Origin: Deltaproteobacteria bacterium
Lineage (GTDB): Bacteria > Desulfobacterota > Desulfobulbia > Desulfobulbales > Desulfocapsaceae
DNA length: 64,000 nucleotides
Assembly: GCA_002747825.1 (NCBI GenBank)
Contig: PDQQ01000011.1
Coordinates: 62,001 to 126,000 of the forward strand
Direction of reading: 5' to 3'
In this document: positions 1 to 64,000 of the stretch, piece after piece
Position numbering within the stretch: the first letter of the stretch is position 1
Layout of the letters: the number at the start of each line of letters is the position of its first letter
Position numbers and translations under genes: made by a program
Notes under the pieces: model-generated
Seen by the model: only the letters and a program-made list of their open reading frames with translations
Told to the model about the DNA's origin: nothing
Database searches by the model: none

Positions 1-73
1 GTTTTTTATTGGTGGGAACAACCTCTGATTTCAGCAAACGGCTTTTTCCAGCCCCCCTTTGAAAGGTTACACT

Positions 74-1075
74 ATGTCCTTTGTCGATGAAGCGAAGTTT
101 TTTGTCAAGGCCGGTGATGGAGGCAATGGCTGCGTGAGTTTTCGCAGAGAAAAATATGTGCCCAAGGGCGGGCCAAACGGTGGAGATGGTGGCCGGGGCG
201 GGGATGTCCTGTTGGTGGCGTCTTCAGCTCTGCATTCTTTGATCGATTTTCGCTACCGTTCGCATTTTAAGGCAGCCTCTGGAGAACACGGTCAGGGCAA
301 GAATATGCACGGCAGACGGGGCGTGGATTGCAGCGTTGAGGTTCCTGTCGGTTCTCTGGTAAAAGATGCCAACACAGGAGCTATTCTTTGCGATCTCACA
401 GAGGATGGGCAGACCTTTCTTGCGGCCACCGGTGGCGAAGGTGGGCTGGGAAACGTCCATTTCAAAAGTTCCACAAACAGAACGCCAAGGATCGCAACCA
501 GGGGTAAAACAGGTGAAGAGCGTTGGCTGAAGATTGAACTCAAATTGATCGCAGATGTTGGTTTGGTTGGCTTACCCAACGCCGGAAAATCAACGCTGTT
601 ATCACGTTTGTCTGCCGCAACCCCCAAAATAGCGGCATATCCATTTACCACCCTTGAGCCGCAGCTCGGGGTGTTGCAACATACGTTTCATGATCCATGC
701 GTTATCGCAGATATTCCGGGTCTGGTGCAGAATGCACACAAAGGGACTGGTCTTGGTCATACCTTTTTACGGCATATTGAGAGAACCCGTATCCTGATAC
801 ATGTCCTGGATGCCTCGGATATTAATATCTACGAGAATTTTCAGACTATTGCTGATGAGCTTTACCTCTACAGGGAGGAACTGGCGAATAGAACCCAGAT
901 CCTGGTTTTTAACAAGATCGATATGATAGCCCAAGAAGATATCGCGGTTCTGAAAAACGATTTTGCACCCCATAACCAGAAAATGCTGTTTGTCTCAGCT
1001 CTTCGTGGACAAGGGCTTGATGAACTGCGTGATCTTATCTTTGAGATGGTGGGTGACAGCGGGCGTGAAGCTTAG
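74..1075 (+). CDS. obgE: GTPase Obg (ribosome-assembly GTPase)
   Basis: Obg is a cytosolic GTPase that binds the large ribosomal subunit and takes part in late 50S assembly and stress signalling. The N-terminus is the glycine-rich Obg fold (FVKAGDGGNGCVSFRREKY, about residues 10-30). The G domain follows from about residue 155, with P-loop GLPNAGKST, switch motif DIPGL and specificity motif NKID. At 333 residues it lacks the long C-terminal extension of the E. coli protein, a common difference between Obg forms. The ORF opens at 59, but the ATG at 74 gives the usual MSFVDEAK start and has a GAAAGG sequence 8 nt upstream. Its usual partners rplU and rpmA are not visible in the 73 bases before it. 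Confidence 0.97.
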   Translation: MSFVDEAKFFVKAGDGGNGCVSFRREKYVPKGGPNGGDGGRGGDVLLVASSALHSLIDFRYRSHFKAASGEHGQGKNMHGRRGVDCSVEVPVGSLVKDANTGAILCDLTEDGQTFLAATGGEGGLGNVHFKSSTNRTPRIATRGKTGEERWLKIELKLIADVGLVGLPNAGKSTLLSRLSAATPKIAAYPFTTLEPQLGVLQHTFHDPCVIADIPGLVQNAHKGTGLGHTFLRHIERTRILIHVLDASDINIYENFQTIADELYLYREELANRTQILVFNKIDMIAQEDIAVLKNDFAPHNQKMLFVSALRGQGLDELRDLIFEMVGDSGREA

Positions 1076-1343
1076 GCGGAAATATTCGTGGGAAGTTGAC
1101 CTTTGGCTTTGAGCGCCATCTTTTTGCGTTACTGCTTTTCTTGATCTCTCCTGGACTGTTTCGGCTTTGAGCTTTTTCAGCGGAATCAGCTTGAGTCTTG
1201 TATTATCGGCATCTCTCCTGTTAGAATATATCCGTTGCGCTCGTTTCTTTCGTTTCATGTTTCGTCTCTATACCGTATCTTTAAGCAGTGTATAAGCAAA
1301 GATTTTTCTAAGAAGCCCCGTCTTTGACAGTGGAGGAAATGTA

Positions 1344-2471
1344 ATGAAAAGGCCCTTTCTGTTTGGATATATAGCTGCGCTGTTTCTTCTTGTGTGTGGT
1401 GGGTGTACTCAAAAACTGGATATCTCATCGATGAATGTGAGGGCTGACTTTGAGGGGCAAGGAGGGAATATTATTGTCGTGGTACAGGATCGGCGCGGGT
1501 TTGTTTTGTCCGGAAAAAAGGAGCCAAACTATATTGGAGTAGATGAACAGCAGGGCATTAACGGGCCTCAGAAAACCCTCATCTGCTCTTCAGAAAGAAG
1601 CTTGGCTGAAGAAATTTCCCTGCGACTGGCAAGTGGACTGAGGCGGGATCGATACCAGGTAGAGACTCTGACTGTACCTCATTCTGATGAAACGCCGTTG
1701 GCGGATCCAAGACTGAAAACTGCCGATTTTGATCGTCTTCTTGTCTTTACCATGAATAATTTTATTGGTCGGATGCGCAACGCAACCAGAGTCTTGTCGA
1801 TACCGCCATTTTATACGGAATTGAAGTGGAATTTTGACCTCACCGTGTATGATCGCTCCCTGCAGCCAATAGCTGAAGCGCAGAACAGTGGCATTGATGA
1901 TAAGCTGCATGAATGGCAGGCGTTTGGTTCTGTCTCCAGAGGAAAAGCCCAAACAGCTATCGCCAAAAAACTTGCTTCAATATTAGAAGAAATGCTGCGT
2001 TCCCCGAACGTTCAGCGTGTATTAGAGGATATGCCGAAACGTGTTGCCGGGAAAGACCCTGAAGGCATGGAGCAAGGCACAGAGGGAGGAGAGGCAGAGA
2101 ATAGTTCTGGAAACAGTACAATCAGTGAACTGGAAGAGTATATCAAGAACCAGGATGAAGCCGGCTTTCAGTCCTTGGCCAAAAACCTGTTTACCGAGGG
2201 CGTCGATGATAGGGTAGCTGTGGACGAATTGGCAGAGATGGTCTGGGTTGAAAGAAGAAACAACAACCCTAAAATCGTTGACGGACTCTGTTATTTTTGC
2301 AGGATCATCGAGGCAAGTAAAGATGGGCGATATAAACCTTTTTTAACCATGCTTGCGCAGGACGAAGATGCCACTGCAAAACTTCGTAAATACGCTCGGA
2401 AAATGGGCGCGCGTTTGCCAGACGACTCCTCGCAACCACCTTTTCAGCCGAATGGCCTTCAGCTGCCTTAA
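1344..2471 (+). CDS. Putative lipoprotein of unknown function
   Basis: I do not recognise a named family. The first 21 residues form a lipoprotein signal (MKRPFLFGYIAALFLLVCGGC) with the lipobox-like VCGGC, so lipidation at Cys21 and attachment to an envelope membrane are inferred. Residues about 40-220 look like an alpha/beta domain. Residues 232-255 are a low-complexity Gly/Glu/Asn/Ser linker, followed by an acidic helical domain of about 110 residues and a Pro-rich tail. The start is well supported by GGAGG 7 nt before the ATG. A strong terminator follows about 110 bp downstream. The gene looks monocistronic, between obgE and the convergent mscL. Confidence 0.85.
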   Translation: MKRPFLFGYIAALFLLVCGGCTQKLDISSMNVRADFEGQGGNIIVVVQDRRGFVLSGKKEPNYIGVDEQQGINGPQKTLICSSERSLAEEISLRLASGLRRDRYQVETLTVPHSDETPLADPRLKTADFDRLLVFTMNNFIGRMRNATRVLSIPPFYTELKWNFDLTVYDRSLQPIAEAQNSGIDDKLHEWQAFGSVSRGKAQTAIAKKLASILEEMLRSPNVQRVLEDMPKRVAGKDPEGMEQGTEGGEAENSSGNSTISELEEYIKNQDEAGFQSLAKNLFTEGVDDRVAVDELAEMVWVERRNNNPKIVDGLCYFCRIIEASKDGRYKPFLTMLAQDEDATAKLRKYARKMGARLPDDSSQPPFQPNGLQLP

Positions 2472-2584
2472 TATTGAGAACAACTGACCTTTGGTATGAG
2501 GTTTTCCAATCTTTTCTCGTCGCTGAAAATGTGTGGCAGCTAACTTGCTGGTGGAGCCTTTTCTTTAGAAAAAAGATTGATGTA

Positions 2585-2626
2585 GCAGATCCCGGAAACG
2601 CTGTTTGCGGGATCTGCTCTTTTTTA
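2585..2626 (+). terminator. Rho-independent terminator between the lipoprotein gene and mscL
   Basis: Perfect 10-bp stem GCAGATCCCG / CGGGATCTGC with a 13-nt loop, followed directly by TCTTTTTT on the plus strand. It sits between convergent genes and is 6 bp from the mscL stop, so it may also slow minus-strand transcription. The T-run on that side (TTTTTT in CAATCTTTTTT) lies about 9 nt away, so the plus strand is the better fit. Confidence 0.85.
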
Positions 2627-2631
2627 GGGAA

Positions 2632-3036
2632 TTACGACTGTTCTTTTAATAAGTCGCGGATTTCCGTAAGCAGTACTTCTTTGTTCGACGGCTTTGGTGG
2701 TTCTGTCGGTTTTTCCTCCTCTTTTCGTTTGAGCGAATTCATGCCTTTGATCACCATAAAAATTGCAAATGCGATAATTATAAAATCGACCAACGTCTGA
2801 ATAAATTTTCCGTAACTGATGACAACAGCGGGTATATCTCCCGAGGCTTTCTGAATTGTCAATGCCAGTTTGGAAAAATCAACACCGCCAATAAGCATCC
2901 CTATTGGTGGCATAAGAACATCTGCAACAAACGAAGAAACAACCTTGCCAAATGCGCCACCAATAATGATACCTATGGCCATATCGACGACATTTCCCTT
3001 AACGGCAAATTCTTTAAATTCTTTGATCATTCCCAT
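2632..3036 (-). CDS. mscL: Large-conductance mechanosensitive channel
   Basis: MscL is a homopentameric inner-membrane channel that opens under membrane tension to release solutes on hypo-osmotic shock. The protein has 134 residues, the usual length. It shows the amphipathic N-terminus ([20 protein letters not shown]), TM1 with [26 protein letters not shown], a short periplasmic loop, TM2 ([23 protein letters not shown]) and the charged C-terminal bundle starting KRKEEEKP. The gene is single and convergent with the lipoprotein gene. The roughly 280 bp on its 5' side before the repeat element must hold its promoter; I see no clear operator there. Confidence 0.97.
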
Positions 3037-3313
3037 AATATTTCTCCTTTTTTACTTAATTACAATGTGTTATATATGATACATGACCGAACAATGCTTT
3101 CGGACAATGCTCTCTATACATGACTGAACCTTAATCTATTTACGGTCAGGTGTCAGCCAAAAAACAATGCCGTGTCTGGTAAGGAGTTAATGCGTTGAAG
3201 ACCTGCAAAAAACAGTTTTTCAAAAGCTCTCCCGGGTGATTTCTGGTCAATACGGAGGCTTTGTGCAGAAGGGCGATGGAAATTATGATACCAGAGTTTA
3301 TGAAATATGCCGC

Positions 3314-3546
3314 TTAGCCCGGATATTTCATAAACATTGTGTCAATTTTTTAAAAATTGCTGATATTCCAATATACTACATGGGAAACATTACAGTTTTA
3401 CAATATCCAAAGTGTTCACCAAAGGTCAGTCCATGCGGCACCATCTTCTTTACGTACTTTTGCAGTAAATAGAGTTTACTCTTACGTAATGCAAAAAAAA
3501 TCGAACCTGACACCGCCTAAACTGATGAAATATCCGGGTTAGCCCG
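3314..3546. repeat. MITE-like palindromic repeat, copy 1
   Basis: A sequence of about 230 bp that recurs at 15796-16024, roughly 90 % identical by eye and including an identical stretch of about 50 bp in the middle. Its ends are inverted repeats: CCCGGATATTTCAT on the left and ATGAAATATCCGGG on the right. Internal palindromes are kept in both copies (CAATTTTTTAAAAATTG near the left end, AGTAAA-n5-TTTACT near the right). It encodes no transposase. A non-autonomous mobile element or a transcribed hairpin repeat is the simplest reading. Its right end overlaps the last codons and the stop of kamA. Confidence 0.75.
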
Positions 3547-4591
3547 GATCGACTGGTTCCGGGTAGCTGCATTTTTTGCCAAGGTAGTTGTTAAAACAGA
3601 GACTTGAGTCTGTTGATTCGGTTATAAACTGCGGGGTAAGAGGAATTTTTCCCATTCCTCCGGGGGCGTCGAGGGCCAGGGTCGGAATGGCCATCCCCGA
3701 GAGATGTCCGTACAGCCCCCTCATAAGCTCGATTCCGGTCTTTGTCTTTGTGCGAAAATGGTCGACTCCGTAGGTTGTATCGCTCTGAAAGAGATAATAA
3801 GGCTTGACCCGCATAAAAAGCAGTTTCTGCATCAGCTCTTTCAGCACGGCAAGATCGTCGTTGATCCCTTTGAGAAGAACGGTTTGTGAACCCAGTGGTA
3901 TTCCCGCATTGGCCAGTAAAGCGCAGGCCCGTTCAGCCTCGGGGGTAATTTCTTTGGGGTGGTTGAAATGCGTATTGATAAAGAGGGGATGGTGTCTTTT
4001 CAGGATGTCGACCAGCCCCTCAGTGACACGCATCGGCAGGGTTGAAGGAATACGGGTTCCAATGCGAATAATTTTAACAGACGGAATGGAGCGCAGATTA
4101 TATAAGATCTCATCAATTTGATTATCTTCAAGAAGCAGAGGATCTCCACCTGAGACCAGGACATCAGAGACTTCCGGGTGCTTTCTGATATAATCGTAGG
4201 CTTGAGCGAGCCTGTTCGGGCCAGTCTTGAACTGACTCTTTCCGACCTTTCTCTTTCTTGTGCAGAAGCGGCAGTAGACGGCACATTGGTTGCAGACCAG
4301 CAGCAGGACACGGTTGGGATATTTATGCACCAGGTTCGGCACCGGACTGAGCTGCTCTTCGGCCAGAGGATCCGGAGTGCATACCCTGTCTTCAAGCTCC
4401 AGGGTGTCAGGGATGCATTGTCTTGCTATAGGATCTTTCCTGGTCTCTATAAGTCCATAGAAATAAGGATTTATACGCATAGGGAAAATCTTGGTTACCG
4501 CAGCCAGAGGGCCAGTATCGCCAGCTATCTTTGGGCCCAGCTGGTCTGGCGCTGTAATGCTTTTCCGCAATATTTTCTTCCAGGTTTCCAT
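3539..4591 (-). CDS. kamA: KamA-family radical-SAM aminomutase, probably lysine 2,3-aminomutase
   Basis: This family uses a 4Fe-4S cluster, S-adenosylmethionine and PLP to move an alpha-amino group to the beta carbon. The cluster motif is CAVYCRFC (about residues 103-110). The PLP lysine is in LDAPGGMGK. The Asp in FQSD and the Asp in LDAPGG match the two acidic residues that hold the lysine side-chain amine in lysine 2,3-aminomutase, which favours lysine over glutamate. At 350 residues it is shorter than clostridial KamA, lacking the Cys-rich tail after the 'YSEP' region, and so is close to EpmB in length. The last residues (VDPG) and TAA stop lie in the repeat element. No ablB acetyltransferase or EF-P gene is adjacent. 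There is no good Shine-Dalgarno at the ATG, so the start is less certain. Confidence 0.85.
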   Translation of the reverse strand: METWKKILRKSITAPDQLGPKIAGDTGPLAAVTKIFPMRINPYFYGLIETRKDPIARQCIPDTLELEDRVCTPDPLAEEQLSPVPNLVHKYPNRVLLLVCNQCAVYCRFCTRKRKVGKSQFKTGPNRLAQAYDYIRKHPEVSDVLVSGGDPLLLEDNQIDEILYNLRSIPSVKIIRIGTRIPSTLPMRVTEGLVDILKRHHPLFINTHFNHPKEITPEAERACALLANAGIPLGSQTVLLKGINDDLAVLKELMQKLLFMRVKPYYLFQSDTTYGVDHFRTKTKTGIELMRGLYGHLSGMAIPTLALDAPGGMGKIPLTPQFITESTDSSLCFNNYLGKKCSYPEPVDPG

Positions 4592-4833
4592 GGAGTGGCA
4601 CTATAAAAGAAACGATATATTATGGAAACCTTGAATAGTTGTTTTTTTCTCCTACGGTCTGCGGTATGTTAAAGAGATAAGAACAACATACCTCTTTTTC
4701 TCTTCTGTCTACCTGTGTAAGAAAAGGTGTATTGCAGCAAAGGGAAAAGGGCAAAGGCGTCTGCACGAACTTTTCGAAAAGATCGAGAAACATTCTCATT
4801 ATTTGCACTTTTTAGAACTTTGGGGGGCTGGTT

Positions 4834-6570
4834 ATGTCTTCAAATCTGTATCGTTTTCGATACGATGAGTATGGAAGCACCAAAGAAATTGTTGTTTATG
4901 CCAATGGTGAATCTGCCCGTTCGTCACGTTTTATCAACAAGGGAACCGCCTTTAACAGTGAAGAACGAAAAAGCATAGGGCTGGAAGCAACCCTGCCGCC
5001 AAGTGTTCGCAGTCTGGCAGATCAGGTCGCAAGCTGCCAGAGACTGGTAGACGATAAAGACAACGATATCGAGAGATATATCTTTTTACGTTCCTTGTTT
5101 AACCGAAATGTAACGCTGGCTCATGCGCTTATAAGAACCGACATTGAAAAGTATATAAAACTGATCTATACGCCCACTATCGCTCTGGCTGTTCAGCAGT
5201 ATTCCTCGATGTTTCGACAGGCCAATGGTCTGCATTTCTACCCGGGTAATATCGATCAGGCAGAGGATATCCTGCGGCGTTTTGCCTGCAGGGATATTCG
5301 GCTTGCGGTTGTTACTGATAACCATGGTATTCTGGGACTCGGTGACCAGGGTGCCGGTGGTATCGCTGTCTGTCTCGGGAAATTGATGATTTATACACAA
5401 GGGGCAGGTATTGCACCCTGGCATTGTCTGCCCATCTCTTTGGATGTTGGCACAAATAACGAGCAGCTTCTCGCCGATAAAAACTATCTTGGCTGGCGTC
5501 AAAAACGGCTGGAAGGAGAAGAGTATCTCTCCTTTGTTGGACGTTTTGTCCGCGCCTTTCGGAACGTTTTCCCGAATGCTCTGTGTCAATGGGAGGATTT
5601 TTCTCCCAAAACGGCCTTTTCAATTCTTGATGCCTTTGAAGATGAGCTGATTTCCTTTAACGATGATATTCAAGGAATGGGCGCTATAGCGGCAAGTGCT
5701 ATCCTTTCGGCTGCAAAGGTGAGAAACGTCAGCTTTGAGGATCAGGTCTTTCTTATCCATGGCAGTGGCACCGGCGGCATTGGGATTGCGCGGACTATTT
5801 TTGATATTTTACGCTCCAGAGGCCTCTCCGAGGAGGAGGCCTGCGAGAAAATTTACGTTATTGCTCGGGACGGCCTGGTATCGACGAAAAAGGAATACCC
5901 GTATTACAAGAGACAATTTTGTAAAAATCCAGACAGGCATCCCTGGATGAATGCCCTTGAGGCCAACGATGTTGCAACCATCATTGAAAAGGCAAGGGTA
6001 ACTGTTCTTATCGGAACGACAGGGCATGAATTCTTTTTTAATGAAGATACCGTTACCGCTATCAAGAAAAATTGTGACAGACCCCTTATTATGCCGCTAT
6101 TCCAACATGTTTCGACCTCTGCAGAGTTGTGCCGGCGGATTGTTAAATGGAGTCAGGAAGGGGTGCTTTTTGCCACCGGAAACCCCTGTTCGACAATGGA
6201 TGAACTGGCAAAGGCTCCGGGGATCAGCCAATGCAACAACGCCCTGATGTATCCAGGAATTGCCTTGGGGGTGCTGGCCGCAGGGGCAAGTGAGATTGTG
6301 CCTGAGTTTTTTATTGAGGCTGCGATGGCAATCTCTGATATGCTCACAGAAGAACAGCTTAAGGCGGGAAAAGTGATGCCTTCCCTCGGTGAATTACGAA
6401 ATGTGGCGAAGTCTGTTGCTTTGGCTGTTGCCCTCTGTGCCGTTGAAAAAGGACTCAGCAGGCCTTGTGTCTTTTCTGATTTTCAGCCCAACGGTGATGC
6501 AAGCAGAATGGCGAGGTTGATTGACAGAATACGCTGGAGACCGGAATATCTTCCGCTGACGCCGATGTAA
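4834..6570 (+). CDS. Malic/malolactic-type enzyme, divergent
   Basis: NAD(P)-dependent malic enzymes decarboxylate malate to pyruvate; malolactic enzymes are close relatives that give lactate. The 578-residue protein has the family start (NKGTAF), the active-site Tyr region IYTPT, the general-base Lys in LGKLMIYT, metal ligands in FNDDIQG, the dinucleotide loop GSGTGGIG, and NNALMYPG. Several points are closer to malolactic than to classical malic enzyme: VVTDNHGILGLGD has Gly where malic enzymes have the substrate Arg (GERILG), and the end reads RWRPEYLPL. The usual LSNPT motif is replaced by LFQHVST. Actual substrate is therefore uncertain. The ATG follows TTTGGGGGGCTGGTT; the gene stands alone. 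Confidence 0.85.
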   Translation: MSSNLYRFRYDEYGSTKEIVVYANGESARSSRFINKGTAFNSEERKSIGLEATLPPSVRSLADQVASCQRLVDDKDNDIERYIFLRSLFNRNVTLAHALIRTDIEKYIKLIYTPTIALAVQQYSSMFRQANGLHFYPGNIDQAEDILRRFACRDIRLAVVTDNHGILGLGDQGAGGIAVCLGKLMIYTQGAGIAPWHCLPISLDVGTNNEQLLADKNYLGWRQKRLEGEEYLSFVGRFVRAFRNVFPNALCQWEDFSPKTAFSILDAFEDELISFNDDIQGMGAIAASAILSAAKVRNVSFEDQVFLIHGSGTGGIGIARTIFDILRSRGLSEEEACEKIYVIARDGLVSTKKEYPYYKRQFCKNPDRHPWMNALEANDVATIIEKARVTVLIGTTGHEFFFNEDTVTAIKKNCDRPLIMPLFQHVSTSAELCRRIVKWSQEGVLFATGNPCSTMDELAKAPGISQCNNALMYPGIALGVLAAGASEIVPEFFIEAAMAISDMLTEEQLKAGKVMPSLGELRNVAKSVALAVALCAVEKGLSRPCVFSDFQPNGDASRMARLIDRIRWRPEYLPLTPM

Positions 6571-6612
6571 AACAAAACAGGCCCCATCGCTTAATAAAGA
6601 CGATGAGGCCTG
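6571..6612 (-). terminator. Terminator downstream of cspA
   Basis: Stem CAGGCC-n-CATCG / CGATG-n-GGCCTG with an A/T-rich loop. Read on the minus strand it is followed by TTTTGTTTTAC, fitting termination of the cspA transcript about 80 nt after its stop. On the plus strand, just after the malic-type gene, there is no T-run, so it would be weaker in that direction. Confidence 0.7.
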
Positions 6613-6692
6613 CTCAAATCCTCCCTTACACTCTCGTCAAACTCCAGCGATTTGGGAAAAAGAGCGAAGGGGCAAGGTTTCAAAACCTGTCT

Positions 6693-6893
6693 TTACAACT
6701 TCTGTACGTTGTCAGCAGCGGGTCCCTTCGGACCATCAACAATCTCAAAGGTTACGCGGGAACCTTCTTCAAGGGATTTGAAACCGTCAGATTTAATAGC
6801 GGAGTAATGCACGAAGACATCTTGCCCACCATCTTGTTCGATAAAACCAAATCCTTTCGCATCGTTAAACCATTTAACTGTGCCTTCTGCCAT
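6693..6893 (-). CDS. cspA: Cold-shock-domain protein (CspA family)
   Basis: A 66-residue single OB-fold RNA chaperone that melts mRNA structure. It has both nucleic-acid-binding motifs: KGFGFI (RNP1) and DVFVHYSAI (RNP2), and starts [16 protein letters not shown]. The ORF is open further upstream, but the ATG at 6893 gives the exact family length and has AAGGAG 7 nt before it. The long gene-free stretch upstream is consistent with the long 5' leader typical of csp genes; I cannot fold it here. Whether it is cold-induced or constitutive cannot be told from the sequence. Confidence 0.95.
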
Positions 6894-6923
6894 CAGACCG
6901 CTCCTTTTCTGCTCGGTTTTCAA

Positions 6924-7669
6924 AAAAACCGTTAATAAAATCTCAGTCGAGCAACCTTTAATCCGGGATTCCAGAACAGAAACCCGATTTCGTCAAATCC
7001 AGCAAAATGAAAACCAAATCTGACAGAGAACGCTCCATGGTTCCCGAGCCTTTGCTTCAAGAACTGTCTGGATAAAGGTACTCTTTTTTTTACAGGTTGT
7101 TCGACCGAATAACCAGTCGCTATGTCTGCACCAGAAATTTCTTAAAACCTCAGTACATACGCCACTACAACGAGTAATGACGGTGATCACATAGCACCAA
7201 CTCCTATAGCATCTCTCAATGGGAAACGCAAGATAAAAAAACCAATAATATGCTGCTATCAAGGGGATATTGTCTTGTCTGAAGGGACACTCGTAGCGCC
7301 TGTTTGACTTTTTTGTGAAATGGTTGTGCGATTTGGGCGTTGTTGCCTGTCTGCAGGCTTTAATTATGGTAAGAGTCTTCTTCGATGACATTTTTTTTGT
7401 TTCATTTTGTGCGTTTTGTTGTGCTTTTTCTTCGTGTTTCTGGTGTATGCTGGAATGCGGTTCGCAGGGTGGATTCTCCTCTTTTTTTCAGCTACAATAT
7501 GAACATTTCTGAAAGAGGTTGATGTCGCCATGACTGGTCCAATTTTTTTTATGCGATCACAGCCACGAAGCGAGATTGATTGTATACGTAATTGTACGAA
7601 AAAAATTACCTGTAAGATCTGGCTATTCTTTACGATTCGTCCCAATTCTTCTGCCATAGGGCCTGAAAT
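6924..7669. other. Gene-free interval between divergent cspA and oleB
   Basis: About 750 bp, the longest gene-free interval in the window. The ORFs here (such as 6993-7391 minus, 7364-7711 minus and 7530-7727 plus) are rich in Cys, Trp and Arg, have no ribosome-binding sites and look like chance frames. It should hold the cspA leader and promoter and the ole promoter. A TTGTATAC sequence lies near 7579, about 90 bp before oleB, similar to the palindromes upstream of livK. Confidence 0.5.
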
Positions 7670-8530
7670 ATGTTGCCTCGATGTTATTCGTTTCAACCAC
7701 AGTATCTGCACCTGGAAGGTGGATTAAAGCTTCATTACCTGGATGAGGGCGAGGGGCCGGTTGTTGTGCTCGTTCATGGCAACCCGACCTGGAGTTATTA
7801 TTTTAGAGATCTCGTTGAAGAACTTCGAGTTGACCACCGGGTGATTGCCATCGATCACATCGGTTGCGGTCATTCAGACAAACCTCAGGAATACGAATAT
7901 ACCCTGGAAAATCATATCAAAAATCTCTCTGCACTTATCGCATCTCTGCACGTTAGTTGCTACTCTCTTGTTCTACACGACTGGGGAGGGGCTATTGGTA
8001 TGGGACTGGCCGGAAGGAACTGCTCTTGTATCAAAAAGATTGTCCTGATGAACACGGCTGCCTTTCGGTCAAGACGTATACCATTGCGTATCCGCCTCTG
8101 CCGCATACCTCTTCTGGGTGAGGTGTTGGTCCGTTTTTTTAATGGTTTTGCATGGCCAGCAACCTTTATGGCAGTAGAAAAGAGGTTGCCGAAAGAGGTT
8201 AAAAAAGCCTATATTGCTCCGTATAATTCCTGGGCCAACAGGATTGCTGTACATCGGTTTGTTGTTGATATCCCAGATTCCCCCAAACACCAGACCTATC
8301 CAAGGCTTCTTGAGATCGAAAACAGTTTGCAGCTGGTCAAACAGGCGGGTATCCCGATGCTGATTTTATGGGGAGGCAGGGATTTTTGTTTTACAAAGCA
8401 TTTTTATCAGGAGTGGTTAAGACGATTTCCAGAGGCCAGATCTGTTTATTATCCTGATGCCGGACATTATCTGCTCGAAGATAGAAGAGAGGATGCCTGC
8501 AGACAGATCAGGGCCTTTCTCAGCTCATAG
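7670..8530 (+). CDS. oleB: Alpha/beta hydrolase OleB (beta-lactone decarboxylase, haloalkane-dehalogenase-like)
   Basis: OleB opens the beta-lactone made by OleC and releases CO2, giving a long-chain cis-olefin. The 286-residue protein shows the dehalogenase-like oxyanion motif VHGNPTWSYYFRDL, the nucleophile Asp in VLHDWGGAIG (Asp rather than Ser), and the catalytic His in DAGHYLLED near the end. By itself it could be called a haloalkane dehalogenase; the two genes directly downstream (oleC, oleD) make OleB the better assignment. The ATG at 7670 gives a normal family N-terminus. oleC starts 12 bp after the stop. Confidence 0.88.
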   Translation: MLPRCYSFQPQYLHLEGGLKLHYLDEGEGPVVVLVHGNPTWSYYFRDLVEELRVDHRVIAIDHIGCGHSDKPQEYEYTLENHIKNLSALIASLHVSCYSLVLHDWGGAIGMGLAGRNCSCIKKIVLMNTAAFRSRRIPLRIRLCRIPLLGEVLVRFFNGFAWPATFMAVEKRLPKEVKKAYIAPYNSWANRIAVHRFVVDIPDSPKHQTYPRLLEIENSLQLVKQAGIPMLILWGGRDFCFTKHFYQEWLRRFPEARSVYYPDAGHYLLEDRREDACRQIRAFLSS

Positions 8531-8542
8531 AAGGGGTGTCTG

Positions 8543-10174
8543 ATGCAGAGGCGGGTACAAAATATTGCTGAGGTTTTTGTGGAATCGGCTCAAAAGCACG
8601 CCTCGAAAACCGCTCTTATTGAAGCAAAAAGCGGTGCCTCTATTGATTTTGCTGCCCTCAATGAACGTTCTGATCTCTATGCCCGTTTTTTCAGCGAAAA
8701 CGGTATTCAGGTCAAAGAGCCGGTCATGTTGATGGTACGACCATCTATTGATTTTATCTGTCTTACCCTGGCATTGTTCAAGATTGGCTCTCCGGTCATC
8801 CTTATCGACCCGGGGATGGGCTTGAGGAATGTATTACGCAGTATACGGCGGGTTCAACCACGTTATCTGATAGGGATCCCGAAGGCCATTCTTTTTAGCA
8901 AGCTGTTTCCCTCAGCCTTTGCCAGTTTGAAAAAAACATTTTGTTATGGTCGTTCGTTTGGTGTATTGGGAAAGGATATCAGCAGGATACAGAAAAAAGA
9001 CAACTCCCGCTATCCGCTCTATATCCCCGAAGATGACGATATTGCAGCGATCGTCTTTACAACCGGCTCCACAGGACCGCCCAAGGGGGTACGCTACGAT
9101 CACTCTGTTTTGTACGCTCAGCTGCAGTTGATACAGGGCTATTACCAAATAAATGCTGAAGACATTGACCAGCCGGCCTTTCCTCTTTTTGCCCTGTTTT
9201 CAACCGCACTTGGAGCATGTGCGGTCATTCCCGATCTGGATCCGGCAAGACCGGCAAAGGTAGATCCTGTTAAATTTATTGAGTCCTTACAAAAATATAA
9301 AGTAACATACTCGTTTGGATCTCCGGCTATTTGGCGGGTTGTCAGTGCCTATTGTGTGGAAACGGGGGTCGTCTTGCCTGCCCTTGACAAGGTGCTGATG
9401 GCTGGTGCTCCCGTTTCTTATACGATTTTGCAGTCGATGAGACAGATTTTGTCTTCCGAGGCAAAGGTATATACTCCCTATGGCGCGACGGAAGGTCTGC
9501 CTGTGTGTTCGATCGATTACAGGGAAATACTTGATGAAACGACCGCGATCAGCAGACGCGGCGGTGGTACCTGTGTTGGCAGAGCGCTTCCCGGGGTTGA
9601 CGTACGAATTATTGCTCCGTCTGATGAGGTTCTTTTCGACATTGCACAGTGCCGCTTTTTAGAGACTGGTCAGGTCGGCGAAATTATCGTCAAAGGAGGC
9701 GTTGTTACAAAGGCCTATATCAACGATACTGAGGAAACCCTTATGGCCAAGATACAAGACCAGAGCGGATTTTGGCATCGGATGGGTGATCTCGGTTATA
9801 TCGATGATAAAAAACGGCTCTGGTTTTGTGGCAGAAAGGCCCACAGGGTTATCAGTGAAGAGCAGGTTTTTTTTCCTATCCCCTGTGAAGCCATTGTTAA
9901 CGAATCCAAGGATGTTTTTCGCTCTGCACTGGTGGGGGTGAAAAATTATGATAACAAGACAGAACCGGCGTTAATTCTTGAGACAGAGAGCTCTTTTTCT
10001 GGAGATCAAGGTCTCTTGATTCGTGAAATTGCCGCTCTTGCCGCTAAAAATGAATTGACCAAGGATATCAGGTCGTTTCTTATCCATCCCGCTTTTCCAG
10101 TGGATATTCGTCATAACGCAAAGATCTTTAGAGAAAAACTCAGCGTATGGGCACAGAAAAAGTTATACCCCTGA
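8543..10174 (+). CDS. oleC: OleC, AMP-dependent beta-lactone synthetase
   Basis: OleC belongs to the acyl-CoA-synthetase superfamily and uses ATP to close a 2-alkyl-3-hydroxy fatty acid into a beta-lactone. The 543-residue protein has the AMP-binding loop VFTTGSTGPPKGVRYDH (about residue 170), the second motif YTPYGATEGLP and the hinge region near HRMGDLGYIDD. Without context it would be named a fatty-acid CoA ligase; position between oleB and oleD decides the call. There is a 12-bp gap from oleB and a 28-bp overlap with oleD, so one transcript is likely. Confidence 0.9.
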   Translation: MQRRVQNIAEVFVESAQKHASKTALIEAKSGASIDFAALNERSDLYARFFSENGIQVKEPVMLMVRPSIDFICLTLALFKIGSPVILIDPGMGLRNVLRSIRRVQPRYLIGIPKAILFSKLFPSAFASLKKTFCYGRSFGVLGKDISRIQKKDNSRYPLYIPEDDDIAAIVFTTGSTGPPKGVRYDHSVLYAQLQLIQGYYQINAEDIDQPAFPLFALFSTALGACAVIPDLDPARPAKVDPVKFIESLQKYKVTYSFGSPAIWRVVSAYCVETGVVLPALDKVLMAGAPVSYTILQSMRQILSSEAKVYTPYGATEGLPVCSIDYREILDETTAISRRGGGTCVGRALPGVDVRIIAPSDEVLFDIAQCRFLETGQVGEIIVKGGVVTKAYINDTEETLMAKIQDQSGFWHRMGDLGYIDDKKRLWFCGRKAHRVISEEQVFFPIPCEAIVNESKDVFRSALVGVKNYDNKTEPALILETESSFSGDQGLLIREIAALAAKNELTKDIRSFLIHPAFPVDIRHNAKIFREKLSVWAQKKLYP

Positions 10175-11166
10175 CCTTTCGCTCTGCACTTGTTACCGGC
10201 GGAAGTGGCTTTATTGGCGGGGCTGTCGTCAGGCTCTTGCTGAAATATGGGATACGGGTAAAGGTTTTGGCCCGGAATCCCTCTCCGGAGCTTGAGATGC
10301 TTGGCGTTGAATGCTGTCGGGGAAACCTCGTTGAGGCAGAGACGGTCTGTTCTGCTGCCCGGGGTGTGGATGTCGTTTTTCATATCGCCGCATTGGCTGG
10401 GATCTGGGGGCCATATAAGGTCTACTATGAAACAAACGTTACCGGCACGAAAAATGTCGTCGAGGCCTGTCTGAAAAACCAGATTTCCGTACTTGTTTAT
10501 ACCTCAACCCCGTCAGTGGTCTTCAATGGGCGAGATATCAGGGGAGCAGATGAATCGCTCGACTACGCCGGAAAATTTCTTTGTCATTATGCCCGTACCA
10601 AGGCCATGGCAGAAAAAATAGTCCTGGGAGCGGAAAAACTCAAGACCTGCGCCATTCGTCCTCACCTCGTCTGGGGACCGGGTGATCCACATCTGCTTCC
10701 AAGGTTGATTGCCGCAGGGCGCAGGGCAGAGCTAAAAATGGTGGGCGAGGGCGACAACCGTGTCGATATCTCGTATATTGACAACGTTGCCCATGCCCAT
10801 ATCCTTGCGGCAAAGAATCTCTCAGAAACCGGAACGGCCTGCGGTCAGGCCTATTTTATCAGTGATGGTGAGCCTGTTTGTCTCTGGGACTGGATAAACG
10901 ATCTTTTCAGACAAATGGATATAGAACCTGTTTCCAAAAAGCTTTCCTGTCGCGCAGCCTTTACCATTGGGGCAATTCTTGAAGGACTGTATCGTCTTTT
11001 GCGAGTCAAGGCCGAGCCAAGAATGACCCGCTTTCTTGCCGAACAGCTTGCCAAATCACATTATTTTTCCATTGAAAAGGCAAGGCGGGAACTTGGCTAC
11101 CGGCCGCTTGTTTCTGCAAAAACTGGTCTTGACCGAACCCTTCAGTGGGTAAAAAATGAGATGTAA
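10147..11166 (+). CDS. oleD: OleD, NAD(P)H-dependent 2-alkyl-3-oxoalkanoate reductase
   Basis: A short-chain dehydrogenase/3-beta-HSD-type protein that reduces the beta-keto acid made by OleA, giving the OleC substrate. It has the Rossmann loop TGGSGFIGG (residues 17-25) and the catalytic Tyr-Lys pair in YARTKAMAEK, with a nearby Ser in STPSVV. Its 339 residues are normal for the family. The start overlaps the end of oleC by 28 bp. The order oleB-oleC-oleD matches known clusters; oleA, the thiolase-like first enzyme, is not present in this window. Confidence 0.9.
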   Translation: MGTEKVIPLTFRSALVTGGSGFIGGAVVRLLLKYGIRVKVLARNPSPELEMLGVECCRGNLVEAETVCSAARGVDVVFHIAALAGIWGPYKVYYETNVTGTKNVVEACLKNQISVLVYTSTPSVVFNGRDIRGADESLDYAGKFLCHYARTKAMAEKIVLGAEKLKTCAIRPHLVWGPGDPHLLPRLIAAGRRAELKMVGEGDNRVDISYIDNVAHAHILAAKNLSETGTACGQAYFISDGEPVCLWDWINDLFRQMDIEPVSKKLSCRAAFTIGAILEGLYRLLRVKAEPRMTRFLAEQLAKSHYFSIEKARRELGYRPLVSAKTGLDRTLQWVKNEM

Positions 11167-12568
11167 TACCATGTGTAAATCGTTCGTATCCTGTGTTGCC
11201 TTATTGGCGGTTCTTTTCTGTGGTACGCTGCCGGCCCATGGCCTCAATATTGGTGAGGAGCGGCAGATTGGTGAAAAACTCCTCTTTTCTGTTCGTCATC
11301 ATTTCAAGCTTATCGACAGCCCGGATATTACCGCATACATCACAGACCTTGGCAATAGCGTTCTCGATGTCTCTGGAGCTCATTATTTTGACTACCATTT
11401 TTTTATTATAGACAGCAGGGAGTTTAATGCCTTTGCAGCCCCCTCCGGTCTGATTTTCTTTTATTCCGGACTGGTTGAGGCCATGGGGAGCGAAGATGAG
11501 CTGGTTGCTGTGCTTGGTCATGAAATTGGCCACATAAAAAAGAGGCATCTCGCCACACGTCTTGAAAAAAGTAAATACCAGTCTCTTGCCACCCTAGGGC
11601 TCGCTGTGGCCTCTATTGCCTTTGGCGGAACAATGGCTCCGGCCTTGTTGACGGGCACGATGGCGGCAAATCAAAGTATTACCTTGCATTTTAGCCGAAA
11701 GGATGAAGAGGAGGCCGATCTACTCGCCTATCAGTGGATGAAAATGCTTGGTCGGGATGTCTCTGGGCAGGTGCGTATGCTGAGGACAATGCGAAGAATT
11801 GCCAGATACCGAAGTGATACCTTGCCACAGTACCTGTTGACCCACCCGAATCCTGAGGCACGACTTAACCTGATTGAGGGGTTTATTGATACCGATACCG
11901 AGTATAAGAGCCAGAGGAAAACTGTCGCCGATGATGTGGCTTTTTTGCGCTTTAAATACCGGATTTTGACCCTGGCTTCATCTGCCACAAATCTGCGAGG
12001 TACTCTTGACGCCACACTCAACAGCCAACACGCAGATGTGTTGCATAAAGATATGGCACGTTACGGTATGGCTGAGCTGGCAAGGAGTGAAAAAGACTTT
12101 GACAGGGCCCGTCAGTTACTCGAAGAAGTACAAAGAAAATATCCTGACTTTACCCCATTTCTTGTTGACAGGGCAGTGCTTGAGTTTGAGGCCGGAAATC
12201 TCTTGCAGGCTGAAGAAATGCTCCTGGAGGCGAGGGCAAAAAACGCCTTTGATATCTATGCGACCTATTACCTGGGTAAGCTTTTGCAACAGACGAAAAG
12301 AGAAGAGCAGGCCCTTGAGCTCTACAAAATTGTGGAATATGAACAACCACAGTTTGCAGATATTTACTTTGTGATGGGGCAGATTTATACGGCTCAGAAA
12401 AAAAGAGGCCTGACCAACCTGTATTTGGGAAAATATTTTCTGTATCGAGGAAAATTTGATCTGGCCGTTGAAAGTTTTGAAAAGGCGATCAAGGATCCCG
12501 ATCTTACTGTAGGAGATCGGGAGAACATCGCGGGCTATTTGGAGCAGATCAAAAGGATTCAGAATTGA
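11156..12568 (+). CDS. Periplasmic M48-family metalloprotease with TPR region (BepA-like)
   Basis: This resembles BepA/YfgC, which survey outer-membrane protein assembly in the periplasm. It has a signal sequence (CVALLAVLFCGTLPAHG), then a zinc-peptidase domain with HEIGHIKKRH (HExxH) and a third ligand in EEEADLLAYQ. A helical TPR-like region fills the last 200 residues. It follows oleD with an 11-bp overlap if the first ATG (11156) is used; ATG 11171 is an alternative and neither has a strong ribosome-binding site. Co-transcription with ole genes is likely, but a shared function is not evident. Confidence 0.88.
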   Translation: MRCNTMCKSFVSCVALLAVLFCGTLPAHGLNIGEERQIGEKLLFSVRHHFKLIDSPDITAYITDLGNSVLDVSGAHYFDYHFFIIDSREFNAFAAPSGLIFFYSGLVEAMGSEDELVAVLGHEIGHIKKRHLATRLEKSKYQSLATLGLAVASIAFGGTMAPALLTGTMAANQSITLHFSRKDEEEADLLAYQWMKMLGRDVSGQVRMLRTMRRIARYRSDTLPQYLLTHPNPEARLNLIEGFIDTDTEYKSQRKTVADDVAFLRFKYRILTLASSATNLRGTLDATLNSQHADVLHKDMARYGMAELARSEKDFDRARQLLEEVQRKYPDFTPFLVDRAVLEFEAGNLLQAEEMLLEARAKNAFDIYATYYLGKLLQQTKREEQALELYKIVEYEQPQFADIYFVMGQIYTAQKKRGLTNLYLGKYFLYRGKFDLAVESFEKAIKDPDLTVGDRENIAGYLEQIKRIQN

Positions 12569-12618
12569 TCCCAGCGGTAATGAGATGGATACCTGTAAAA
12601 AGGAGAATTTATCAGGCT

Positions 12619-12894
12619 ATGGAAAAGGCAATGCAACAGATTCGAGACAGGATAGATAGTATTGACAGTGAAATCCTGGTCTTGCTTAAAGAGCGTCTTG
12701 GCTGTGCCGGGGAGATCGGTTTGATAAAAAAGAATCAAGAGTTGGCCGTTTGTGACCCTGCCAGGGAAAAACAGATTCTTGACCGGCTCAGCAAGGATAA
12801 TAATGGCGTCTTTCCTGAAAAAGCGCTGAGGACAATTTTCCAGGAAATTATAACGACCTGCCGGCTTTCTCAATCACAGGAAGATTCTCAATAA
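12619..12894 (+). CDS. aroQ: Chorismate mutase, AroQ type, stand-alone
   Basis: Chorismate mutase turns chorismate into prephenate for Phe and Tyr synthesis. The 91-residue protein is a single AroQ helical domain: IRDRIDSIDSEILVLLKERL at the start, then IGLIKKNQ (with a Lys in the expected active-site region) and DPAREKQIL. Such a domain usually forms the front of PheA; here the frame stops after it and moaA follows on the other strand, so it is monofunctional. The ORF opens at a TTG at 12565 overlapping the protease stop; ATG 12619, with AGGAG 13 nt before, matches the domain start better. Confidence 0.85.
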   Translation: MEKAMQQIRDRIDSIDSEILVLLKERLGCAGEIGLIKKNQELAVCDPAREKQILDRLSKDNNGVFPEKALRTIFQEIITTCRLSQSQEDSQ

Positions 12895-13003
12895 CCTAAT
12901 TATTTGACTTGTAGACCCCTCTACAACAGATCCGAATGGTATAAAACACAGGGAATTCTCTGAGGGCAACGCAAAGAGGTCTGTTCAACCGTGTCAACAG
13001 GCC

Positions 13004-14068
13004 TTATCCACCGATTCTTGACATATGGCCTGCACAGCCCATTCTGTTTTCTGCGTCTTGCAGCCTGTGGCCTTGCGGTTTATGCAGTATGGTTTGCCTG
13101 ATACTGTGCATAATGCTCTGGTCTGAGCCTCCGGAGCGGATTATACTTTTGAGATCGACTTCATTGTCTGAGAGAAGGCAGGCCCGCAACTTACCTTCGG
13201 AGGTGAGACGCAGCCTGTTGCACTGGTCACAGAAGTGGTGGCTGAGCGGGCTGATAAAGCCCACTGAGCCGGAATATCCTTCAGGCGTGGTGAGCTCGAA
13301 CATCCTCGCCGGACCGGAGCTGTATCTCACCTTATATGGCTTGAGTTTGCCGAGGTGGCTTATTTTTTCCTGTATTTCGCCGGCACCTATAAACTGATCT
13401 TTTTGCCAGCTGCTCTCAATCCCGACAGGCATAAACTCGATGAACCGTACCTTAAACGGATATTTAAGGGCGAGCTTGGCAAAATCAATACACTCATCGT
13501 CATTGATACCCCGCATAGCAACGACATTGATCTTGATTCTCATTCCAAGAGCATGGGCCATGAGGATCCCCTGCCAGACTTTTTCAAAGAGATTCTTGCC
13601 CGCAATATATTGGAACCTCTCAGCCTTTAAGGTGTCGAGAGAAACATTGATATGGCGGATGCCGCTGTCGTAGAGAATCTGCGCTTTTTCGGCGAGTAGT
13701 ACTCCATTGGTGGTAAGGCGGACCTGGTCAAGACCTTCGATTTCGTTGAGTGTTTGTATAAAACCAATAATACCTTTGCGTATGAGCGGTTCACCACCGG
13801 TCAGGCGGAGTTTGTTCATGCCGAGAGACACGGCTATTCTTACGATACGAAGAAGCTCTTCATATCGAAGAAGGTCAAGCGGCTGTAAAAATTTGTTCTT
13901 GGTGGGAAGATGGGAGACGTTCTGCGCGGCTGGCATACAGTAGCTGCAACGCAGGTTGCAACGGTCTGTAACAGACAGTCGGAGATAAGAGATTGTCCGA
14001 TTAAATTGATCGACAAGAGAGGAAATTGTTTGTATTTTTTCGCTCACGGGACATTTCGCTGGCAGCAA
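13004..14068 (-). CDS. moaA: GTP 3',8-cyclase MoaA (molybdenum cofactor synthesis)
   Basis: MoaA is a radical-SAM enzyme that with MoaC converts GTP to cyclic pyranopterin monophosphate. The 354-residue protein shows the N-terminal cluster motif CNLRCSYC, the SAM-binding LTGGEPLIR, the C-terminal second-cluster cysteines in FCDQCNRLR and ACLL, and ends in the Gly-Gly tail (MSRIGG) needed for activity. Start is uncertain: the ORF begins with TTG at 14068; GTG at 14047 is an alternative, with no clear ribosome-binding site for either. No other moa gene is adjacent. Molybdopterin enzymes such as formate dehydrogenase would be the users. Confidence 0.95.
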   Translation of the reverse strand: MLPAKCPVSEKIQTISSLVDQFNRTISYLRLSVTDRCNLRCSYCMPAAQNVSHLPTKNKFLQPLDLLRYEELLRIVRIAVSLGMNKLRLTGGEPLIRKGIIGFIQTLNEIEGLDQVRLTTNGVLLAEKAQILYDSGIRHINVSLDTLKAERFQYIAGKNLFEKVWQGILMAHALGMRIKINVVAMRGINDDECIDFAKLALKYPFKVRFIEFMPVGIESSWQKDQFIGAGEIQEKISHLGKLKPYKVRYSSGPARMFELTTPEGYSGSVGFISPLSHHFCDQCNRLRLTSEGKLRACLLSDNEVDLKSIIRSGGSDQSIMHSIRQTILHKPQGHRLQDAENRMGCAGHMSRIGG

Positions 14069-14244
14069 CTGCCTTTAATAAAAAGATGCGCTGTCGTCGA
14101 GTCAGACATGCCTGACATCGCCGGACAATTCCATTGAAAAGGTAAAGTTTTCTGTCTTCGCAATCCGGAGAAGGGCTTTTTGCCTCTCTCTGTTGCATGT
14201 ATAGTTACCATATTTTCATGATCACTCAACCAGAAAACCGACCA

Positions 14245-15246
14245 ATGCTGATTTTAGGGATTGAAAGTTCCTGTGACGATACCTGTGCCGCTGTTTTGAG
14301 TAAGGAACGGATCCTCTCCAATGTCCTCTCCAGTCAACACCAAATACACAGTCGCTATGGGGGGGTGGTTCCAGAGCTTGCCTCACGCCAGCATTTACAG
14401 TCTATCCACCTGATTGTCAGTTCAGCCTTGGAAAAAGCCGCATGTACGCTCGATGATATTGAGCTTGTTGCAGCAACACAGGGGCCAGGGCTGATAGGAT
14501 CCTTGCTTGTCGGCTTTTCCTATGCCAAGAGTCTTGCCGCTGTAAAGAACATTCCTTTTGTCGGCGTTGATCATCTGGCCGGCCATATACTCTCTATCCT
14601 TCTCCACGAGCCAAAGCCTGCCTTTCCCTATCTTGCTCTCGTTGTTTCCGGTGGAACCTCTTCCCTGTATCTTGCAGAAAATTATACTTCTTTCCAATGT
14701 CTTGGCCGGACCAGAGATGATGCGGCAGGTGAGGCCTTTGACAAGGTTGCAAAAATCCTCGGTTTTTCTTATCCCGGTGGCCCGCAGATCTCGCGTTCGG
14801 CAGAGGATGGCAACTGCGAAGCAATATCCTTCCCCAGGGCCTGGCTTGCATCCGACTCTCTTGATTTTAGTTTTAGTGGGCTTAAAACCGCAGTTGCAAA
14901 TTATGTACAGCAGGAAAAGGAGCATCGGAGAAAGCTCCATTATGGCAATATTTGTGCCTGCTTTCAGGAGGCTGTTGTCGAGGTCCTTGTCAAAAAAACA
15001 CTCTATGCTGCCCGGCAATATGGGATACAAACCGTCGTTCTGGGTGGTGGAGTGGCGGCCAATTTCAGGCTTCGCAGCCAAATGCAAAAGGCCTGTAGCG
15101 CTGTGGGTATTGATTTTTACTGCCCGGAGTTGCAGCTTTGTACAGACAACGCGGCGATGATAGCCCTTGCGGGCTGGCATGCCTATCGTGAAAACGGCGC
15201 AACCCACCTGGACCAAGATGTCTATTCTCGTTCCGATCTTGGTTAA
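14245..15246 (+). CDS. tsaD: tRNA threonylcarbamoyladenosine synthase subunit TsaD
   Basis: TsaD transfers the threonylcarbamoyl group to A37 of ANN-decoding tRNAs, with TsaB and TsaE. The metal-site His pair is in GVDHLAGH. Other family motifs are LGIESSCDDT at the N-terminus, TQGPGLIGSL, VSGGTSSL and LGGGVAAN. The ORF is open from 14197; ATG 14245 gives the normal MLILGIESS start, but no upstream ATG has a good ribosome-binding site, so 14197 and 14218 remain possible. The DUF2062 gene starts 6 bp downstream. sua5, which makes the threonylcarbamoyl-AMP substrate, lies at 43.0 kb. Confidence 0.95.
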   Translation: MLILGIESSCDDTCAAVLSKERILSNVLSSQHQIHSRYGGVVPELASRQHLQSIHLIVSSALEKAACTLDDIELVAATQGPGLIGSLLVGFSYAKSLAAVKNIPFVGVDHLAGHILSILLHEPKPAFPYLALVVSGGTSSLYLAENYTSFQCLGRTRDDAAGEAFDKVAKILGFSYPGGPQISRSAEDGNCEAISFPRAWLASDSLDFSFSGLKTAVANYVQQEKEHRRKLHYGNICACFQEAVVEVLVKKTLYAARQYGIQTVVLGGGVAANFRLRSQMQKACSAVGIDFYCPELQLCTDNAAMIALAGWHAYRENGATHLDQDVYSRSDLG

Positions 15247-15252
15247 CTTGAT

Positions 15253-15789
15253 ATGCAATTGTTCAAGGGCTTCAGCAGGTGGTTACGGTATTATCTGATT
15301 CGCCTTAAACGATTGCAGGGCAGCCCACAGTCTCTGGCCGGTGGAGTCGCCATTGGTGTGCTCATCGGCCTGTCGCCGACAATGCCGTTTCATACCATCC
15401 TTATATTTCTTCTTGCTTTTCTAACGCGCACCTCGTTTATGAGTGCTTTGGTGGTAAGTTATATCGTATGTAATCCAATTACCGTTCTTCCTCTCTACTC
15501 TCTTTCGATCATTTTGGGAAATGCCCTCACACCGTACAGGATTGATGCAGGGACATTGAATATGCTTGTATCGACGGTGAGCAAGGGAAGCCTTTCACAA
15601 TCGTTTGCGCTCCTTTCTTCGATGGGGCAGGAGAGTGTCATCGTATTGCTGGCTGGAGGCTTCGCTTTTTCCCTGCCCTGTTCAGTGCTATGTTATGCCT
15701 TGGCTCTGTGGTTCTTTTCCTGGCGGGAAAAGAAAAAAAGAAAGAGCCATGCGTCTCAAAAAAGCAATCTTACAGAGAGGTGCCGCTGA
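15253..15789 (+). CDS. DUF2062 membrane protein
   Basis: Small inner-membrane protein of 178 residues with a basic N-terminus, then about three hydrophobic segments. The family signature is visible in GGVAIGVLIGLSPTMPFHTIL and IVCNPITVLPLYS. Its function is not known. It directly follows tsaD (6-bp gap), suggesting co-transcription. The C-terminus is very basic (REKKKRKSHASQKS). The gene ends just 7 bp before copy 2 of the palindromic repeat, so the repeat may sit in its 3' UTR. Confidence 0.85.
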   Translation: MQLFKGFSRWLRYYLIRLKRLQGSPQSLAGGVAIGVLIGLSPTMPFHTILIFLLAFLTRTSFMSALVVSYIVCNPITVLPLYSLSIILGNALTPYRIDAGTLNMLVSTVSKGSLSQSFALLSSMGQESVIVLLAGGFAFSLPCSVLCYALALWFFSWREKKKRKSHASQKSNLTERCR

Positions 15790-15795
15790 TTGCTC

Positions 15796-16024
15796 TAATC
15801 CGGATATTTCATGAACATTGTGTCAAATTTTTAAAAATTGCTGATATTCCAATATACTACACGGAGAAAATTACAGTTTTACAATATCCAAAGTGTTCAC
15901 CAAAGGTCAGTCCATGCGGCGCCATCTTCTTCAGTATTTTTGCAGTAAATATAGTTTACTATTACTTAATACAAAAAACTTCGAACCTGACACCACCTGA
16001 ACTGATGAAATATCCGGGCTAAGC
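15796..16024. repeat. MITE-like palindromic repeat, copy 2
   Basis: Second copy of the repeat at 3314-3546, in the same orientation. Left end CCGGATATTTCAT and right end ATGAAATATCCGG are inverted repeats. Two substitutions in the internal palindrome (CAAATTTTTAAAAATTG here, CAATTTTTTAAAAATTG in copy 1) keep an overall palindromic form. It lies between the DUF2062 gene and the 3' end of cbiK, and has no transposase. The frame at 15690-16022 runs through it but belongs to no recognisable protein. Confidence 0.75.
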
Positions 16025-16128
16025 CGAGCAAAGGCTGTTACCCCGGTTGAAGGCATTCCGTGGAAGTTGACGCAGAAGGTCAATCAGCCTCAACTCCCAC
16101 GAGACGTATTGTCTGTTCGATCAGACGC

Positions 16129-17016
16129 TTACTTGAAGTGACTCAGCGGCTCAGCCAGATGGTCGACCCAGATATCGGTAAACTGATCAAATTCTGCAGT
16201 CCCTTTGAGGATGGTTTCGCAGTTGTATCCCGCCTTGGTCAGAATGTTTTTCCAGGAATCCTCTTCATCTCCTGCCATATCGTTTTTGGCATGGTCTCCA
16301 GCAACGGACATAAACGGCAGGAGATAAACCTTTTTGACCCCTCTCTTTTTCAGAAGAGACTGAATGAGTTCAAGATCAGGATAACCTTCAACGGTACCGA
16401 TCAGAACATTTGGATCTTCAAGCTGTACCTGAAAATTCAGGGCCGCGTAAAAGCCATTGGAGGGGTGATGGGTTCCATGTCCCATGAAAACTACGGCTTC
16501 GTCTTTTTGCCTCTCTTTGGGGAGGACCGCAAAGAGGGCATCAACGGCCTTTTTCATGTCTTCTTGAGTGCCAAGAAGAGGATAGCCGAGAAGAATGGAT
16601 TGAAATGCTCCCATGATCCTGAATGAACTGACAATCCTCGCCAAATCGTGAAACTCGGCACCTCCGATGGTGTGCAGGGATTGAACCGCGACATGGGTAA
16701 AGCCGTCATCACTCATCTTTGCCAGTGCTACCTGCGGAGAGTCGAGTTGTTTCCCTTGCCCGGCCAGTTTTTTTCGTATGATATGAGAAGTGAATGCCCA
16801 GCGTACCGGGATATCGGGATAGGTGCCCTTGACTTTTTGATCGATATTTTCAAAGGAAATCTGGGCACTCTCTTCACTTGAACCAAAGGCGACCAGTAGA
16901 ATACCGACCTTTTTGTCGGCTGGATCGCCATGCTGGCTCCCGGCGAAGCTGATACCTGCCGAAAAGACGAAGGTCAGAATACAGCAGAAAACCACAATAC
17001 GTTGACGTTTGATCAT
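16129..17016 (-). CDS. cbiK: Periplasmic-type sirohydrochlorin cobaltochelatase
   Basis: CbiK inserts cobalt (or iron) into sirohydrochlorin on the anaerobic B12/siroheme route. The protein begins with a clear signal peptide (IVVFCCILTFVFSAGISFAG), as in the periplasmic CbiK-P of Desulfovibrio rather than the cytosolic form. The chelatase core follows: VGILLVAFGSSE, catalytic-type His in HTIGGAEFHDL and FMGHGTHHPSNG. The track ORF starts at 17190 inside the riboswitch; ATG 17016 with AAGGAG 6 nt upstream is the true start (295 residues). The gene is single and preceded by a cobalamin riboswitch and attenuator. Confidence 0.93.
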   Translation of the reverse strand: MIKRQRIVVFCCILTFVFSAGISFAGSQHGDPADKKVGILLVAFGSSEESAQISFENIDQKVKGTYPDIPVRWAFTSHIIRKKLAGQGKQLDSPQVALAKMSDDGFTHVAVQSLHTIGGAEFHDLARIVSSFRIMGAFQSILLGYPLLGTQEDMKKAVDALFAVLPKERQKDEAVVFMGHGTHHPSNGFYAALNFQVQLEDPNVLIGTVEGYPDLELIQSLLKKRGVKKVYLLPFMSVAGDHAKNDMAGDEEDSWKNILTKAGYNCETILKGTAEFDQFTDIWVDHLAEPLSHFK

Positions 17017-17054
17017 TTTCTTCTCCTTGCTAAGAGCGTTTTCCTGGCCCGAAA

Positions 17055-17093
17055 ACAAAAAATCCCCGGACCAAATGAAATTGACCCAGGGAT
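17055..17093 (-). terminator. Intrinsic terminator in the cbiK leader (riboswitch expression platform)
   Basis: On the minus strand ATCCCTGGGTC pairs, with G-U pairs, along all 11 positions with GGTCCGGGGAT, followed by TTTTTTG. It lies between the cobalamin aptamer and the cbiK ribosome-binding site. A GGACC at about 17129-17133 on the same strand could pair with GGTCC of the terminator, giving a possible antiterminator. B12-dependent premature termination is therefore inferred. Confidence 0.75.
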
Positions 17094-17152
17094 GCCCTTG
17101 TTCCCTCGTATCGTAATACAGCAACCCCGGTCCACGAGAGCGCTGAAAAACC

Positions 17153-17320
17153 TTTTCAGGCAGGTCTTCTGACTTCCGGCGTACAATCATCTTCCACTGC
17201 GCCTTCCCGATATTTTCCTATCAGTGGCCTGTTTGCAGTGTTTCGCGCCAGTTACAGCGGCGGGCCCGTCCCGGATTTACACCGGGTTCCCTTTTCATCC
17301 ACATTTATGGAACCTGAAAA
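17153..17320 (-). promoter_or_regulatory. Cobalamin riboswitch (AdoCbl-class aptamer)
   Basis: Read on the minus strand, the consensus elements occur in order: GGGAACCCGGTGTAAATCCG, ACGGGCCCGCCGCTGTAA, GCCACTG, GGGAAGGC, and the B12 box CCGGAAGTCAGAAGACCTGCC. The closing stem P1 is TTTTCAGG / CCTGAAAA, which sets the limits. It lies 137 nt upstream of cbiK with a terminator in between. In this class, binding of a cobalamin normally turns expression off. Confidence 0.95.
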
Positions 17321-17564
17321 CAGCGCAATCTTTACAGAAGAACGGGGTACTGTCAACAGAATTTGTGGTTGCGCTCCAGTCTTTTTCTTTGAATTTTCTT
17401 AAAATATCTGGTGGGTTGTATACAGCACATCCCTTCGGAGGGCGGGACAATTGCGCAGTGAAAGAGCTGTGGTGCCGTTGTTCTGCTTGTGGTGAGTAAG
17501 CCCGCCTGCTGAAACGTTGTCCTGCAAAGCCTCGGGCCTTCCTCCGCTTCTTGCGGGGCGTTGT

Positions 17565-18221
17565 TTATTGGCCGTTTTCTTGAGAGAAATACAGGTGTAG
17601 ACTGGTCATAATCAGGAGAGGGATGCCCAGCTCCAATGTCTCTTCTATCAGCCTCATATTGGCCGAAAAGTGAGGGCCGGTAACCACTCCAAGTGCCGAT
17701 AATTTACCCCTAATACCGTCCAGTGATTTCGATAGTACCAGGGTCAAGAAAACCAGTGATATCGAGAGAGCCAGAGGTGTCTTTTGCCTCAATTCACGAA
17801 AAAACCTGCGGCTGTGTTTGTTTGCTATCGTAGAGACAAGAGAGATGATCAGCACTATGACGACAAGGCCGATGATTTTCTCGTATATTGGAACCGTATC
17901 ACTAATGTAAAAATAAGTTTTCAGGATCCCCATTGTTGTAAATTTTGAGTGAAAGTCCAGTTCACGCAAGGCAAAGACAAGGATGAGTAGAAAAAAATAG
18001 TAGTATCTGTTTAGATAGGCCAAACCTCCTTTAAAGACCATAAACAGAATACATAAAAAATAACCAACTGCTGATAATGTCTCGATAATTCCGTCTTCTT
18101 CAACCCAGACAGAACTGTTTTCCATATCAAATAAAAATCCCACTGACAGTAGTATAGCGATACAAAAACAGCTCAAGACAATGGGGAGGTAATTATATAA
18201 TCTTTTCATTATATAACGCAC
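17565..18221 (-). CDS. Multi-pass membrane protein of unknown function
   Basis: I cannot name the family. The 218-residue protein has about six hydrophobic segments. The first loop carries VWVEEDGIIETLSAVGYF, and after the third segment there is a conserved-looking RELDFHSKFTTMGILK. Acidic and His residues next to membrane segments hint at a membrane enzyme, but that is only a guess. It starts 4 bp after the sppA stop, so it is probably translated from the same transcript. The ORF starts at GTG 18221; ATG 18209 (MKRLYNYLP) is an alternative, neither with a strong ribosome-binding site. Confidence 0.75.
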   Translation of the reverse strand: MRYIMKRLYNYLPIVLSCFCIAILLSVGFLFDMENSSVWVEEDGIIETLSAVGYFLCILFMVFKGGLAYLNRYYYFFLLILVFALRELDFHSKFTTMGILKTYFYISDTVPIYEKIIGLVVIVLIISLVSTIANKHSRRFFRELRQKTPLALSISLVFLTLVLSKSLDGIRGKLSALGVVTGPHFSANMRLIEETLELGIPLLIMTSLHLYFSQENGQ

Positions 18222-18225
18222 TTTT

Positions 18226-20100
18226 TCAACGAAGGTATGGGCTTATATGACAAAGGGCAAAGACGCCAGCCGGATCAGTTATTCTCCCCAATGATGTTGT
18301 GCCCGGTAAAAAGAGCTGTTGCGGTTTCGAGGACCAAAAAGGAAGAAGCTTTGCGAGTAAAGATTGCATCTGTATCTGCTCTTGTGTTGTTGTGAGCAGA
18401 AAACGCAGGAGATGAAATTTATCTGGCAGGTCTTCTTCGATATAGCGGGCCCTGCAGTTCTCCTGTCCTATCATTTTTCCAGCCGCCTTGATTGCATCAT
18501 CAAGGTTCCCCAGCTCGTCAACGAGACCGAGATCCCGGGCAGAACCTCCGTCATAGACCCTGCCTTGAGCAAGTTTTTCTACTTTGCTCCTGTCGAGTTC
18601 TCTTCCTTTTGCCACAATATCGATGAATTCTGCATAACTGTGCTCTATATTGAGTTGGATGGCCTCTTTGAGAGGATTGGCAAGAGGGCGGGTAATATCT
18701 ATGCCCGAAGCAATAGGAGTAGTGCCTAAACCGTCATTGTGTACCCCCAGTGAGGCCAGACTGTTTTCGAAGGTGGGGATGGCCCCGAATATTCCAATAG
18801 AACCAGTTATGGTCGTTTTTTCAGCCCAGATCTGATCGGCATCTGCGGCAATCCAGTATCCTCCGGAGGCTGCCACCGAGCCCATTGATACAACAAGCGG
18901 TTTTCCGGTCTTCTTAAACTCTACAAGGGCCTGGCGGATTATCTCCGAGGCAAAGGCTGAGCCGCCTCCGCTGTTAATACGCAGTACCAGGGCCTTGATG
19001 GTTTCGTCCTTTTCCGCTTTACGAATACGCTGTATCAGCGAGTCACTGTTGATTTGTCCTGGTACCTGTTCTCCGGGCATGATGATACCTTCCGCGACGA
19101 TCAGACCAACGTTCTGATTCTCGTTGCTGCAGGGAGAAAATGCTCGAGTGATGGTTTGCAGATATTCCCTTGTCGAGGTGAAGCGTATTTTCTCTTTTTT
19201 TACCTGGAAGAGGGCCTTGAGCTCGTTCTCGAGCTGTCTGCGGGTCGCAATTTTGTCAACAAGCCCCGCTTCCAGGGCGAGTCTGGCTGCATCACCGTCA
19301 ACCAGCTGCAGCCGCTCTGCAAGATTATGTGTGTATTGGCGAAGAGCAAAAGGTCGTATGTCCCGATTCTGGGCAATCGCATGGGTCATTATCTGCCATA
19401 TTTTTGAGAGCCAGACCTCATTTTGTTCCTTGTCCAGAGCAGACATATCGTTTCTGGTAAAGGGCTCCAACGCGGATTTGTAGCCTCCTACCTTAAAAAT
19501 ATTGTAGTTGATATGAAGAGCTTCCACGGCCTCCTTGTAGTACAGGCGATATACTCCAAGGCCGTGGAGGTCTAAAAAGCCGGCAGGATTTATAAACAGC
19601 CGGTCGGCGTAAGAGGCAAGAAAATATTGTGGCTGGGAATAGTAGTCTTCAGCGGCGACAACCAGTTTTCCGGCCTTTTTAAAAGAATCAAGGGCCTCTC
19701 CAATGGTTTGAATCTGGTTCAAACCCGCATTTTCCATATGCCTGAGGTTCAGCAGTATGTAGTGGATGGAGTCGTCTTGGCTCGCCTTGCCAATAACGTC
19801 AAGAATATCCTGGAGCAGGGTCTCCTGCCGCCTGGATTGATCCAGAAGTTCTTCGCCGAGAAGCTTCTCAAATGATTGGGGGAGCCTTTTCTTTTCGACG
19901 ATATCACCATAGATATCGAGACGGAGAATATCGCTTGTCTGCCTGAGTGCTTGCTCCTCTTCTTTGGGAAAGAAAAATACTGCGGCAAGAAGGGCTATGC
20001 AGGCGAAAAAAACAATATTGAGAATAAGGTTACGGATGAATGTAAAGGTTTTCCCAAGGTATTTGAACAGGTTAAAAATCATGCGAATAAGAGTTTTCAT
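18226..20100 (-). CDS. sppA: Signal peptide peptidase SppA, 67-kDa type
   Basis: SppA is a membrane-bound Ser/Lys protease (family S49) that degrades cleaved signal peptides. The 624-residue protein has an N-terminal membrane anchor (ILNIVFFACIALLAAVFFF) and two tandem S49 domains, as in the long E. coli form. The catalytic Lys should be the one in VGGYKSALEPF in the first domain and the nucleophile Ser that in SVAASGGYWIA in the second. The ATG at 20100 gives the full N-terminus. It leads an apparent two-gene transcript with the downstream membrane protein. Confidence 0.95.
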   Translation of the reverse strand: MKTLIRMIFNLFKYLGKTFTFIRNLILNIVFFACIALLAAVFFFPKEEEQALRQTSDILRLDIYGDIVEKKRLPQSFEKLLGEELLDQSRRQETLLQDILDVIGKASQDDSIHYILLNLRHMENAGLNQIQTIGEALDSFKKAGKLVVAAEDYYSQPQYFLASYADRLFINPAGFLDLHGLGVYRLYYKEAVEALHINYNIFKVGGYKSALEPFTRNDMSALDKEQNEVWLSKIWQIMTHAIAQNRDIRPFALRQYTHNLAERLQLVDGDAARLALEAGLVDKIATRRQLENELKALFQVKKEKIRFTSTREYLQTITRAFSPCSNENQNVGLIVAEGIIMPGEQVPGQINSDSLIQRIRKAEKDETIKALVLRINSGGGSAFASEIIRQALVEFKKTGKPLVVSMGSVAASGGYWIAADADQIWAEKTTITGSIGIFGAIPTFENSLASLGVHNDGLGTTPIASGIDITRPLANPLKEAIQLNIEHSYAEFIDIVAKGRELDRSKVEKLAQGRVYDGGSARDLGLVDELGNLDDAIKAAGKMIGQENCRARYIEEDLPDKFHLLRFLLTTTQEQIQMQSLLAKLLPFWSSKPQQLFLPGTTSLGRITDPAGVFALCHISPYLR

Positions 20101-20420
20101 TGTTGATCAATGGTAAGATTGGTTTGACGCCGGTGGGTGATTCTTCCGAGGGCCTTCTCTGCAAGGCGTTTCGTGTCGTACACTACAAGCAAATGCCTTG
20201 AGCCTTGGCCTTACGAAAAACTTTGCCCACGAGAATCAGGCTCGTTGTCCCTGTCTGCTCAACAATAGCACAATACTCTAAAAATGAACCGGAAATTTCA
20301 AAGAACCTCTATTTTTTCACTTCTTGAGAGTTTTGCTCTATCGTTGTATAAGTCATAAAGGCAGAGGCGGCTTGTCTGCTTGTGAGGGGGCCCGCCGCGG
20401 CGTTAATCTGGGAGGTTCTT
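20101..20420. other. Intergenic region between divergent sppA and the Crp/Fnr gene
   Basis: 320 bp with no plausible gene. It must carry both divergent promoters. I see no strong palindrome apart from a short TTGATCAA next to sppA (about 20103-20110), and no RNA gene. Confidence 0.4.
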
Positions 20421-21086
20421 GTGAAGAAAGAAGATGTTATTGCATCCAGCGCCTTATTTCGTGGTATCGATGAAAAGCAGCTTCCAGCTCTGGCGGAGAT
20501 CGCAGAGTCGAGATCCTTCAGGAAAGGGGAGGTGATTTTTTTTGAGGCCGATCCCTGCATTGGTTTTTATCTGGTGGTTGAGGGAAAGGTGAAAATCTAT
20601 AAACTTTCACCGGCAGGCAAGGAACATATTCTCCATATCTTTACAAACGGTGAACCTTTTGGAGAGGTTCCCGTTTTTCATGGCCAGCCGTTTCCGGCAA
20701 ACGCGATGGCCTTAAGCGATATCGAGCTTCTCTTTTTTCCCCGAGCCTCTTTTGTGCGCCTTGTGGAAAAAAATCCTTCGCTGGCCTTGAATATGCTTGG
20801 CCTGCTTTCCCTCCGTTTGCGTGCCTTTGTCCGACAGATTGAGAATCTCTCGTTAAAGGAACTCCCCAGCCGCCTTGCCCAATATCTGCTGTATCTCAGC
20901 GAGGAGCAAAACAACAGACAGTTTGTGGAGCTGGAAATTTCAAAAGGGCAGCTTGCCAGTTTGCTGGGAACAATTCCAGAAACCCTGTCCCGTGTGTTTG
21001 CCAAGCTCAGCGACAGACAACTTATTCGTGTTTCGGGTAAAACAATTCATATTCTTGATAGAGAAGGTCTGGAACTCTCAGAATAA
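20421..21086 (+). CDS. Crp/Fnr-family transcription regulator
   Basis: The N-terminal half is a cyclic-nucleotide-type beta-barrel (EVIFFEADPCIGFYLVVEGKVKIYK, GEPFGEVPVFHG). The C-terminal half is the winged HTH with ISKGQLASLLGTIPETLSRVFAKL, the recognition helix of this family. No Cys cluster for a 4Fe-4S centre is seen at the N-terminus, so it is not a classical oxygen-sensing FNR; the ligand is unknown. The ORF extends upstream to 20382, but GTG 20421 with GGGAGG 5 nt before gives a normal 221-residue protein. It may control its neighbours, but no operator was found. Confidence 0.92.
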   Translation: MKKEDVIASSALFRGIDEKQLPALAEIAESRSFRKGEVIFFEADPCIGFYLVVEGKVKIYKLSPAGKEHILHIFTNGEPFGEVPVFHGQPFPANAMALSDIELLFFPRASFVRLVEKNPSLALNMLGLLSLRLRAFVRQIENLSLKELPSRLAQYLLYLSEEQNNRQFVELEISKGQLASLLGTIPETLSRVFAKLSDRQLIRVSGKTIHILDREGLELSE

Positions 21087-21273
21087 GGTACACTCTATCG
21101 AGTTTTTGTCGTATCCGACATGGGGACTGTATCTTGACGGATTCGCTTGTTTTCATTACGTAACCTTGGACACTTTTCTGGATCTGGTTTTTTCGCTGGA
21201 CCGGTTTTTACCCGCAGACGGGCCGTAGGCGTTTACATAAACAGATAATATTTTGAATATGTTGGTCTGATCG

Positions 21274-22203
21274 ATGACAGAACACAAGCGGTTGAATCCG
21301 ACGGTGTCGGTGATTATTCCTGCCTATAATCATGAACAGTTTATTGGTGCCGCCATTGACAGTGTGTTGGCACAGACCTGCGATGATTTCGAGCTTATCA
21401 TCGTAAACGATGGCTCAACGGATAGAACAGAAGAGGTGATCAGGAGTTATGATGACCCTCGTATTCGCTATTACAGCCAGGAAAACCAGGATGCCTTTAA
21501 TACCATCAATCGGGGGATGTCGCTGGCCAAGGGGCGTTTCCTCTCTATCCTGAACTCCGACGATATATACAGTTTGGATCGCCTGGAGAAGATTCTTTCT
21601 TTCCAAAAAGAACATTCGAGCGAGTGTGTTATAACCGATGTCGTACCGATCTCCGATCGTGGCGAAGAATTCGATGATCCGCAATTTGGCTGGAATCAGT
21701 GGCACCAGAAAAACAGACGAGCCTTTCGAGATGCCGACGACATCTATACCGCCTTTTTACATGGAAATTTTATGGTAACCACCTCGAATCTTTTTATCAG
21801 CCGAAAGGCCGCCTTGCAGGTGGGAGAGTTTTGTTCACTGCGCTATTTACATGACTACGACTATATCTTCAGGATAATGCTCCACTTCCCAGAGGCGGTG
21901 CATTACATGGAAAATGACAGGCTTCTCTACTATCGCATACACGATGGGAATACCCTCGGAGAAGCGGCGATCATCGGTCGTGAACAGGATCAGGAGCTTA
22001 TTGCCAAGTATATGCTGAAAAAAATCCCTGTTGAATACCGGGCTGTCGTAGAGGCTGGTGCCGCCCGTCTGGTGGAGCTGGGATGTGAGTTGCATGAGGT
22101 GAAAATGGGTCTTGCGGACGCCGCACCTCAAGGCGTTGTGCCGGCCTTCAAAGGGTTTGTGAAAAGCCTTGTTCGCTGGCTGAAAAAAAAGGCGAGTGTA
22201 TAG
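21274..22203 (+). CDS. Family-2 glycosyltransferase
   Basis: An inverting GT-A glycosyltransferase that should add a sugar to a surface polysaccharide or lipid acceptor in the cytoplasm. The N-terminal motif is VSVIIPAYNHEQFIGAAIDS, with DGSTD and the metal-binding pair as NSDD. A basic end (VRWLKKKASV) may touch the membrane. Donor and acceptor cannot be predicted. The HAD-type gene starts 90 bp downstream, suggesting a small surface-glycan pair. The ATG at 21274 has no strong ribosome-binding site but gives the normal N-terminus. Confidence 0.9.
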   Translation: MTEHKRLNPTVSVIIPAYNHEQFIGAAIDSVLAQTCDDFELIIVNDGSTDRTEEVIRSYDDPRIRYYSQENQDAFNTINRGMSLAKGRFLSILNSDDIYSLDRLEKILSFQKEHSSECVITDVVPISDRGEEFDDPQFGWNQWHQKNRRAFRDADDIYTAFLHGNFMVTTSNLFISRKAALQVGEFCSLRYLHDYDYIFRIMLHFPEAVHYMENDRLLYYRIHDGNTLGEAAIIGREQDQELIAKYMLKKIPVEYRAVVEAGAARLVELGCELHEVKMGLADAAPQGVVPAFKGFVKSLVRWLKKKASV

Positions 22204-22292
22204 CTCCAGCCAGAATCCCAGGCACCGTTCTTCTCGGTCTCTGTACAAAGAACCTTTTGAAAGCTTGACGCGATTTTCTACTACAAATACAA

Positions 22293-24347
22293 ATGGAATT
22301 TCAAACATTTTACTCCCTTAAGACTCTTATGAAACGGGCCAGAATCCGGGCAGCAGGCAAGGAGGTGGTCTCCTTCGATCTCTTTGATACCCTTCTGGTT
22401 CGCAGGATTCACGACCCGGATCTTGTGAAACTCCCGGTTGCTCGTTATATTGCCGCACTTGCCGAGCAGCAGGGTGTTGTTATCGGCTGGAGAGAGGTCC
22501 AAAAACTACGCGATGAGATTGAACAGCGACATCGGCTGGAGGCAGGTGCCGAGTATCCAGATCATGAGGCCTGCTATCCTCGCTATATGTCAGAGCTTCT
22601 CGGGCAGATTTTTGCTGACGACCAGACTGAATCTCTGCTGCAAAAGGTAACAGGCTATGAGCTGGCTATCGAGAAATCGATGCTGGTTGTCCGCAGTGAG
22701 CTGGCTGACTGGATAAAAGAGCTGGCAGCCTCTGGAAAAAGGCTTTTCGTTATTTCGGATATGTATCTGCCGGCAACCCATCTTGAGGAATTACTCCGTC
22801 CGACGGGTCTGCTTGACAGCATAGAGGCGGTCGTTTCATCGGCGGACAGCTTTCTTGCCAAGGCCTCGGGGGCTGCCTATCCCCATATTGCCGGGAAATA
22901 TGGAATCGAGTCAGACCAGTGGCTGCATATTGGAGACAACCCCCATTCTGACGGCTTGCGTGCCGCAGAGGCCGGAATTGAAGCCTTGATCATTGCCGAT
23001 CCCGGCGAGCAGCAGAGGAAATCCATTGTTTGTCGCTTGTTCAAGTACAGCGACGGCAAACCCTACTGGAGGGGCAGGGTATTACAGCAGCTGATGTCTC
23101 CGCTTGAGGCAGAAAATGTGCCCCGGTCGCATCTGTATACCGAAGGTTACAATTTTATAGGTCCTTTGATCGGTGTTTTTGTGCAGAGAATCGCCGAGCT
23201 TTGTCAAAAAAAGAAGATTGGCAAGATTTTCTTTCTCTCTCGGGAAGGCTGGACCTTTAAGCGCTATTGGGAACAGGCTATGCCCTTGCTCTATCCGGCC
23301 GGCGGTCTGCCCGAGATAGAGTATCTCTATGTGAGCAGAATGGCCTTGGCTGGGGCTGCCTGCGCCTATCAGGGGCTGACAAAAACCAATGCGGCGATTG
23401 CCTTTTTACCTTCCGGTAACCGTGACTTTACCGATGTCTGCCGGATATTTTCCCTGGATTCCTCTCGGTTTCGTCCCTACCTCGAGCGCTACTCGCTTGC
23501 CGAGGACACCTGTCTGGGCCATATTCACAAAGGATACCGTCAGGAAAACAGAAAAAACTTTGAACGGATGTTGGAGGATGAAGAGTTCCAGGAGGAGGTC
23601 AAAAGACAGAGCAAGGATGCCAATCGAGCCATGCTCCGCTATTTTGAGGAGCTGGGGATGTTTGAGCACAGCGATGTTGCAATTGTCGATATTGGCTGGC
23701 TTGGCTCAATCCAGCGTTTTCTCTTCGAGGCCATCTCGCACAGAGAGGATGCGCCAAACTGTCACGGTTTTCTTTTCGGTGCGACACGCGGAGTTGTCTA
23801 TAAAACAAGTGAAAAAAATACGATAACAGGCATTCTGTACGATAAAGATACGTTCGATTTTTCTGCCTCTATGATCCTGTATGCCCGCGATATTTTTGAG
23901 GAGGCCTGCCGGGCCCCGTATCCTACGCTGAATGGCTATCGGCTTGCTGGTGAAGGCTATGAGCTGGTCTTTCGCCAGACAGATGATGCGATTGGCAGAG
24001 CAGAGCGTCGGCAGGATGCGTACTTTGCCCCTCTGCAACAGGGTATTTATGACTCTGCGGCGCGTTTTGCGGCCGCATCCGCGTTGTTGGGATATGGCTT
24101 TGACGATTACAAACCCTGGTTCAATAGTCTTCTGGTCGGCAAACTTGCCTTTCCGAAGACCAAGGAGATTCTTTCCCTAAAACACCAATACCATCAGGAT
24201 GATTTTAACGGGAAAAACATTCCAGATCCTGCCTCTATAGACAAATTCATACCTTTATGGGAGCGTCCTGTCTGGCAGTTGCGTTTTCTCCCCTTTCTTC
24301 GGCTTCGTTGTTTCTGGAAACATCTAAAGGATAGGATAATCCAATGA
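22293..24347 (+). CDS. Large HAD-superfamily protein (COG5610-like) with C-terminal domain
   Basis: The first 220 residues are a HAD phosphatase-like domain: VVSFDLFDTLLV (nucleophile Asp in DxFDT), VISDMYLP, and HIGDNPHSDGLRAAEAG (the last acidic motif). All catalytic positions seem present. The remaining 460 residues have no name that I recognise; they contain FFLSREGWTFKRYW and VDIGWLGSIQRF. Proteins of this layout are often found in polysaccharide clusters, matching the glycosyltransferase upstream. Substrate is unknown. The end overlaps a possible 78-residue ORF by ATGA. Confidence 0.85.
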   Translation: MEFQTFYSLKTLMKRARIRAAGKEVVSFDLFDTLLVRRIHDPDLVKLPVARYIAALAEQQGVVIGWREVQKLRDEIEQRHRLEAGAEYPDHEACYPRYMSELLGQIFADDQTESLLQKVTGYELAIEKSMLVVRSELADWIKELAASGKRLFVISDMYLPATHLEELLRPTGLLDSIEAVVSSADSFLAKASGAAYPHIAGKYGIESDQWLHIGDNPHSDGLRAAEAGIEALIIADPGEQQRKSIVCRLFKYSDGKPYWRGRVLQQLMSPLEAENVPRSHLYTEGYNFIGPLIGVFVQRIAELCQKKKIGKIFFLSREGWTFKRYWEQAMPLLYPAGGLPEIEYLYVSRMALAGAACAYQGLTKTNAAIAFLPSGNRDFTDVCRIFSLDSSRFRPYLERYSLAEDTCLGHIHKGYRQENRKNFERMLEDEEFQEEVKRQSKDANRAMLRYFEELGMFEHSDVAIVDIGWLGSIQRFLFEAISHREDAPNCHGFLFGATRGVVYKTSEKNTITGILYDKDTFDFSASMILYARDIFEEACRAPYPTLNGYRLAGEGYELVFRQTDDAIGRAERRQDAYFAPLQQGIYDSAARFAAASALLGYGFDDYKPWFNSLLVGKLAFPKTKEILSLKHQYHQDDFNGKNIPDPASIDKFIPLWERPVWQLRFLPFLRLRCFWKHLKDRIIQ

Positions 24348-24580
24348 AATCGGTATGTAACAAAAAGTTTGAGATACGAGGAATGGAGATGTCACGTCTT
24401 CTTCGGCTGTTTGCCTTTGCGCTGTTTCTCCCGATCGGCAATATGCGTGGAGGTCCCGGGCTGCGCTGTTGTGCTGTTCTCTGTTTTTTACATTATTTCG
24501 GTTACCCGGCCTACTTCGTATATCTGAAATATGGGGAACGTCTGCGTTTTTTAAAACCCCTCTACGCAAGACTCAGATAA
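24344..24580 (+). CDS. Possible small protein coupled to the HAD-type gene
   Basis: A 78-residue frame whose ATG overlaps the stop of the HAD-type gene (ATGA), an arrangement typical of translational coupling. The sequence MEMSRLLRLFAFALFLPIGNMRGG has one short hydrophobic segment and then a second region rich in Tyr, Leu and Cys. I recognise no family, and it could be chance. There is no other gene for about 630 bp after it. Confidence 0.35.
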   Translation: MKSVCNKKFEIRGMEMSRLLRLFAFALFLPIGNMRGGPGLRCCAVLCFLHYFGYPAYFVYLKYGERLRFLKPLYARLR

Positions 24581-25208
24581 ACAGAATCATGCCTTGCCTT
24601 GTCGTCAAGGCATATTCTCCCCGTTGTATCCTTGATGACTGCCGGTTTTCTGCCTGGAAGAGAACCGAATTCAAAGGACGTTACGCCTTTTCTGCCATTT
24701 GTGCTGTGATCGGGCAGTCGTTTTGTTGGGTGCATCCACTCCCCGGTCTTTTCGGGCTGCTGAAAAATTGTATACAATTTTTCTGTGTAGATTTACTGCT
24801 ACTCATAGAGCTTTGTCATTCTTTAAGAATTTGATTTTATTGTATAAATTTTTTGTATCCACCACGTCGGGACTGTCGTTGAAGTGGCCTGCCGGTGGGC
24901 TGCTGCGAAAAAAATAATTCTCATTTACCAAAAGATATATTAACATGGCGGCGAACCTGTTCATTGGTTTTTTCGAGCCCGTTGTGTTGAGAGAAGATCT
25001 CAAAATCAGATCGTTACCCCTTTGCAGAGGGATGTTATAGAAAGGCTGCCGCCTTTTAGAAAGTCGGGTTTTCTTTGTTGCTCAAACGGGAGACCCTGCG
25101 GTATGCCTCGAGTTTTTTAGGGGCGTCAGCCAGGCTGAAGACGCCTGGGCGATTGCTGTCGTCGATGGCTTTGTATACATGAACAATTAAACAGGATTGG
25201 AGGTAATT
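24581..25208. other. Long upstream region of livK with palindromes
   Basis: About 630 bp with no convincing gene; the small ORFs have no ribosome-binding sites. It contains a 22-bp perfect palindrome at 24762-24783 and a related TTGTATACAT at 25171-25180, close to livK. The liv promoter probably lies in the last 150 bp. No RNA gene recognised. Confidence 0.5.
24762..24783. promoter_or_regulatory. 22-bp perfect palindrome, possible operator
   Basis: Arms GAAAAATTGTA and TACAATTTTTC abut with no spacer. The centre TTGTATACAA resembles operators of some GntR/FadR-type regulators. A near copy of the centre (TTGTATACAT) lies at 25171, about 29 bp before the livK start. With no T-run after a real loop, it is not a terminator. 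The regulator is unknown. Confidence 0.5.
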
Positions 25209-26333
25209 ATGTCAAAATCAAGAGTGCTGGCTTTGTCCTTGGTCATTTTTCTTGGCTTTGCGGGACCCCTTGCTGCTGAAGAGACCTTGAAGGTCGGAGT
25301 GCAGGCTCCGATAACCGGTTCTTACGCGAACGAAGGGCAGGGAATTGATCAGTCCGTACGTCTGCTTGCAGAACAGATCAACGCGAAAGGCGGGGTTATG
25401 GGGCGTCAGATAGAGGTCATCACCTGTGATGATGAAGGAACCGCGATGAAGGCGGCTATCTGTGCAAAAGACCTCGTAAACAAAGGGGTTTCTATGGTCA
25501 TAGGCTCCTATACTTCTACCTGTGCCGAAGCTGCCCAGGCAACCTATTTCAGGGCCGGAGTCTTGCAGACAAGTGATGGAACCAGTGACTCCTTGACCAA
25601 GCATGGCTACTGGACCTTTTTCAGGAACTCTTTTCCCAATAGCGCTGAGGCCACCTTCTCCGCCGATTATATGGTCAATGTGAAGAAGTACCAGCGTATT
25701 GCCATTCTTTCCGATTTTTCCAGTTATGCTGATGGCCTGGCCAATTCCGTTGAAGAGGCTGTAAAGGCAGCCGGTGGTAATATCGTCGCCCGTGAGAAGG
25801 TAAAGGCCGGTTCTCAGAATTTTACACCGGTACTGACCCAATTGAAGTCGAAGAAGCCAGACGTTATTTTCTACGCCGGATACTATTCCGACGGTGGGCT
25901 TATCCGTTCTCAGCAGGTTGCTCTGGGAATCAAGGCCGATTTCATCGGTGGCGATGCCAACGACAACGTAGACTTCGTCAAGCTGGCTGGTAATGCTGCT
26001 GAAGGCGCCTTTATCATCAACGTTCCCACCCCGGAGTTATTGCCCTATGATCTGGCCAAGGATTTCCTGAAGGCCTACAAGGCAAAATACAACATGATGC
26101 CGCCTTCTATCTGGACCATCCTCAATGTGGACGGTATGCGGGCCTTTATCTATGCGATGGAAAGTAACCAGAGCTTTGATACCAAAAAGGCCGCAGATTT
26201 CCTGCATAACCTCAAGGAATATCCTGGAATCACCGGAAATATCGCCTTTGCCAAGGATGGGAACAGGGTCGGCAGCGGCTATATGACCTACGAGATTCAA
26301 AAAGACGGCAGCTACAAGATTGTTCATAAGTAG
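25209..26333 (+). CDS. livK: Branched-chain amino-acid ABC transporter, periplasmic binding protein
   Basis: Periplasmic binding protein of the Leu/Ile/Val family that delivers substrate to the LivHM pore. The signal peptide is VLALSLVIFLGFAGPLAAEE. The mature part starts LKVGVQAPITGSYANEGQGI, the usual first strand of these type-I binding proteins, and IGSYTSTCAEAAQ is part of the ligand site. It may bind other amino acids or amides; sequence alone does not tell. ATG 25209 is preceded by GGAGG; the upstream TTG in the track is not used. It heads livKHMGF, with a hairpin before livH. Confidence 0.95.
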   Translation: MSKSRVLALSLVIFLGFAGPLAAEETLKVGVQAPITGSYANEGQGIDQSVRLLAEQINAKGGVMGRQIEVITCDDEGTAMKAAICAKDLVNKGVSMVIGSYTSTCAEAAQATYFRAGVLQTSDGTSDSLTKHGYWTFFRNSFPNSAEATFSADYMVNVKKYQRIAILSDFSSYADGLANSVEEAVKAAGGNIVAREKVKAGSQNFTPVLTQLKSKKPDVIFYAGYYSDGGLIRSQQVALGIKADFIGGDANDNVDFVKLAGNAAEGAFIINVPTPELLPYDLAKDFLKAYKAKYNMMPPSIWTILNVDGMRAFIYAMESNQSFDTKKAADFLHNLKEYPGITGNIAFAKDGNRVGSGYMTYEIQKDGSYKIVHK

Positions 26334-26352
26334 AGGCCCCAGCATCTGATCT

Positions 26353-26383
26353 GCGCCCCAACCCTTTTCTCGGGTTGGGGTGC
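26353..26383 (+). promoter_or_regulatory. Intercistronic hairpin between livK and livH
   Basis: GCGCCCCAACCC pairs (one G-U) with GGGTTGGGGTGC around a 7-nt loop, 19 nt after the livK stop, and has no T-run. Such hairpins typically protect the binding-protein mRNA or reduce read-through, so that LivK is made in excess of the membrane parts. That role is inferred. Confidence 0.65.
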
Positions 26384-26416
26384 AACTTGCCCTTCATCCC
26401 ATTTAAAGATATATTC

Positions 26417-27313
26417 ATGGACATTTTTTTTCAGCAGCTTGTAAATGGGCTCACCATAGGCTCGATGTTCGCGTTGATTGCCCTTGGTTACACTATGGTG
26501 TACGGCGTGATGAAGCTCATCAATTTTGCCCACGGTGATCTGGTCGCAGGCTCTGCCTTTGTCGGTCTGTTTGTCTTTTCGCAGCTCTTGGGTGGAGAAA
26601 TTTCTCTCGTTGTGGTTCTGGGGGTTTTCCTGCTCACCATTGTTATTATCGCCGCGCTTGGCTTTGTCGTTGAACGGCTTGCCTACCGACCGCTTCGCCA
26701 GGCGCCACGGCTCTCTGCCGTTGTCTCTGCACTGGGTGCAAGCATGGTCATCCAAAACGGTATCATGCTCCTTTGGGGCCCGCAGATGCGTATATTCCCT
26801 GAGCTCTTGCCAACCATTATCTGGGACATAAACGGCGTTGTGGTCAGTTTTATGCAGGTGCTGATTATGGTCTTGTCTACCCTGCTGATGATCGGGCTTT
26901 TTTTCTTTATCGAAAAGACAAAAATTGGCACGGCGATCAGGGCCAGTGCCATTGATCAGGATGCTGCCCGGCTTATGGGTATCAACGTCAACAGCATTAT
27001 TGTTACTATTTTCCTGATTGGCTCATCGCTCGGCGCCGTCGGCGGTCTTTTTATTGGCCTCTATTACCGGGGTATTACCTTTAATATGGGTTGGCAGTAT
27101 GGTCTGTACGCCTTTGTTGCGGCAATTATGGGTGGTATTGGCAACATCCCCGGGGCAATGCTCGGTGGTGTTCTGCTCGGCTTGTTCAATGCCTTTATCG
27201 CCGGGTATATCTCAAGCACCTGGGCGGATGCCTTTACCTTTATTCTTTTGATTGTGATTTTAATCGTCCGGCCAACAGGAATTCTCGGAGAGAGGGTTGC
27301 AGAAAAGGTATGA
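26417..27313 (+). CDS. livH: Branched-chain amino-acid ABC transporter permease LivH
   Basis: Inner-membrane permease of 298 residues with about eight hydrophobic segments. It has the family's N-terminus QQLVNGLTIGSMFALIALGYTMVYG, LINFAHGD, and the cytoplasmic coupling region KIGTAIRASAIDQDAARLMGIN. The ORF is open from 26375; ATG 26417 (MDIFFQQL) fits the family start, though its ribosome-binding site is weak. It overlaps livM by ATGA, so the two subunits are probably translated together. Confidence 0.95.
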   Translation: MDIFFQQLVNGLTIGSMFALIALGYTMVYGVMKLINFAHGDLVAGSAFVGLFVFSQLLGGEISLVVVLGVFLLTIVIIAALGFVVERLAYRPLRQAPRLSAVVSALGASMVIQNGIMLLWGPQMRIFPELLPTIIWDINGVVVSFMQVLIMVLSTLLMIGLFFFIEKTKIGTAIRASAIDQDAARLMGINVNSIIVTIFLIGSSLGAVGGLFIGLYYRGITFNMGWQYGLYAFVAAIMGGIGNIPGAMLGGVLLGLFNAFIAGYISSTWADAFTFILLIVILIVRPTGILGERVAEKV

Positions 27314-28260
27314 TAAAAAAACTTACACCTATCGGATATACGCTCTTTTTTGTGGTTATGGGGCTGTTGCCATTTTTTCTTGATTCAAGATGGCTTGCCG
27401 TGGCCACCACCTTTGTCATTTTTGCCATTGTCGCCCTGAGCCAGGATATTATTCTTGGCAAGGCTGGCATGTTTAATATGGGGCAGGCCCTGTTCTTTGG
27501 GCTTGGCGCCTATACCAGTGCAATCTGCAATGCGGTGTTCCATATCCCGCTACTCTACACGCTGCCCTTTGCCATACTGGTTCCGGCTCTGTTTGGTATA
27601 CTGCTGGCAGGGCCAATTATTCATCTGCGCGGCGATTATCTCCTTGTTGTAACCATTGGTTTTAATATCGTTTTTGTCCAGGCCCTGCAGAATAATCTTG
27701 GTGGGGTTACCGGCGGTCCCAACGGCATTTTCGGTCTCGATATGCTGGTGATACCTGGCCTTTCCGCATATCAGGAATATACACCTTTTTACGTCGCCCT
27801 TGCCGCCCTGTTGTTCACATTGTGGATTCTCCATAACCTTGAAACCAGCAAGATAGGTCGGGCCCTGCATTATCTGCGCGAAGATGATCTTGCAGCGGGA
27901 AGTATCGGTATCAACACAAGGGTGTATAAGATTTTCGCCTTCTCTCTTGGTGCTGGTATCGCTGGCATGGCCGGTACCATCTACGCCAATCAGTATTCGG
28001 CTGTGAGCCCTGAGGGGTTTAACTTCATACAGTCGGTACTCTTTTTCAGCATAGTAATCGTTGGCGGTTCATCGGTTCCGGGCGTGCTGCTCGGGGTGTT
28101 TGTTATGTTTGTGCTCCCCGAAATATTCAGGGAGTTCGCAACCTGGAGATATTTTATCTTTGGTTTTGCGATGATTTTCACCATGATACTCCGTCCCCGG
28201 GGTATCTGGCCGGCCCAGTTTGGTCGTATCCCCAAAGCCTTTTTATCAACAGGGAAATAA
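27310..28260 (+). CDS. livM: Branched-chain amino-acid ABC transporter permease LivM
   Basis: Second permease subunit, 316 residues, partner of LivH. Motifs are ILGKAGMFNMGQALFFGLGAY near the N-terminus and SKIGRALHYLREDDLAAGSIGIN for contact with the ATPases. The track frame opens far upstream (27091) inside livH; the ATG at 27310 overlapping the livH stop as ATGA, after GAAAAGG, is the real start. The next gene, livG, begins 3 bp after the stop. Confidence 0.95.
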   Translation: MIKKLTPIGYTLFFVVMGLLPFFLDSRWLAVATTFVIFAIVALSQDIILGKAGMFNMGQALFFGLGAYTSAICNAVFHIPLLYTLPFAILVPALFGILLAGPIIHLRGDYLLVVTIGFNIVFVQALQNNLGGVTGGPNGIFGLDMLVIPGLSAYQEYTPFYVALAALLFTLWILHNLETSKIGRALHYLREDDLAAGSIGINTRVYKIFAFSLGAGIAGMAGTIYANQYSAVSPEGFNFIQSVLFFSIVIVGGSSVPGVLLGVFVMFVLPEIFREFATWRYFIFGFAMIFTMILRPRGIWPAQFGRIPKAFLSTGK

Positions 28261-28263
28261 ACG

Positions 28264-29040
28264 ATGTCTGTAAATGAACTTGTTCTCACCAATGTAACCA
28301 AGCGCTTTGGTGGTCTTGTGGCGGTGGACAGCCTGAGCCTCTCTGTGAGGAAGGGGCAGATATACGGGTTGATTGGTCCGAACGGTGCCGGGAAAACCAC
28401 GGCCTTTAACTGTATCACCGGGATCCACGCCTGTGAGGAGGGTTCGATCCTCTGGCGTGGCGAAGAGATACGGATGCTGCCACCGCATCAGATTGTGCGG
28501 ATGGGTATTGTCAGAACCTTCCAGACGATACGGCTGTTTAGTCAGATGAGTGTTGCTGAGAATGTGATGAGCGGCAGGCATATCAAGAGCAGTCAAAAAC
28601 TCTGGAACGGCATCTTTCATACCCCCTGGTCAAAAAAGGATGAACTGAAAAACTGGATGGTTGTCTACTCTCTGCTCGATTTCTTTGATCTCAGGGACTA
28701 TGCGACAATGCCTGTCGGTTCGCTGCCCTACGGTATACAGCGCCGCGTTGAAATGGCCAGAGCAATGGCGGTGGAACCGCATCTGCTGATTCTCGATGAA
28801 CCGGCCGCAGGGCTCAATGATAAGGAAACCCAGGCCCTGACCGAGACAATATACAGGATTCGGGAAAAAGGTGTAACCATCCTGCTTATAGAGCATGATA
28901 TGGAGCTGGTTATGGAGGTAACCGAATACCTGACTGTGATCAATTTCGGCAGTAAGATTGCAGAAGGAACACCGGCTGAGGTGCAGGAAAATCCTGCCGT
29001 CGTTGAGGCATATCTGGGGAGTGAAGACGATGACTTCTAG
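28264..29040 (+). CDS. livG: Branched-chain amino-acid ABC transporter ATPase LivG
   Basis: Cytosolic ATPase subunit with Walker A GPNGAGKTT (about residue 40) and Walker B LLILDEPAAGLN. The signature motif is weak: LPYGIQRRVEMARAM in place of LSGGQ, as is usual for LivG. The switch His is in LLIEHDMELV. Its 258 residues are normal. It overlaps livF by 11 bp. With LivF it should power the LivHM pore. Confidence 0.95.
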   Translation: MSVNELVLTNVTKRFGGLVAVDSLSLSVRKGQIYGLIGPNGAGKTTAFNCITGIHACEEGSILWRGEEIRMLPPHQIVRMGIVRTFQTIRLFSQMSVAENVMSGRHIKSSQKLWNGIFHTPWSKKDELKNWMVVYSLLDFFDLRDYATMPVGSLPYGIQRRVEMARAMAVEPHLLILDEPAAGLNDKETQALTETIYRIREKGVTILLIEHDMELVMEVTEYLTVINFGSKIAEGTPAEVQENPAVVEAYLGSEDDDF

Positions 29041-29752
29041 CGATTCTCTGTTTCAAATCTCTGACCTTGAAGTTTCCTACGGCAGTATCGCGGCGATCAA
29101 AGGGATATCGTTGGAGGTACAGCGTGGCGAGATTGTCACCATTCTCGGCTCAAACGGGGCCGGTAAAACCACCACCATGCGGGCCATCAGTGGGCTGATT
29201 AAGGCAAAGGCCGGTTCGATTCTCTTCAATGGACAGGAGCTGACCAGACTCCCTGCCCATAAGATAGTCTCGCTGGGGATCTCCCATTCACCCGAAGGCC
29301 GGAGGGTGTTTAATATCCTCACCGTTGAGGAGAACCTCCTGCTGGGAGCCTATTCGCGGAGGCGTGTTGATCAGGATATACTGACTTGGGTATACGATCT
29401 CTTTCCAAGGCTTGAGGAGAGAAAGGCGCAGCTTGCAGGTACCCTCTCCGGCGGTGAGCAGCAGATGCTGGCCATCGGCAGGGCCCTGATGAGCAAGCCT
29501 GAATTTCTGCTTCTTGATGAGCCGAGTCTGGGGATTGCGCCTATCCTGGTCAAGGCGATTTTTTCGCAAATCCGCAAGATTGCAAACTCCGGAGTTACCG
29601 TTCTGCTGGTTGAGCAAAACGCCAGGGCCGCTCTGAAGCTTGCCAACAGGGGCTATGTTCTTGAGGTGGGCAACATTGTCCACTCTGGAACCTCTGAAGA
29701 GCTGTTGAATTCAGAGCGTATCCAGGAGGCCTATCTGGGCAAAAAGAAGTAA
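29030..29752 (+). CDS. livF: Branched-chain amino-acid ABC transporter ATPase LivF
   Basis: Second ATPase subunit, 240 residues: Walker A GSNGAGKTTT, signature LSGGEQQML, Walker B FLLLDEPSLGI, and VEQNARAAL where the switch His is Gln-Asn, as is typical of LivF. The track ORF begins at 28958 within livG, but ATG 29030 matches the family start and overlaps livG by 11 bp. It closes the liv operon; no clear terminator hairpin is seen in the 100 bp that follow, before the convergent DUF4136 gene. Confidence 0.95.
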   Translation: MTSSDSLFQISDLEVSYGSIAAIKGISLEVQRGEIVTILGSNGAGKTTTMRAISGLIKAKAGSILFNGQELTRLPAHKIVSLGISHSPEGRRVFNILTVEENLLLGAYSRRRVDQDILTWVYDLFPRLEERKAQLAGTLSGGEQQMLAIGRALMSKPEFLLLDEPSLGIAPILVKAIFSQIRKIANSGVTVLLVEQNARAALKLANRGYVLEVGNIVHSGTSEELLNSERIQEAYLGKKK

Positions 29753-29858
29753 ATTATTCCCTGTTTTTTTATCGAATCCAGGTTTTTCAAGGAGACTTCC
29801 TTGTAGTATTGTTCCTCTTCTCGTGCGTGGGAGCTGTCAGGCTAATGCTGTTTTCCGT

Positions 29859-30431
29859 CTATTGCCGCGGGGGAAACTGCTTGAGCACCTCTGCGACCAG
29901 TCGGGCTGCTCTCTGGTTGCGCTGGGCTGGCTTCAGGTTGTGTCTGATCTCTTCTGCCCCTTTTCCCTTCCAGATAAGATCTTGGCTCTGGGCGTCGTAG
30001 ACCAAGATGGTCAGTTGCCCGTATTGGCTTTGACGAACACCTTGTCCGTAAGTTATCGCCGTGCCGCCAAAACCGTCCCAACTGCCAAAACCAAAACCGA
30101 CAGCAGGGGTAATCGTCTCATTTACAAGCTGGATGAGCTCTCTGTACTCGCAGAAGACCAGGACGTCTGGCGTTGTGGAGAGCTGAAAGCCCTTGTCTTG
30201 TAAATTTTGATCAATGGCCGCCTGGAATCTCTTGCCAATCAGCCCGTCTTCAAGAAAAAGGTTCCCCTTTTTTGAATCATCGTCGGACTCACAGCTGGTT
30301 TTCCAGTTGTATGCCTTTAGTGCTGCAAAATCGTAACTTGTATCAAAATCCTGCTGTACCTGTACCGTTGAGCAGGCGCTGATAAGGACCATCCAGATAA
30401 GGCCAAGAGCAGTAATAGCTTGTTTTTTCAC
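29859..30431 (-). CDS. DUF4136-type lipoprotein
   Basis: A 190-residue envelope lipoprotein. The signal peptide KKQAITALGLIWMVLISAC ends in a lipobox (LISAC). The mature part has the family's opening FDTSYDFAALKAYNWK, and later ITYGQGVRQSQYGQLTILVYDA. DUF4136 proteins are outer-membrane or periplasmic with unknown role. The track ORF begins upstream at 30542, but GTG 30431 with AAGGAG 9 nt before it gives a proper signal peptide. Convergent with livF, with lepA upstream on the same strand. Confidence 0.82.
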   Translation of the reverse strand: MKKQAITALGLIWMVLISACSTVQVQQDFDTSYDFAALKAYNWKTSCESDDDSKKGNLFLEDGLIGKRFQAAIDQNLQDKGFQLSTTPDVLVFCEYRELIQLVNETITPAVGFGFGSWDGFGGTAITYGQGVRQSQYGQLTILVYDAQSQDLIWKGKGAEEIRHNLKPAQRNQRAARLVAEVLKQFPPRQ

Positions 30432-30758
30432 GATGTCTGTCTCCTTGAGGTGGCAGCTATTTGCATTTTTGCAATAAAGCCTGTGGAATTGAGATATGTT
30501 ACCTCTTTTAGACATTGTAGAATATACAGCGACAAAAACCAAGAGAACCTTGAAAATTGCAGTTCTTTCGCTGTTTATAGGCTCAGCCTGAACTTGCCAT
30601 CTGTTGAAAAAACGGGAGTTTACAACACCCTGTAGGATGAGTTGCCGTGAATATCCCAGAGGGAGTACGCGCTCAGGCTCCCTTTGAGATGCCAGAAAAT
30701 TGGCGGCCTGGCAGTCCGTTGGCAGGGGCTCGGTAAAGAGCTTGTTTTGTATTGTTGT
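30432..30758. other. Interval between lepA and the DUF4136 gene
   Basis: 327 bp without a convincing gene. It holds a GGGAG / CTCCC hairpin near 30660-30684, with no strong T-run on the minus strand, and should carry the DUF4136 promoter and the end of the lepA transcript. Confidence 0.35.
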
Positions 30759-32552
30759 CTACTGGTCCGATTTAAGAACCGCCAAAAAGGCCGTCTGCGG
30801 AATATCGACGTTTCCCACCGTTTTCATTCTTTTTTTGCCGGCCTTCTGCTTTTCGAGAAGTTTTCGTTTTCGAGTGATATCACCGCCATAGCATTTTGCC
30901 GTAACATCCTTTCTCAGTGCCGAGACATTGGTTCGCGCGATAATGGTGCCGCCGGTTGCGGCCTGGATGGCAATCTTGAACATCTGTCGGGGTATCTCTT
31001 CTTTGAGCATCTCGCAGGCGTGCAGACCGCGGGCCCTTGCGTTGTTGCGATGCACAAGCTGGGACAGGGCATCAACACTCTCACCGTTGACAAGAATGTC
31101 GAGTTTTACCAGATCACTCTTACGATAATCGAGGATTTCGTAGTCAAAAGAACCGTAGCCCTGGGTTATCGATTTGAGACGGTCGTAAAAGTCGTAGATC
31201 ACATCTGCCAGAGGCAGTTCGCATTGCAGCTCGATCCTGCCTGGTGTGGGGTAGTGAAAGGTGGTGTTTTCTCCGCGCCGTTCCATACAAAGGGTCATCA
31301 CGGCCCCCATATATCGCTCGGGCATAAGGATGGTTGCCTTGATAAAGGGTTCTTCAATTTTTTCGATATGCACTGGATTTGGGTAATGAGCTGGATTGTC
31401 GACATTTTTTACGGTCCCATCGGAGAGGGTCACCCTATATTGTACCGAAGGAACGGTCAGGATAAGGGATATGTCAAACTCGCGCTCGAGACGCTCTTGT
31501 ACAACCTCAAGATGGAGAAGCCCCAAAAAGCCACAGCGAAAACCAAAGCCAAGCGCGGCTGACGAGTCCTTTTCAAAGGTGAGGGCTGCATCGTTGAGCT
31601 TAAGTTTTTCGAGGGCTGCGGCAAGGGGTTCGTAGTCATCGGTGGAAATCGGATAGAGCGAGGAAAAAACGACCTGTTGAACCTCCTTGAATCCGGGAAG
31701 CGGTTTTGCGGCCGGCCGGTCGGTGGTGGTTATTGTATCACCCGGTCTTGTGTCTTCGACGGTCTTTATTCCGGCAAGTATATAACCGACCTCTCCGGCG
31801 GTGAGCTGTTTGGTTGGCTGGCGCTTCAGTTTGAACAGACCGACCTCATCGACCTTGTACTCTTTACCGTTTGACATAAAGCGGATGCTGTCTCCGGCCG
31901 AAACCCGGCCTTCGACAATACGAACAGAGATCAGGGTCCCCCGGAAAGAGTCATAGTTGGCGTCAAAAATCAGGGCCTGCAAGGGTGCATCGGGATCCCC
32001 CTCGGGGGCCGGTAAATCGCTGACAATGGCCTCCAGGATACCTTCGACACCGGTTCCAATTTTGGCAGAACAATATTGAACATTTGCGCTATCAAGGCCA
32101 AGATCCTCTTCAATCTGCAGGGCAACGGCCTCTGGATCTGCCGAAGGCAGGTCAATCTTGTTGACAACCGGAATAAGTTCGAGATCGTTTTCCATGGCAA
32201 GATACAGATTGGCCAGGGTCTGGGCCTCAACCCCCTGGGCAGCGTCAACGAGCAGCAGGGCTCCTTCACAGGAGCTCAGGGCGCGGGAGACCTCATAGCT
32301 GAAGTCGACATGTCCGGGTGTATCAACAAGATTGAGGATATACTCCCTGCCATCCCTGGCGGTATAGGGCAGACATATCGTCTGACTCTTGATGGTTATC
32401 CCACGTTCTCTCTCGATATCCATTGAGTCGAGCAGCTGATCCTTGAAATCCCGCTCCGAGACCATATTACAGAGCTGGATCATACGATCGGCAAGGGTCG
32501 ATTTGCCATGGTCTATATGTGCAATTATACTGAAATTTCGTATGTTTCTCAT
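30759..32552 (-). CDS. lepA: Elongation factor 4 (LepA)
   Basis: LepA is a translational GTPase that binds the ribosome, linked to back-translocation and initiation or assembly. Its 597 residues are normal. The N-terminal GTPase has [10 protein letters not shown], the switch II region DTPGHVDF and NKIDLP, and the C-terminal specific domain includes [20 protein letters not shown]. The track start (32588) adds 12 residues; ATG 32552 gives the family start [16 protein letters not shown]. In many bacteria it sits beside the signal peptidase gene lepB, which is absent here. Confidence 0.97.
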
Positions 32553-33032
32553 GGTTACTATTGTAACAGGAAATCTGTATACAGCCAAGTTTTTTAGCGT
32601 ACAGAGGTGGCTTACCTTCTCGTCTTTGCAGCCATTTCGTATGGCTGCCGAGATGTCTACAGTAGAACGAGAAGAGAATCAAGCTCTCTCTTTTGTCAAT
32701 CTTTTCAAAAAGAGCTCAGCGAGTGCGGATATTTCATGATCTGTTTGGGAAATGGCCGTCCATCTGTTTGATTGGCTGAGGCAGCATATCCGAGACAAAA
32801 AAATAGTGCTGGTTCGTATATTGCCAACCCAAACCACATAAACTATGCTATACTACTGTAGTTTATTACTGCTGAAGTAAAAATTACGGTTACTTGACGA
32901 GATCGTTGTACTTGTCTTTGGAAAGAGTGCTTTTCGCGACTCTTTGGTTTTCGGCTATCTGGAGACATCTTGTTTGAGGTGGTTGTCTTTTTACCTGGAG
33001 AGCTTTTACCCAGGCTGTCGGGGTGTAATTGT
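32553..33032. other. Intergenic region between divergent lepA and rpoH
   Basis: 480 bp with no supported gene. It holds CGGATATTTCATGA at 32726-32739, identical over 14 bp to the left end of repeat copy 2, which may be a solo element end. A TATACT near 32850 (GCTATACTACTGTAG) could be a -10 element for rpoH, but without a clear -35 I do not call a promoter. Confidence 0.4.
32726..32739 (+). repeat. Possible solo end of the palindromic repeat element
   Basis: CGGATATTTCATGA is identical over 14 bp to the left end of copy 2 (15801-15814). The rest of the element is absent. Chance occurrence of a given 14-mer in a window of this size is unlikely but not excluded. Confidence 0.35.
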
Positions 33033-34046
33033 ATGAAGAACAAAAACAGAGATAAAGATATAGATACACCTGTAGAAGAAGAGAAGGGAGAAGAGTTTGA
33101 ATCGCCAACCGGGGCCTACGAAAATCCTCTGGTTTCGATCTCAGATGATGAAAACCTTCCGGCGCTGAGTAATCCGGCCCTTCATCGGTATTTACAGGAA
33201 ATCAGCCAATACGAATTGCTGAGTCGTGAGGAGACCGATGAGCTGGCAATCCGCTTTCGGGAGAAAGGTGATCAGGATGCGGCCTACCGCCTTGTCAGCT
33301 CTAATCTGCGGCTTGTTGTCAAGGTGGCGATGGATTTTCAAAAGTACTGGATGCAGAACTTTATGGATCTGATCCAGGAAGGCAACGTCGGCCTGGTGCA
33401 GGCCACCAAGAAGTTTGATCCCTATCGCGGGGTGAAATTTTCCTACTATGCCGCCTATTGGATACGCGCCTATGTCCTTAAATTTATTATGGATAACTGG
33501 CGCCTTGTGAAGATAGGTACCACTCAGGCCCAGAGAAAGCTCTTTTTTAGTTTAAACAAGGAAAGGAAGTTGCTCGAAGGCCAAGGCTTCAAGGCAGAGC
33601 CAAAGCTTTTGGCGCAAAGGCTCAACGTGAAGGAGCGGGAAGTCGTTGAGATGGGCCAGAGAATGGATAATTGGGACGTCTCTCTGGAAAGTCCGGTACG
33701 TTCCGACTCGAGCGATGAGCAAAAAAGTTTTCTGCCAAGCAACGGTCCCGGGATTGAGGCCACGGTCGCCAGTAAAGAGATCAAAACCAAGCTGAATGAA
33801 CTACTCAACGTGCTGAAGGACAAGCTCAACGAGAAGGAAAAAATGATACTCGAGGAACGGCTTCTCACCGATGAGCCCATGACCCTGCAGAACATTGCCG
33901 ATAAATTTGATATTTCCCGTGAACGGGTTCGCCAGATAGAGGGAAATCTTCTGAAGAAGATGAAAAAATATCTTGAGGCTGAGATGCCCGATATTGTGGA
34001 TTATTTTGATGGTGAGCGTATTGTCGTTCCTTCTCCTTCAAACTAA
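33033..34046 (+). CDS. rpoH: RNA polymerase sigma factor RpoH (sigma-32)
   Basis: Heat-shock-type sigma factor. Region 2 includes LRLVVKVAMDFQKYWMQNFMDLIQEGNVGL and KFSYYAAYWIRAYVLKFIM; the RpoH-specific box is present as QRKLFFSLNKE; region 4 ends SRERVRQIEGNLLKKMKKYL. About 40 acidic residues precede region 1.2, longer than in E. coli. The ORF opens at 32970; ATG 33033 (MKNKNRDKD) is the likely start, after GGGGTG. It should direct transcription of chaperone and protease genes, and the presence of the RpoH box supports this group over SigA. Confidence 0.9.
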   Translation: MKNKNRDKDIDTPVEEEKGEEFESPTGAYENPLVSISDDENLPALSNPALHRYLQEISQYELLSREETDELAIRFREKGDQDAAYRLVSSNLRLVVKVAMDFQKYWMQNFMDLIQEGNVGLVQATKKFDPYRGVKFSYYAAYWIRAYVLKFIMDNWRLVKIGTTQAQRKLFFSLNKERKLLEGQGFKAEPKLLAQRLNVKEREVVEMGQRMDNWDVSLESPVRSDSSDEQKSFLPSNGPGIEATVASKEIKTKLNELLNVLKDKLNEKEKMILEERLLTDEPMTLQNIADKFDISRERVRQIEGNLLKKMKKYLEAEMPDIVDYFDGERIVVPSPSN

Positions 34047-34352
34047 CCGGCATGGCTGGGCCAGACAGCCTGCAGGTTACAATGAAGAATGAGGCCGGAA
34101 CCTGGGGGCAGCCCCTATGTCTCCGAACAGGGTGTAATATAAATTCAACCTCGAATAATTGGTTTTTAGCCAATCTTTATCTCCGTCGAAATTGTATTCT
34201 TGGAATATCAGCCATATCTGCGAAATTTTTTGTCTTGATTTTGATTGAGAAAGCTCATTTTTCAGAAAAAAAATTTTGCTGTCTGAGAAGTTTCGTTTAT
34301 CGCTCCCAACAGATATGACAGAGACAACTATTAAACCTAAAACAGAGAAACC
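34047..34352. other. Intergenic region upstream of the aminotransferase gene
   Basis: 306 bp, AT-rich, no gene and no strong hairpin or palindrome recognised. Confidence 0.35.
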
Positions 34353-35528
34353 ATGAAAGTACCCCTTTTGGATTTGAAGGCACAGTTAGAATACCTGGAA
34401 GATGATCTTTTGCAGGCTGTTAGTCGGGTTGTCCATTCCACCCGTTATATACAGGGCCCGGAGGTTGAAAAACTCGAAGAAGAAATAGCCGGTTATTGCG
34501 GCACCGAATATGGCATCGGGGTGTCCAGTGGTACCGATGCCCTGCTGGTCTCTCTCATGAGCCTTGGTATAGGGCGGGGAGACCGGGTTTTGACGACGCC
34601 GTATTCGTTTTTTGCGACCATGGGTGTTGTTCTCAGACTTGGGGCCGAGCCTGTTTTTGCTGATATTGACCTTGAGAGTTATAACATTGATGTGGAGGGC
34701 ATGGCTGAGGTTCTTGAGGCGGATAAGGCAAGGTCGATCAAGGCCATAATTCCGGTACATCTCTATGGTCAATGTGCTGAAATGACAGCCGTTAAAGGTC
34801 TTGCCGAGCAGTACCATCTGCCGATCATTGAAGACGCCGCTCAGGCAATAGGGGCGGAGTATCCACTGCGAAAGGATGGGACTCTTCATTATGCACGTGC
34901 CGGCTCTATGGGGCTCTGCGGATGTTTTTCTTTTTTTCCCAGCAAGAACCTGGGCTGTCTGGGCGATGGCGGTATGGTGGTAACCTCGGACAAGGAATTC
35001 GCCGAAAAGATTATCCTGATGCGAAATCATGGTGCCTACCCCAAGTACTACCATGAAATGGTTGGCGGTAACTTCAGACTTGATCCGATACAGGCTGCAG
35101 CCCTTACTGTTAAACTGCCGTATCTTCCATCGTGGCATAAAAAACGGCGGCACAATGCACATGTTTTTAATCGCTTATTTCAGGATTCAGGCCTTGTGGA
35201 CAGCGGGAAGGTTATTCTTCCTGTCGAGGTGTACCAAGCCAGCGCCGAAGGGGCTGAAAGTAATGTTCACATCTACAATCAGTATGTTCTCAGGGTTGAG
35301 CGAAGAGATGAGCTTCGGGACTGGCTGCAAAAAAATGAGATTGGTTGTGAGATATACTATCCCGTTCCACTGCATAAACAGAGATGTCTCGGGGAGATTG
35401 CCAAAGGACTCTCCCTGCCTAATGCTGAAAAGGCTGCAGATGAGACTATTGCTCTGCCTATTTATCCAGAATTGACAGGAGAGATGCAGGAATATGTTGT
35501 CGAGAAAATAGCGCAGTTTTATTCCTGA
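34353..35528 (+). CDS. DegT/DnrJ/EryC1/StrS-family aminotransferase (sugar aminotransferase)
   Basis: PLP enzyme of 391 residues of the family that converts keto-sugar nucleotides to amino sugars for surface glycans. Motifs are GVSSGTDAL for phosphate binding, EDAAQAIGA with the Asp that holds the pyridine N, and the PLP-Lys in SFFPSKNLGCLGDGG. The specific product cannot be read from sequence. The ATG follows CAGAGAAACC, a weak ribosome-binding site. The next gene, the long TPR protein, starts 42 bp downstream in the same direction, so co-transcription is likely. Confidence 0.92.
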   Translation: MKVPLLDLKAQLEYLEDDLLQAVSRVVHSTRYIQGPEVEKLEEEIAGYCGTEYGIGVSSGTDALLVSLMSLGIGRGDRVLTTPYSFFATMGVVLRLGAEPVFADIDLESYNIDVEGMAEVLEADKARSIKAIIPVHLYGQCAEMTAVKGLAEQYHLPIIEDAAQAIGAEYPLRKDGTLHYARAGSMGLCGCFSFFPSKNLGCLGDGGMVVTSDKEFAEKIILMRNHGAYPKYYHEMVGGNFRLDPIQAAALTVKLPYLPSWHKKRRHNAHVFNRLFQDSGLVDSGKVILPVEVYQASAEGAESNVHIYNQYVLRVERRDELRDWLQKNEIGCEIYYPVPLHKQRCLGEIAKGLSLPNAEKAADETIALPIYPELTGEMQEYVVEKIAQFYS

Positions 35529-35570
35529 GAGGCCTCTTCTCTCTTCTCGTCGATCGGACAAAAAATTTTT

Positions 35571-38500
35571 ATGGTTAGCAAGAAAGGTACATATCGGGAA
35601 ATATCCTGTTTTTACGCCCTTTTTTTTGTCATCCTGTCGCTTTGGGACTATGGACATTGTGCGACCAATGAAGGGATAGTTCCAGAGCGGGACCTTACTG
35701 TCACTAACGAAAAGGCTGCAATTCCAGAGTGGAAAACGTTTTGGGATGATGCCAGAGCTCTGGTACGTCAAGAACGTTACCAGCAAGCAAAGCAGACCTA
35801 CGCCCGTCTCTTTGCCCTCAGACCGGAGGTGGAAGAGGCGAGCTGGGAATATTGCAAGGTCTTGCTTGAGCTGAAGGAGTACAAAACTGCTCATAAAATT
35901 ATCTCCTGGCTGTTGGAAATACAACCATCGAAGCAAGAATATCTCCTTGTCGCCGGAAAGATTGCAGCTCAGGAGAAACACTATATCGAGGCCAAAACGC
36001 ATTTTGGCAATCTCCTTGCTTTGGCCCCCTTGGGGCAATACAGTACAGAGGCGCTTCACGGTCTGGCGTATGCTCTCAGAGCCTCTGGAAAGAGAAAAGA
36101 GGCCTTCCCTCTGCTGCAGCAACTGCTCATTCGCCAAAGCGAACAGGAAAACCTCCGCCAGGATCTGGCCGAAGACGCTGTTATTCTCGGGAAAAGAGCT
36201 CTTGCCCGCCGTCTGTATCTGGAGCTCATCGCAGATGAAGGTGTTGACGATACGGTTATTGTGCGTGCTGTTGATCTGTTTGCAAGGATCGGAGATAGCG
36301 AAGCAAAAATGGCCGCCTGGAAGATTTTCCTCGAACGCCACCCAGGCTACGAACCCTTTCGTCTTTCTCTGATTGAAGAGCTGGTACACGCCGGAAGCTA
36401 TGCGGATGCAATGTCTCAATATGACATGTTAATTGCGCGATCCAAAGAAGCTGGACAATACCTTCTCAAGGCAGCAGAACTTGCGGAAAAATATCTTAAA
36501 AGAGCTGATAAAGCCCTTGTCTATCTGGATGCTTTTTGCAAGCTCCATCCGGAAGATCTTGCCAGTCTCCAGCGAATTCAGAGAATTGAAAAACAGTTGG
36601 CCGAGGAGTTTATCGTCATTGCTCAAAATGATGGTGCAGAGCTGCTTTGGGCTGATCTTGAAAAGTTGAGCTCCAATCGGGTGGCAATCTTTTCTCAGAT
36701 GGCTGTCCTGCTCAGGGCCCAAAATGCAGGCAAAGCACTGACCGATGTTTTGGAGGTTCTCTACCATAATCAGGCTAAATCACCCCGGTTGGCCCTTGAA
36801 CTTGCAAAACTGCTCAATGCCCAGAAAGAATACAGCAAAAGTCTGGTCTACCTGGAAGATCTGCCCGCAAAAATCGAGGAATCTGAAGTCCTTTTGTTAA
36901 AGGCCGACAACGAAATGCAGCTCGGGGACGAACCTGGTGCCTTGCACTCCCTGATGGCGGTGATGCGGGCTCATCCGGAGGATCATGATCTGGCGTTCAG
37001 ATGTCTTGAGATTGCAGGATTACTCGGTTTTATCGACCAGCAAAAGGAAATTTTTGCTGTACTTCTCGAACAGTTTAACGGCTCTCTACCGCCTGAAATA
37101 GTGATACGCTATGTTCAATTACTGGTAATCAACGGTTTTTATGAAGAGGCCCTCTACAAATGTAATTGGGCTCTTGATCAGTATTCGGCTGCTGAAGTGG
37201 TTCTGAGTTTACGCTTTTTGAAGGCTCTTTCTTTGCGAGAATCCGGCAGGGCTCTTGAGGCCGAGCAGAGCCTGCGGGTTCTTCTTGCTGTACCAGGGAC
37301 TCGAGACAATGTCTTGTTGCAGCTTGCTGAAAACGCTATAGAAGACAAAGACTTTCGTGCAGCCCGTATATGGCTTGAGGCGATACAGGGTGAACGGCAT
37401 GTCCCGCTCAACCGCCTCTATCGCATCTCTTTTCAGCATCGTTTATTACTGGTTCGGAGCCAGCTTGCAATTTTTGCAGGAGAAATTGACGAGGCAAGAG
37501 CCCTGTTGCAGAATGCAGAAAGAGACATTGGTCTGTTCTCCGGTTCGATGGATTTGGGGCTGGAAAAAGAGGTCTTGCTGCAGCAAATCGCTTCTGTTCA
37601 GGGGGCTTCAAGTAGAGGCCTGATACATTTTGAAGGTTCTGGTGTTGTCGGATTTTCTCCCGAGATCTTTGTTTTGCAAGAGGCCCGTTTATCCGAGCGT
37701 AAAAAGGGCAAGAAACATCAGGAACTGGAGAAGGAGCTGTATCAAAGAGGCGGTCTGCTCTGCACCCGGGCGTTGGCGGTGGTCGAGAGAGAAATTGACC
37801 TTGGCTATTTTACCCTTGCCCAGACCCATATAGATCTTCTACTGCCACGCATTCCTGATTCAGCTCGCCTGTTACGGTCGCAAATGCGAATCTATGTCGA
37901 GGAAGGGAGTCTTGATCAGGCAAAAAGGGTCGCGGATAAACTCCGGACCTCATATGGGGATGAAAGCAGCTTTTGTCTCGATTCTATGGATCTGGACGCC
38001 AGGAGCAGGGACTATACAAAGGCGCTCGCCATGTTTCATAGCTGTTTTGGTACAGAAACTGTTGATCGTAAGATCCCCGGGAGTCAAGAGCCCGATTACA
38101 GGTTGATTGTATACTATGCCAGGTTGCTCTGGGGCGCAGGACAACGTGAACGGGCCTTGGCTGTGTATGAAACACTGCTCACTCCCTCAGCATATGAAAA
38201 GTTGATTGGCGAATTTGCGAGCAGGAACATCAATTACCAGTATCTGACAAGAGATCAGACCTTGTGGAACTCTATGCTGCTGCTGCTGGAATCTGACCCT
38301 GAGATCATAGCGGAACTTATCCAACCTGAATTTCAGATAGATAATCTGGATAATGATGCCGGACAGATAGTTGCAGATAACTATGCTTCATATAGGTGGC
38401 AAGACCGTATAGGAGAAGAGCTGTCGGCCAGAAAAGCGGCCTATGAACGAAATTATCGCTACGCCGTCAAAAGTTATGAAAAACTCTTAAAAAAAGAGGA

Positions 38501-39566
38501 TACAATAGCGAGCAAGATCGATCTTGCCAGGATGTATGGACGAATATCACAGTACAGAAAAGGGGCGATGGTGTACAAGGAGATATCTTCTGAAACACCG
38601 GTTACACCTGAACTGGCTGAGTCTATCCGCAGAAACTTCCTGCGCATCCGGCCGACCAATACCATAGATTTCACGCTGCATGAACGACAGGGGAGAGAAG
38701 GTGATGTTGATATAAGAAAAGAGACTGTAGGATCTTCTTTTCGGCTTTCTCCGCTGTTGAGTCAGGATGTTACTTTGGGTATTACCAATAGCAAATATAA
38801 ATCAAAGATACGACAGGGGTCTCTAACGACGAATGGTCTTTTTGCCGGTATCGTTCAGGATTTTGCTGATGATTACGAGTTTAAGGCGCGTCTTTCGGGT
38901 GAAAAGGGAAGTTCTGCGCGGAGTTGGATCTGCTATGACTTGGCAATTGAAGGAAACATTGATGATTATGTCTCAGGCCACCTTCGTTTTGGCAAAGAGA
39001 TGGTCGACGACAGTGTCGACGCTGTGGCCGCAAATCTCTATCGACAGTATCTACAGACAGGCCTGACCATCGAAACACAATTGGGTGTTACATTTGGAGG
39101 AGACGTCAAATACAGTATCTATAGCGATGACAATGAGCAAAAATACTTTTCGCTGTTTTCTTCGTACACCTATTTTGGCGATCTGTTTCAGCTGGATTTG
39201 AAATACAATTTTGATTATTTCTTAAACAATACCGATGGTTCAAAACTTCTTCCGGATCTCATTGATGAGGGCAGGAATGCTGCCAATATGTACTGGCGTC
39301 CGGAATTTTACTCACAACATACTGTAAGAGCTGAATTTAAAAAGGACTTTTATGGTTATCTGAGCGATGCTGAAAATAAAATGAGCTATGTAAAGTGTGG
39401 TACCGGGCTGCGTTTGGAAGACAATTCAACCTTGGTTTATTTGACGGATCTGGATATTTTTCTTGAAATGAGTCCACATTTATTATTAAAAGGCAGCTTC
39501 AAATTACATACTGGTGATCCTGTAGATGAGAAGATGCTCCTGTTCTCCCTTCAGTATAGCTGGTAA
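35571..39566 (+). CDS. Very large TPR protein with predicted C-terminal outer-membrane barrel
   Basis: The 1331-residue protein begins with a signal peptide (FYALFFVILSLWDYGHC) and continues with some 900 residues of TPR-like helical pairs (for example WDDARALVRQERYQQAKQTYARLFALRPEVEEA). The last 300 or so residues change to alternating beta-rich sequence ending LLFSLQYSW, with a terminal aromatic residue as in outer-membrane barrels. This layout recalls PelB/BcsC/PgaA-type polysaccharide exporters. No pel, bcs or pga synthase is next to it; a sugar aminotransferase precedes it, which suggests a glycan role but does not prove it. Confidence 0.8.
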   Translation: MVSKKGTYREISCFYALFFVILSLWDYGHCATNEGIVPERDLTVTNEKAAIPEWKTFWDDARALVRQERYQQAKQTYARLFALRPEVEEASWEYCKVLLELKEYKTAHKIISWLLEIQPSKQEYLLVAGKIAAQEKHYIEAKTHFGNLLALAPLGQYSTEALHGLAYALRASGKRKEAFPLLQQLLIRQSEQENLRQDLAEDAVILGKRALARRLYLELIADEGVDDTVIVRAVDLFARIGDSEAKMAAWKIFLERHPGYEPFRLSLIEELVHAGSYADAMSQYDMLIARSKEAGQYLLKAAELAEKYLKRADKALVYLDAFCKLHPEDLASLQRIQRIEKQLAEEFIVIAQNDGAELLWADLEKLSSNRVAIFSQMAVLLRAQNAGKALTDVLEVLYHNQAKSPRLALELAKLLNAQKEYSKSLVYLEDLPAKIEESEVLLLKADNEMQLGDEPGALHSLMAVMRAHPEDHDLAFRCLEIAGLLGFIDQQKEIFAVLLEQFNGSLPPEIVIRYVQLLVINGFYEEALYKCNWALDQYSAAEVVLSLRFLKALSLRESGRALEAEQSLRVLLAVPGTRDNVLLQLAENAIEDKDFRAARIWLEAIQGERHVPLNRLYRISFQHRLLLVRSQLAIFAGEIDEARALLQNAERDIGLFSGSMDLGLEKEVLLQQIASVQGASSRGLIHFEGSGVVGFSPEIFVLQEARLSERKKGKKHQELEKELYQRGGLLCTRALAVVEREIDLGYFTLAQTHIDLLLPRIPDSARLLRSQMRIYVEEGSLDQAKRVADKLRTSYGDESSFCLDSMDLDARSRDYTKALAMFHSCFGTETVDRKIPGSQEPDYRLIVYYARLLWGAGQRERALAVYETLLTPSAYEKLIGEFASRNINYQYLTRDQTLWNSMLLLLESDPEIIAELIQPEFQIDNLDNDAGQIVADNYASYRWQDRIGEELSARKAAYERNYRYAVKSYEKLLKKEDTIASKIDLARMYGRISQYRKGAMVYKEISSETPVTPELAESIRRNFLRIRPTNTIDFTLHERQGREGDVDIRKETVGSSFRLSPLLSQDVTLGITNSKYKSKIRQGSLTTNGLFAGIVQDFADDYEFKARLSGEKGSSARSWICYDLAIEGNIDDYVSGHLRFGKEMVDDSVDAVAANLYRQYLQTGLTIETQLGVTFGGDVKYSIYSDDNEQKYFSLFSSYTYFGDLFQLDLKYNFDYFLNNTDGSKLLPDLIDEGRNAANMYWRPEFYSQHTVRAEFKKDFYGYLSDAENKMSYVKCGTGLRLEDNSTLVYLTDLDIFLEMSPHLLLKGSFKLHTGDPVDEKMLLFSLQYSW

Positions 39567-39663
39567 GCCGCTACATTTTTTGTGTATTGTTTCGTCGTTT
39601 TGCTCGTTTCCAGATGCTTTGACAGGCTGATCTTGGTATTCGGCAAGGGAAGAGGAGGATTTG

Positions 39664-40149
39664 ATGATCGATAGAGTGCCAATGTCAAGACATGGTAACC
39701 AGAGACTGCGGGATGAGCTCCAACATCTGGAAAAGGTTGAACGCTTTGAGGTGGTAAAAGCAATTGAAGTCGCCCGGGAACATGGCGACCTGAAGGAAAA
39801 CGCCGAGTACCACGCAGCAAAGGATCGTCAAGGTCATATTGAAGGGCGTATCCTTGAGCTTAAGGATAAACTGTCGCGGGCCGAAATTATTGATTGTTCC
39901 AAGGTGCCAACCGATATTGTCATTTTTGGTACGGTGGTAAAACTTCTTGATCTGGATACCGATGAGGAGTTGTCGTATCAGCTTCTCGGTCCGGACGAGG
40001 CGGATGTTAACAATGGATCAATCTCCGTGTTTTCACCTATCGGCAAGGCAATACTGGGCAAGGAGGAGGGGGACGAGGTTATCGTTATAACTCCAGGGGG
40101 GAAAAGAATTTTTGAGGTTATACATATCGGAGCAAGTTCGCAGGCCTAA
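39664..40149 (+). CDS. greA: Transcript cleavage factor GreA
   Basis: GreA rescues backtracked RNA polymerase by stimulating cleavage of the transcript. The 161-residue protein has the N-terminal coiled coil with the acidic tip (REHGDLKENAEYHAAKDRQ) and the C-terminal FKBP-like domain (SPIGKAILGKEEGDEVIVITPGGKRIFEV). ATG 39664 is preceded by GAGGAGG; the TTG at 39661 in the track is less likely. It lies 97 bp after the TPR gene, probably with its own promoter. Confidence 0.96.
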   Translation: MIDRVPMSRHGNQRLRDELQHLEKVERFEVVKAIEVAREHGDLKENAEYHAAKDRQGHIEGRILELKDKLSRAEIIDCSKVPTDIVIFGTVVKLLDLDTDEELSYQLLGPDEADVNNGSISVFSPIGKAILGKEEGDEVIVITPGGKRIFEVIHIGASSQA

Positions 40150-40314
40150 TCCAGAATCATCGATGCTGTTCCTCCTGTTTTTCCGAAACTTCGAGTGGTT
40201 AATCGTGCCAGGGAGAGCTCCGTCAGAGAGGGCTGGAGTCAGGCTGGTAAAAACAACAACGTCGGGAGCAAAAGAAGAGCTGTATCGACAATTGTCTTGT
40301 GACGGTCCAAACGT

Positions 40315-40899
40315 TCAGGTCTGCAAAAGGCCGTTTTGGACGAGGGTCAGGGTTTGTAGCGTCAACTCTTCTACTGAGTAATGGCTTTCCATTGAGTTAT
40401 TCCAAACCCTTGAAACCTCATCTAAGGCCCCGAAGATGATGCGTTGGGCCACCTCGGGTTTAATTTCCGGATTATATCTTTTTTCCTGCTGTCCCTTGAT
40501 AATGATTTCAGAAATTATTCCGGTATATTCTGAAAATTTGTTATTCCTGTAAGTCTTTATAATCTTGCTTGTCTGTCGTAGTTCCGTCTGGATAACTTCG
40601 GCAAGATAGCGATTTTTCTTCATCGCCTGAAGATGTTGTCTGACAAATACTTCCAACATCCTCTCCGGGCATGTCTCTTTTTCCAGCAGTTTTCTCGTGT
40701 TGTGCAATATTTTCCCAACTTCTTCCTCAAAGACAGACAACAGTATATCGTTTTTATTATTGAAATATAAGTAGATAGTGCCGTCTGCGACCTTGGCTTC
40801 TTTGGCAATATCAGATATACGTGCTGTGAAAAAACCTTTTTTGGCAAAAACCTTGGTCGCGGCCGTTATAATTTTTGAGTGTTTGTTGTCAGCCTTCAT
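40315..40899 (-). CDS. TetR-family repressor (FadR-like)
   Basis: A 194-residue regulator with N-terminal HTH (KIITAATKVFAKKGFFTARISDIAKEAKVADGTIYLYF) and a helical ligand domain. The HTH and region KNDILLSVFEE resemble the TetR-type repressors of fatty-acid degradation (Bacillus FadR group). A perfect TGAATGGCCATTCA palindrome lies about 45 bp upstream of its start, close to the operator type of that group. Acyl-CoA sensing is therefore a reasonable inference, not proven. No fatty-acid gene is next to it. Confidence 0.9.
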   Translation of the reverse strand: MKADNKHSKIITAATKVFAKKGFFTARISDIAKEAKVADGTIYLYFNNKNDILLSVFEEEVGKILHNTRKLLEKETCPERMLEVFVRQHLQAMKKNRYLAEVIQTELRQTSKIIKTYRNNKFSEYTGIISEIIIKGQQEKRYNPEIKPEVAQRIIFGALDEVSRVWNNSMESHYSVEELTLQTLTLVQNGLLQT

Positions 40900-40944
40900 T
40901 GTTTAAAAGTACAGCAGGTCTGTATTGATAGAGGGGCCAGCGAG

Positions 40945-40958
40945 TGAATGGCCATTCA
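40945..40958. promoter_or_regulatory. Probable TetR operator
   Basis: TGAATGGCCATTCA is a perfect 14-bp palindrome, 45 bp before the tetR start codon. It resembles the TGAATG-n-CATTCA sites of FadR-type TetR repressors, so autoregulation is likely. Confidence 0.65.
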
Positions 40959-41212
40959 TTCTTGTAACGTTTTGTCTGAGTTTTGTCAATAATCAATAGC
41001 TTATCTTCGCTGTTTGCAGGGCGTGGACTTCTGTTTATCTCTTTTTGATGTTGTATGTATATGCGTTGTTTGTCTGTGGAGTATCTCTGGTAACGGATAC
41101 CTGTTCAGCCCTGGCAGGTTGCGGTATTTTTAATTGAAAAAAAGGAAAATACATGCTCTTTTAATATCTTGTCTTTTATTATTCGTGTTCTTTTAGAGCA
41201 TTTGTACAGACA

Positions 41213-41227
41213 TTTCAACCGTTGAAA
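41213..41227. promoter_or_regulatory. Inverted repeat before purD-purE
   Basis: TTTCAAC-C-GTTGAAA, a perfect 7-bp inverted repeat with one central base, ends 22 bp before the start codon and overlaps the position expected for the transcription start or leader. It could be an operator for a purine regulator, but it does not match E. coli PurR. Confidence 0.4.
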
Positions 41228-41249
41228 ATATCCTCGTATTGGAGCTTTT

Positions 41250-43031
41250 ATGAAGGTTCTTGTTGTTGGTTCCGGTGGACGCGAGCATGCGCTTGTATGG
41301 AAGATTGCTCAGAGCAACAAAGTCAAAAAAATCTATTGTGCCCCAGGCAATGCCGGAATTGAAAAACTGGCCAGATGCGTTGATATCGCAGCGACAGACA
41401 TTGACGCCTTGCTTCAATTTGCCTTGACCAAGCGGATTGATTTAACGGTTGTTGGTCCGGAATCCTCGCTGGTTGCCGGCATTGTAGATCTCTTTGAGGC
41501 TCATGGTCTGCGGATCTTTGGTCCGAGTAAAGAGGCCGCAAATCTTGAAGGTTCGAAGGTATTTGCGAAGAATTTTCTGAAAAAATATCAGATTCCAAGC
41601 GCGGAGTTTGAGACCTTTAATAACAAGAAAAAAGCGAAAAAATTCATTGAAGCCAAAGGGGCACCACTGGTTGTAAAGGCCGATGGCCTGGCGGCAGGCA
41701 AGGGGGTCTTTGTCGCCAGGACTGTCGAGGAGGCCAAGCAGGCTGTCGATGACATAATGTCCAACAAGGTCTTTGGCAAGGCTGGTGACTCTGTTGTAAT
41801 AGAGGCCTGTCTGGCGGGAGAGGAAGTCTCCTTTATCGTCTTTACAGATGGGAAAACAGTTCTGCCATTGCCCAGCTCGCAGGATCACAAGGCGATATTT
41901 GACAACGACGAGGGACCTAATACCGGCGGTATGGGGGCATATAGCCCGGCCCCTGTCGTCAGCGACAGTATTGCAGATTATGTTGTGAATCAGGTTATGC
42001 AGGCGGCCGTCGAAGGCATGCGACAGGAAGGTATCGTCTATAAGGGCTTTTTGTACGCCGGATTGATGATCGAAAAAGACCAGGTTCGTGTTCTTGAGTT
42101 TAACTGCCGGTTGGGGGATCCTGAAGCGCAGCCCTTGCTGATGCGCCTGAAGACTGACATCATTGAAATCTTTGATTCGGTAATAGACCAACGACTTGAA
42201 GAGATCCAGGTTGAGGTTGATCCCCGTCCAACAGCCTGCGTTGTGATGGCAGCTGGAGGTTATCCGGGACACTTTGCAAAGGGCAGGCGTATTTGCGGGC
42301 TCTCCAGGGTCTCGAAGATTGCCGGACTGGAGGTCTTTCATGCCGGAACCGTGAGAGAATCAGGGCGTCTTGTTACCAGTGGCGGTCGGGTTCTCGGCAT
42401 TACAGCCATTGGTGATGATCTGCGGGCAGCCCTTGGGCTCTGTTACCGGGCCGTAGAAGCTATTCGTTGGCCTGACTGCTATTATCGCAGGGATATTGGT
42501 GCCAAGGCCCTTGCAAAGCTTGATAAAGGAGATAACACGCAGATACAGGTCGGTATCGTTATGGGGAGTGACTCCGATCTCTCTGTGATGAAAGCTGCTG
42601 CTGATATTGTAAGAGATATGGGTGTTTCGTGTGAGATGACTGTTGCTTCAGCTCACAGGAGCCCTGAAAGAGCAGCCGCGTACGCTCACTCGGCAAAATC
42701 AAGAGGGGTGAAGGTCATTATCGCAGGTGCAGGAATGGCGGCTCATCTGGCCGGGGTATTGGCGGCTCATACGGATCTACCTGTTATCGGTGTTCCTCTA
42801 AACGCCTCATCGCTCAATGGAATCGATGCCCTGTTATCAACGGTACAAATGCCTCCGGGTGTTCCGGTCGCTACCATGGGCATTGGTCGCGCTGGTGCCA
42901 AAAATGCAGGGATTATGGCGTTAAAGATACTTGCCCTGTCAGACCATGATCTGGCGGAAAAGCTCGTTGCATATCGTGAAAGAATGGTGGCTGCGGTTGA
43001 AGAAAAGGCAAAACGGGTTGAAAGGCAGTAG
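41250..43031 (+). CDS. purD-purE: Fused GAR synthetase (PurD) and N5-CAIR mutase (PurE)
   Basis: Residues 1-425 are PurD, phosphoribosylamine-glycine ligase (step 2 of purine synthesis): KVLVVGSGGREHALVWK at the start, ATP-grasp motifs LVVKADGLAAGKGV and FNCRLGDPEAQ. Residues 430-593 are PurE, which makes CAIR from N5-CAIR: VGIVMGSDSDL, VASAHRSPE, and GAGMAAHLAG. The two are in one uninterrupted frame. The junction holds out-of-frame TGA and TAA stops and an AAAGGAG, like a former gene boundary. The ATG has GGAG upstream. The PurE part has no start codon of its own close to its N-terminus, so a single protein is expected. Confidence 0.92.
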   Translation: MKVLVVGSGGREHALVWKIAQSNKVKKIYCAPGNAGIEKLARCVDIAATDIDALLQFALTKRIDLTVVGPESSLVAGIVDLFEAHGLRIFGPSKEAANLEGSKVFAKNFLKKYQIPSAEFETFNNKKKAKKFIEAKGAPLVVKADGLAAGKGVFVARTVEEAKQAVDDIMSNKVFGKAGDSVVIEACLAGEEVSFIVFTDGKTVLPLPSSQDHKAIFDNDEGPNTGGMGAYSPAPVVSDSIADYVVNQVMQAAVEGMRQEGIVYKGFLYAGLMIEKDQVRVLEFNCRLGDPEAQPLLMRLKTDIIEIFDSVIDQRLEEIQVEVDPRPTACVVMAAGGYPGHFAKGRRICGLSRVSKIAGLEVFHAGTVRESGRLVTSGGRVLGITAIGDDLRAALGLCYRAVEAIRWPDCYYRRDIGAKALAKLDKGDNTQIQVGIVMGSDSDLSVMKAAADIVRDMGVSCEMTVASAHRSPERAAAYAHSAKSRGVKVIIAGAGMAAHLAGVLAAHTDLPVIGVPLNASSLNGIDALLSTVQMPPGVPVATMGIGRAGAKNAGIMALKILALSDHDLAEKLVAYRERMVAAVEEKAKRVERQ

Positions 43032-43668
43032 GCTCGCTATCACAGGAAAGGCCTCTATCGACAAGGCGGCCCGCTGCATACGGAGGGGAGGGGTAGTGGC
43101 CTTCCCGACTGAGACCTACTATGGGTTGGCGGTGGATCCGTTTAACGGGGAAGCTGTAGAGAAGTTGTTTCGTCTTAAACAACGCCCGCCAGACAGACCG
43201 GTTCTGCTTTTACTCGAGAATCTTGAGCAACTGTATCTGCTTGTCTCCGATTTTCCCGAGCAATACCAACCGCTGATTGAGCGTTATTGGCCGGGACCGT
43301 TGACCCTCGTCTTTCCTGCATTACAGTCAATGGAGAAGAAAATAACAGCCGGAACTGGCAGTGTCGGAGTGCGTATCAGCCCCCATCCAATCGCAAGTCA
43401 ACTGGTTGCAGCTGTTGGGCATCCGATTACCGCGACCAGTGCCAATCTCTCCGGGCAGCCTCCGGCCAGAAATGTCGGAGAGATTGCTGCCATGTTCGAA
43501 AATGCAATTGATCTTGTCCTTGACGGCGGTGAGGCCGGTACCACTCTATGTTCGACCGTTGTCGGAATAAAGGACTCAAAAATCAAGGTGTTACGCAGTG
43601 GTCAGGTGGATGTGGATCATGAACTGAGAAAGAATACGCGTTGCTTCACCGGCCGCAGAGAGCGATAA
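43018..43668 (+). CDS. Threonylcarbamoyl-AMP synthase (Sua5/YrdC/YciO family)
   Basis: Makes threonylcarbamoyl-AMP from Thr, bicarbonate and ATP for tRNA t6A; TsaD (14.2 kb) uses it. The sequence has GGVVAFPTETYYGLAVDP, KQRPPDRPVLLLL, and ITATSANLSGQPPARN. At about 216 residues it is the short, YrdC-like form with a small tail. The track frame opens inside purD-purE (42931). The likely start is TTG 43018, overlapping the purE end by 14 bp, since no ATG fits; this is inferred. YciO-type paralogues are similar, so the assignment to t6A is probable rather than certain. Confidence 0.88.
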   Translation: MKGSRLAITGKASIDKAARCIRRGGVVAFPTETYYGLAVDPFNGEAVEKLFRLKQRPPDRPVLLLLENLEQLYLLVSDFPEQYQPLIERYWPGPLTLVFPALQSMEKKITAGTGSVGVRISPHPIASQLVAAVGHPITATSANLSGQPPARNVGEIAAMFENAIDLVLDGGEAGTTLCSTVVGIKDSKIKVLRSGQVDVDHELRKNTRCFTGRRER

Positions 43669-43691
43669 AGAGCATTGGGCGCTTTATCCCA

Positions 43692-45377
43692 TCAATCTCT
43701 TGTCAGATTTCTGTATTTGATCCTGTGGGGCTGGTTGGCATCGCTTCCCAGTCGGGCCTTTTTATCTTTTTCGTAGTCCGAGTAGTTACCCTCAAACCAA
43801 TAGACCTGAGAATCTCCTTCAAAGGCCAGGATATGAGTGGCCAGTTTGTCGAGAAACCAGCGGTCGTGGCTGATAATTACAGCGCAACCCCCAAAGTTTT
43901 CCAGGGCTTCTTCAAGGGCCCGGAGGGTGTTGACATCAAGGTCGTTGGTCGGCTCGTCCAAAAGCAGGACGTTGCCCCCTTCTTTCAGGGTCCGTGCGAG
44001 ATGCACACGGTTGCGCTCACCGCCGGACAACAAACCGACCTTTTTTTGCTGGTCGGAACCGCTGAAGTTAAACCTGCCCACATAGGAGCGGCTGTTTACC
44101 TCCCGATCGCCGAGAAAAATAGTCTCGTTTCCTTCTGAGATTGCCTGCCAGACCGTATGCTCCGGATCGAGACAATCTCTGTTCTGATCGACATAGGCAA
44201 GCTGTACGGTTTCACCAATACGGATGGTGCCTTTGTCCGGTGATTCGTTACCGGTCAGCATCTTGAACAGGGTCGATTTACCGGCTCCATTTGGCCCGAT
44301 AACCCCAACGATACCACCCGCCGGCAGGTTAAAATTCAGATTATCGATAAGAAGCCGCTCGCCAACGGCCTTTTGGACATTTGTTGCCTCAATGACCACC
44401 TTGCCAAGACGTGGTCCAGATGGAATAAAAATTTCCAGATCCTTTGCCAGCTTTTCGGTATCTTTTTCCAGCAGTTTTTCGTACGAGTTGATGCGGGCCT
44501 TGGATTTACTTCTCCGGCCCTTTGGACTCATGCGTATCCACTCAAGCTCTCGTTGCAGTGTACGTCTGCGTTCGGTCTCTTTTTGTGTCTCCAGGGCAAG
44601 CCGTTTTTCCTTTTGTTCGAGCCAGGAGGAATAGTTTCCCTTCCAGGGAATGCCACGGCCACGGTCCAGCTCCAGAATCCAGCCCGCAACGTTATCAAGG
44701 AAGTATCGATCGTGGGTTACGGCAATGACCGTTCCCGGGTACTGCTGGAGATGTTGTTCGAGCCAGGCAACGGATTCGGCATCAAGGTGGTTTGTTGGTT
44801 CATCCAGAAGCAGGATATCCGGCTGCTTGAGGAGAATACGACAGAGGGCAACCCGCCTTTTTTCCCCTCCGGAAAGCACCTCACACAAGGTATCCGAGGG
44901 AGGGCAGCGAAGTGCGTCCATCGCCATATCCAGACGGGAATCAAGATCCCAGGCGTTGAGATGGTCGAGTCTCTCCTGTACTGTCGCCTGTTTGTCTATG
45001 AGGGCCTGCATCTTTTCATCGGACATTGGCTCGGCAAATCTCTCGTTTATGGCGTTGAACTCGTTGACAAGATGGACCACCTCCTGGACACCTTCCTCGA
45101 CCACCTCCCTGACCGTTTTCTGAGGTGCCAGCTTTGGTTCCTGCGGTAAGTAGTCAATCTGAAGGCCCGGGGAGATATGGGTCTCGCCGTTAAATTCCGT
45201 ATCAATCCCGGCAAGTATCCGAAGAAGAGTGCTTTTTCCAGATCCGTTGAGACCGAGTACTCCGATCTTGGCTCCATAAAAATAGGACAGGGAAATATCC
45301 TTTAAGACAGCGCGGCTTTGATAATGTTTACTTACGCCAAGCATTGAATAGATAATCTTTGTATCATCTGCAGCCAT
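43692..45377 (-). CDS. ettA: Energy-dependent translational throttle protein EttA (ABC-F)
   Basis: A soluble ABC-F protein that binds the ribosomal E site and gates the first peptide bond according to ATP/ADP. It has 561 residues with two ABC domains: Walker A GLNGSGKST and GPNGAGKST, signatures LSGGEKRR and LSGGERNR, Walker B motifs ILLLDEPTNHLD and VLLLDEPTNDLD, and a linker rich in Arg/Glu (KETERRRTLQRELEWIRM). The length and the linker match EttA rather than Uup or YheS. No membrane segments. Convergent with sua5, 23 bp apart. Confidence 0.94.
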   Translation of the reverse strand: MAADDTKIIYSMLGVSKHYQSRAVLKDISLSYFYGAKIGVLGLNGSGKSTLLRILAGIDTEFNGETHISPGLQIDYLPQEPKLAPQKTVREVVEEGVQEVVHLVNEFNAINERFAEPMSDEKMQALIDKQATVQERLDHLNAWDLDSRLDMAMDALRCPPSDTLCEVLSGGEKRRVALCRILLKQPDILLLDEPTNHLDAESVAWLEQHLQQYPGTVIAVTHDRYFLDNVAGWILELDRGRGIPWKGNYSSWLEQKEKRLALETQKETERRRTLQRELEWIRMSPKGRRSKSKARINSYEKLLEKDTEKLAKDLEIFIPSGPRLGKVVIEATNVQKAVGERLLIDNLNFNLPAGGIVGVIGPNGAGKSTLFKMLTGNESPDKGTIRIGETVQLAYVDQNRDCLDPEHTVWQAISEGNETIFLGDREVNSRSYVGRFNFSGSDQQKKVGLLSGGERNRVHLARTLKEGGNVLLLDEPTNDLDVNTLRALEEALENFGGCAVIISHDRWFLDKLATHILAFEGDSQVYWFEGNYSDYEKDKKARLGSDANQPHRIKYRNLTRD

Positions 45378-45890
45378 AAAAAGATCCTTTACTCTTTCAG
45401 GTGGTAAAAAGTAGGGCCCTCAAGGAACCTGAAACCTCTTTTAGATCGTTTGATATCATATTCGAGGCGCAGGAGAAAATGGACCACATGCGTACATTCA
45501 ATCCCGAGGATATATTCTCGACAGCAACGAAGAAAATGGGCGGAAGATTGGTTACTCAAGGGGTCGTTTTGCTGTATTCAGAATACTACAGAAAAAAAAA
45601 AGAGTAAACAACAGAGCATTGTGGTCTGATTTTTCCTTCGAAATATTTTACGCAGGAAAACAGACGTACAAAATTTTTTATGGTAAAGAATCGGTAAAGA
45701 TGAAAAATTTACATGGTGCTGCTCAGGATAAGGGCATATAGTTGTGTGATCTTCTTTAAGGGCATTGTTAGCCTCGACAGATCCAAGAATAGCTGGGAAT
45801 GTATTGATAAGACCCGTATTCTTGGATACAATGAGGTTGGCTGGTGTCAAATCTTTAAATCCTCTGTATCGGTGAGAATGGGGGTATAAT
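45378..45890. other. Interval upstream of the small membrane protein gene
   Basis: 513 bp. The only plus-strand frame (45401-45607, GTG start, 68 residues) has no ribosome-binding site and no recognisable homology; the minus frame 45578-45979 overlaps a better-supported gene. I see no RNA gene or strong hairpin. Poly-A tract near 45590. Confidence 0.35.
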
Positions 45891-46220
45891 ATGGATTTTA
45901 TTGAAAAAATTTCTGAATGGTTTTCATCTACGCATATTGACGAACAGATTAAATCGGCGGATATCGTAGGTTTGTTCACAAATCCTTGGTTTATCGTTCC
46001 TTTCGGGGCTATCGTCGGATATTTACTCTATAAAAAGAGGTTTGTAGATCTTGTTATAATAGCTATCTGTGTTGGTCTATTATGGTTTTCAGGAACGGAC
46101 TATGCCCACAGTCTTATTGTCAACGGTGAGATAGATCTGTCCAAGGTCTTGCCTGTTGCATTCGGGGGTGCCGGAGTTGTTGGACTTCTCATGTACCTGC
46201 TTTTTGGTCGTTCTGATTAA
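45891..46220 (+). CDS. Small membrane protein of unknown function
   Basis: A 109-residue protein with an amphipathic N-terminus (MDFIEKISEWFSSTHIDEQI) and three hydrophobic segments (WFIVPFGAIVGYLLY; FVDLVIIAICVGLLWFSG; VAFGGAGVVGLLMYLLFG). No family recognised. The ATG follows GGGGGTATAAT, an acceptable purine-rich site. It ends 12 bp before the cNMP-binding/DUF4388 gene, so both are probably co-transcribed and may function together. Confidence 0.7.
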   Translation: MDFIEKISEWFSSTHIDEQIKSADIVGLFTNPWFIVPFGAIVGYLLYKKRFVDLVIIAICVGLLWFSGTDYAHSLIVNGEIDLSKVLPVAFGGAGVVGLLMYLLFGRSD

Positions 46221-46232
46221 AAGACACTCAAA

Positions 46233-47321
46233 ATGGAACACGATCACGGCGTATTTGTCGCTACAGAAGACAGTCTGTGCCCTTTGTATAGTGTCGGTGA
46301 TGAATTCAGGATAAATGATGTCGTTCTGACACCACCCCCGAACAGATCAACCTGTCTTACTCTGGCCTGCGATCTTGCAGAACTGCTGAAAGTAAAGGTC
46401 AACGGCGTAAAGCCTTCTCGAACATCCCTTGAAAATTCACCAATTCAATGCAGCGGTTGTCGAGGGTTCATCAGACTTCAATTTAAAAGAGACAAAGAAT
46501 TTGCAACGGTTCAAATGCGTCTTCTTGCGGCAAGGGAGCGTCGACATCGGAGTATCGAAACAACAGGTTTTATCCCCCTTTTACGGGCCGTACCGATTTT
46601 TAAGTCTTTGTCCAGTGAAGAATTGATAGAGTTATCCGCTTTACTTGAACTCAAAGAGGTTCTGCCGCAAACCCTTATCGCAAGAAAGGGAGACAAGGGA
46701 AGTCGTTTGTACATTCTGCTTACTGGCTGTGCCCACGTCTTGGATGCTGGTGGAGCAGTTCTGGCTCGGCTTGGTTCAGGCGAGATCTTTGGTGAAATGA
46801 GTCTGTTATCCGGAGAGAGGGTTTTGTCAACTATTCAAGCTGTTGAAAAAAGTGTAATAGCTGTAATGAGCCTTGAAGGTTTTAAACAGGTTTTTAACCG
46901 CTTCCCGGATTTGTATGTCTCGTTCTACAGGCTTCTTGTCTCTCGCATTGCGAAAATGAACGCCCTGCGGGCCCATGAGCTTTCCTCTGATATGACGGGA
47001 CAGATCTCGGATATCTCGGTGGTCGAATTGTGCCAGATGATTAATTCAAGCCAGAAAACCGGTCGTCTTGTGCTCCGTGATAACGGGGCAAAATATAGAG
47101 CTCTTTTCAACGCGGGAGAACTTGTCTATGCCACAGGTAAGAACAAGACTGGAATTGAGGCCTTTTACGAGATTCTGGCTCTAGAGAATGGGCGTTTTAC
47201 ATTCACTCAGGGCTTAAATAAAAAAGAGATGGATCTCGATGTCCTGGGCAGTTTTATAGGCTTGATCATGGAAGGAGTACAGCGTATAGATGACGGTAAG
47301 GGAGGCGTAAGGCCGATCTGA
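46233..47321 (+). CDS. Cyclic-nucleotide-binding and DUF4388 (PATAN-like) signalling protein
   Basis: Three parts. The N-terminus (residues 1-85) carries LYSVGDEFRI and CSGCRGFIRLQF, resembling TIGR04076-type small proteins. Residues 110-235 are a cNMP-binding domain (RKGDKGSRLYILLTGCAHVLD, GEIFGEMSLLSGE). Residues 250-350 match DUF4388: ISVVELCQMINSSQKTGRLVL, ALFNAGELVYATGKNKTG, EAFYEILALENGRFTF. There is no DNA-binding domain, so it is a signalling or scaffold protein rather than a transcription factor. Role inferred; it lies in a run of three plus-strand genes. Confidence 0.85.
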   Translation: MEHDHGVFVATEDSLCPLYSVGDEFRINDVVLTPPPNRSTCLTLACDLAELLKVKVNGVKPSRTSLENSPIQCSGCRGFIRLQFKRDKEFATVQMRLLAARERRHRSIETTGFIPLLRAVPIFKSLSSEELIELSALLELKEVLPQTLIARKGDKGSRLYILLTGCAHVLDAGGAVLARLGSGEIFGEMSLLSGERVLSTIQAVEKSVIAVMSLEGFKQVFNRFPDLYVSFYRLLVSRIAKMNALRAHELSSDMTGQISDISVVELCQMINSSQKTGRLVLRDNGAKYRALFNAGELVYATGKNKTGIEAFYEILALENGRFTFTQGLNKKEMDLDVLGSFIGLIMEGVQRIDDGKGGVRPI

Positions 47322-47353
47322 TCTGTGCGTAGCACATTTTTGCAGACAACAGC

Positions 47354-48145
47354 TTGTCCCCAAAACATTCTTCAGCCCATTTCCTGTATCCCGTGAGCAG
47401 ACGTCAGATAAAGAGAAAGATTTTTCAATATCTTGCCAGTCGTCCTCTTGGTGAGATCTTTGAATTACTTGCTTCCTATCCTGATGTGGTGGTGGTGAAT
47501 GTTCTGTTTATGGCCCTTTGTGATCATGATAGAAGGATACGTTGGCGTGCCATAAGTTGTTTCGGAGATGTTGTGCCCCGAATTGAAAAAAAACAGCGGG
47601 AGCAGGCCAGGATTATAATGCGCAGATTCCTCTGGAGTCTCAATGATGAATCGGGCGGGATCGGTTGGGGTGCCCCTGAGGCGATGGCTGAAATTATGGT
47701 CAACAGCGAGCATTTGCGCGGTGAATATCTGCATATGCTTATTTCTTATGCCCAGGAAGATGGGGATGAGCTGTTTCAGGACGGAAATTTTCTTGAGTTG
47801 CCGATGCTGCAAAGGGGATTGCTCTGGGGAATTGGCAGGATGAACTACTCTTGCACAGAACTGATGCTGGAAACCGGAGTTGACAGAGAACTTGTAAAAT
47901 ATTTCGATTCTCAGGATAGGGAAGTAAAGAATCTTGCACTTTGGGCATTGGCCGGACTTGATGTAAAGATTGCAAAAGAGGTGCTGCCTGAGCCGCCGCA
48001 GGAAAATGAAACGCTTACCGTATATCAAAACGGTATCTTTGAGGAAATTAATATGCTGGCTCTTTTCAATCAAGTCACATCAGCCGTTCAGCTATCCCCT
48101 GTCGAGGCTTGCGACTGGCCGATGGCGAAATCGTTACCCCGTTGA
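47354..48145 (+). CDS. HEAT-repeat-like protein (possible DVU0298 family)
   Basis: A soluble helical protein of 263 residues. Repeated helix pairs such as VVVNVLFMALCDHDRRIRWRAISCFGDVVPRI and RELVKYFDSQDREVKNLALWALAGL resemble HEAT repeats. It fits, from memory, a family described from sulfate reducers (DVU0298), of unknown function; this needs a search. The start is weak: TTG 47354 opens the frame and GTG 47393 is an alternative; neither has a clear ribosome-binding site. It is 32 bp after the DUF4388 gene. Confidence 0.7.
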   Translation: MSPKHSSAHFLYPVSRRQIKRKIFQYLASRPLGEIFELLASYPDVVVVNVLFMALCDHDRRIRWRAISCFGDVVPRIEKKQREQARIIMRRFLWSLNDESGGIGWGAPEAMAEIMVNSEHLRGEYLHMLISYAQEDGDELFQDGNFLELPMLQRGLLWGIGRMNYSCTELMLETGVDRELVKYFDSQDREVKNLALWALAGLDVKIAKEVLPEPPQENETLTVYQNGIFEEINMLALFNQVTSAVQLSPVEACDWPMAKSLPR

Positions 48146-48363
48146 ATTGATGTTCGTTGGGCAGCCTTCTCGTGTAGCAATCCAGAGAACAATTTGTCAT
48201 CAACCGGGAAATTTCCTTGCCATAAACTAAAATAGTTGTTAAATATCTCCACTTTTCACAGAAATGTTGTTATGCGGCTGGGGACTCCTCTCCGCATGCT
48301 ATAAGCCCCTAATATACTCCCCCTGATGAGAAGGGCCGGGGAATCTGATACGAGGAAAGTACC

Positions 48364-48558
48364 ATGGCAAAGGTATGTGAAATTTGTGGCAAAGGCCCGG
48401 CAACGGGTAACAATGTCTCCCACGCTCATAACAAGACCAGAAGGCGTTGGTTGCCAAATCTTCAATCTGTCCGTCAATCGACTTCTGGAGGAAATACAAA
48501 GAAGATGAGGGTTTGTACCCGCTGTATCCGTTCTGGGGCTGTGGTAAAGGCAGCTTAG
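48364..48558 (+). CDS. rpmB: 50S ribosomal protein L28
   Basis: A 64-residue ribosomal protein. It begins [29 protein letters not shown], the canonical L28 N-terminus. It keeps the C-x2-C pairs CEIC and CTRC, so it is the zinc-ribbon form. The ATG follows GAGGAAAGTACC. The gene is alone, without rpmG next to it. A hairpin just after the stop and a strong terminator about 140 bp downstream suggest its own transcription unit. Confidence 0.97.
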
Positions 48559-48692
48559 ACCAGAAAGGTGCTGGTCGTTCTTTCCTGTTAAACAAAAACA
48601 AATGGCCGAAGGAACCTCGTCTTCCTTTTGTCTGTGTTTTGTCGGGGAGACTGGTAGAGATATTTCGCGATGTCTGTTTGGGCCCGTGAGCG

Positions 48693-48726
48693 AAGGCGAG
48701 AGGAATATTCCTGCTCGCCTTTTTTA
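48693..48726 (+). terminator. Rho-independent terminator downstream of rpmB
   Basis: GGCGAG-AGGAAT pairs with ATTCCT-GCTCGCC (one bulge), followed by TTTTTT. The terminator ends 12 bp before the next start codon, so the following gene is either read through or uses a promoter in the 5' part of this interval. Confidence 0.85.
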
Positions 48727-48738
48727 ATGGAGTGTGAA

Positions 48739-48996
48739 ATGAGTGACAAAGAAGAAATTATTTTTCTCAGTTATTCTGAGGCAGTGGAAATTGTTGGAGC
48801 TATTCAGGAAGAAGAGGATATAGAAGAAAATGACAGGCGTATCTTCACTGTTTACAATAAGAACGATAAGGAAATCTGCTGGTTTGATTATAATGAAGTG
48901 ATGGCTGACGTTGGAGAGGTTGAAGCCGGCAAGCGAAAAGAGACTGTCCAGAATTATATCCTGCAACGTATTCCAACCTGGGTTCGAGATATGTAA
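48739..48996 (+). CDS. Small acidic protein of unknown function
   Basis: An 85-residue protein, very acidic in its first half (SYSEAVEIVGAIQEEEDIEENDRR) with no membrane segment. The frame is open from 48670, but ATG 48739 has GGAG 6 nt before it. I recognise no family. It starts just after a strong terminator that ends the rpmB unit, and 200 bp before msbA. Confidence 0.65.
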   Translation: MSDKEEIIFLSYSEAVEIVGAIQEEEDIEENDRRIFTVYNKNDKEICWFDYNEVMADVGEVEAGKRKETVQNYILQRIPTWVRDM

Positions 48997-49196
48997 AAAA
49001 TCTCCTCTGCTGGGGTTGTCTTTCCCTTTTTCTATTAAACTATTGGAGGGGTATGGCCTTGTCTTTCCAGAATGTTTTGTGCCCTCTTTTGGGGCAATAA
49101 AGAAACGAGTGCTTTCTGGGTACGATACAGGCTTTTTCAGAAAAACAAATGACGATAGAGCAGCCCAAAAAACTGTTTTTCGTGGTATAGACTTCA

Positions 49197-50924
49197 ATGA
49201 CAGACAAAGACATCCTTCATAGGCTCTATCACATTTTACAACCATACCGAAGGCGGCTTGTCATTGCCACCCTCTGCATGATCTGTGTGGCAATCTGCAC
49301 AGGAGCCCAGACCTATCTTGTCAAAGATTTACTTGATAAGATCTTTATTGAAAAGAATAAACTCTATCTTACTTTTTTGCCACTTGTTGTCATTCTTGTC
49401 TTTTTGGTAAAAGGAATCTTTTATTTCGTTTATTCGCTGTTGCTGGAGAAGGTCGGACAGTCGGTTGTCCGCGATTTACGCATAGCCTTGTTCCAACATA
49501 TTCATCGGCAGTCGCTGTCTTTTTTCAATCAAAATCCAACAGGGACCCTGATCTCCAGGGTGATGTCAGATGTAACGCTGTTGCAGCAGGCGGTGTCGAG
49601 GGCTCTTGTCAACACCGTTCGCGATTTGTTTCAGGTTGTCATTCTTCTCGGGATCGTCTTTTTTATGAACTGGCGGCTTGCGATGATCACCTTTCTGGTT
49701 CTTCCAGTCTCGGCCCTGTTAATTGTCAAGTTTGGTGGGATGTTTAGAAGAATCTCGACCGCCACCCAAGAGGAAATGGCCCGCGTCTCAGACATCTTAC
49801 ACGAAACAATAACCGGAAACAGGATTGTCAAGGCGTTTTCCAAGGAGTCCTATGAGGGGCGGCGTTTTACCAAGCAGGTTTTTCGGCTTTTTTACCTTAC
49901 AGTCAAAGATGCCAAGTACAGATGCCTTCAGCACCCAATGATGGAGCTTGTTGGAGGTGTTGCCGTTTCTGCGGTTATCTGGTTTGGTGGTATTCAAGTC
50001 CTACATGGAACGACAACTCCAGGAACCTTTTTTGCCTTTTTAACCGCCTTGGCTGTAGCGTATGAACCGATAAATGGTGTTGCTAAAATTAACTCGACGA
50101 TACAGCAGGGTATTGCCGCCGCCTACCGGGTCTTTTTCATCCTTGATTCTGAACCCCAGATTCGGGATAAAGAGGGGGCCATCGTTTTGCCACCATTCTC
50201 CTCAACGATAGAATTCAGGGATGTCTGTTACCAGTACGAAGAAAAGGTCCAGGTACTTAACGGGATAAATCTGACCGTACAGGCCGGCGAAGCCGTTGCC
50301 GTTGTTGGTGCAAGTGGCGGGGGAAAGACGACTTTGACCAATCTTATCCCCCGTTTCCTTGAGCTTGTTGACGGGGCAATCCTGATCGATGGTCAGGATA
50401 TCCGTGATGTAACCATTCACTCTCTGAGAAGCCAGATTGCGATGGTTACGCAGAAAACCATCCTCTTTAACGATACAGTCAGGAATAATATTGCCTACAG
50501 CAATCAGAAATGTTCGCAAGAAGAGGTTTATCAAGCGGCAAAGGCAGCACATGCCTATGATTTTATTCAAAGTCTTCCTCACGGATTTGACTCTGTGATT
50601 GGTGAAGATGGTGCCCGACTTTCCGGCGGGCAACAGCAGCGGATCTCGATTGCCCGTGCGATTCTTAAAGACGCACCGATTCTTATTCTTGATGAGGCAA
50701 CCTCTTCGCTTGATACCGAATCAGAAAGAGAGGTGCAAAAGGCCCTTGAAAACCTGATGAAGGACAAAACGACCTTCGTTATTGCCCACCGGCTTTCTAC
50801 CATCAAAAATGCTGATAGAATTATTGTGATTAAAGAGGGTCGAATCGTTGAAGAAGGCGATCATCAGAGCTTAATCGCAGCCCACGGAGAATACGAGGCC
50901 CTGTATAAGATGCAGTACAAGTAG
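49197..50924 (+). CDS. msbA: Lipid A export ATP-binding/permease protein MsbA
   Basis: Homodimeric ABC exporter that flips lipid A-core across the inner membrane. The 575-residue protein has six N-terminal membrane helices and the C-terminal ATPase: Walker A GASGGGKTT, signature LSGGQQQR, Walker B ILILDEATSSLD, switch His in VIAHRLSTI. A general multidrug exporter is possible, but the length, and the O-antigen-ligase-like gene that follows in the same direction, support MsbA. Confidence 0.9.
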   Translation: MTDKDILHRLYHILQPYRRRLVIATLCMICVAICTGAQTYLVKDLLDKIFIEKNKLYLTFLPLVVILVFLVKGIFYFVYSLLLEKVGQSVVRDLRIALFQHIHRQSLSFFNQNPTGTLISRVMSDVTLLQQAVSRALVNTVRDLFQVVILLGIVFFMNWRLAMITFLVLPVSALLIVKFGGMFRRISTATQEEMARVSDILHETITGNRIVKAFSKESYEGRRFTKQVFRLFYLTVKDAKYRCLQHPMMELVGGVAVSAVIWFGGIQVLHGTTTPGTFFAFLTALAVAYEPINGVAKINSTIQQGIAAAYRVFFILDSEPQIRDKEGAIVLPPFSSTIEFRDVCYQYEEKVQVLNGINLTVQAGEAVAVVGASGGGKTTLTNLIPRFLELVDGAILIDGQDIRDVTIHSLRSQIAMVTQKTILFNDTVRNNIAYSNQKCSQEEVYQAAKAAHAYDFIQSLPHGFDSVIGEDGARLSGGQQQRISIARAILKDAPILILDEATSSLDTESEREVQKALENLMKDKTTFVIAHRLSTIKNADRIIVIKEGRIVEEGDHQSLIAAHGEYEALYKMQYK

Positions 50925-51189
50925 CCCTGGCTGCGAACGCCTCTTTTTGACAGTTTCTCTCTGTTTTCTATTGCCCCTTTTGATGTATTGCAAAAATCTC
51001 CGGTTGACTGTGTTGAATCTCGTAATATACTGAAATACTGTATTCCCCCGCAGAATTGTCTTCGGTTGCCTTTTAATCGATTGGTGCCGATTCTCTGCTG
51101 AGAAGCTGTAAAATAAATACGTAGCTATAAGGTGAGTTCGATTTTTGCAAAGGCCTTTCTGAAAAGACCTTTGCTGTAGAGTGATATTT

Positions 51190-52392
51190 ATGATCTCGGC
51201 AAAATTGAGTCAACGAATCAAAAATATAGGTTTATACAGTCTTGTTCTCTGCTGTTTTTGTATTCCTGTTTCCTCATCTCTTATGGGGGCAACAAGTCTT
51301 ATCGCCTTACTCTGCTGGGTTTTCTGCGGAAAAATTGCAGAATGGCCCAGGCTTTTTTTTACAAACCCGGTCGTATCGTTTGCCAGTCTCCTTTTTCTAT
51401 TGCTTGTTTCAGGGGTTTTTTATTCGACGGCTTCGGTTGATGAAGCCCTGGCTGTATTGAAAAAATATCGGGAACTCGTCTTCTTGGTTATGGCGGTATC
51501 ATTTTTCAGAGAAGAGAAAAGTAAGTTACTTCTGGCAGAAAAAGCCTTTATTGCAGGCTGTCTTGTCCTTCTCGGTATTTCCTACGCGATGTTTTGGGGA
51601 CTTGTCCCTGCCGAAAGATTTGGCCATTCGGTCGTATATCATATAACCCACAGCTTTTTTATGGGTATACTTGCCTTTTGGGCCCTGCAGAAAATGATCT
51701 CAAAAGGTCAGGCACGAGCGTTATGGGGGCTGATTTTTCTCCTCACCTGTATAAATCTTTTTTATATAGCCCCTGGCCGGGTTGGTATGCTCATTTTGGT
51801 TCTTCTTTTGCTGCTGACGGTTTTACAGCGTTTATCAGTCGTGCAGTCGATAATCTCCCTGCTCGTTGCCTCTGTTTTTCTTGTTTCAGTCTATTATACC
51901 TCAACAAATTTTTCTTCGAGGGTAGATTTGGCCTTCGAGGAGATACAGCACTATCAGCCGGGTGTCTCCCGTACCTCTTTGGGAATGCGTTTTGACTGGT
52001 GGTATAACAGTCTTCAACTCATAAAGAAGAGGCCCTTTACCGGCTATGGAACCGGGGCTTTTGCGATTGAGCAGAACCAGCTTGTTGAAGGCAGCCAGAC
52101 GGTCAAAACCGATAATCCTCATAACGAATACCTGTTTCTTGCCGTTCAGGTTGGCATCTTTGGAACGATCTTTTTTGGGGCCTTACTTATTGCCATCTTC
52201 CTGGCAGGTCGTAGAAAGCAGCAACCCTTTGGTTATCTGTTACAGGGGGTTGCTTTGGCTATGTGTGTTGGTTGCATAATGAATTCCTTTCTTTTTGATT
52301 CTCATCAGGGCCATTTCTTTGCTATCATATCCGGGGCATTGCTGTCTTCTCCAGATTCTTCGGCAGGCCCACTATTGGCCGAGCGCCTCTGA
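51190..52392 (+). CDS. O-antigen ligase / Wzy-family membrane protein
   Basis: A polytopic protein of about 400 residues with roughly ten hydrophobic segments, the WaaL/Wzy_C type. The large periplasmic loop has the family feature PFTGYGTGAFAIEQNQ and TDNPHNEYLFLAVQVGI (conserved NxHNxYL). It should join O-antigen to lipid A-core in the periplasm, or polymerise units. ATG 51190 or the GTG at 51181 may be used; neither has a strong ribosome-binding site. It follows msbA by 265 bp and precedes cobC by 71 bp. Confidence 0.85.
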   Translation: MISAKLSQRIKNIGLYSLVLCCFCIPVSSSLMGATSLIALLCWVFCGKIAEWPRLFFTNPVVSFASLLFLLLVSGVFYSTASVDEALAVLKKYRELVFLVMAVSFFREEKSKLLLAEKAFIAGCLVLLGISYAMFWGLVPAERFGHSVVYHITHSFFMGILAFWALQKMISKGQARALWGLIFLLTCINLFYIAPGRVGMLILVLLLLLTVLQRLSVVQSIISLLVASVFLVSVYYTSTNFSSRVDLAFEEIQHYQPGVSRTSLGMRFDWWYNSLQLIKKRPFTGYGTGAFAIEQNQLVEGSQTVKTDNPHNEYLFLAVQVGIFGTIFFGALLIAIFLAGRRKQQPFGYLLQGVALAMCVGCIMNSFLFDSHQGHFFAIISGALLSSPDSSAGPLLAERL

Positions 52393-52463
52393 TGTGCGGC
52401 CAGAGTTTTCTTAAAAGAGCAAAAGACAGAGGTCGGCAAGGGCCGATAATGTAAGCCTTTTCT

Positions 52464-53051
52464 ATGAAAGAAAAAGAAGTCTACCTGTTACGGCACGCCG
52501 ATACCGGTTTGAGTGGTCGCTACGTTGGAATAACAGATGCACCCCTGTCTGAGGAAGGGGTGATCCAGAGTCGTGAGGTTTGTGTCAGTCTTTCCAGGTT
52601 CTGCTTCCCTGTTGTTCTCTGCAGCCCTCTACGGCGCTGCGTTCAGACTGTGGAATCTTTACAGGCAGAGGGCAGGAGAGAGTATCACGATTTTTTGAGA
52701 GAAATCAATTTTGGTCTCTGGGAGAACAAAACCTTTGCCGAAATACTCGACCAAGACAGACAACAAGTCGAGCTGTGGCTTAACAGAAAGCAGGATTTTG
52801 TCTTTCCCGGTGGCGACAGTATCCGAGACTTTCGCATGCGTGTTCGCCTTTGTGCTGCGCATATCAGGAAAAGGGATGAACAGAGAATTCTCGTGGTCAC
52901 CCATGGCGGGGTGATTCGCCATTTGCTCTGTGAATTCTTATCTATCTCTCAGGAGAATTACTTGGCCTTTGATATCCGCCCTGGTCATTTCTCAACGCTG
53001 CAAATCTTTGCACATTCGGCCGTTTTGACCGGCTTTAATCTTAAGGGGTGA
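52464..53051 (+). CDS. cobC: Alpha-ribazole-5'-phosphate phosphatase (CobC), phosphoglycerate-mutase fold
   Basis: Histidine phosphatase that removes the 5'-phosphate of alpha-ribazole(-phosphate) or of adenosylcobalamin-5'-phosphate in nucleotide-loop assembly. The catalytic His is in YLLRHADTGLSG and the second His in VTHGGVIRHLL. Its 195 residues are normal. As a lone gene it could be any phosphoglycerate-mutase-like phosphatase; its position before cobU-cobT-cobS sets the name. Its stop overlaps the region of the cobU ribosome-binding site (AAGGGGTGA). Confidence 0.88.
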   Translation: MKEKEVYLLRHADTGLSGRYVGITDAPLSEEGVIQSREVCVSLSRFCFPVVLCSPLRRCVQTVESLQAEGRREYHDFLREINFGLWENKTFAEILDQDRQQVELWLNRKQDFVFPGGDSIRDFRMRVRLCAAHIRKRDEQRILVVTHGGVIRHLLCEFLSISQENYLAFDIRPGHFSTLQIFAHSAVLTGFNLKG

Positions 53052-53053
53052 TT

Positions 53054-53623
53054 ATGGCGACTCTTATGCTGGTCACAGGAGGTACGCGCAGTGGAAAAAG
53101 CTCTTTTGCGCTCGACTTCTGTGAAACGGTTTCTACAAAAAAACTTTTTGTTGCAACCTGCCCTGCTGTAGACGATGAGATGACAGCACGTATTCGCCTG
53201 CATCAGCTGCAGAGGCGGAACAAGGGCTGGACAACCAGGGAGACGCCTTTGGCTCTTGCAGAGATATTTCGCCAAGAGGCTCGGTTCTACGACGTGATAC
53301 TGATTGACTGTTTAACCCTGTGGGTGAGCAATCTCTTGTATGAGTCGCAGCGGACATCGGATCCGCTTTCTCCGGAGAGTCTCGTACAGATGACCGAGGA
53401 GTGGTTGCAGAAAGCCCGGCGTTTTCCGCTGCATCTGGTTTGTGTAACAAATGAAGTTGGACTCGGCATAGTTCCTGAAAATGCGCTGGCACGACAATAT
53501 CGAGATCTGGTCGGCCTTGTCAATCAAACGGTGGCCAGGGCCGCCGATGATGTCGTTCTGGTCAGTTGTGGCATTCCACTGTTTTTAAAGAAATCCCCCA
53601 GGAAAGGGGAAGCTCGTTCGTAA
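53054..53623 (+). CDS. cobU: Adenosylcobinamide kinase / adenosylcobinamide-phosphate guanylyltransferase
   Basis: CobU phosphorylates adenosylcobinamide and then links it to GMP. The P-loop GGTRSGKSSFA is near the N-terminus, with the guanylylated His in the R-L-H-Q-L-Q-R-R region (RIRLHQLQRR). The sequence also has IDCLTLWVSNLL and NEVGLGIVPEN, both conserved in the family. Its 189 residues from ATG 53054 are normal; the track GTG 53048 overlaps the cobC stop. AAGGGG lies 7 nt upstream of the ATG. Part of the cobC-U-T-S-D/Q-cbiB cluster. Confidence 0.95.
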   Translation: MATLMLVTGGTRSGKSSFALDFCETVSTKKLFVATCPAVDDEMTARIRLHQLQRRNKGWTTRETPLALAEIFRQEARFYDVILIDCLTLWVSNLLYESQRTSDPLSPESLVQMTEEWLQKARRFPLHLVCVTNEVGLGIVPENALARQYRDLVGLVNQTVARAADDVVLVSCGIPLFLKKSPRKGEARS

Positions 53624-53654
53624 AAAGCGATCCAAGTCATTGGAGGTAGTGTCA

Positions 53655-54722
53655 GTGAGTGTAGTAGAGAGAACCATAAAAAAGATTTATCCCCAGGACA
53701 GCACCTCGCGAGAGATGGCCAGAGAACGTTTGGAAAAGCTGGCTATGCCCCATTGGGCCCTGGGCAGATTAATGGATTTGGCGGTTGACCTGGCCGGTAT
53801 GACAAGAAGCATCGCTCCTGATCTCTCACGAAAAACCATTGTGACGATGGCTGCTGACCATGGGGTTGTTGCCGAAGGGGTCTCAAAATATCCAAGCGCG
53901 GTAACCAGGCAAATGCTGTATAATTTTGTCCGTGGTCAGGCAGGGGTCAACGCTCTTGCAGGTCAGGCGGGAGCCGATGTTGTTATCGTCGATATGGGTG
54001 TTGCTGGAGACCTCACAGAGCTCGTGGCAGCAGGAAAAGTTATCAACAAGAAGGTGGGGTTGGGTACCGGCAATATCGCCCAAGGTCCAGCCATGAGCAA
54101 GGCGATGGCAAGACGGGCCGTTGAATCTGGAATCGATGTGGCCGAGAGTCTCGCTCCAGACACAGACATCTTTGCTACCGGCGATATGGGCATCGGCAAT
54201 ACAACCCCTTCAACGGCGATTGCCGCGGTCTGCACGGGTAAGGATGTGGCACAGCTTGCCGGTAGAGGCACAGGCCTCAACGATCGGCAGCTCAGGCAGA
54301 AGATAGCTGTTATCAAACGGGCTCTCCAGGTGGAGCCAATAGATACAACCGATGCAATAGATATCCTTGCCAAGGTGGGCGGCTTTGAAATTGGTGGTCT
54401 TGCCGGCCTGATTCTGGGGGCTGCCGCCTGTCAAAAGCCTGTGGTCATTGACGGCTTTATATCAACGGCAGCTGCCCTAATTGCCAGCACTCTGGAACCC
54501 TTTGTCAAAGACTATCTGATCTTTTCTCATCGCTCGGTTGAGCCTGGACATCAGGCAATGTATGAGTATCTTGGCTGCAGACAGCCTCTGCTTGATCTGG
54601 GGTTTCGTCTGGGTGAGGGAACGGGGGCCGCCGTTGCTCTGAACCTTGTTGAAGGGGCCGTTTGTATTTTGACCCAGATTGCAACCTTTGAGGAATCGGC
54701 GGTGTCCGGCGCCGATAAATAA
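53655..54722 (+). CDS. cobT: Nicotinate-nucleotide:dimethylbenzimidazole phosphoribosyltransferase
   Basis: CobT activates the lower-ligand base to alpha-ribazole phosphate. The 355-residue protein shows ADHGVVAEGVSKYP, GDMGIGNTTPSTAI and the catalytic Glu region RLGEGTGAAVAL. Lower-ligand choice cannot be predicted. The start is best placed at GTG 53655, eight bases after GGAGG; the track TTG at 53640 lies upstream of that site. cobS starts 5 bp after the stop. Confidence 0.95.
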   Translation: MSVVERTIKKIYPQDSTSREMARERLEKLAMPHWALGRLMDLAVDLAGMTRSIAPDLSRKTIVTMAADHGVVAEGVSKYPSAVTRQMLYNFVRGQAGVNALAGQAGADVVIVDMGVAGDLTELVAAGKVINKKVGLGTGNIAQGPAMSKAMARRAVESGIDVAESLAPDTDIFATGDMGIGNTTPSTAIAAVCTGKDVAQLAGRGTGLNDRQLRQKIAVIKRALQVEPIDTTDAIDILAKVGGFEIGGLAGLILGAAACQKPVVIDGFISTAAALIASTLEPFVKDYLIFSHRSVEPGHQAMYEYLGCRQPLLDLGFRLGEGTGAAVALNLVEGAVCILTQIATFEESAVSGADK

Positions 54723-54727
54723 CAGAC

Positions 54728-55507
54728 GTGCCTGTTCGTAAACAAAATCTGCAGAAGATCCTGTATGAGCAAAGCGTATCTTTGGCCACCGCCTTTCGTT
54801 TTCTCACCCTTCTTCCGTTGCGATTGGGTTGTGCAGACGAGCAGAGGTATTATAGCAAGAGCCTCTGGTATTTTCCTGTGGTTGGTCTGGTCATAGGCCT
54901 TGCCGGAAGCGGGCTTGGAGCCCTTTGTCTGTCGTTTTTCCCTCAACCGGTATCTGCAACGCTTCTCATCGTCTATCTTGCCGGTATCTCAGGTTGTCTG
55001 CATCTGGATGGTCTCTCCGATAGTGGTGATGGTTTGCTGAGTGCCAGGCCGCGGGAGAGAGCTCTGGCAATAATGCGAGACAGCCATGTGGGTGCGATGG
55101 GCGTTATTGCTGTAGTCTTTCTGATTCTGGCAAAGTTCAGTGCCCTGAGTTCAATCGACAAAGAACTGCTGCCGCAGGCGGTTTGTATTATGCCCTTGGC
55201 AGGAAGAGTTGCCATTCTTCTTACCATGGCTGTTTTGCCGTATGCCCGCAGTCAGGAAGGGCTTGGCACCTTATTCTACTCAGGGAATGTGAGATCGGCC
55301 TCTTTTCTCGGGGTTGGCATTTTTCTTTTTTTCCTGCTCCTTTTTACAGGCTCTTCCTCTTTTTTTGTTATCATTATTTGGGGAGTCTTTTTTCTCGTTT
55401 TTAACTGGTCTTGTAAGGTAAAACTTGGTGGAGCCACCGGTGATACGCTCGGAGCCAATTGTGAAATCGCCGAGCTTGCCGTGGCGTTGGGATTTACTCT
55501 TTTTTAG
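54728..55507 (+). CDS. cobS: Adenosylcobinamide-GDP ribazoletransferase (cobalamin synthase)
   Basis: Membrane enzyme that joins adenosylcobinamide-GDP to alpha-ribazole(-phosphate). It has 259 residues with several membrane segments and the acidic active-site motif HLDGLSDSGDGLLSA, plus MRDSHVGAMGVIAV. It starts at GTG 54728, 5 bp after cobT. There is a 123-bp gap before cobD-cobQ, without a hairpin that I can recognise. Confidence 0.95.
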   Translation: MPVRKQNLQKILYEQSVSLATAFRFLTLLPLRLGCADEQRYYSKSLWYFPVVGLVIGLAGSGLGALCLSFFPQPVSATLLIVYLAGISGCLHLDGLSDSGDGLLSARPRERALAIMRDSHVGAMGVIAVVFLILAKFSALSSIDKELLPQAVCIMPLAGRVAILLTMAVLPYARSQEGLGTLFYSGNVRSASFLGVGIFLFFLLLFTGSSSFFVIIIWGVFFLVFNWSCKVKLGGATGDTLGANCEIAELAVALGFTLF

Positions 55508-55630
55508 GCCTGAATTTTTCATAAGCAGAAAATCTTGGCCATCAGAAATATTGGCAGGGCAGATTTCTGCTTGATTTTATTGGAAAAAAGGATCTATAAA
55601 AATATTCAGGTAATCTGACCCTGGGGTGAA

Positions 55631-58201
55631 ATGGAAAAATATCAACATGGTGGAAATATTCATAAGGCGCTCCGGGATTTAGGGAAGACGGTACAGCCAA
55701 TTGTCGATTTTAGTGCCAATATCAATCCGCTCGGGCCACCCGATTGGCTGCGTCCGCTTCTCTCATCCAAACTCTCAGCTCTGATCCATTATCCGGATCC
55801 TGAATGCCGTGGTATGCTCGAGGCTATCGCCCGTCGTCACGATCTTGCCCCTGACACAATAGTTGCAGGTAACGGCACAAGTGAGTTGCTTTTTGCGCTC
55901 CTTGGTCACTGCTCCGGCAGACGGGTTGTTGTTCCTGTTCCCAGCTATATCGACTATATTCGTTCGGCCGAGGTGGCAGAGAAGACGGTTATTCCGGTTC
56001 ATGTACTGGAAAATTGCGGCTTTAAGCTGGATATTGACCTCCTTGAAAAACATATTCAACCTGGAGATCTTGTCCTGCTCGGTGTCCCCAACAACCCAAC
56101 GGGGATACTTCCTGAAAGAGAACAACTGCTCTGTTGTATCAAACGTCATAGAGATGTTGATTTCATCGTTGATGAGGCCTTTCTTGACTTTGTTGAGGGC
56201 TATCCTTCGCTGGCGGGCTGCTCTGAAAACCTCACCACCCTGCACTCGATGACCAAGTTTTATGCGGTACCCGGCCTGCGTGTGGGATTTGCGGTTATGG
56301 CAAAGAAAAAGGCAGAACGCTTGAAAGCACGCCTGCCTCCCTGGTCGGTGAACAGCCTCGCGCAGGCCTTTGCTGAAAAGGCTCTCGCGGATGAATCGTA
56401 CTCAAGGGAAAGTATTGCCGTCTGTACGAGGCTGCGGGAGCAGCTCTCTACAATGCTCTCTACTTTCCAGCAGATACAGGTTTTTGAGGGCTCTGCCAAT
56501 TATCTGTTGATCAAGATCGTTGATAGGAAGGCCGATGAGCTGATCCGTTTCTGTTATCAGCGCGGTATCCTGCTTAGATCCTGTGAGAATTTTGTCGGTC
56601 TTGACCATCGGAAAAATTATCTTCGTATCGCGGTGCGGAAAGAAGAAGAGAACATTCGTCTTCTCTCAATACTAGAGCAGTTTTTTCGTCCTCAGCAGAG
56701 TTCTTTGCCCAGGACCAGAAAAAAAACTCCGGCCATCATGTTTCAGGGAACCTGTTCCGATGCCGGAAAGTCTATCCTTACCACCGCACTCTGCCGGATA
56801 ATGCTGCAGGATGGCATACAGGTTGCGCCGTTTAAGGCACAAAATATGTCTCTGAATTCTTTTGTTACAAAGAAGGGCGAAGAGATGGGCAGGGCCCAGG
56901 TTGTTCAGGCACAGGCGGCAAGACTTGACCCGGACTGCAGGATGAATCCAATCCTGCTCAAACCCAATTCAGAAACCGGCAGTCAGGTGATCGTACAGGG
57001 CAGGCCGGTTGCCAATATGTCGGTCTTGGACTATCACAGGTATAAAGAAAAAGCCTGGTTTTCGGTGCAGCAGAATTATGATCTGCTTGCCGAAGATGTT
57101 GATGCCATTGTGCTTGAAGGGGCTGGCTCTCCCGGCGAGGTAAACCTGAAAAGGCACGATATTGTCAATATGCGTATGGCCAGATACGCGGGGGCTCCCG
57201 TCATCCTTGTCGGCGATATTGACCGTGGCGGCGTCTACGCTTCGTTTGTTGGAATTATGGAGGTCCTCAACGAGTGGGAGCGCAGGCTTGTCGCCGGTTA
57301 TATTGTCAACAAATTTAGAGGCCAAAAATCGCTATTGACCGATGCCCATAGCTATCTGCGCTTTCATACGGGGCGATCGGTCTATGGCGTTGTTCCGTAT
57401 ATCAGCGATCTAAAGATCCCGGAAGAGGATTCGGTGTCTTTTAAAAAGGGCGCCTTTCATTCTTCCAAGAAAGCTGACGGTGTTGAAATTGTTGTCCTTG
57501 ATCTCCCGCATATCTCAAACTTTACCGATATAGAACCGTTACTTGAAGAACCGGATGTAACCATCCGTACTGTCGATGATGTGGCGGAGATAAAAAAGCC
57601 GGATGCAATCATCTTGCCCGGCACAAAAAGTGTGATAGCCGATCTCAGGTTTCTTGTGGAGAAAAATCTTGCCGGGGCGATTCTTCGCCAGTGGGAGGCT
57701 GGCGTCCAGATTATTGGCATCTGCGGTGGCTATCAGATGCTCGGCAAGAGCATTGCCGATCCGTATTGTATAGAAACAGAAGATGCCGTTGAACAGGTTT
57801 GCGGTCTGGCCCTTTTGCCGATAGAGACGGTTATTGAAAAAGAAAAAAAACGTTCACGCAAAACCGGTATCCATATCGCCTCGGGAAAATCGGTCTTTGG
57901 CTATGAAATTCACCACGGGATAAGCACATCCTCTCTCAGACCGGTTCTGCGCTTTAGCGATAATTCTCTCTGCGGGGCCAGCCTTGAGGATAATTCTGTA
58001 TGGGGGATGTATCTGCATGGAATCTTTGATAGTGATACATTCCGACGTTGGTTCGTCGATCAGCTCCGCCTGAGAAAGGGCCTGGCTCCGGTTGGAAAAA
58101 TCCTTACCACCTATGATCTGGAAGCGGCCTTTGACCGTCTTGCTGAGACGGTCAGGCAATCGGTGGACATTGAAAAACTCTACAGCCTGATGCGTCTGTA
58201 A
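55631..58201 (+). CDS. cobD-cobQ: Fused threonine-phosphate decarboxylase (CobD) and cobyric acid synthase (CobQ)
   Basis: Residues 1-355 are CobD, a HisC-like PLP enzyme that decarboxylates threonine phosphate to aminopropanol phosphate: VDFSANINPLGPP, VGVPNNPTG-type loop (LLGVPNNPTG), and the PLP-Lys in LHSMTKFYAVPGLRVGF. Residues 370-856 are CobQ, which amidates four corrin side chains: IMFQGTCSDAGKS and FKAQNMSLNSFVT, LEGAGSPGEVNL, glutaminase Cys in IIGICGGYQMLG and His in GMYLHGIFD. The linker is short (RPQQSSLPRTRKK). The frame is continuous and both parts appear intact. cbiB, which uses both products, starts at the base after the stop codon. Confidence 0.94.
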   Translation: MEKYQHGGNIHKALRDLGKTVQPIVDFSANINPLGPPDWLRPLLSSKLSALIHYPDPECRGMLEAIARRHDLAPDTIVAGNGTSELLFALLGHCSGRRVVVPVPSYIDYIRSAEVAEKTVIPVHVLENCGFKLDIDLLEKHIQPGDLVLLGVPNNPTGILPEREQLLCCIKRHRDVDFIVDEAFLDFVEGYPSLAGCSENLTTLHSMTKFYAVPGLRVGFAVMAKKKAERLKARLPPWSVNSLAQAFAEKALADESYSRESIAVCTRLREQLSTMLSTFQQIQVFEGSANYLLIKIVDRKADELIRFCYQRGILLRSCENFVGLDHRKNYLRIAVRKEEENIRLLSILEQFFRPQQSSLPRTRKKTPAIMFQGTCSDAGKSILTTALCRIMLQDGIQVAPFKAQNMSLNSFVTKKGEEMGRAQVVQAQAARLDPDCRMNPILLKPNSETGSQVIVQGRPVANMSVLDYHRYKEKAWFSVQQNYDLLAEDVDAIVLEGAGSPGEVNLKRHDIVNMRMARYAGAPVILVGDIDRGGVYASFVGIMEVLNEWERRLVAGYIVNKFRGQKSLLTDAHSYLRFHTGRSVYGVVPYISDLKIPEEDSVSFKKGAFHSSKKADGVEIVVLDLPHISNFTDIEPLLEEPDVTIRTVDDVAEIKKPDAIILPGTKSVIADLRFLVEKNLAGAILRQWEAGVQIIGICGGYQMLGKSIADPYCIETEDAVEQVCGLALLPIETVIEKEKKRSRKTGIHIASGKSVFGYEIHHGISTSSLRPVLRFSDNSLCGASLEDNSVWGMYLHGIFDSDTFRRWFVDQLRLRKGLAPVGKILTTYDLEAAFDRLAETVRQSVDIEKLYSLMRL

Positions 58202-59203
58202 ATGTCGTACTCTACCTATTGTCTGCTCATTGTCCTTGCTTTGTGCCTTGATTTTCTGCTCGGGGATCCTCGGTGGTATCCGCATCCTGTCCGGGGCATT
58301 GGCTGGCTGATCGAAAAAACCGAAAGAGTGTTCAGGCGATTCGTTGCAAACGAGCTGGCAGCGGGTTTTGGCCTGGTTGTCACTGTCCTCATTCTGGTTG
58401 CTTTTTTCGTGTATCTGCCTCTGCTCTTTGCCCAGCGTTTCTCCCCCTTTCTTGAATGGGCGTTTGCAGTGGCCCTGATCTACTCGGCTCTATCCACAAA
58501 GGATCTGCTTGTGCACTCCACTACGGTCTTTGAGGCCCTGGAGAATTGTGTTGATATAACACTCTGTCGTCGGAAGGTTGCGATGATGGTTGGGCGTGAT
58601 ACCTCACAGTTGAGCCGGGAGCAGGTCTGTCGGGCCTGCGTGGAATCCGTGGCTGAAAATATGGTGGACGGCTCGACCGCACCACTGTTCTATGCGCTGC
58701 TCGGAGGAGGGGCTGCATCTTTTCTTTCTCTAAGTCCCATTGCAGGTTCAGCCGTGGCAATTTTCGTCTATAAGGCGATCAACACGATGGATTCAATGCT
58801 TGGGTATAAGAATCAAAAGTATCTCTATTTGGGCAGAGTTGCTGCGCGACTTGATGACGTTGTGAATTATATCCCGGCCAGGTTGAGCGCTGTCTGTCTT
58901 GTTGTTTCCGCTGCGCTTCTCGGGCTTGATTGGAGGAGGGCGCTGCGAATATACCTTCGAGACAACGATAATCATTCAAGCCCAAATGCAGGGCATCCCG
59001 AGGCGGCGGTGTCCGGAGCCTTGGGCGTCCAGCTCGGTGGACCTTCCGTCTATTTCGGGAAGGTGATTGAAAAACCATTGATCGGCGATTCCCTCTGCCA
59101 GCTCGAGGCAAGACATATCAGGCAGGCCAACAAACTGGTTGTCGTCGCAGTTTGTATCTTTTGTTTGCTTATTTTAATTATCGGTCGTTTTATTCAAGGG
59201 TAA
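58202..59203 (+). CDS. cbiB: Adenosylcobinamide-phosphate synthase
   Basis: CbiB joins aminopropanol (phosphate) to adenosylcobyric acid. The 333-residue membrane protein shows LDFLLGDPRWYPHPVRGIGWLIE at the N-terminus, SVAENMVDGSTAPLFYALLGG, KAINTMDSMLGYKN and SPNAGHPEAAVSGALGVQLGG, all classical motifs. The ATG directly follows the cobQ TAA, so it is surely coupled. This closes the cobalamin block; the next gene is of a different kind. Confidence 0.96.
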   Translation: MSYSTYCLLIVLALCLDFLLGDPRWYPHPVRGIGWLIEKTERVFRRFVANELAAGFGLVVTVLILVAFFVYLPLLFAQRFSPFLEWAFAVALIYSALSTKDLLVHSTTVFEALENCVDITLCRRKVAMMVGRDTSQLSREQVCRACVESVAENMVDGSTAPLFYALLGGGAASFLSLSPIAGSAVAIFVYKAINTMDSMLGYKNQKYLYLGRVAARLDDVVNYIPARLSAVCLVVSAALLGLDWRRALRIYLRDNDNHSSPNAGHPEAAVSGALGVQLGGPSVYFGKVIEKPLIGDSLCQLEARHIRQANKLVVVAVCIFCLLILIIGRFIQG

Positions 59204-59226
59204 GAGAAGGATTATTTTTTCGTCAA

Positions 59227-60204
59227 ATGCCTGTTTTGCCACAACCCAGTTACCGCCCATGGTTCCCATTCACCAGTGGGCATTTGCAGACCCTGTACCC
59301 GACACTGTGGCGCAGACGGCCAAAGACAAGTCCGAAGCCGGAGCGCATTGAAACAGCAGACGGTGACTTTATCGATCTGGACTGGCATTACAGTGCTGAT
59401 GTCGGCACAAACAGACTTGCCGTTATCAGTCATGGGCTTGAGGGCAACGCTCGAAAGAAATATCCGCTCGGTATGGCAAAAATCTTGAACAGTTACGGCT
59501 GGGACGTGATCTGTTTTAATTTCAGAAGCTGTTCCGGGGAGATGAACCGGCTGCCCCGCTTTTACCATTCTGGGACAACCGATGACCTGCATACGGTTCT
59601 TGATTACGGTCTTGCTGCCGGTAAATATAACGAAGCGGCACTGGTTGGTTTTTCGATTGGCGGTAATCAGACGCTGAAGTATCTTGGAGAAAGACCTTCC
59701 ATCGTGCCGGCAGAGGTTAAAGGAGCTGTTGTCTTTTCTGTACCATGTATGCTTGCTGATTCGGTGGCTGTTATGGATCGTTGGCAGAACCGACTCTATA
59801 TGAAATATTTTATGAGAAGTCTGGTTGAAAAAATGCGCAGCAAGGCGGAATTGTTTCCTGGCTTGATTGATAGCAAAGGCATAGAAAAAATCATCAGTTT
59901 CACTTCGTTTGATGATCGTTATACCGCCCCGCTGCATGGCTTTCGGGATGCGGCTGATTACTATGCCACCTGTTCCTCCCGCCAGTTTCTCTCTTCGATT
60001 ACAATCCCGACCCTGCTGGTACAGGCAAAGGATGATCCGTTCTTGTCTGTGTCCTGCTATCCCTTTTCTGAGGCCGAAGCGAGTGGCTGTCTGTATCTGG
60101 AAGTGCCCAATTCTGGTGGGCATGTTGGCTTTATCGGTAAATGGTCTGAGGTCTATTACTGGTCTGAAACAAGAGCCGCTTCCTTCCTCGCTGAGACGGT
60201 ATAA
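59227..60204 (+). CDS. YheT-like alpha/beta hydrolase
   Basis: A 325-residue hydrolase of the YheT/ABHD1 group, with unknown natural substrate. The nucleophile Ser is in LVGFSIGGNQTLKYLGE. Another Gly-rich oxyanion motif is ISHGLEGNARKKYPLGMAKILNSYGWDVICFNFR. The probable catalytic His is in NSGGHVGFIG. The track ORF starts at 59152 inside cbiB; ATG 59227 gives the family N-terminus PWFPFTSGHLQTLYPTLWRR. The start lies 23 bp after cbiB, so it may be on the same transcript, without evidence for a role in B12. Confidence 0.9.
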   Translation: MPVLPQPSYRPWFPFTSGHLQTLYPTLWRRRPKTSPKPERIETADGDFIDLDWHYSADVGTNRLAVISHGLEGNARKKYPLGMAKILNSYGWDVICFNFRSCSGEMNRLPRFYHSGTTDDLHTVLDYGLAAGKYNEAALVGFSIGGNQTLKYLGERPSIVPAEVKGAVVFSVPCMLADSVAVMDRWQNRLYMKYFMRSLVEKMRSKAELFPGLIDSKGIEKIISFTSFDDRYTAPLHGFRDAADYYATCSSRQFLSSITIPTLLVQAKDDPFLSVSCYPFSEAEASGCLYLEVPNSGGHVGFIGKWSEVYYWSETRAASFLAETV

Positions 60205-60513
60205 AAGAAGATATCTCATTCTTGGCAATCTGTGAGGCCATTGATGCCTTGGTTTTCGAATGTTGTTTTCACAGATATTTAAGAAATATTTAGTAACAGA
60301 CTATTATTGCGATTTTTTATCAGCTCAAATGGTGCCACCTGTGCTGGTCTCTGCTGAGGATTTTACCGCTACACCGAGACAACTTTATCAACTATTCTCT
60401 CAGGAAGGTGTTGACGAGGGAGGTTGAATATGATTTACATAGAACTTGTCTGATGAGCAGACATCTGGCATCGTTCTAGAACGATCATCGGGTCCTTGTA
60501 AACAGAAAGAGAT
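60205..60513. other. Promoter region of the GntR-MBL-TRAP operon
   Basis: 309 bp, no gene. It holds the operator candidate at 60470-60485. AT-rich stretches at 60270-60320 could include the promoter. Confidence 0.4.
60470..60485. promoter_or_regulatory. Probable GntR operator
   Basis: ATCGTTCTAGAACGAT, a perfect 16-bp palindrome, 28 bp before the GntR start codon. Its position suggests autoregulation of the GntR-MBL-TRAP unit. Confidence 0.65.
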
Positions 60514-61239
60514 ATGCCCAGAATCAAAAAGATCAGACTCTGCGATAGTGTCATCGAGGCGGTCAAGGAAATGATAGCAGAGGAGGGGTTCAAGCCGGGA
60601 GACAAATTCTACTCTGAAAATGAGCTGACAAAGCAACTTGGTGTCAGTCGTTCTTCAATACGTGAAGCCGTCAAAATACTGGAGACAACCGGTTTTGTCT
60701 GTGTCCGGCAGGGGAAGGGTATTTTCATAACCGACCGCCAGGGTTTGCGCTTCGAGGAGTTTACAGGCTGGTTGAAAAATAACGAACAGGCGATTCGGGA
60801 TAATTTCGAGGTCAGAATGATTCTTGAATCAAAGGTGGCCCGCTATGCAGCGGCAAAGGCAGATACCGATGATATTTGCAGACTGCAGGAGGCCCATACC
60901 GCCTTTATCAAATACGCCAGAGAAAATGATACCGAGCGGGCAATTGTCTGCGATGGCAGATTTCATCGACGTCTGGCGGCAGCGACCAAAAATGAGACCC
61001 TGCACGTTCTGATGAAGGCAATTACTACCAAACTGCCAACTGGCTGGATTTCAAGTCTCTATACGCCGGGGCGAATGGAAAAGACAATTAACGAACACAG
61101 CGATATTGTCGCTGCAGTAAAAAAGGGAGACGCGGCAGGTGCCGAGAATGCAATGATGCGGCATCTGTTGAATGCGGTACATGACATAAGCTGCCATATA
61201 GAGGCAGAACAGGTCAAACCGGAAGAAGGGGCAGGCTGA
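60514..61239 (+). CDS. GntR-family regulator, FadR subfamily
   Basis: A 241-residue regulator with N-terminal winged HTH (FYSENELTKQLGVSRSSIREAVKILETTGFVCVRQGKGIFI) and the helical FCD ligand domain (FEVRMILESKVARYAA, DGRFHRRLAAATKN, EHSDIVAAVKKGDAAGAENAMMRHL). FCD domains often bind carboxylates through a metal, which fits its position before a TRAP transporter. The MBL-fold gene starts one base after its stop. Confidence 0.93.
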   Translation: MPRIKKIRLCDSVIEAVKEMIAEEGFKPGDKFYSENELTKQLGVSRSSIREAVKILETTGFVCVRQGKGIFITDRQGLRFEEFTGWLKNNEQAIRDNFEVRMILESKVARYAAAKADTDDICRLQEAHTAFIKYARENDTERAIVCDGRFHRRLAAATKNETLHVLMKAITTKLPTGWISSLYTPGRMEKTINEHSDIVAAVKKGDAAGAENAMMRHLLNAVHDISCHIEAEQVKPEEGAG

Positions 61240-61240
61240 C

Positions 61241-62071
61241 ATGACGATAAAGATCACCACTCTTTTAGAAAACAGCCCTGGAGAACATCTGGGCCTGATC
61301 CATGAACACGGGCTCTGTTTTTTTATCGAAACCGACGAATGTAAAATCCTTTTTGATACCGGCCACTCGGACAGTTTTTTGAAAAACGCCGAGCAGTTGA
61401 TGCTGCATCCGAGCCAATCTGATTTTGTGGTGTTGAGCCACGGGCATTACGACCACTCCGGCGGCCTGCGTTTTCTGGTCGAAAAAACAAAAACCTTCAA
61501 ACTATTCGTTGGCCAGGGGTTTTTTGACGAAAAATATGCCTGCAGGGGCAATGCCTGGGAGTTTCTGGGTAATAATTTTGACCGAGACTATCTGGAGAAA
61601 AAAGGGATCGAATATTACGAGGTTGAACCGGGCCGCAGTGAAATAGCACCGGGTATCTCTGTTATCAGCGGTTTTCCACGGATACATGAAGACGAGGTGA
61701 TCAACAAGCGCTTTAAGATAAGGAAAAACGGGGTCTTTACCGATGATAGATTCGATGATGAGGTGTTATTGGCGCTGGACACTCCTCAAGGTTTGATCAT
61801 TCTTCTCGGCTGTTCTCATCCCGGGATGAAAAATATGGTTGATCGTGCAATCGAGCTTACCGGTAAGGATGTGTATGCAATCCTCGGCGGTACGCATCTG
61901 GTGGAGGCCGGCCCTGAAAATTTACAAGAATCCCTGGCCTACCTGGACAGTGATAGTCTGAAAATACTTGGTGTTTCCCACTGCACCGGCTCCAGGGCAA
62001 CAGGTATGCTTGAACAATCCAACGGCCGCTATTATCACAATCGGACCGGAAGTTGTCTTATCCTTGACTAA
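61241..62071 (+). CDS. Metallo-beta-lactamase-fold hydrolase (COG1237-like)
   Basis: A 276-residue zinc enzyme: VVLSHGHYDHSGG (HxHxDH, with Tyr), further His ligands in LLGCSHPGMKNM and GVSHCTG. The layout resembles the 7,8-dihydropterin-6-methyl-aminobenzene phosphate synthase group (COG1237), though the actual substrate is not known. There is a one-base gap from the GntR gene. Its position between regulator and TRAP genes suggests it works on the imported carboxylate or a derivative. Confidence 0.88.
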   Translation: MTIKITTLLENSPGEHLGLIHEHGLCFFIETDECKILFDTGHSDSFLKNAEQLMLHPSQSDFVVLSHGHYDHSGGLRFLVEKTKTFKLFVGQGFFDEKYACRGNAWEFLGNNFDRDYLEKKGIEYYEVEPGRSEIAPGISVISGFPRIHEDEVINKRFKIRKNGVFTDDRFDDEVLLALDTPQGLIILLGCSHPGMKNMVDRAIELTGKDVYAILGGTHLVEAGPENLQESLAYLDSDSLKILGVSHCTGSRATGMLEQSNGRYYHNRTGSCLILD

Positions 62072-62167
62072 GAGAAGGACAGAAGTCTGGTATTATGACC
62101 GTTCAGAAATGGCTCCGAACGGCTCGAAGATACATCGTTTAATTCTACTTTACTGAGGAGGTAAATA

Positions 62168-63214
62168 ATGAGTGTTTGCAGAAAAACTGGCATACTGACC
62201 CTACTGGTTGCTGCCGCAATGTTTGTATTGTTTCCGCTCAACGGTATTGCTGCGGACAAAAAGATCGTCTGGAAATCTTCAGGACACGGACCGGCCTCTG
62301 ACCCGTCCCAGATATTCCATGACAAGCTTTGCAAGGCCATCACCGAGGCCACCGGTGGCCGTCTGACCGTCAAACCCTTTGTTGGCGGTTCCATCGTTCC
62401 GGCCTACAAAGAACTTGACGCCATTGATCAGGGGGTGTTGCAAATGGGCTATACCTGCCCGATGTACAACCTCGATAAATGGCCGGCAGCCGGTCTGATC
62501 AGCTCTCGTCCGGGTGGTTTGCCTGGAGAGGCCCTGCGTACCTGGTTTGATTTTGGTGGTGGTGCAGACCTGATGAACAAGATGATGAAGGGCTATAATG
62601 TGATGACCTTTCCCGGCGCACTCTCCCCACTGCCTGAGGAGGTGTTTTTCCATTCAAAGGTCAAGCTTGAGTCATTGGCAGACCTGAAAGGTTTGAAAGC
62701 CCGCTGCATGGGTGACGGCGGCGAGATTTTGAAACGGATGGGAGCGGCAACGGTTATCATCCCCGGCGGTCAGCTCTATGAGGCAATGCAGCGTGGAACC
62801 ATTGATGCATTTGAGTATTCAACGCTCGCATCCAACTGGAACATGCATTTCAACGAGGTTGCCCCCTATGTGTATCTTTCACCGACCAGGGCACCCAGCG
62901 ACCCGCAGGTTATCTTCGTCAACAAAAAGGCCTGGGAAGCATTACCAGCCGACCTGCAGGCCACCGTCAAGGCTGTAGTTGCCCAATATACTCAAGACCA
63001 GCATGAATTTCTGGTAAACGAATCGATCAGTGCCGTGGAGAAGTTCAAAAAAGCCGGCAACGAGGTCTACAAGGTACCCAAAGACATCGAAGACGCTTTA
63101 AACGCGGAAGCAGACAAATTCTACGCTGAAAAATCAAAAAGCGAAGATCCTATCTTTGCAGAGATTTACGACTCGATGAAAGCCTTTGGTGAGGCCTACA
63201 ATGCAATCAAATAA
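62168..63214 (+). CDS. dctP: TRAP transporter substrate-binding protein (DctP family)
   Basis: Periplasmic binding protein of 348 residues, with signal peptide (LTLLVAAAMFVLFPLNGIAAD). The fold motifs are GGRLTVKPFVGGSIVP and ADLKGLKARCMGDGGEILKRMGA, with PGGQLYEAMQRGTIDAFEYST like the TakP group that binds 2-oxo acids. The Arg in KARCMG is the expected carboxylate contact. The ligand itself is uncertain. The gene has TGAGGAGG upstream, and a 12-bp hairpin lies between it and dctQ. Confidence 0.93.
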   Translation: MSVCRKTGILTLLVAAAMFVLFPLNGIAADKKIVWKSSGHGPASDPSQIFHDKLCKAITEATGGRLTVKPFVGGSIVPAYKELDAIDQGVLQMGYTCPMYNLDKWPAAGLISSRPGGLPGEALRTWFDFGGGADLMNKMMKGYNVMTFPGALSPLPEEVFFHSKVKLESLADLKGLKARCMGDGGEILKRMGAATVIIPGGQLYEAMQRGTIDAFEYSTLASNWNMHFNEVAPYVYLSPTRAPSDPQVIFVNKKAWEALPADLQATVKAVVAQYTQDQHEFLVNESISAVEKFKKAGNEVYKVPKDIEDALNAEADKFYAEKSKSEDPIFAEIYDSMKAFGEAYNAIK

Positions 63215-63244
63215 CAAAACATCCTGAGGTTCGATCAGCATCAA

Positions 63245-63274
63245 GATCATGCCGGACACAGATCCGGCATGATC
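63245..63274 (+). promoter_or_regulatory. Intercistronic hairpin between dctP and dctQ
   Basis: Perfect 12-bp stem GATCATGCCGGA / TCCGGCATGATC with a 6-nt loop, 31 nt after the dctP stop, without a T-run. As in the liv operon, it could protect the binding-protein mRNA and lower expression of the membrane subunits. Confidence 0.65.
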
Positions 63275-63296
63275 CGTTTCAAATCGGGGGAGAGGT

Positions 63297-63815
63297 ATGA
63301 CCACCTTACGAAAGCTGTTAACATTCATTGATTGGTTGAGCGAAAAGTCTGGACAACTGGGGAAATGGTTCGCGCTCCTCCTGGTCTTTGTCGGCTCTTT
63401 TGAAACGATTGCCCGGCATTTTTTCAATGCCCCGACAATCTGGGCCTATGACTCGATGTGTATGGCGGGCGGCGTCATCTACATGCTCGGCGCCTCCTAC
63501 AACTATCTGCACGATGCACACACCAGGGTGGATCTCTTTTATATGCGGGCAAAGCCACGAACCAAGGCCCTTATCGATGTTATCTGTTCTCTCTTCCTGT
63601 TTTTCCCGCTGATGATCGTCATGTTCAAACTGGCGGTTGACTGGGCAGTAAAGGCATGGAGGATCAACGAAGTCATGTTCACCAGCTTCTGGTATCCGCC
63701 TGCAGCACCCTATCGCACGATATTCGCAATTGGACTTTTCTTACTGATTCTTCAGGGATTTGCAAGGTTTGTCCGTGACCTTTACTTTTTGATACGAGGT
63801 GAACAAATTGTTTGA
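63297..63815 (+). CDS. dctQ: TRAP transporter small membrane subunit (DctQ family)
   Basis: A 172-residue protein with four hydrophobic segments. It includes the family motif ETIARHFFNAPTIWAYDSMCM and YNYLHDAHTRVDLFYMRAKPR. It links with DctM to form the membrane part. The ATG follows GGGGGAGAGGT. The end overlaps the dctM start by 8 bp. Confidence 0.93.
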   Translation: MTTLRKLLTFIDWLSEKSGQLGKWFALLLVFVGSFETIARHFFNAPTIWAYDSMCMAGGVIYMLGASYNYLHDAHTRVDLFYMRAKPRTKALIDVICSLFLFFPLMIVMFKLAVDWAVKAWRINEVMFTSFWYPPAAPYRTIFAIGLFLLILQGFARFVRDLYFLIRGEQIV

Positions 63816-64000
63816 ACTCAGCGCTGAAATTGTTGCCTTTCTGATGCTGGGGGGCGTATTTACCCTGGTTCTGACCGGCTTTCCGATTGCCTTTGTTATC
63901 GGTAGTGTTGCTTTTCTGGTCGGCCTGGCCATCTTCGGCCCGGTCACCACATTTCACATCCTCTACAGCCGTTTTTACGACCTGTCTCTGAACTATCCAT
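63808..64000 (+). CDS. dctM: TRAP transporter large subunit (DctM family), truncated by the window end
   Basis: Not in the ORF track because it runs off the end. TTG 63808, with GAGGTGA 5 nt before it, opens a frame FELSAEIVAFLMLGGVFTL and then VLTGFPIAFVIGSVAFLVGL, the usual DctM N-terminus. It overlaps the dctQ stop by 8 bp. Only the first 64 residues are seen. Confidence 0.9.
   Translation, partial: MFELSAEIVAFLMLGGVFTLVLTGFPIAFVIGSVAFLVGLAIFGPVTTFHILYSRFYDLSLNYP

Follow-up and report, generated by a model that had tools for sequence, protein, structure and literature searches.

The repeat at positions 3318–3538 of the 64,000-nucleotide stretch analysed here (the window) is a MITE: it has many dispersed copies, terminal inverted repeats shared with insertion sequences (IS), target-site duplications (TSDs), and no transposase gene. 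It is probably moved in trans by an IS1380-family transposase encoded elsewhere in the genome. The reading that best joins our results, to which we assign a probability of roughly 0.75, is that of a Desulfobulbales MITE which is moved in trans by IS1380, inserts tolerably at stop codons, and has a minus-strand fold maintained in the lineage of the element. A sequence-only reading of the same DNA had offered a non-autonomous mobile element or a structured RNA repeat; both descriptions are supported at once, the former by dispersed copies, ends, TSDs, the link to IS1380, and orthologous gene ends of relatives that are free of the element, the latter by covariation and strand-specific wobble pairs.

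Pairwise alignment of the two copies in the window, TSDs counted in, gives 206 identical positions out of 229. The repeat of about 230 bp and roughly 90% identity that had been proposed at 3314–3546 is thus real, although its end point lies 4 nt too far. Its inverted-repeat ends are perfect over 14 bp in copy 1, neither window copy contains a transposase, as had been stated, and the target duplications of both copies are 4 bp long and of the YTAR type. The features are as follows.

3314–3317, no strand: left TSD of copy 1, TTAG (sequence, alignment of this genome's copies, TSD survey).
3318–3538, minus strand (the strand with the conserved fold): MITE copy 1, 221 bp, delimited by sharp common ends in the alignment of this genome's copies and by a covariance model match on the minus strand (L001).
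3318–3331, plus strand: left terminal inverted repeat of copy 1, CCCGGATATTTCAT, one arm of stem P1.
3332–3417, minus strand: hairpin P2, arms 3332–3350 and 3399–3417; pairing in 87% of cells and double changes at 8 pairs, poorly formed in this genome's own copies.
3418–3426, minus strand: 3-bp hairpin P3, ACC-AAA-GGT, from the RNAalifold structure.
3427–3524, minus strand: long hairpin P4/P5, in the paired right half of the element, with P4 at 3427–3448 and 3503–3524 and P5 at 3452–3474 and 3479–3500.
3525–3538, minus strand: right terminal inverted repeat of copy 1, the other arm of P1.
3539–3542, no strand: right TSD of copy 1, TTAG; read as CTAA on the minus strand, it gives the kamA-like gene its stop, TAA.
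3539–4591, minus strand: kamA/EpmB-like lysine 2,3-aminomutase gene (Pfam LAM_C and Radical_SAM), a host gene outside the element whose native stop is the insertion site of copy 1.
15795–15798, no strand: left TSD of copy 2, CTAA (sequence, alignment of this genome's copies, TSD survey).
15799–16018, minus strand: MITE copy 2, 220 bp (alignment and covariance model match, L014).
16019–16022, no strand: right TSD of copy 2, CTAA (same three sources).

The flanks of the copy 1 insertion site (3300–3317 and 3539–3555) are themselves end-like, reading ATGAAATATGCCGC-TTAG and TTAG-CCCGGATCGACTGG, which could reflect an older nested element or chance. Copy 2 lies inside an open frame (15690–16022), yet on inspection indels and stops separate the copies and their relatives, so there is no conserved reading frame and a coding function was rejected. 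Farther along, a cobalamin riboswitch (Rfam RF00174, 124.5 bits) occupies 17142–17332 on the minus strand, directly upstream of the open reading frame at 16129–17190 on the same strand.

The description of the repeat as two-copy holds inside the window only. The genome-wide search that had been suggested, run with a 233-bp query on an assembly of 1.22 Mb that is 57% complete, returned 24 matches, mostly 91–94% identical at full length, and we count about 20 copies, 16 of them full-length or nearly so, plus fragments. When aligned, these copies break off sharply at one shared base pair, beyond which their flanking sequences bear no relation to each other; end conservation is therefore plain. 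The terminal motif, allowing up to 3 mismatches, occurs 51 times in this genome against 0 for a reversed control, and 246 times against 1 in the relative G028. Relatives from the same family carry copies at 70–78% identity, and the named records with the conserved right-end core are those of Desulfogranum marinum, of a Desulfobulbus MAG, and of a MAG that bears the label Neomarinimicrobiota. A right-half covariance model matched at least 5 of 146 genomes of the order, this one included, mostly in several to many copies; the filters were strict, and the figure is thus a lower bound. The spread of the family across genera of the Desulfobulbales, bacteria of the sulfur cycle, is patchy, high-copy, and burst-like, as expected for mobile DNA. 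The element had no match in PLSDB that would indicate a plasmid origin. The right-end core also occurs in one contig of a viral collection (L327, IMGVR_UViG_3300037069_000924), a possible carrier between genera.

Traces of transposition are frequent. Among 99 elements delimited at both ends, 54 are flanked by identical 4-mers (12 of 17 in this genome, 24 of 31 in G028, and 9 of 11 in the Desulfogranum genome G150), so that matching 4-bp TSDs accompany 36 of the 48 elements of this genome and G028 combined; YTAR stands on both sides of 57 of the 99. In G028, a 1.7-kb IS has the same ends as the MITE, CTAG duplications, and a split transposase that belongs to the IS1380 family (NF033539, 223 bits with a cut-off of 180; PF13701). 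A transposase gene with the same ends had been named as something to look for, and IS1380 copies or remnants with this end type, preceded by YTAR, are present in several relatives (G004, G008, G017, G028, and G160). These IS share with the MITE their terminal inverted repeats and YTAR-type 4-bp duplications, the common sequence amounting to the terminal 14–17 bp only; the MITE differs in having no transposase gene, a length of about 220 bp, and a strongly folded, unrelated interior. Known examples of the IS1380 family are IS1247, ISPme1, and ISEcp1. For IS1247, 5-bp duplications have been published (PMC3281130).

Two observations count against an IS1380 helper. A PF13701 search of this assembly gave no match and no complete IS1380 gene; the end of contig C12 and the start of contig C22, however, lie within IS ends, which match those of the G160 IS at 94% and 91% identity, respectively, the C22 one including the first transposase codons, and the complete gene is probably missing from the assembly because the contigs are broken inside the IS. 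The MITEs of this genome also carry the end variant ATATTTCAT, as opposed to ATTTCTCAT on the IS ends of its contigs; the variant ATATTTCAT does occur on an IS of the congener G004. Taken together, the relatives' IS1380 elements, which match the MITE in their ends and YTAR duplications, and the contigs of this genome that end inside such IS point to a MITE with an IS1380 mover. In G028, all three IS1380 copies (L303, L297, and L318/L320) have their transposase split at the same A8 run (GTCGCAAAAAAAACAGCC), the two frames overlapping by about 10 nt, which may point to programmed frameshifting or to a defect passed on by descent. At C2:11877 (L109:2878) and C18:119168 (L117:7169) of this genome, lone ends of the MITE's type lie beside unrelated interiors; they could belong to other families or be remnants.

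The element sits at a gene end, as had been noted: the TSD of copy 1 supplies the stop codon of the kamA-like frame. The C-terminal end position of this protein is shared, within one or a few residues, by 11 congeners that have no element there, and the stop is therefore native and was kept by the insertion. The element-free kamA ends of orthologues, with the stop in the same position, are 64–68% identical at the DNA level and hence do not give a base-exact empty site. Since TAA or TAG is part of YTAR, an element landing in a stop codon re-creates that codon on each side, and the encoded protein stays whole.

Members of the family in G028 are on stop codons more often than expected, be it by target preference or by survival. 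The formal test covered this one relative, where several cases are single-ended remnants and some may belong to other families with the same ends; contiguous G028 stretches and the window served as background. Across 800 kb of G028 there are 43 YTAR ends, 11 of which fall on the stop codon of an open reading frame of at least 100 codons; at other non-coding YTAR sites, the same is true of 93 flanks out of 2258 (4.1%; odds ratio 8, p = 1.6e-6). The excess persists when only the first 120 nt past stops are considered, a restriction chosen since promoters should matter less there (11 on the stop and 7 beyond versus 94 and 320; p = 7e-4). Over all genomes, 24 of the 99 two-ended elements are in this position, including 6 of 17 in this genome, for which the window background (stop codons at 10 of 61 non-coding YTAR sites) is by itself a weak comparison; none of the 11 Desulfogranum elements is on a stop codon. 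These stop codons belong to unrelated genes that look complete, among them XerD-, AroE-, and Hsp33-like ones, named by eye from their sequences.

The whole element folds, and strong evidence for this comes from helices with compensatory changes between genera and from strand-specific wobbles. The RNAalifold consensus comprises a closing stem P1 formed by the terminal inverted repeats, hairpin P2, the 3-bp hairpin P3, and the long hairpin P4/P5. We left P1 out of the folding evidence because a transposase needs both ends to match. In an alignment of 21 sequences, 89.6% of cells pair, and both sides have changed in 92 cells, compared with 29.7 in column shuffles and 12–20 in slid controls. The right half including P3, read on the minus strand, has 95.6% of its cells paired and 13 pairs with double changes. 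The fold is that of one strand: the right half contains 98 G-U against 7 A-C cells on the minus strand, a structure derived from the plus strand contains 80 A-C cells (equivalent to minus-strand G-U) against 23 G-U, with 42 against 2 in P4, and the minus strand folds to a lower energy in 20 of the 21 sequences. With each of 11 lineages reduced to a single consensus, which keeps copy number from inflating the counts, the minus strand gives 400 Watson–Crick, 43 G-U, 3 A-C, and 22 other cells, and both sides differ in 15 of 43 pairs; this alignment was fitted to the model, which biases its absolute pairing percentages towards structure, whereas alignments A1 and A2 were not. The copies of G160 add little covariation because each has decayed individually. 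The internal palindromes that differ between the window copies, taken earlier as a hint of selection on folding, are thus real and covary across genera. The element matched none of the Rfam 15 covariance models, the copies scanned have no conserved internal promoter, and neither copy 1 nor L282 contains an intrinsic terminator (a GC-rich hairpin followed by a T run).

Selection on the fold does not appear to act on resident copies. Private substitutions, those seen in a single copy, are no sparser inside stems than elsewhere, and the ones that preserve pairing number 12 of 25 in this genome (12.2 expected), 22 of 51 in G028 (18.0 expected), and 30 of 139 in G160 (24.9 expected), all small counts. 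Since private substitutions do not preserve pairing, selection seemingly operates on the propagating lineage: resident copies seem close to neutral, and the fold seems to be kept in the lineage that yields new copies. This favours a role in propagation, or in tolerance at insertion, over a function of each copy for its host. Of the flanking genes, 54 point into the left end and 36 into the right end, and there is no bias toward transcribing the folding strand.

In the mechanism we propose, an IS1380-family DDE transposase from elsewhere in the genome would recognise the 14-bp ends, move the MITE, and duplicate a 4-bp YTAR target; insertion of this kind into a stop codon would re-form the stop on either side, with the protein unharmed. 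The minus strand would fold with the terminal repeats as closing stem, a long 5′ hairpin, the 3-bp hairpin, and a 3′ hairpin, and this fold would be maintained as a single-stranded, RNA-like nucleic acid in the transposing lineage, not in each resident copy. We infer that it is RNA that folds in this way and that folding aids the spread or the tolerance of the element. That trans-mobilisation of this IS1380 MITE actually depends on its own single-stranded RNA or strand-specific DNA fold, in combination with a harmless preference for stop codons, is a tentative proposal that we consider rather doubtful.

Several other explanations have to be weighed against this one. An ordinary MITE, derived from an IS by internal deletion or as a chimera, with palindromes that are a by-product of this origin and covariation that reflects inheritance in a few masters without selection on folding, would fit the facts that folding is common among MITEs (PMC10969869), that the copies within a genome stem from few masters, and that single copies show no constraint on pairing. 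It is nonetheless unlikely, given that double-sided differences in 15 of 43 pairs are found with a single consensus per lineage, that the slid controls are low, and that neutral decay of a palindrome should produce about equal numbers of G-U and A-C cells instead of 43 and 3. Host domestication as a 3′ element, in which the hairpins stabilise mRNA, provide processing sites, or act as terminators, and the usefulness of each copy maintains the fold, appears less probable still. Gene-end and stop-codon sites are frequent, and ERIC at the 3′ ends of Yersinia genes alters transcripts (PMC10969869); such a function is at odds with private substitutions that fail to preserve pairing, with the absence of the terminator pattern from copy 1 and L282, and with a gene direction (54 left versus 36 right) opposite to what the folding strand would need.

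Retention of a strand-specific, RNA-like fold at the level of the propagating lineage is also what SINE-like propagation would leave, with a reverse transcriptase copying minus-strand RNA and the resemblance to IS1380 being secondary. We hold this to be very improbable, as the symmetric terminal inverted repeats, the fixed 4-bp TSDs, and the IS1380 elements whose ends are identical bear the mark of DDE transposition. Plain duplication of one intergenic region as a segment, which the presence of two similar copies in one window could suggest, has practically no probability left: the roughly 20 copies have flanks unrelated to one another, sharply defined ends in common, and TSDs, which already rules it out, and the family occurs across genera.

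The MITE with an IS1380 mover and a conserved fold has partial counterparts elsewhere. ERIC, Correia/NEMIS, and QMITE, as described in a review (PMC10969869), are likewise short, intergenic or at 3′ ends (the latter holding for ERIC), bounded by terminal inverted repeats, and predicted to fold as transcripts; the element described here is set apart from them, by that description and not by alignment, through its IS1380-type ends, strand-preferring covariation between genera, and exact insertion at stop codons. BrickBuilt of Porphyromonas gingivalis (PMC4596501) resembles it in its IS-like terminal inverted repeats, an interior able to hold short tandem repeats, and predicted stem-loops, but here a 17-bp repeat is inserted only occasionally, into a single hairpin of copies from relatives. 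This motif, CGGAGTCTNCGCTTACC, is scattered through many Desulfobulbales genomes, which have as many as about 60 copies; the present assembly has none. It forms 1–4 tandem units within hairpin P5 of some copies, has the opposite orientation and another position in G028 copies, and occurs within an unrelated AT-rich repeat as well; the relatives' loci concerned are L137, L142, L143 (Desulfobulbus MAG), L103, L090 (G028), and L160:10393. Stem-loop MITE transcripts and 3′-end ERIC insertions are on record in the MITE and IS1380 literature consulted (PMC10969869, PMC4596501, PMC3281130, and PMC4133298). A limited literature search, covering parts of these sources, returned no description of an IS1380 MITE with covariation between genera, strand-specific wobble, or targeting of stop codons. 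The novelty of a covarying, stop-targeting IS1380 MITE is accordingly provisional.

Bacterial MITEs are usually regarded as deletion derivatives with an unimportant interior. Here, the interior of a MITE has retained its one-strand fold across many compensatory changes that separate genera, while resident copies are free to decay. An elaborate, RNA-like fold of one strand that is kept despite sequence change is unusual for MITEs, and its retention points to a function in the spreading of the element, not in the host. The relation between YTAR and stop codons offers such an element a simple route into compact bacterial genomes without breaking genes.
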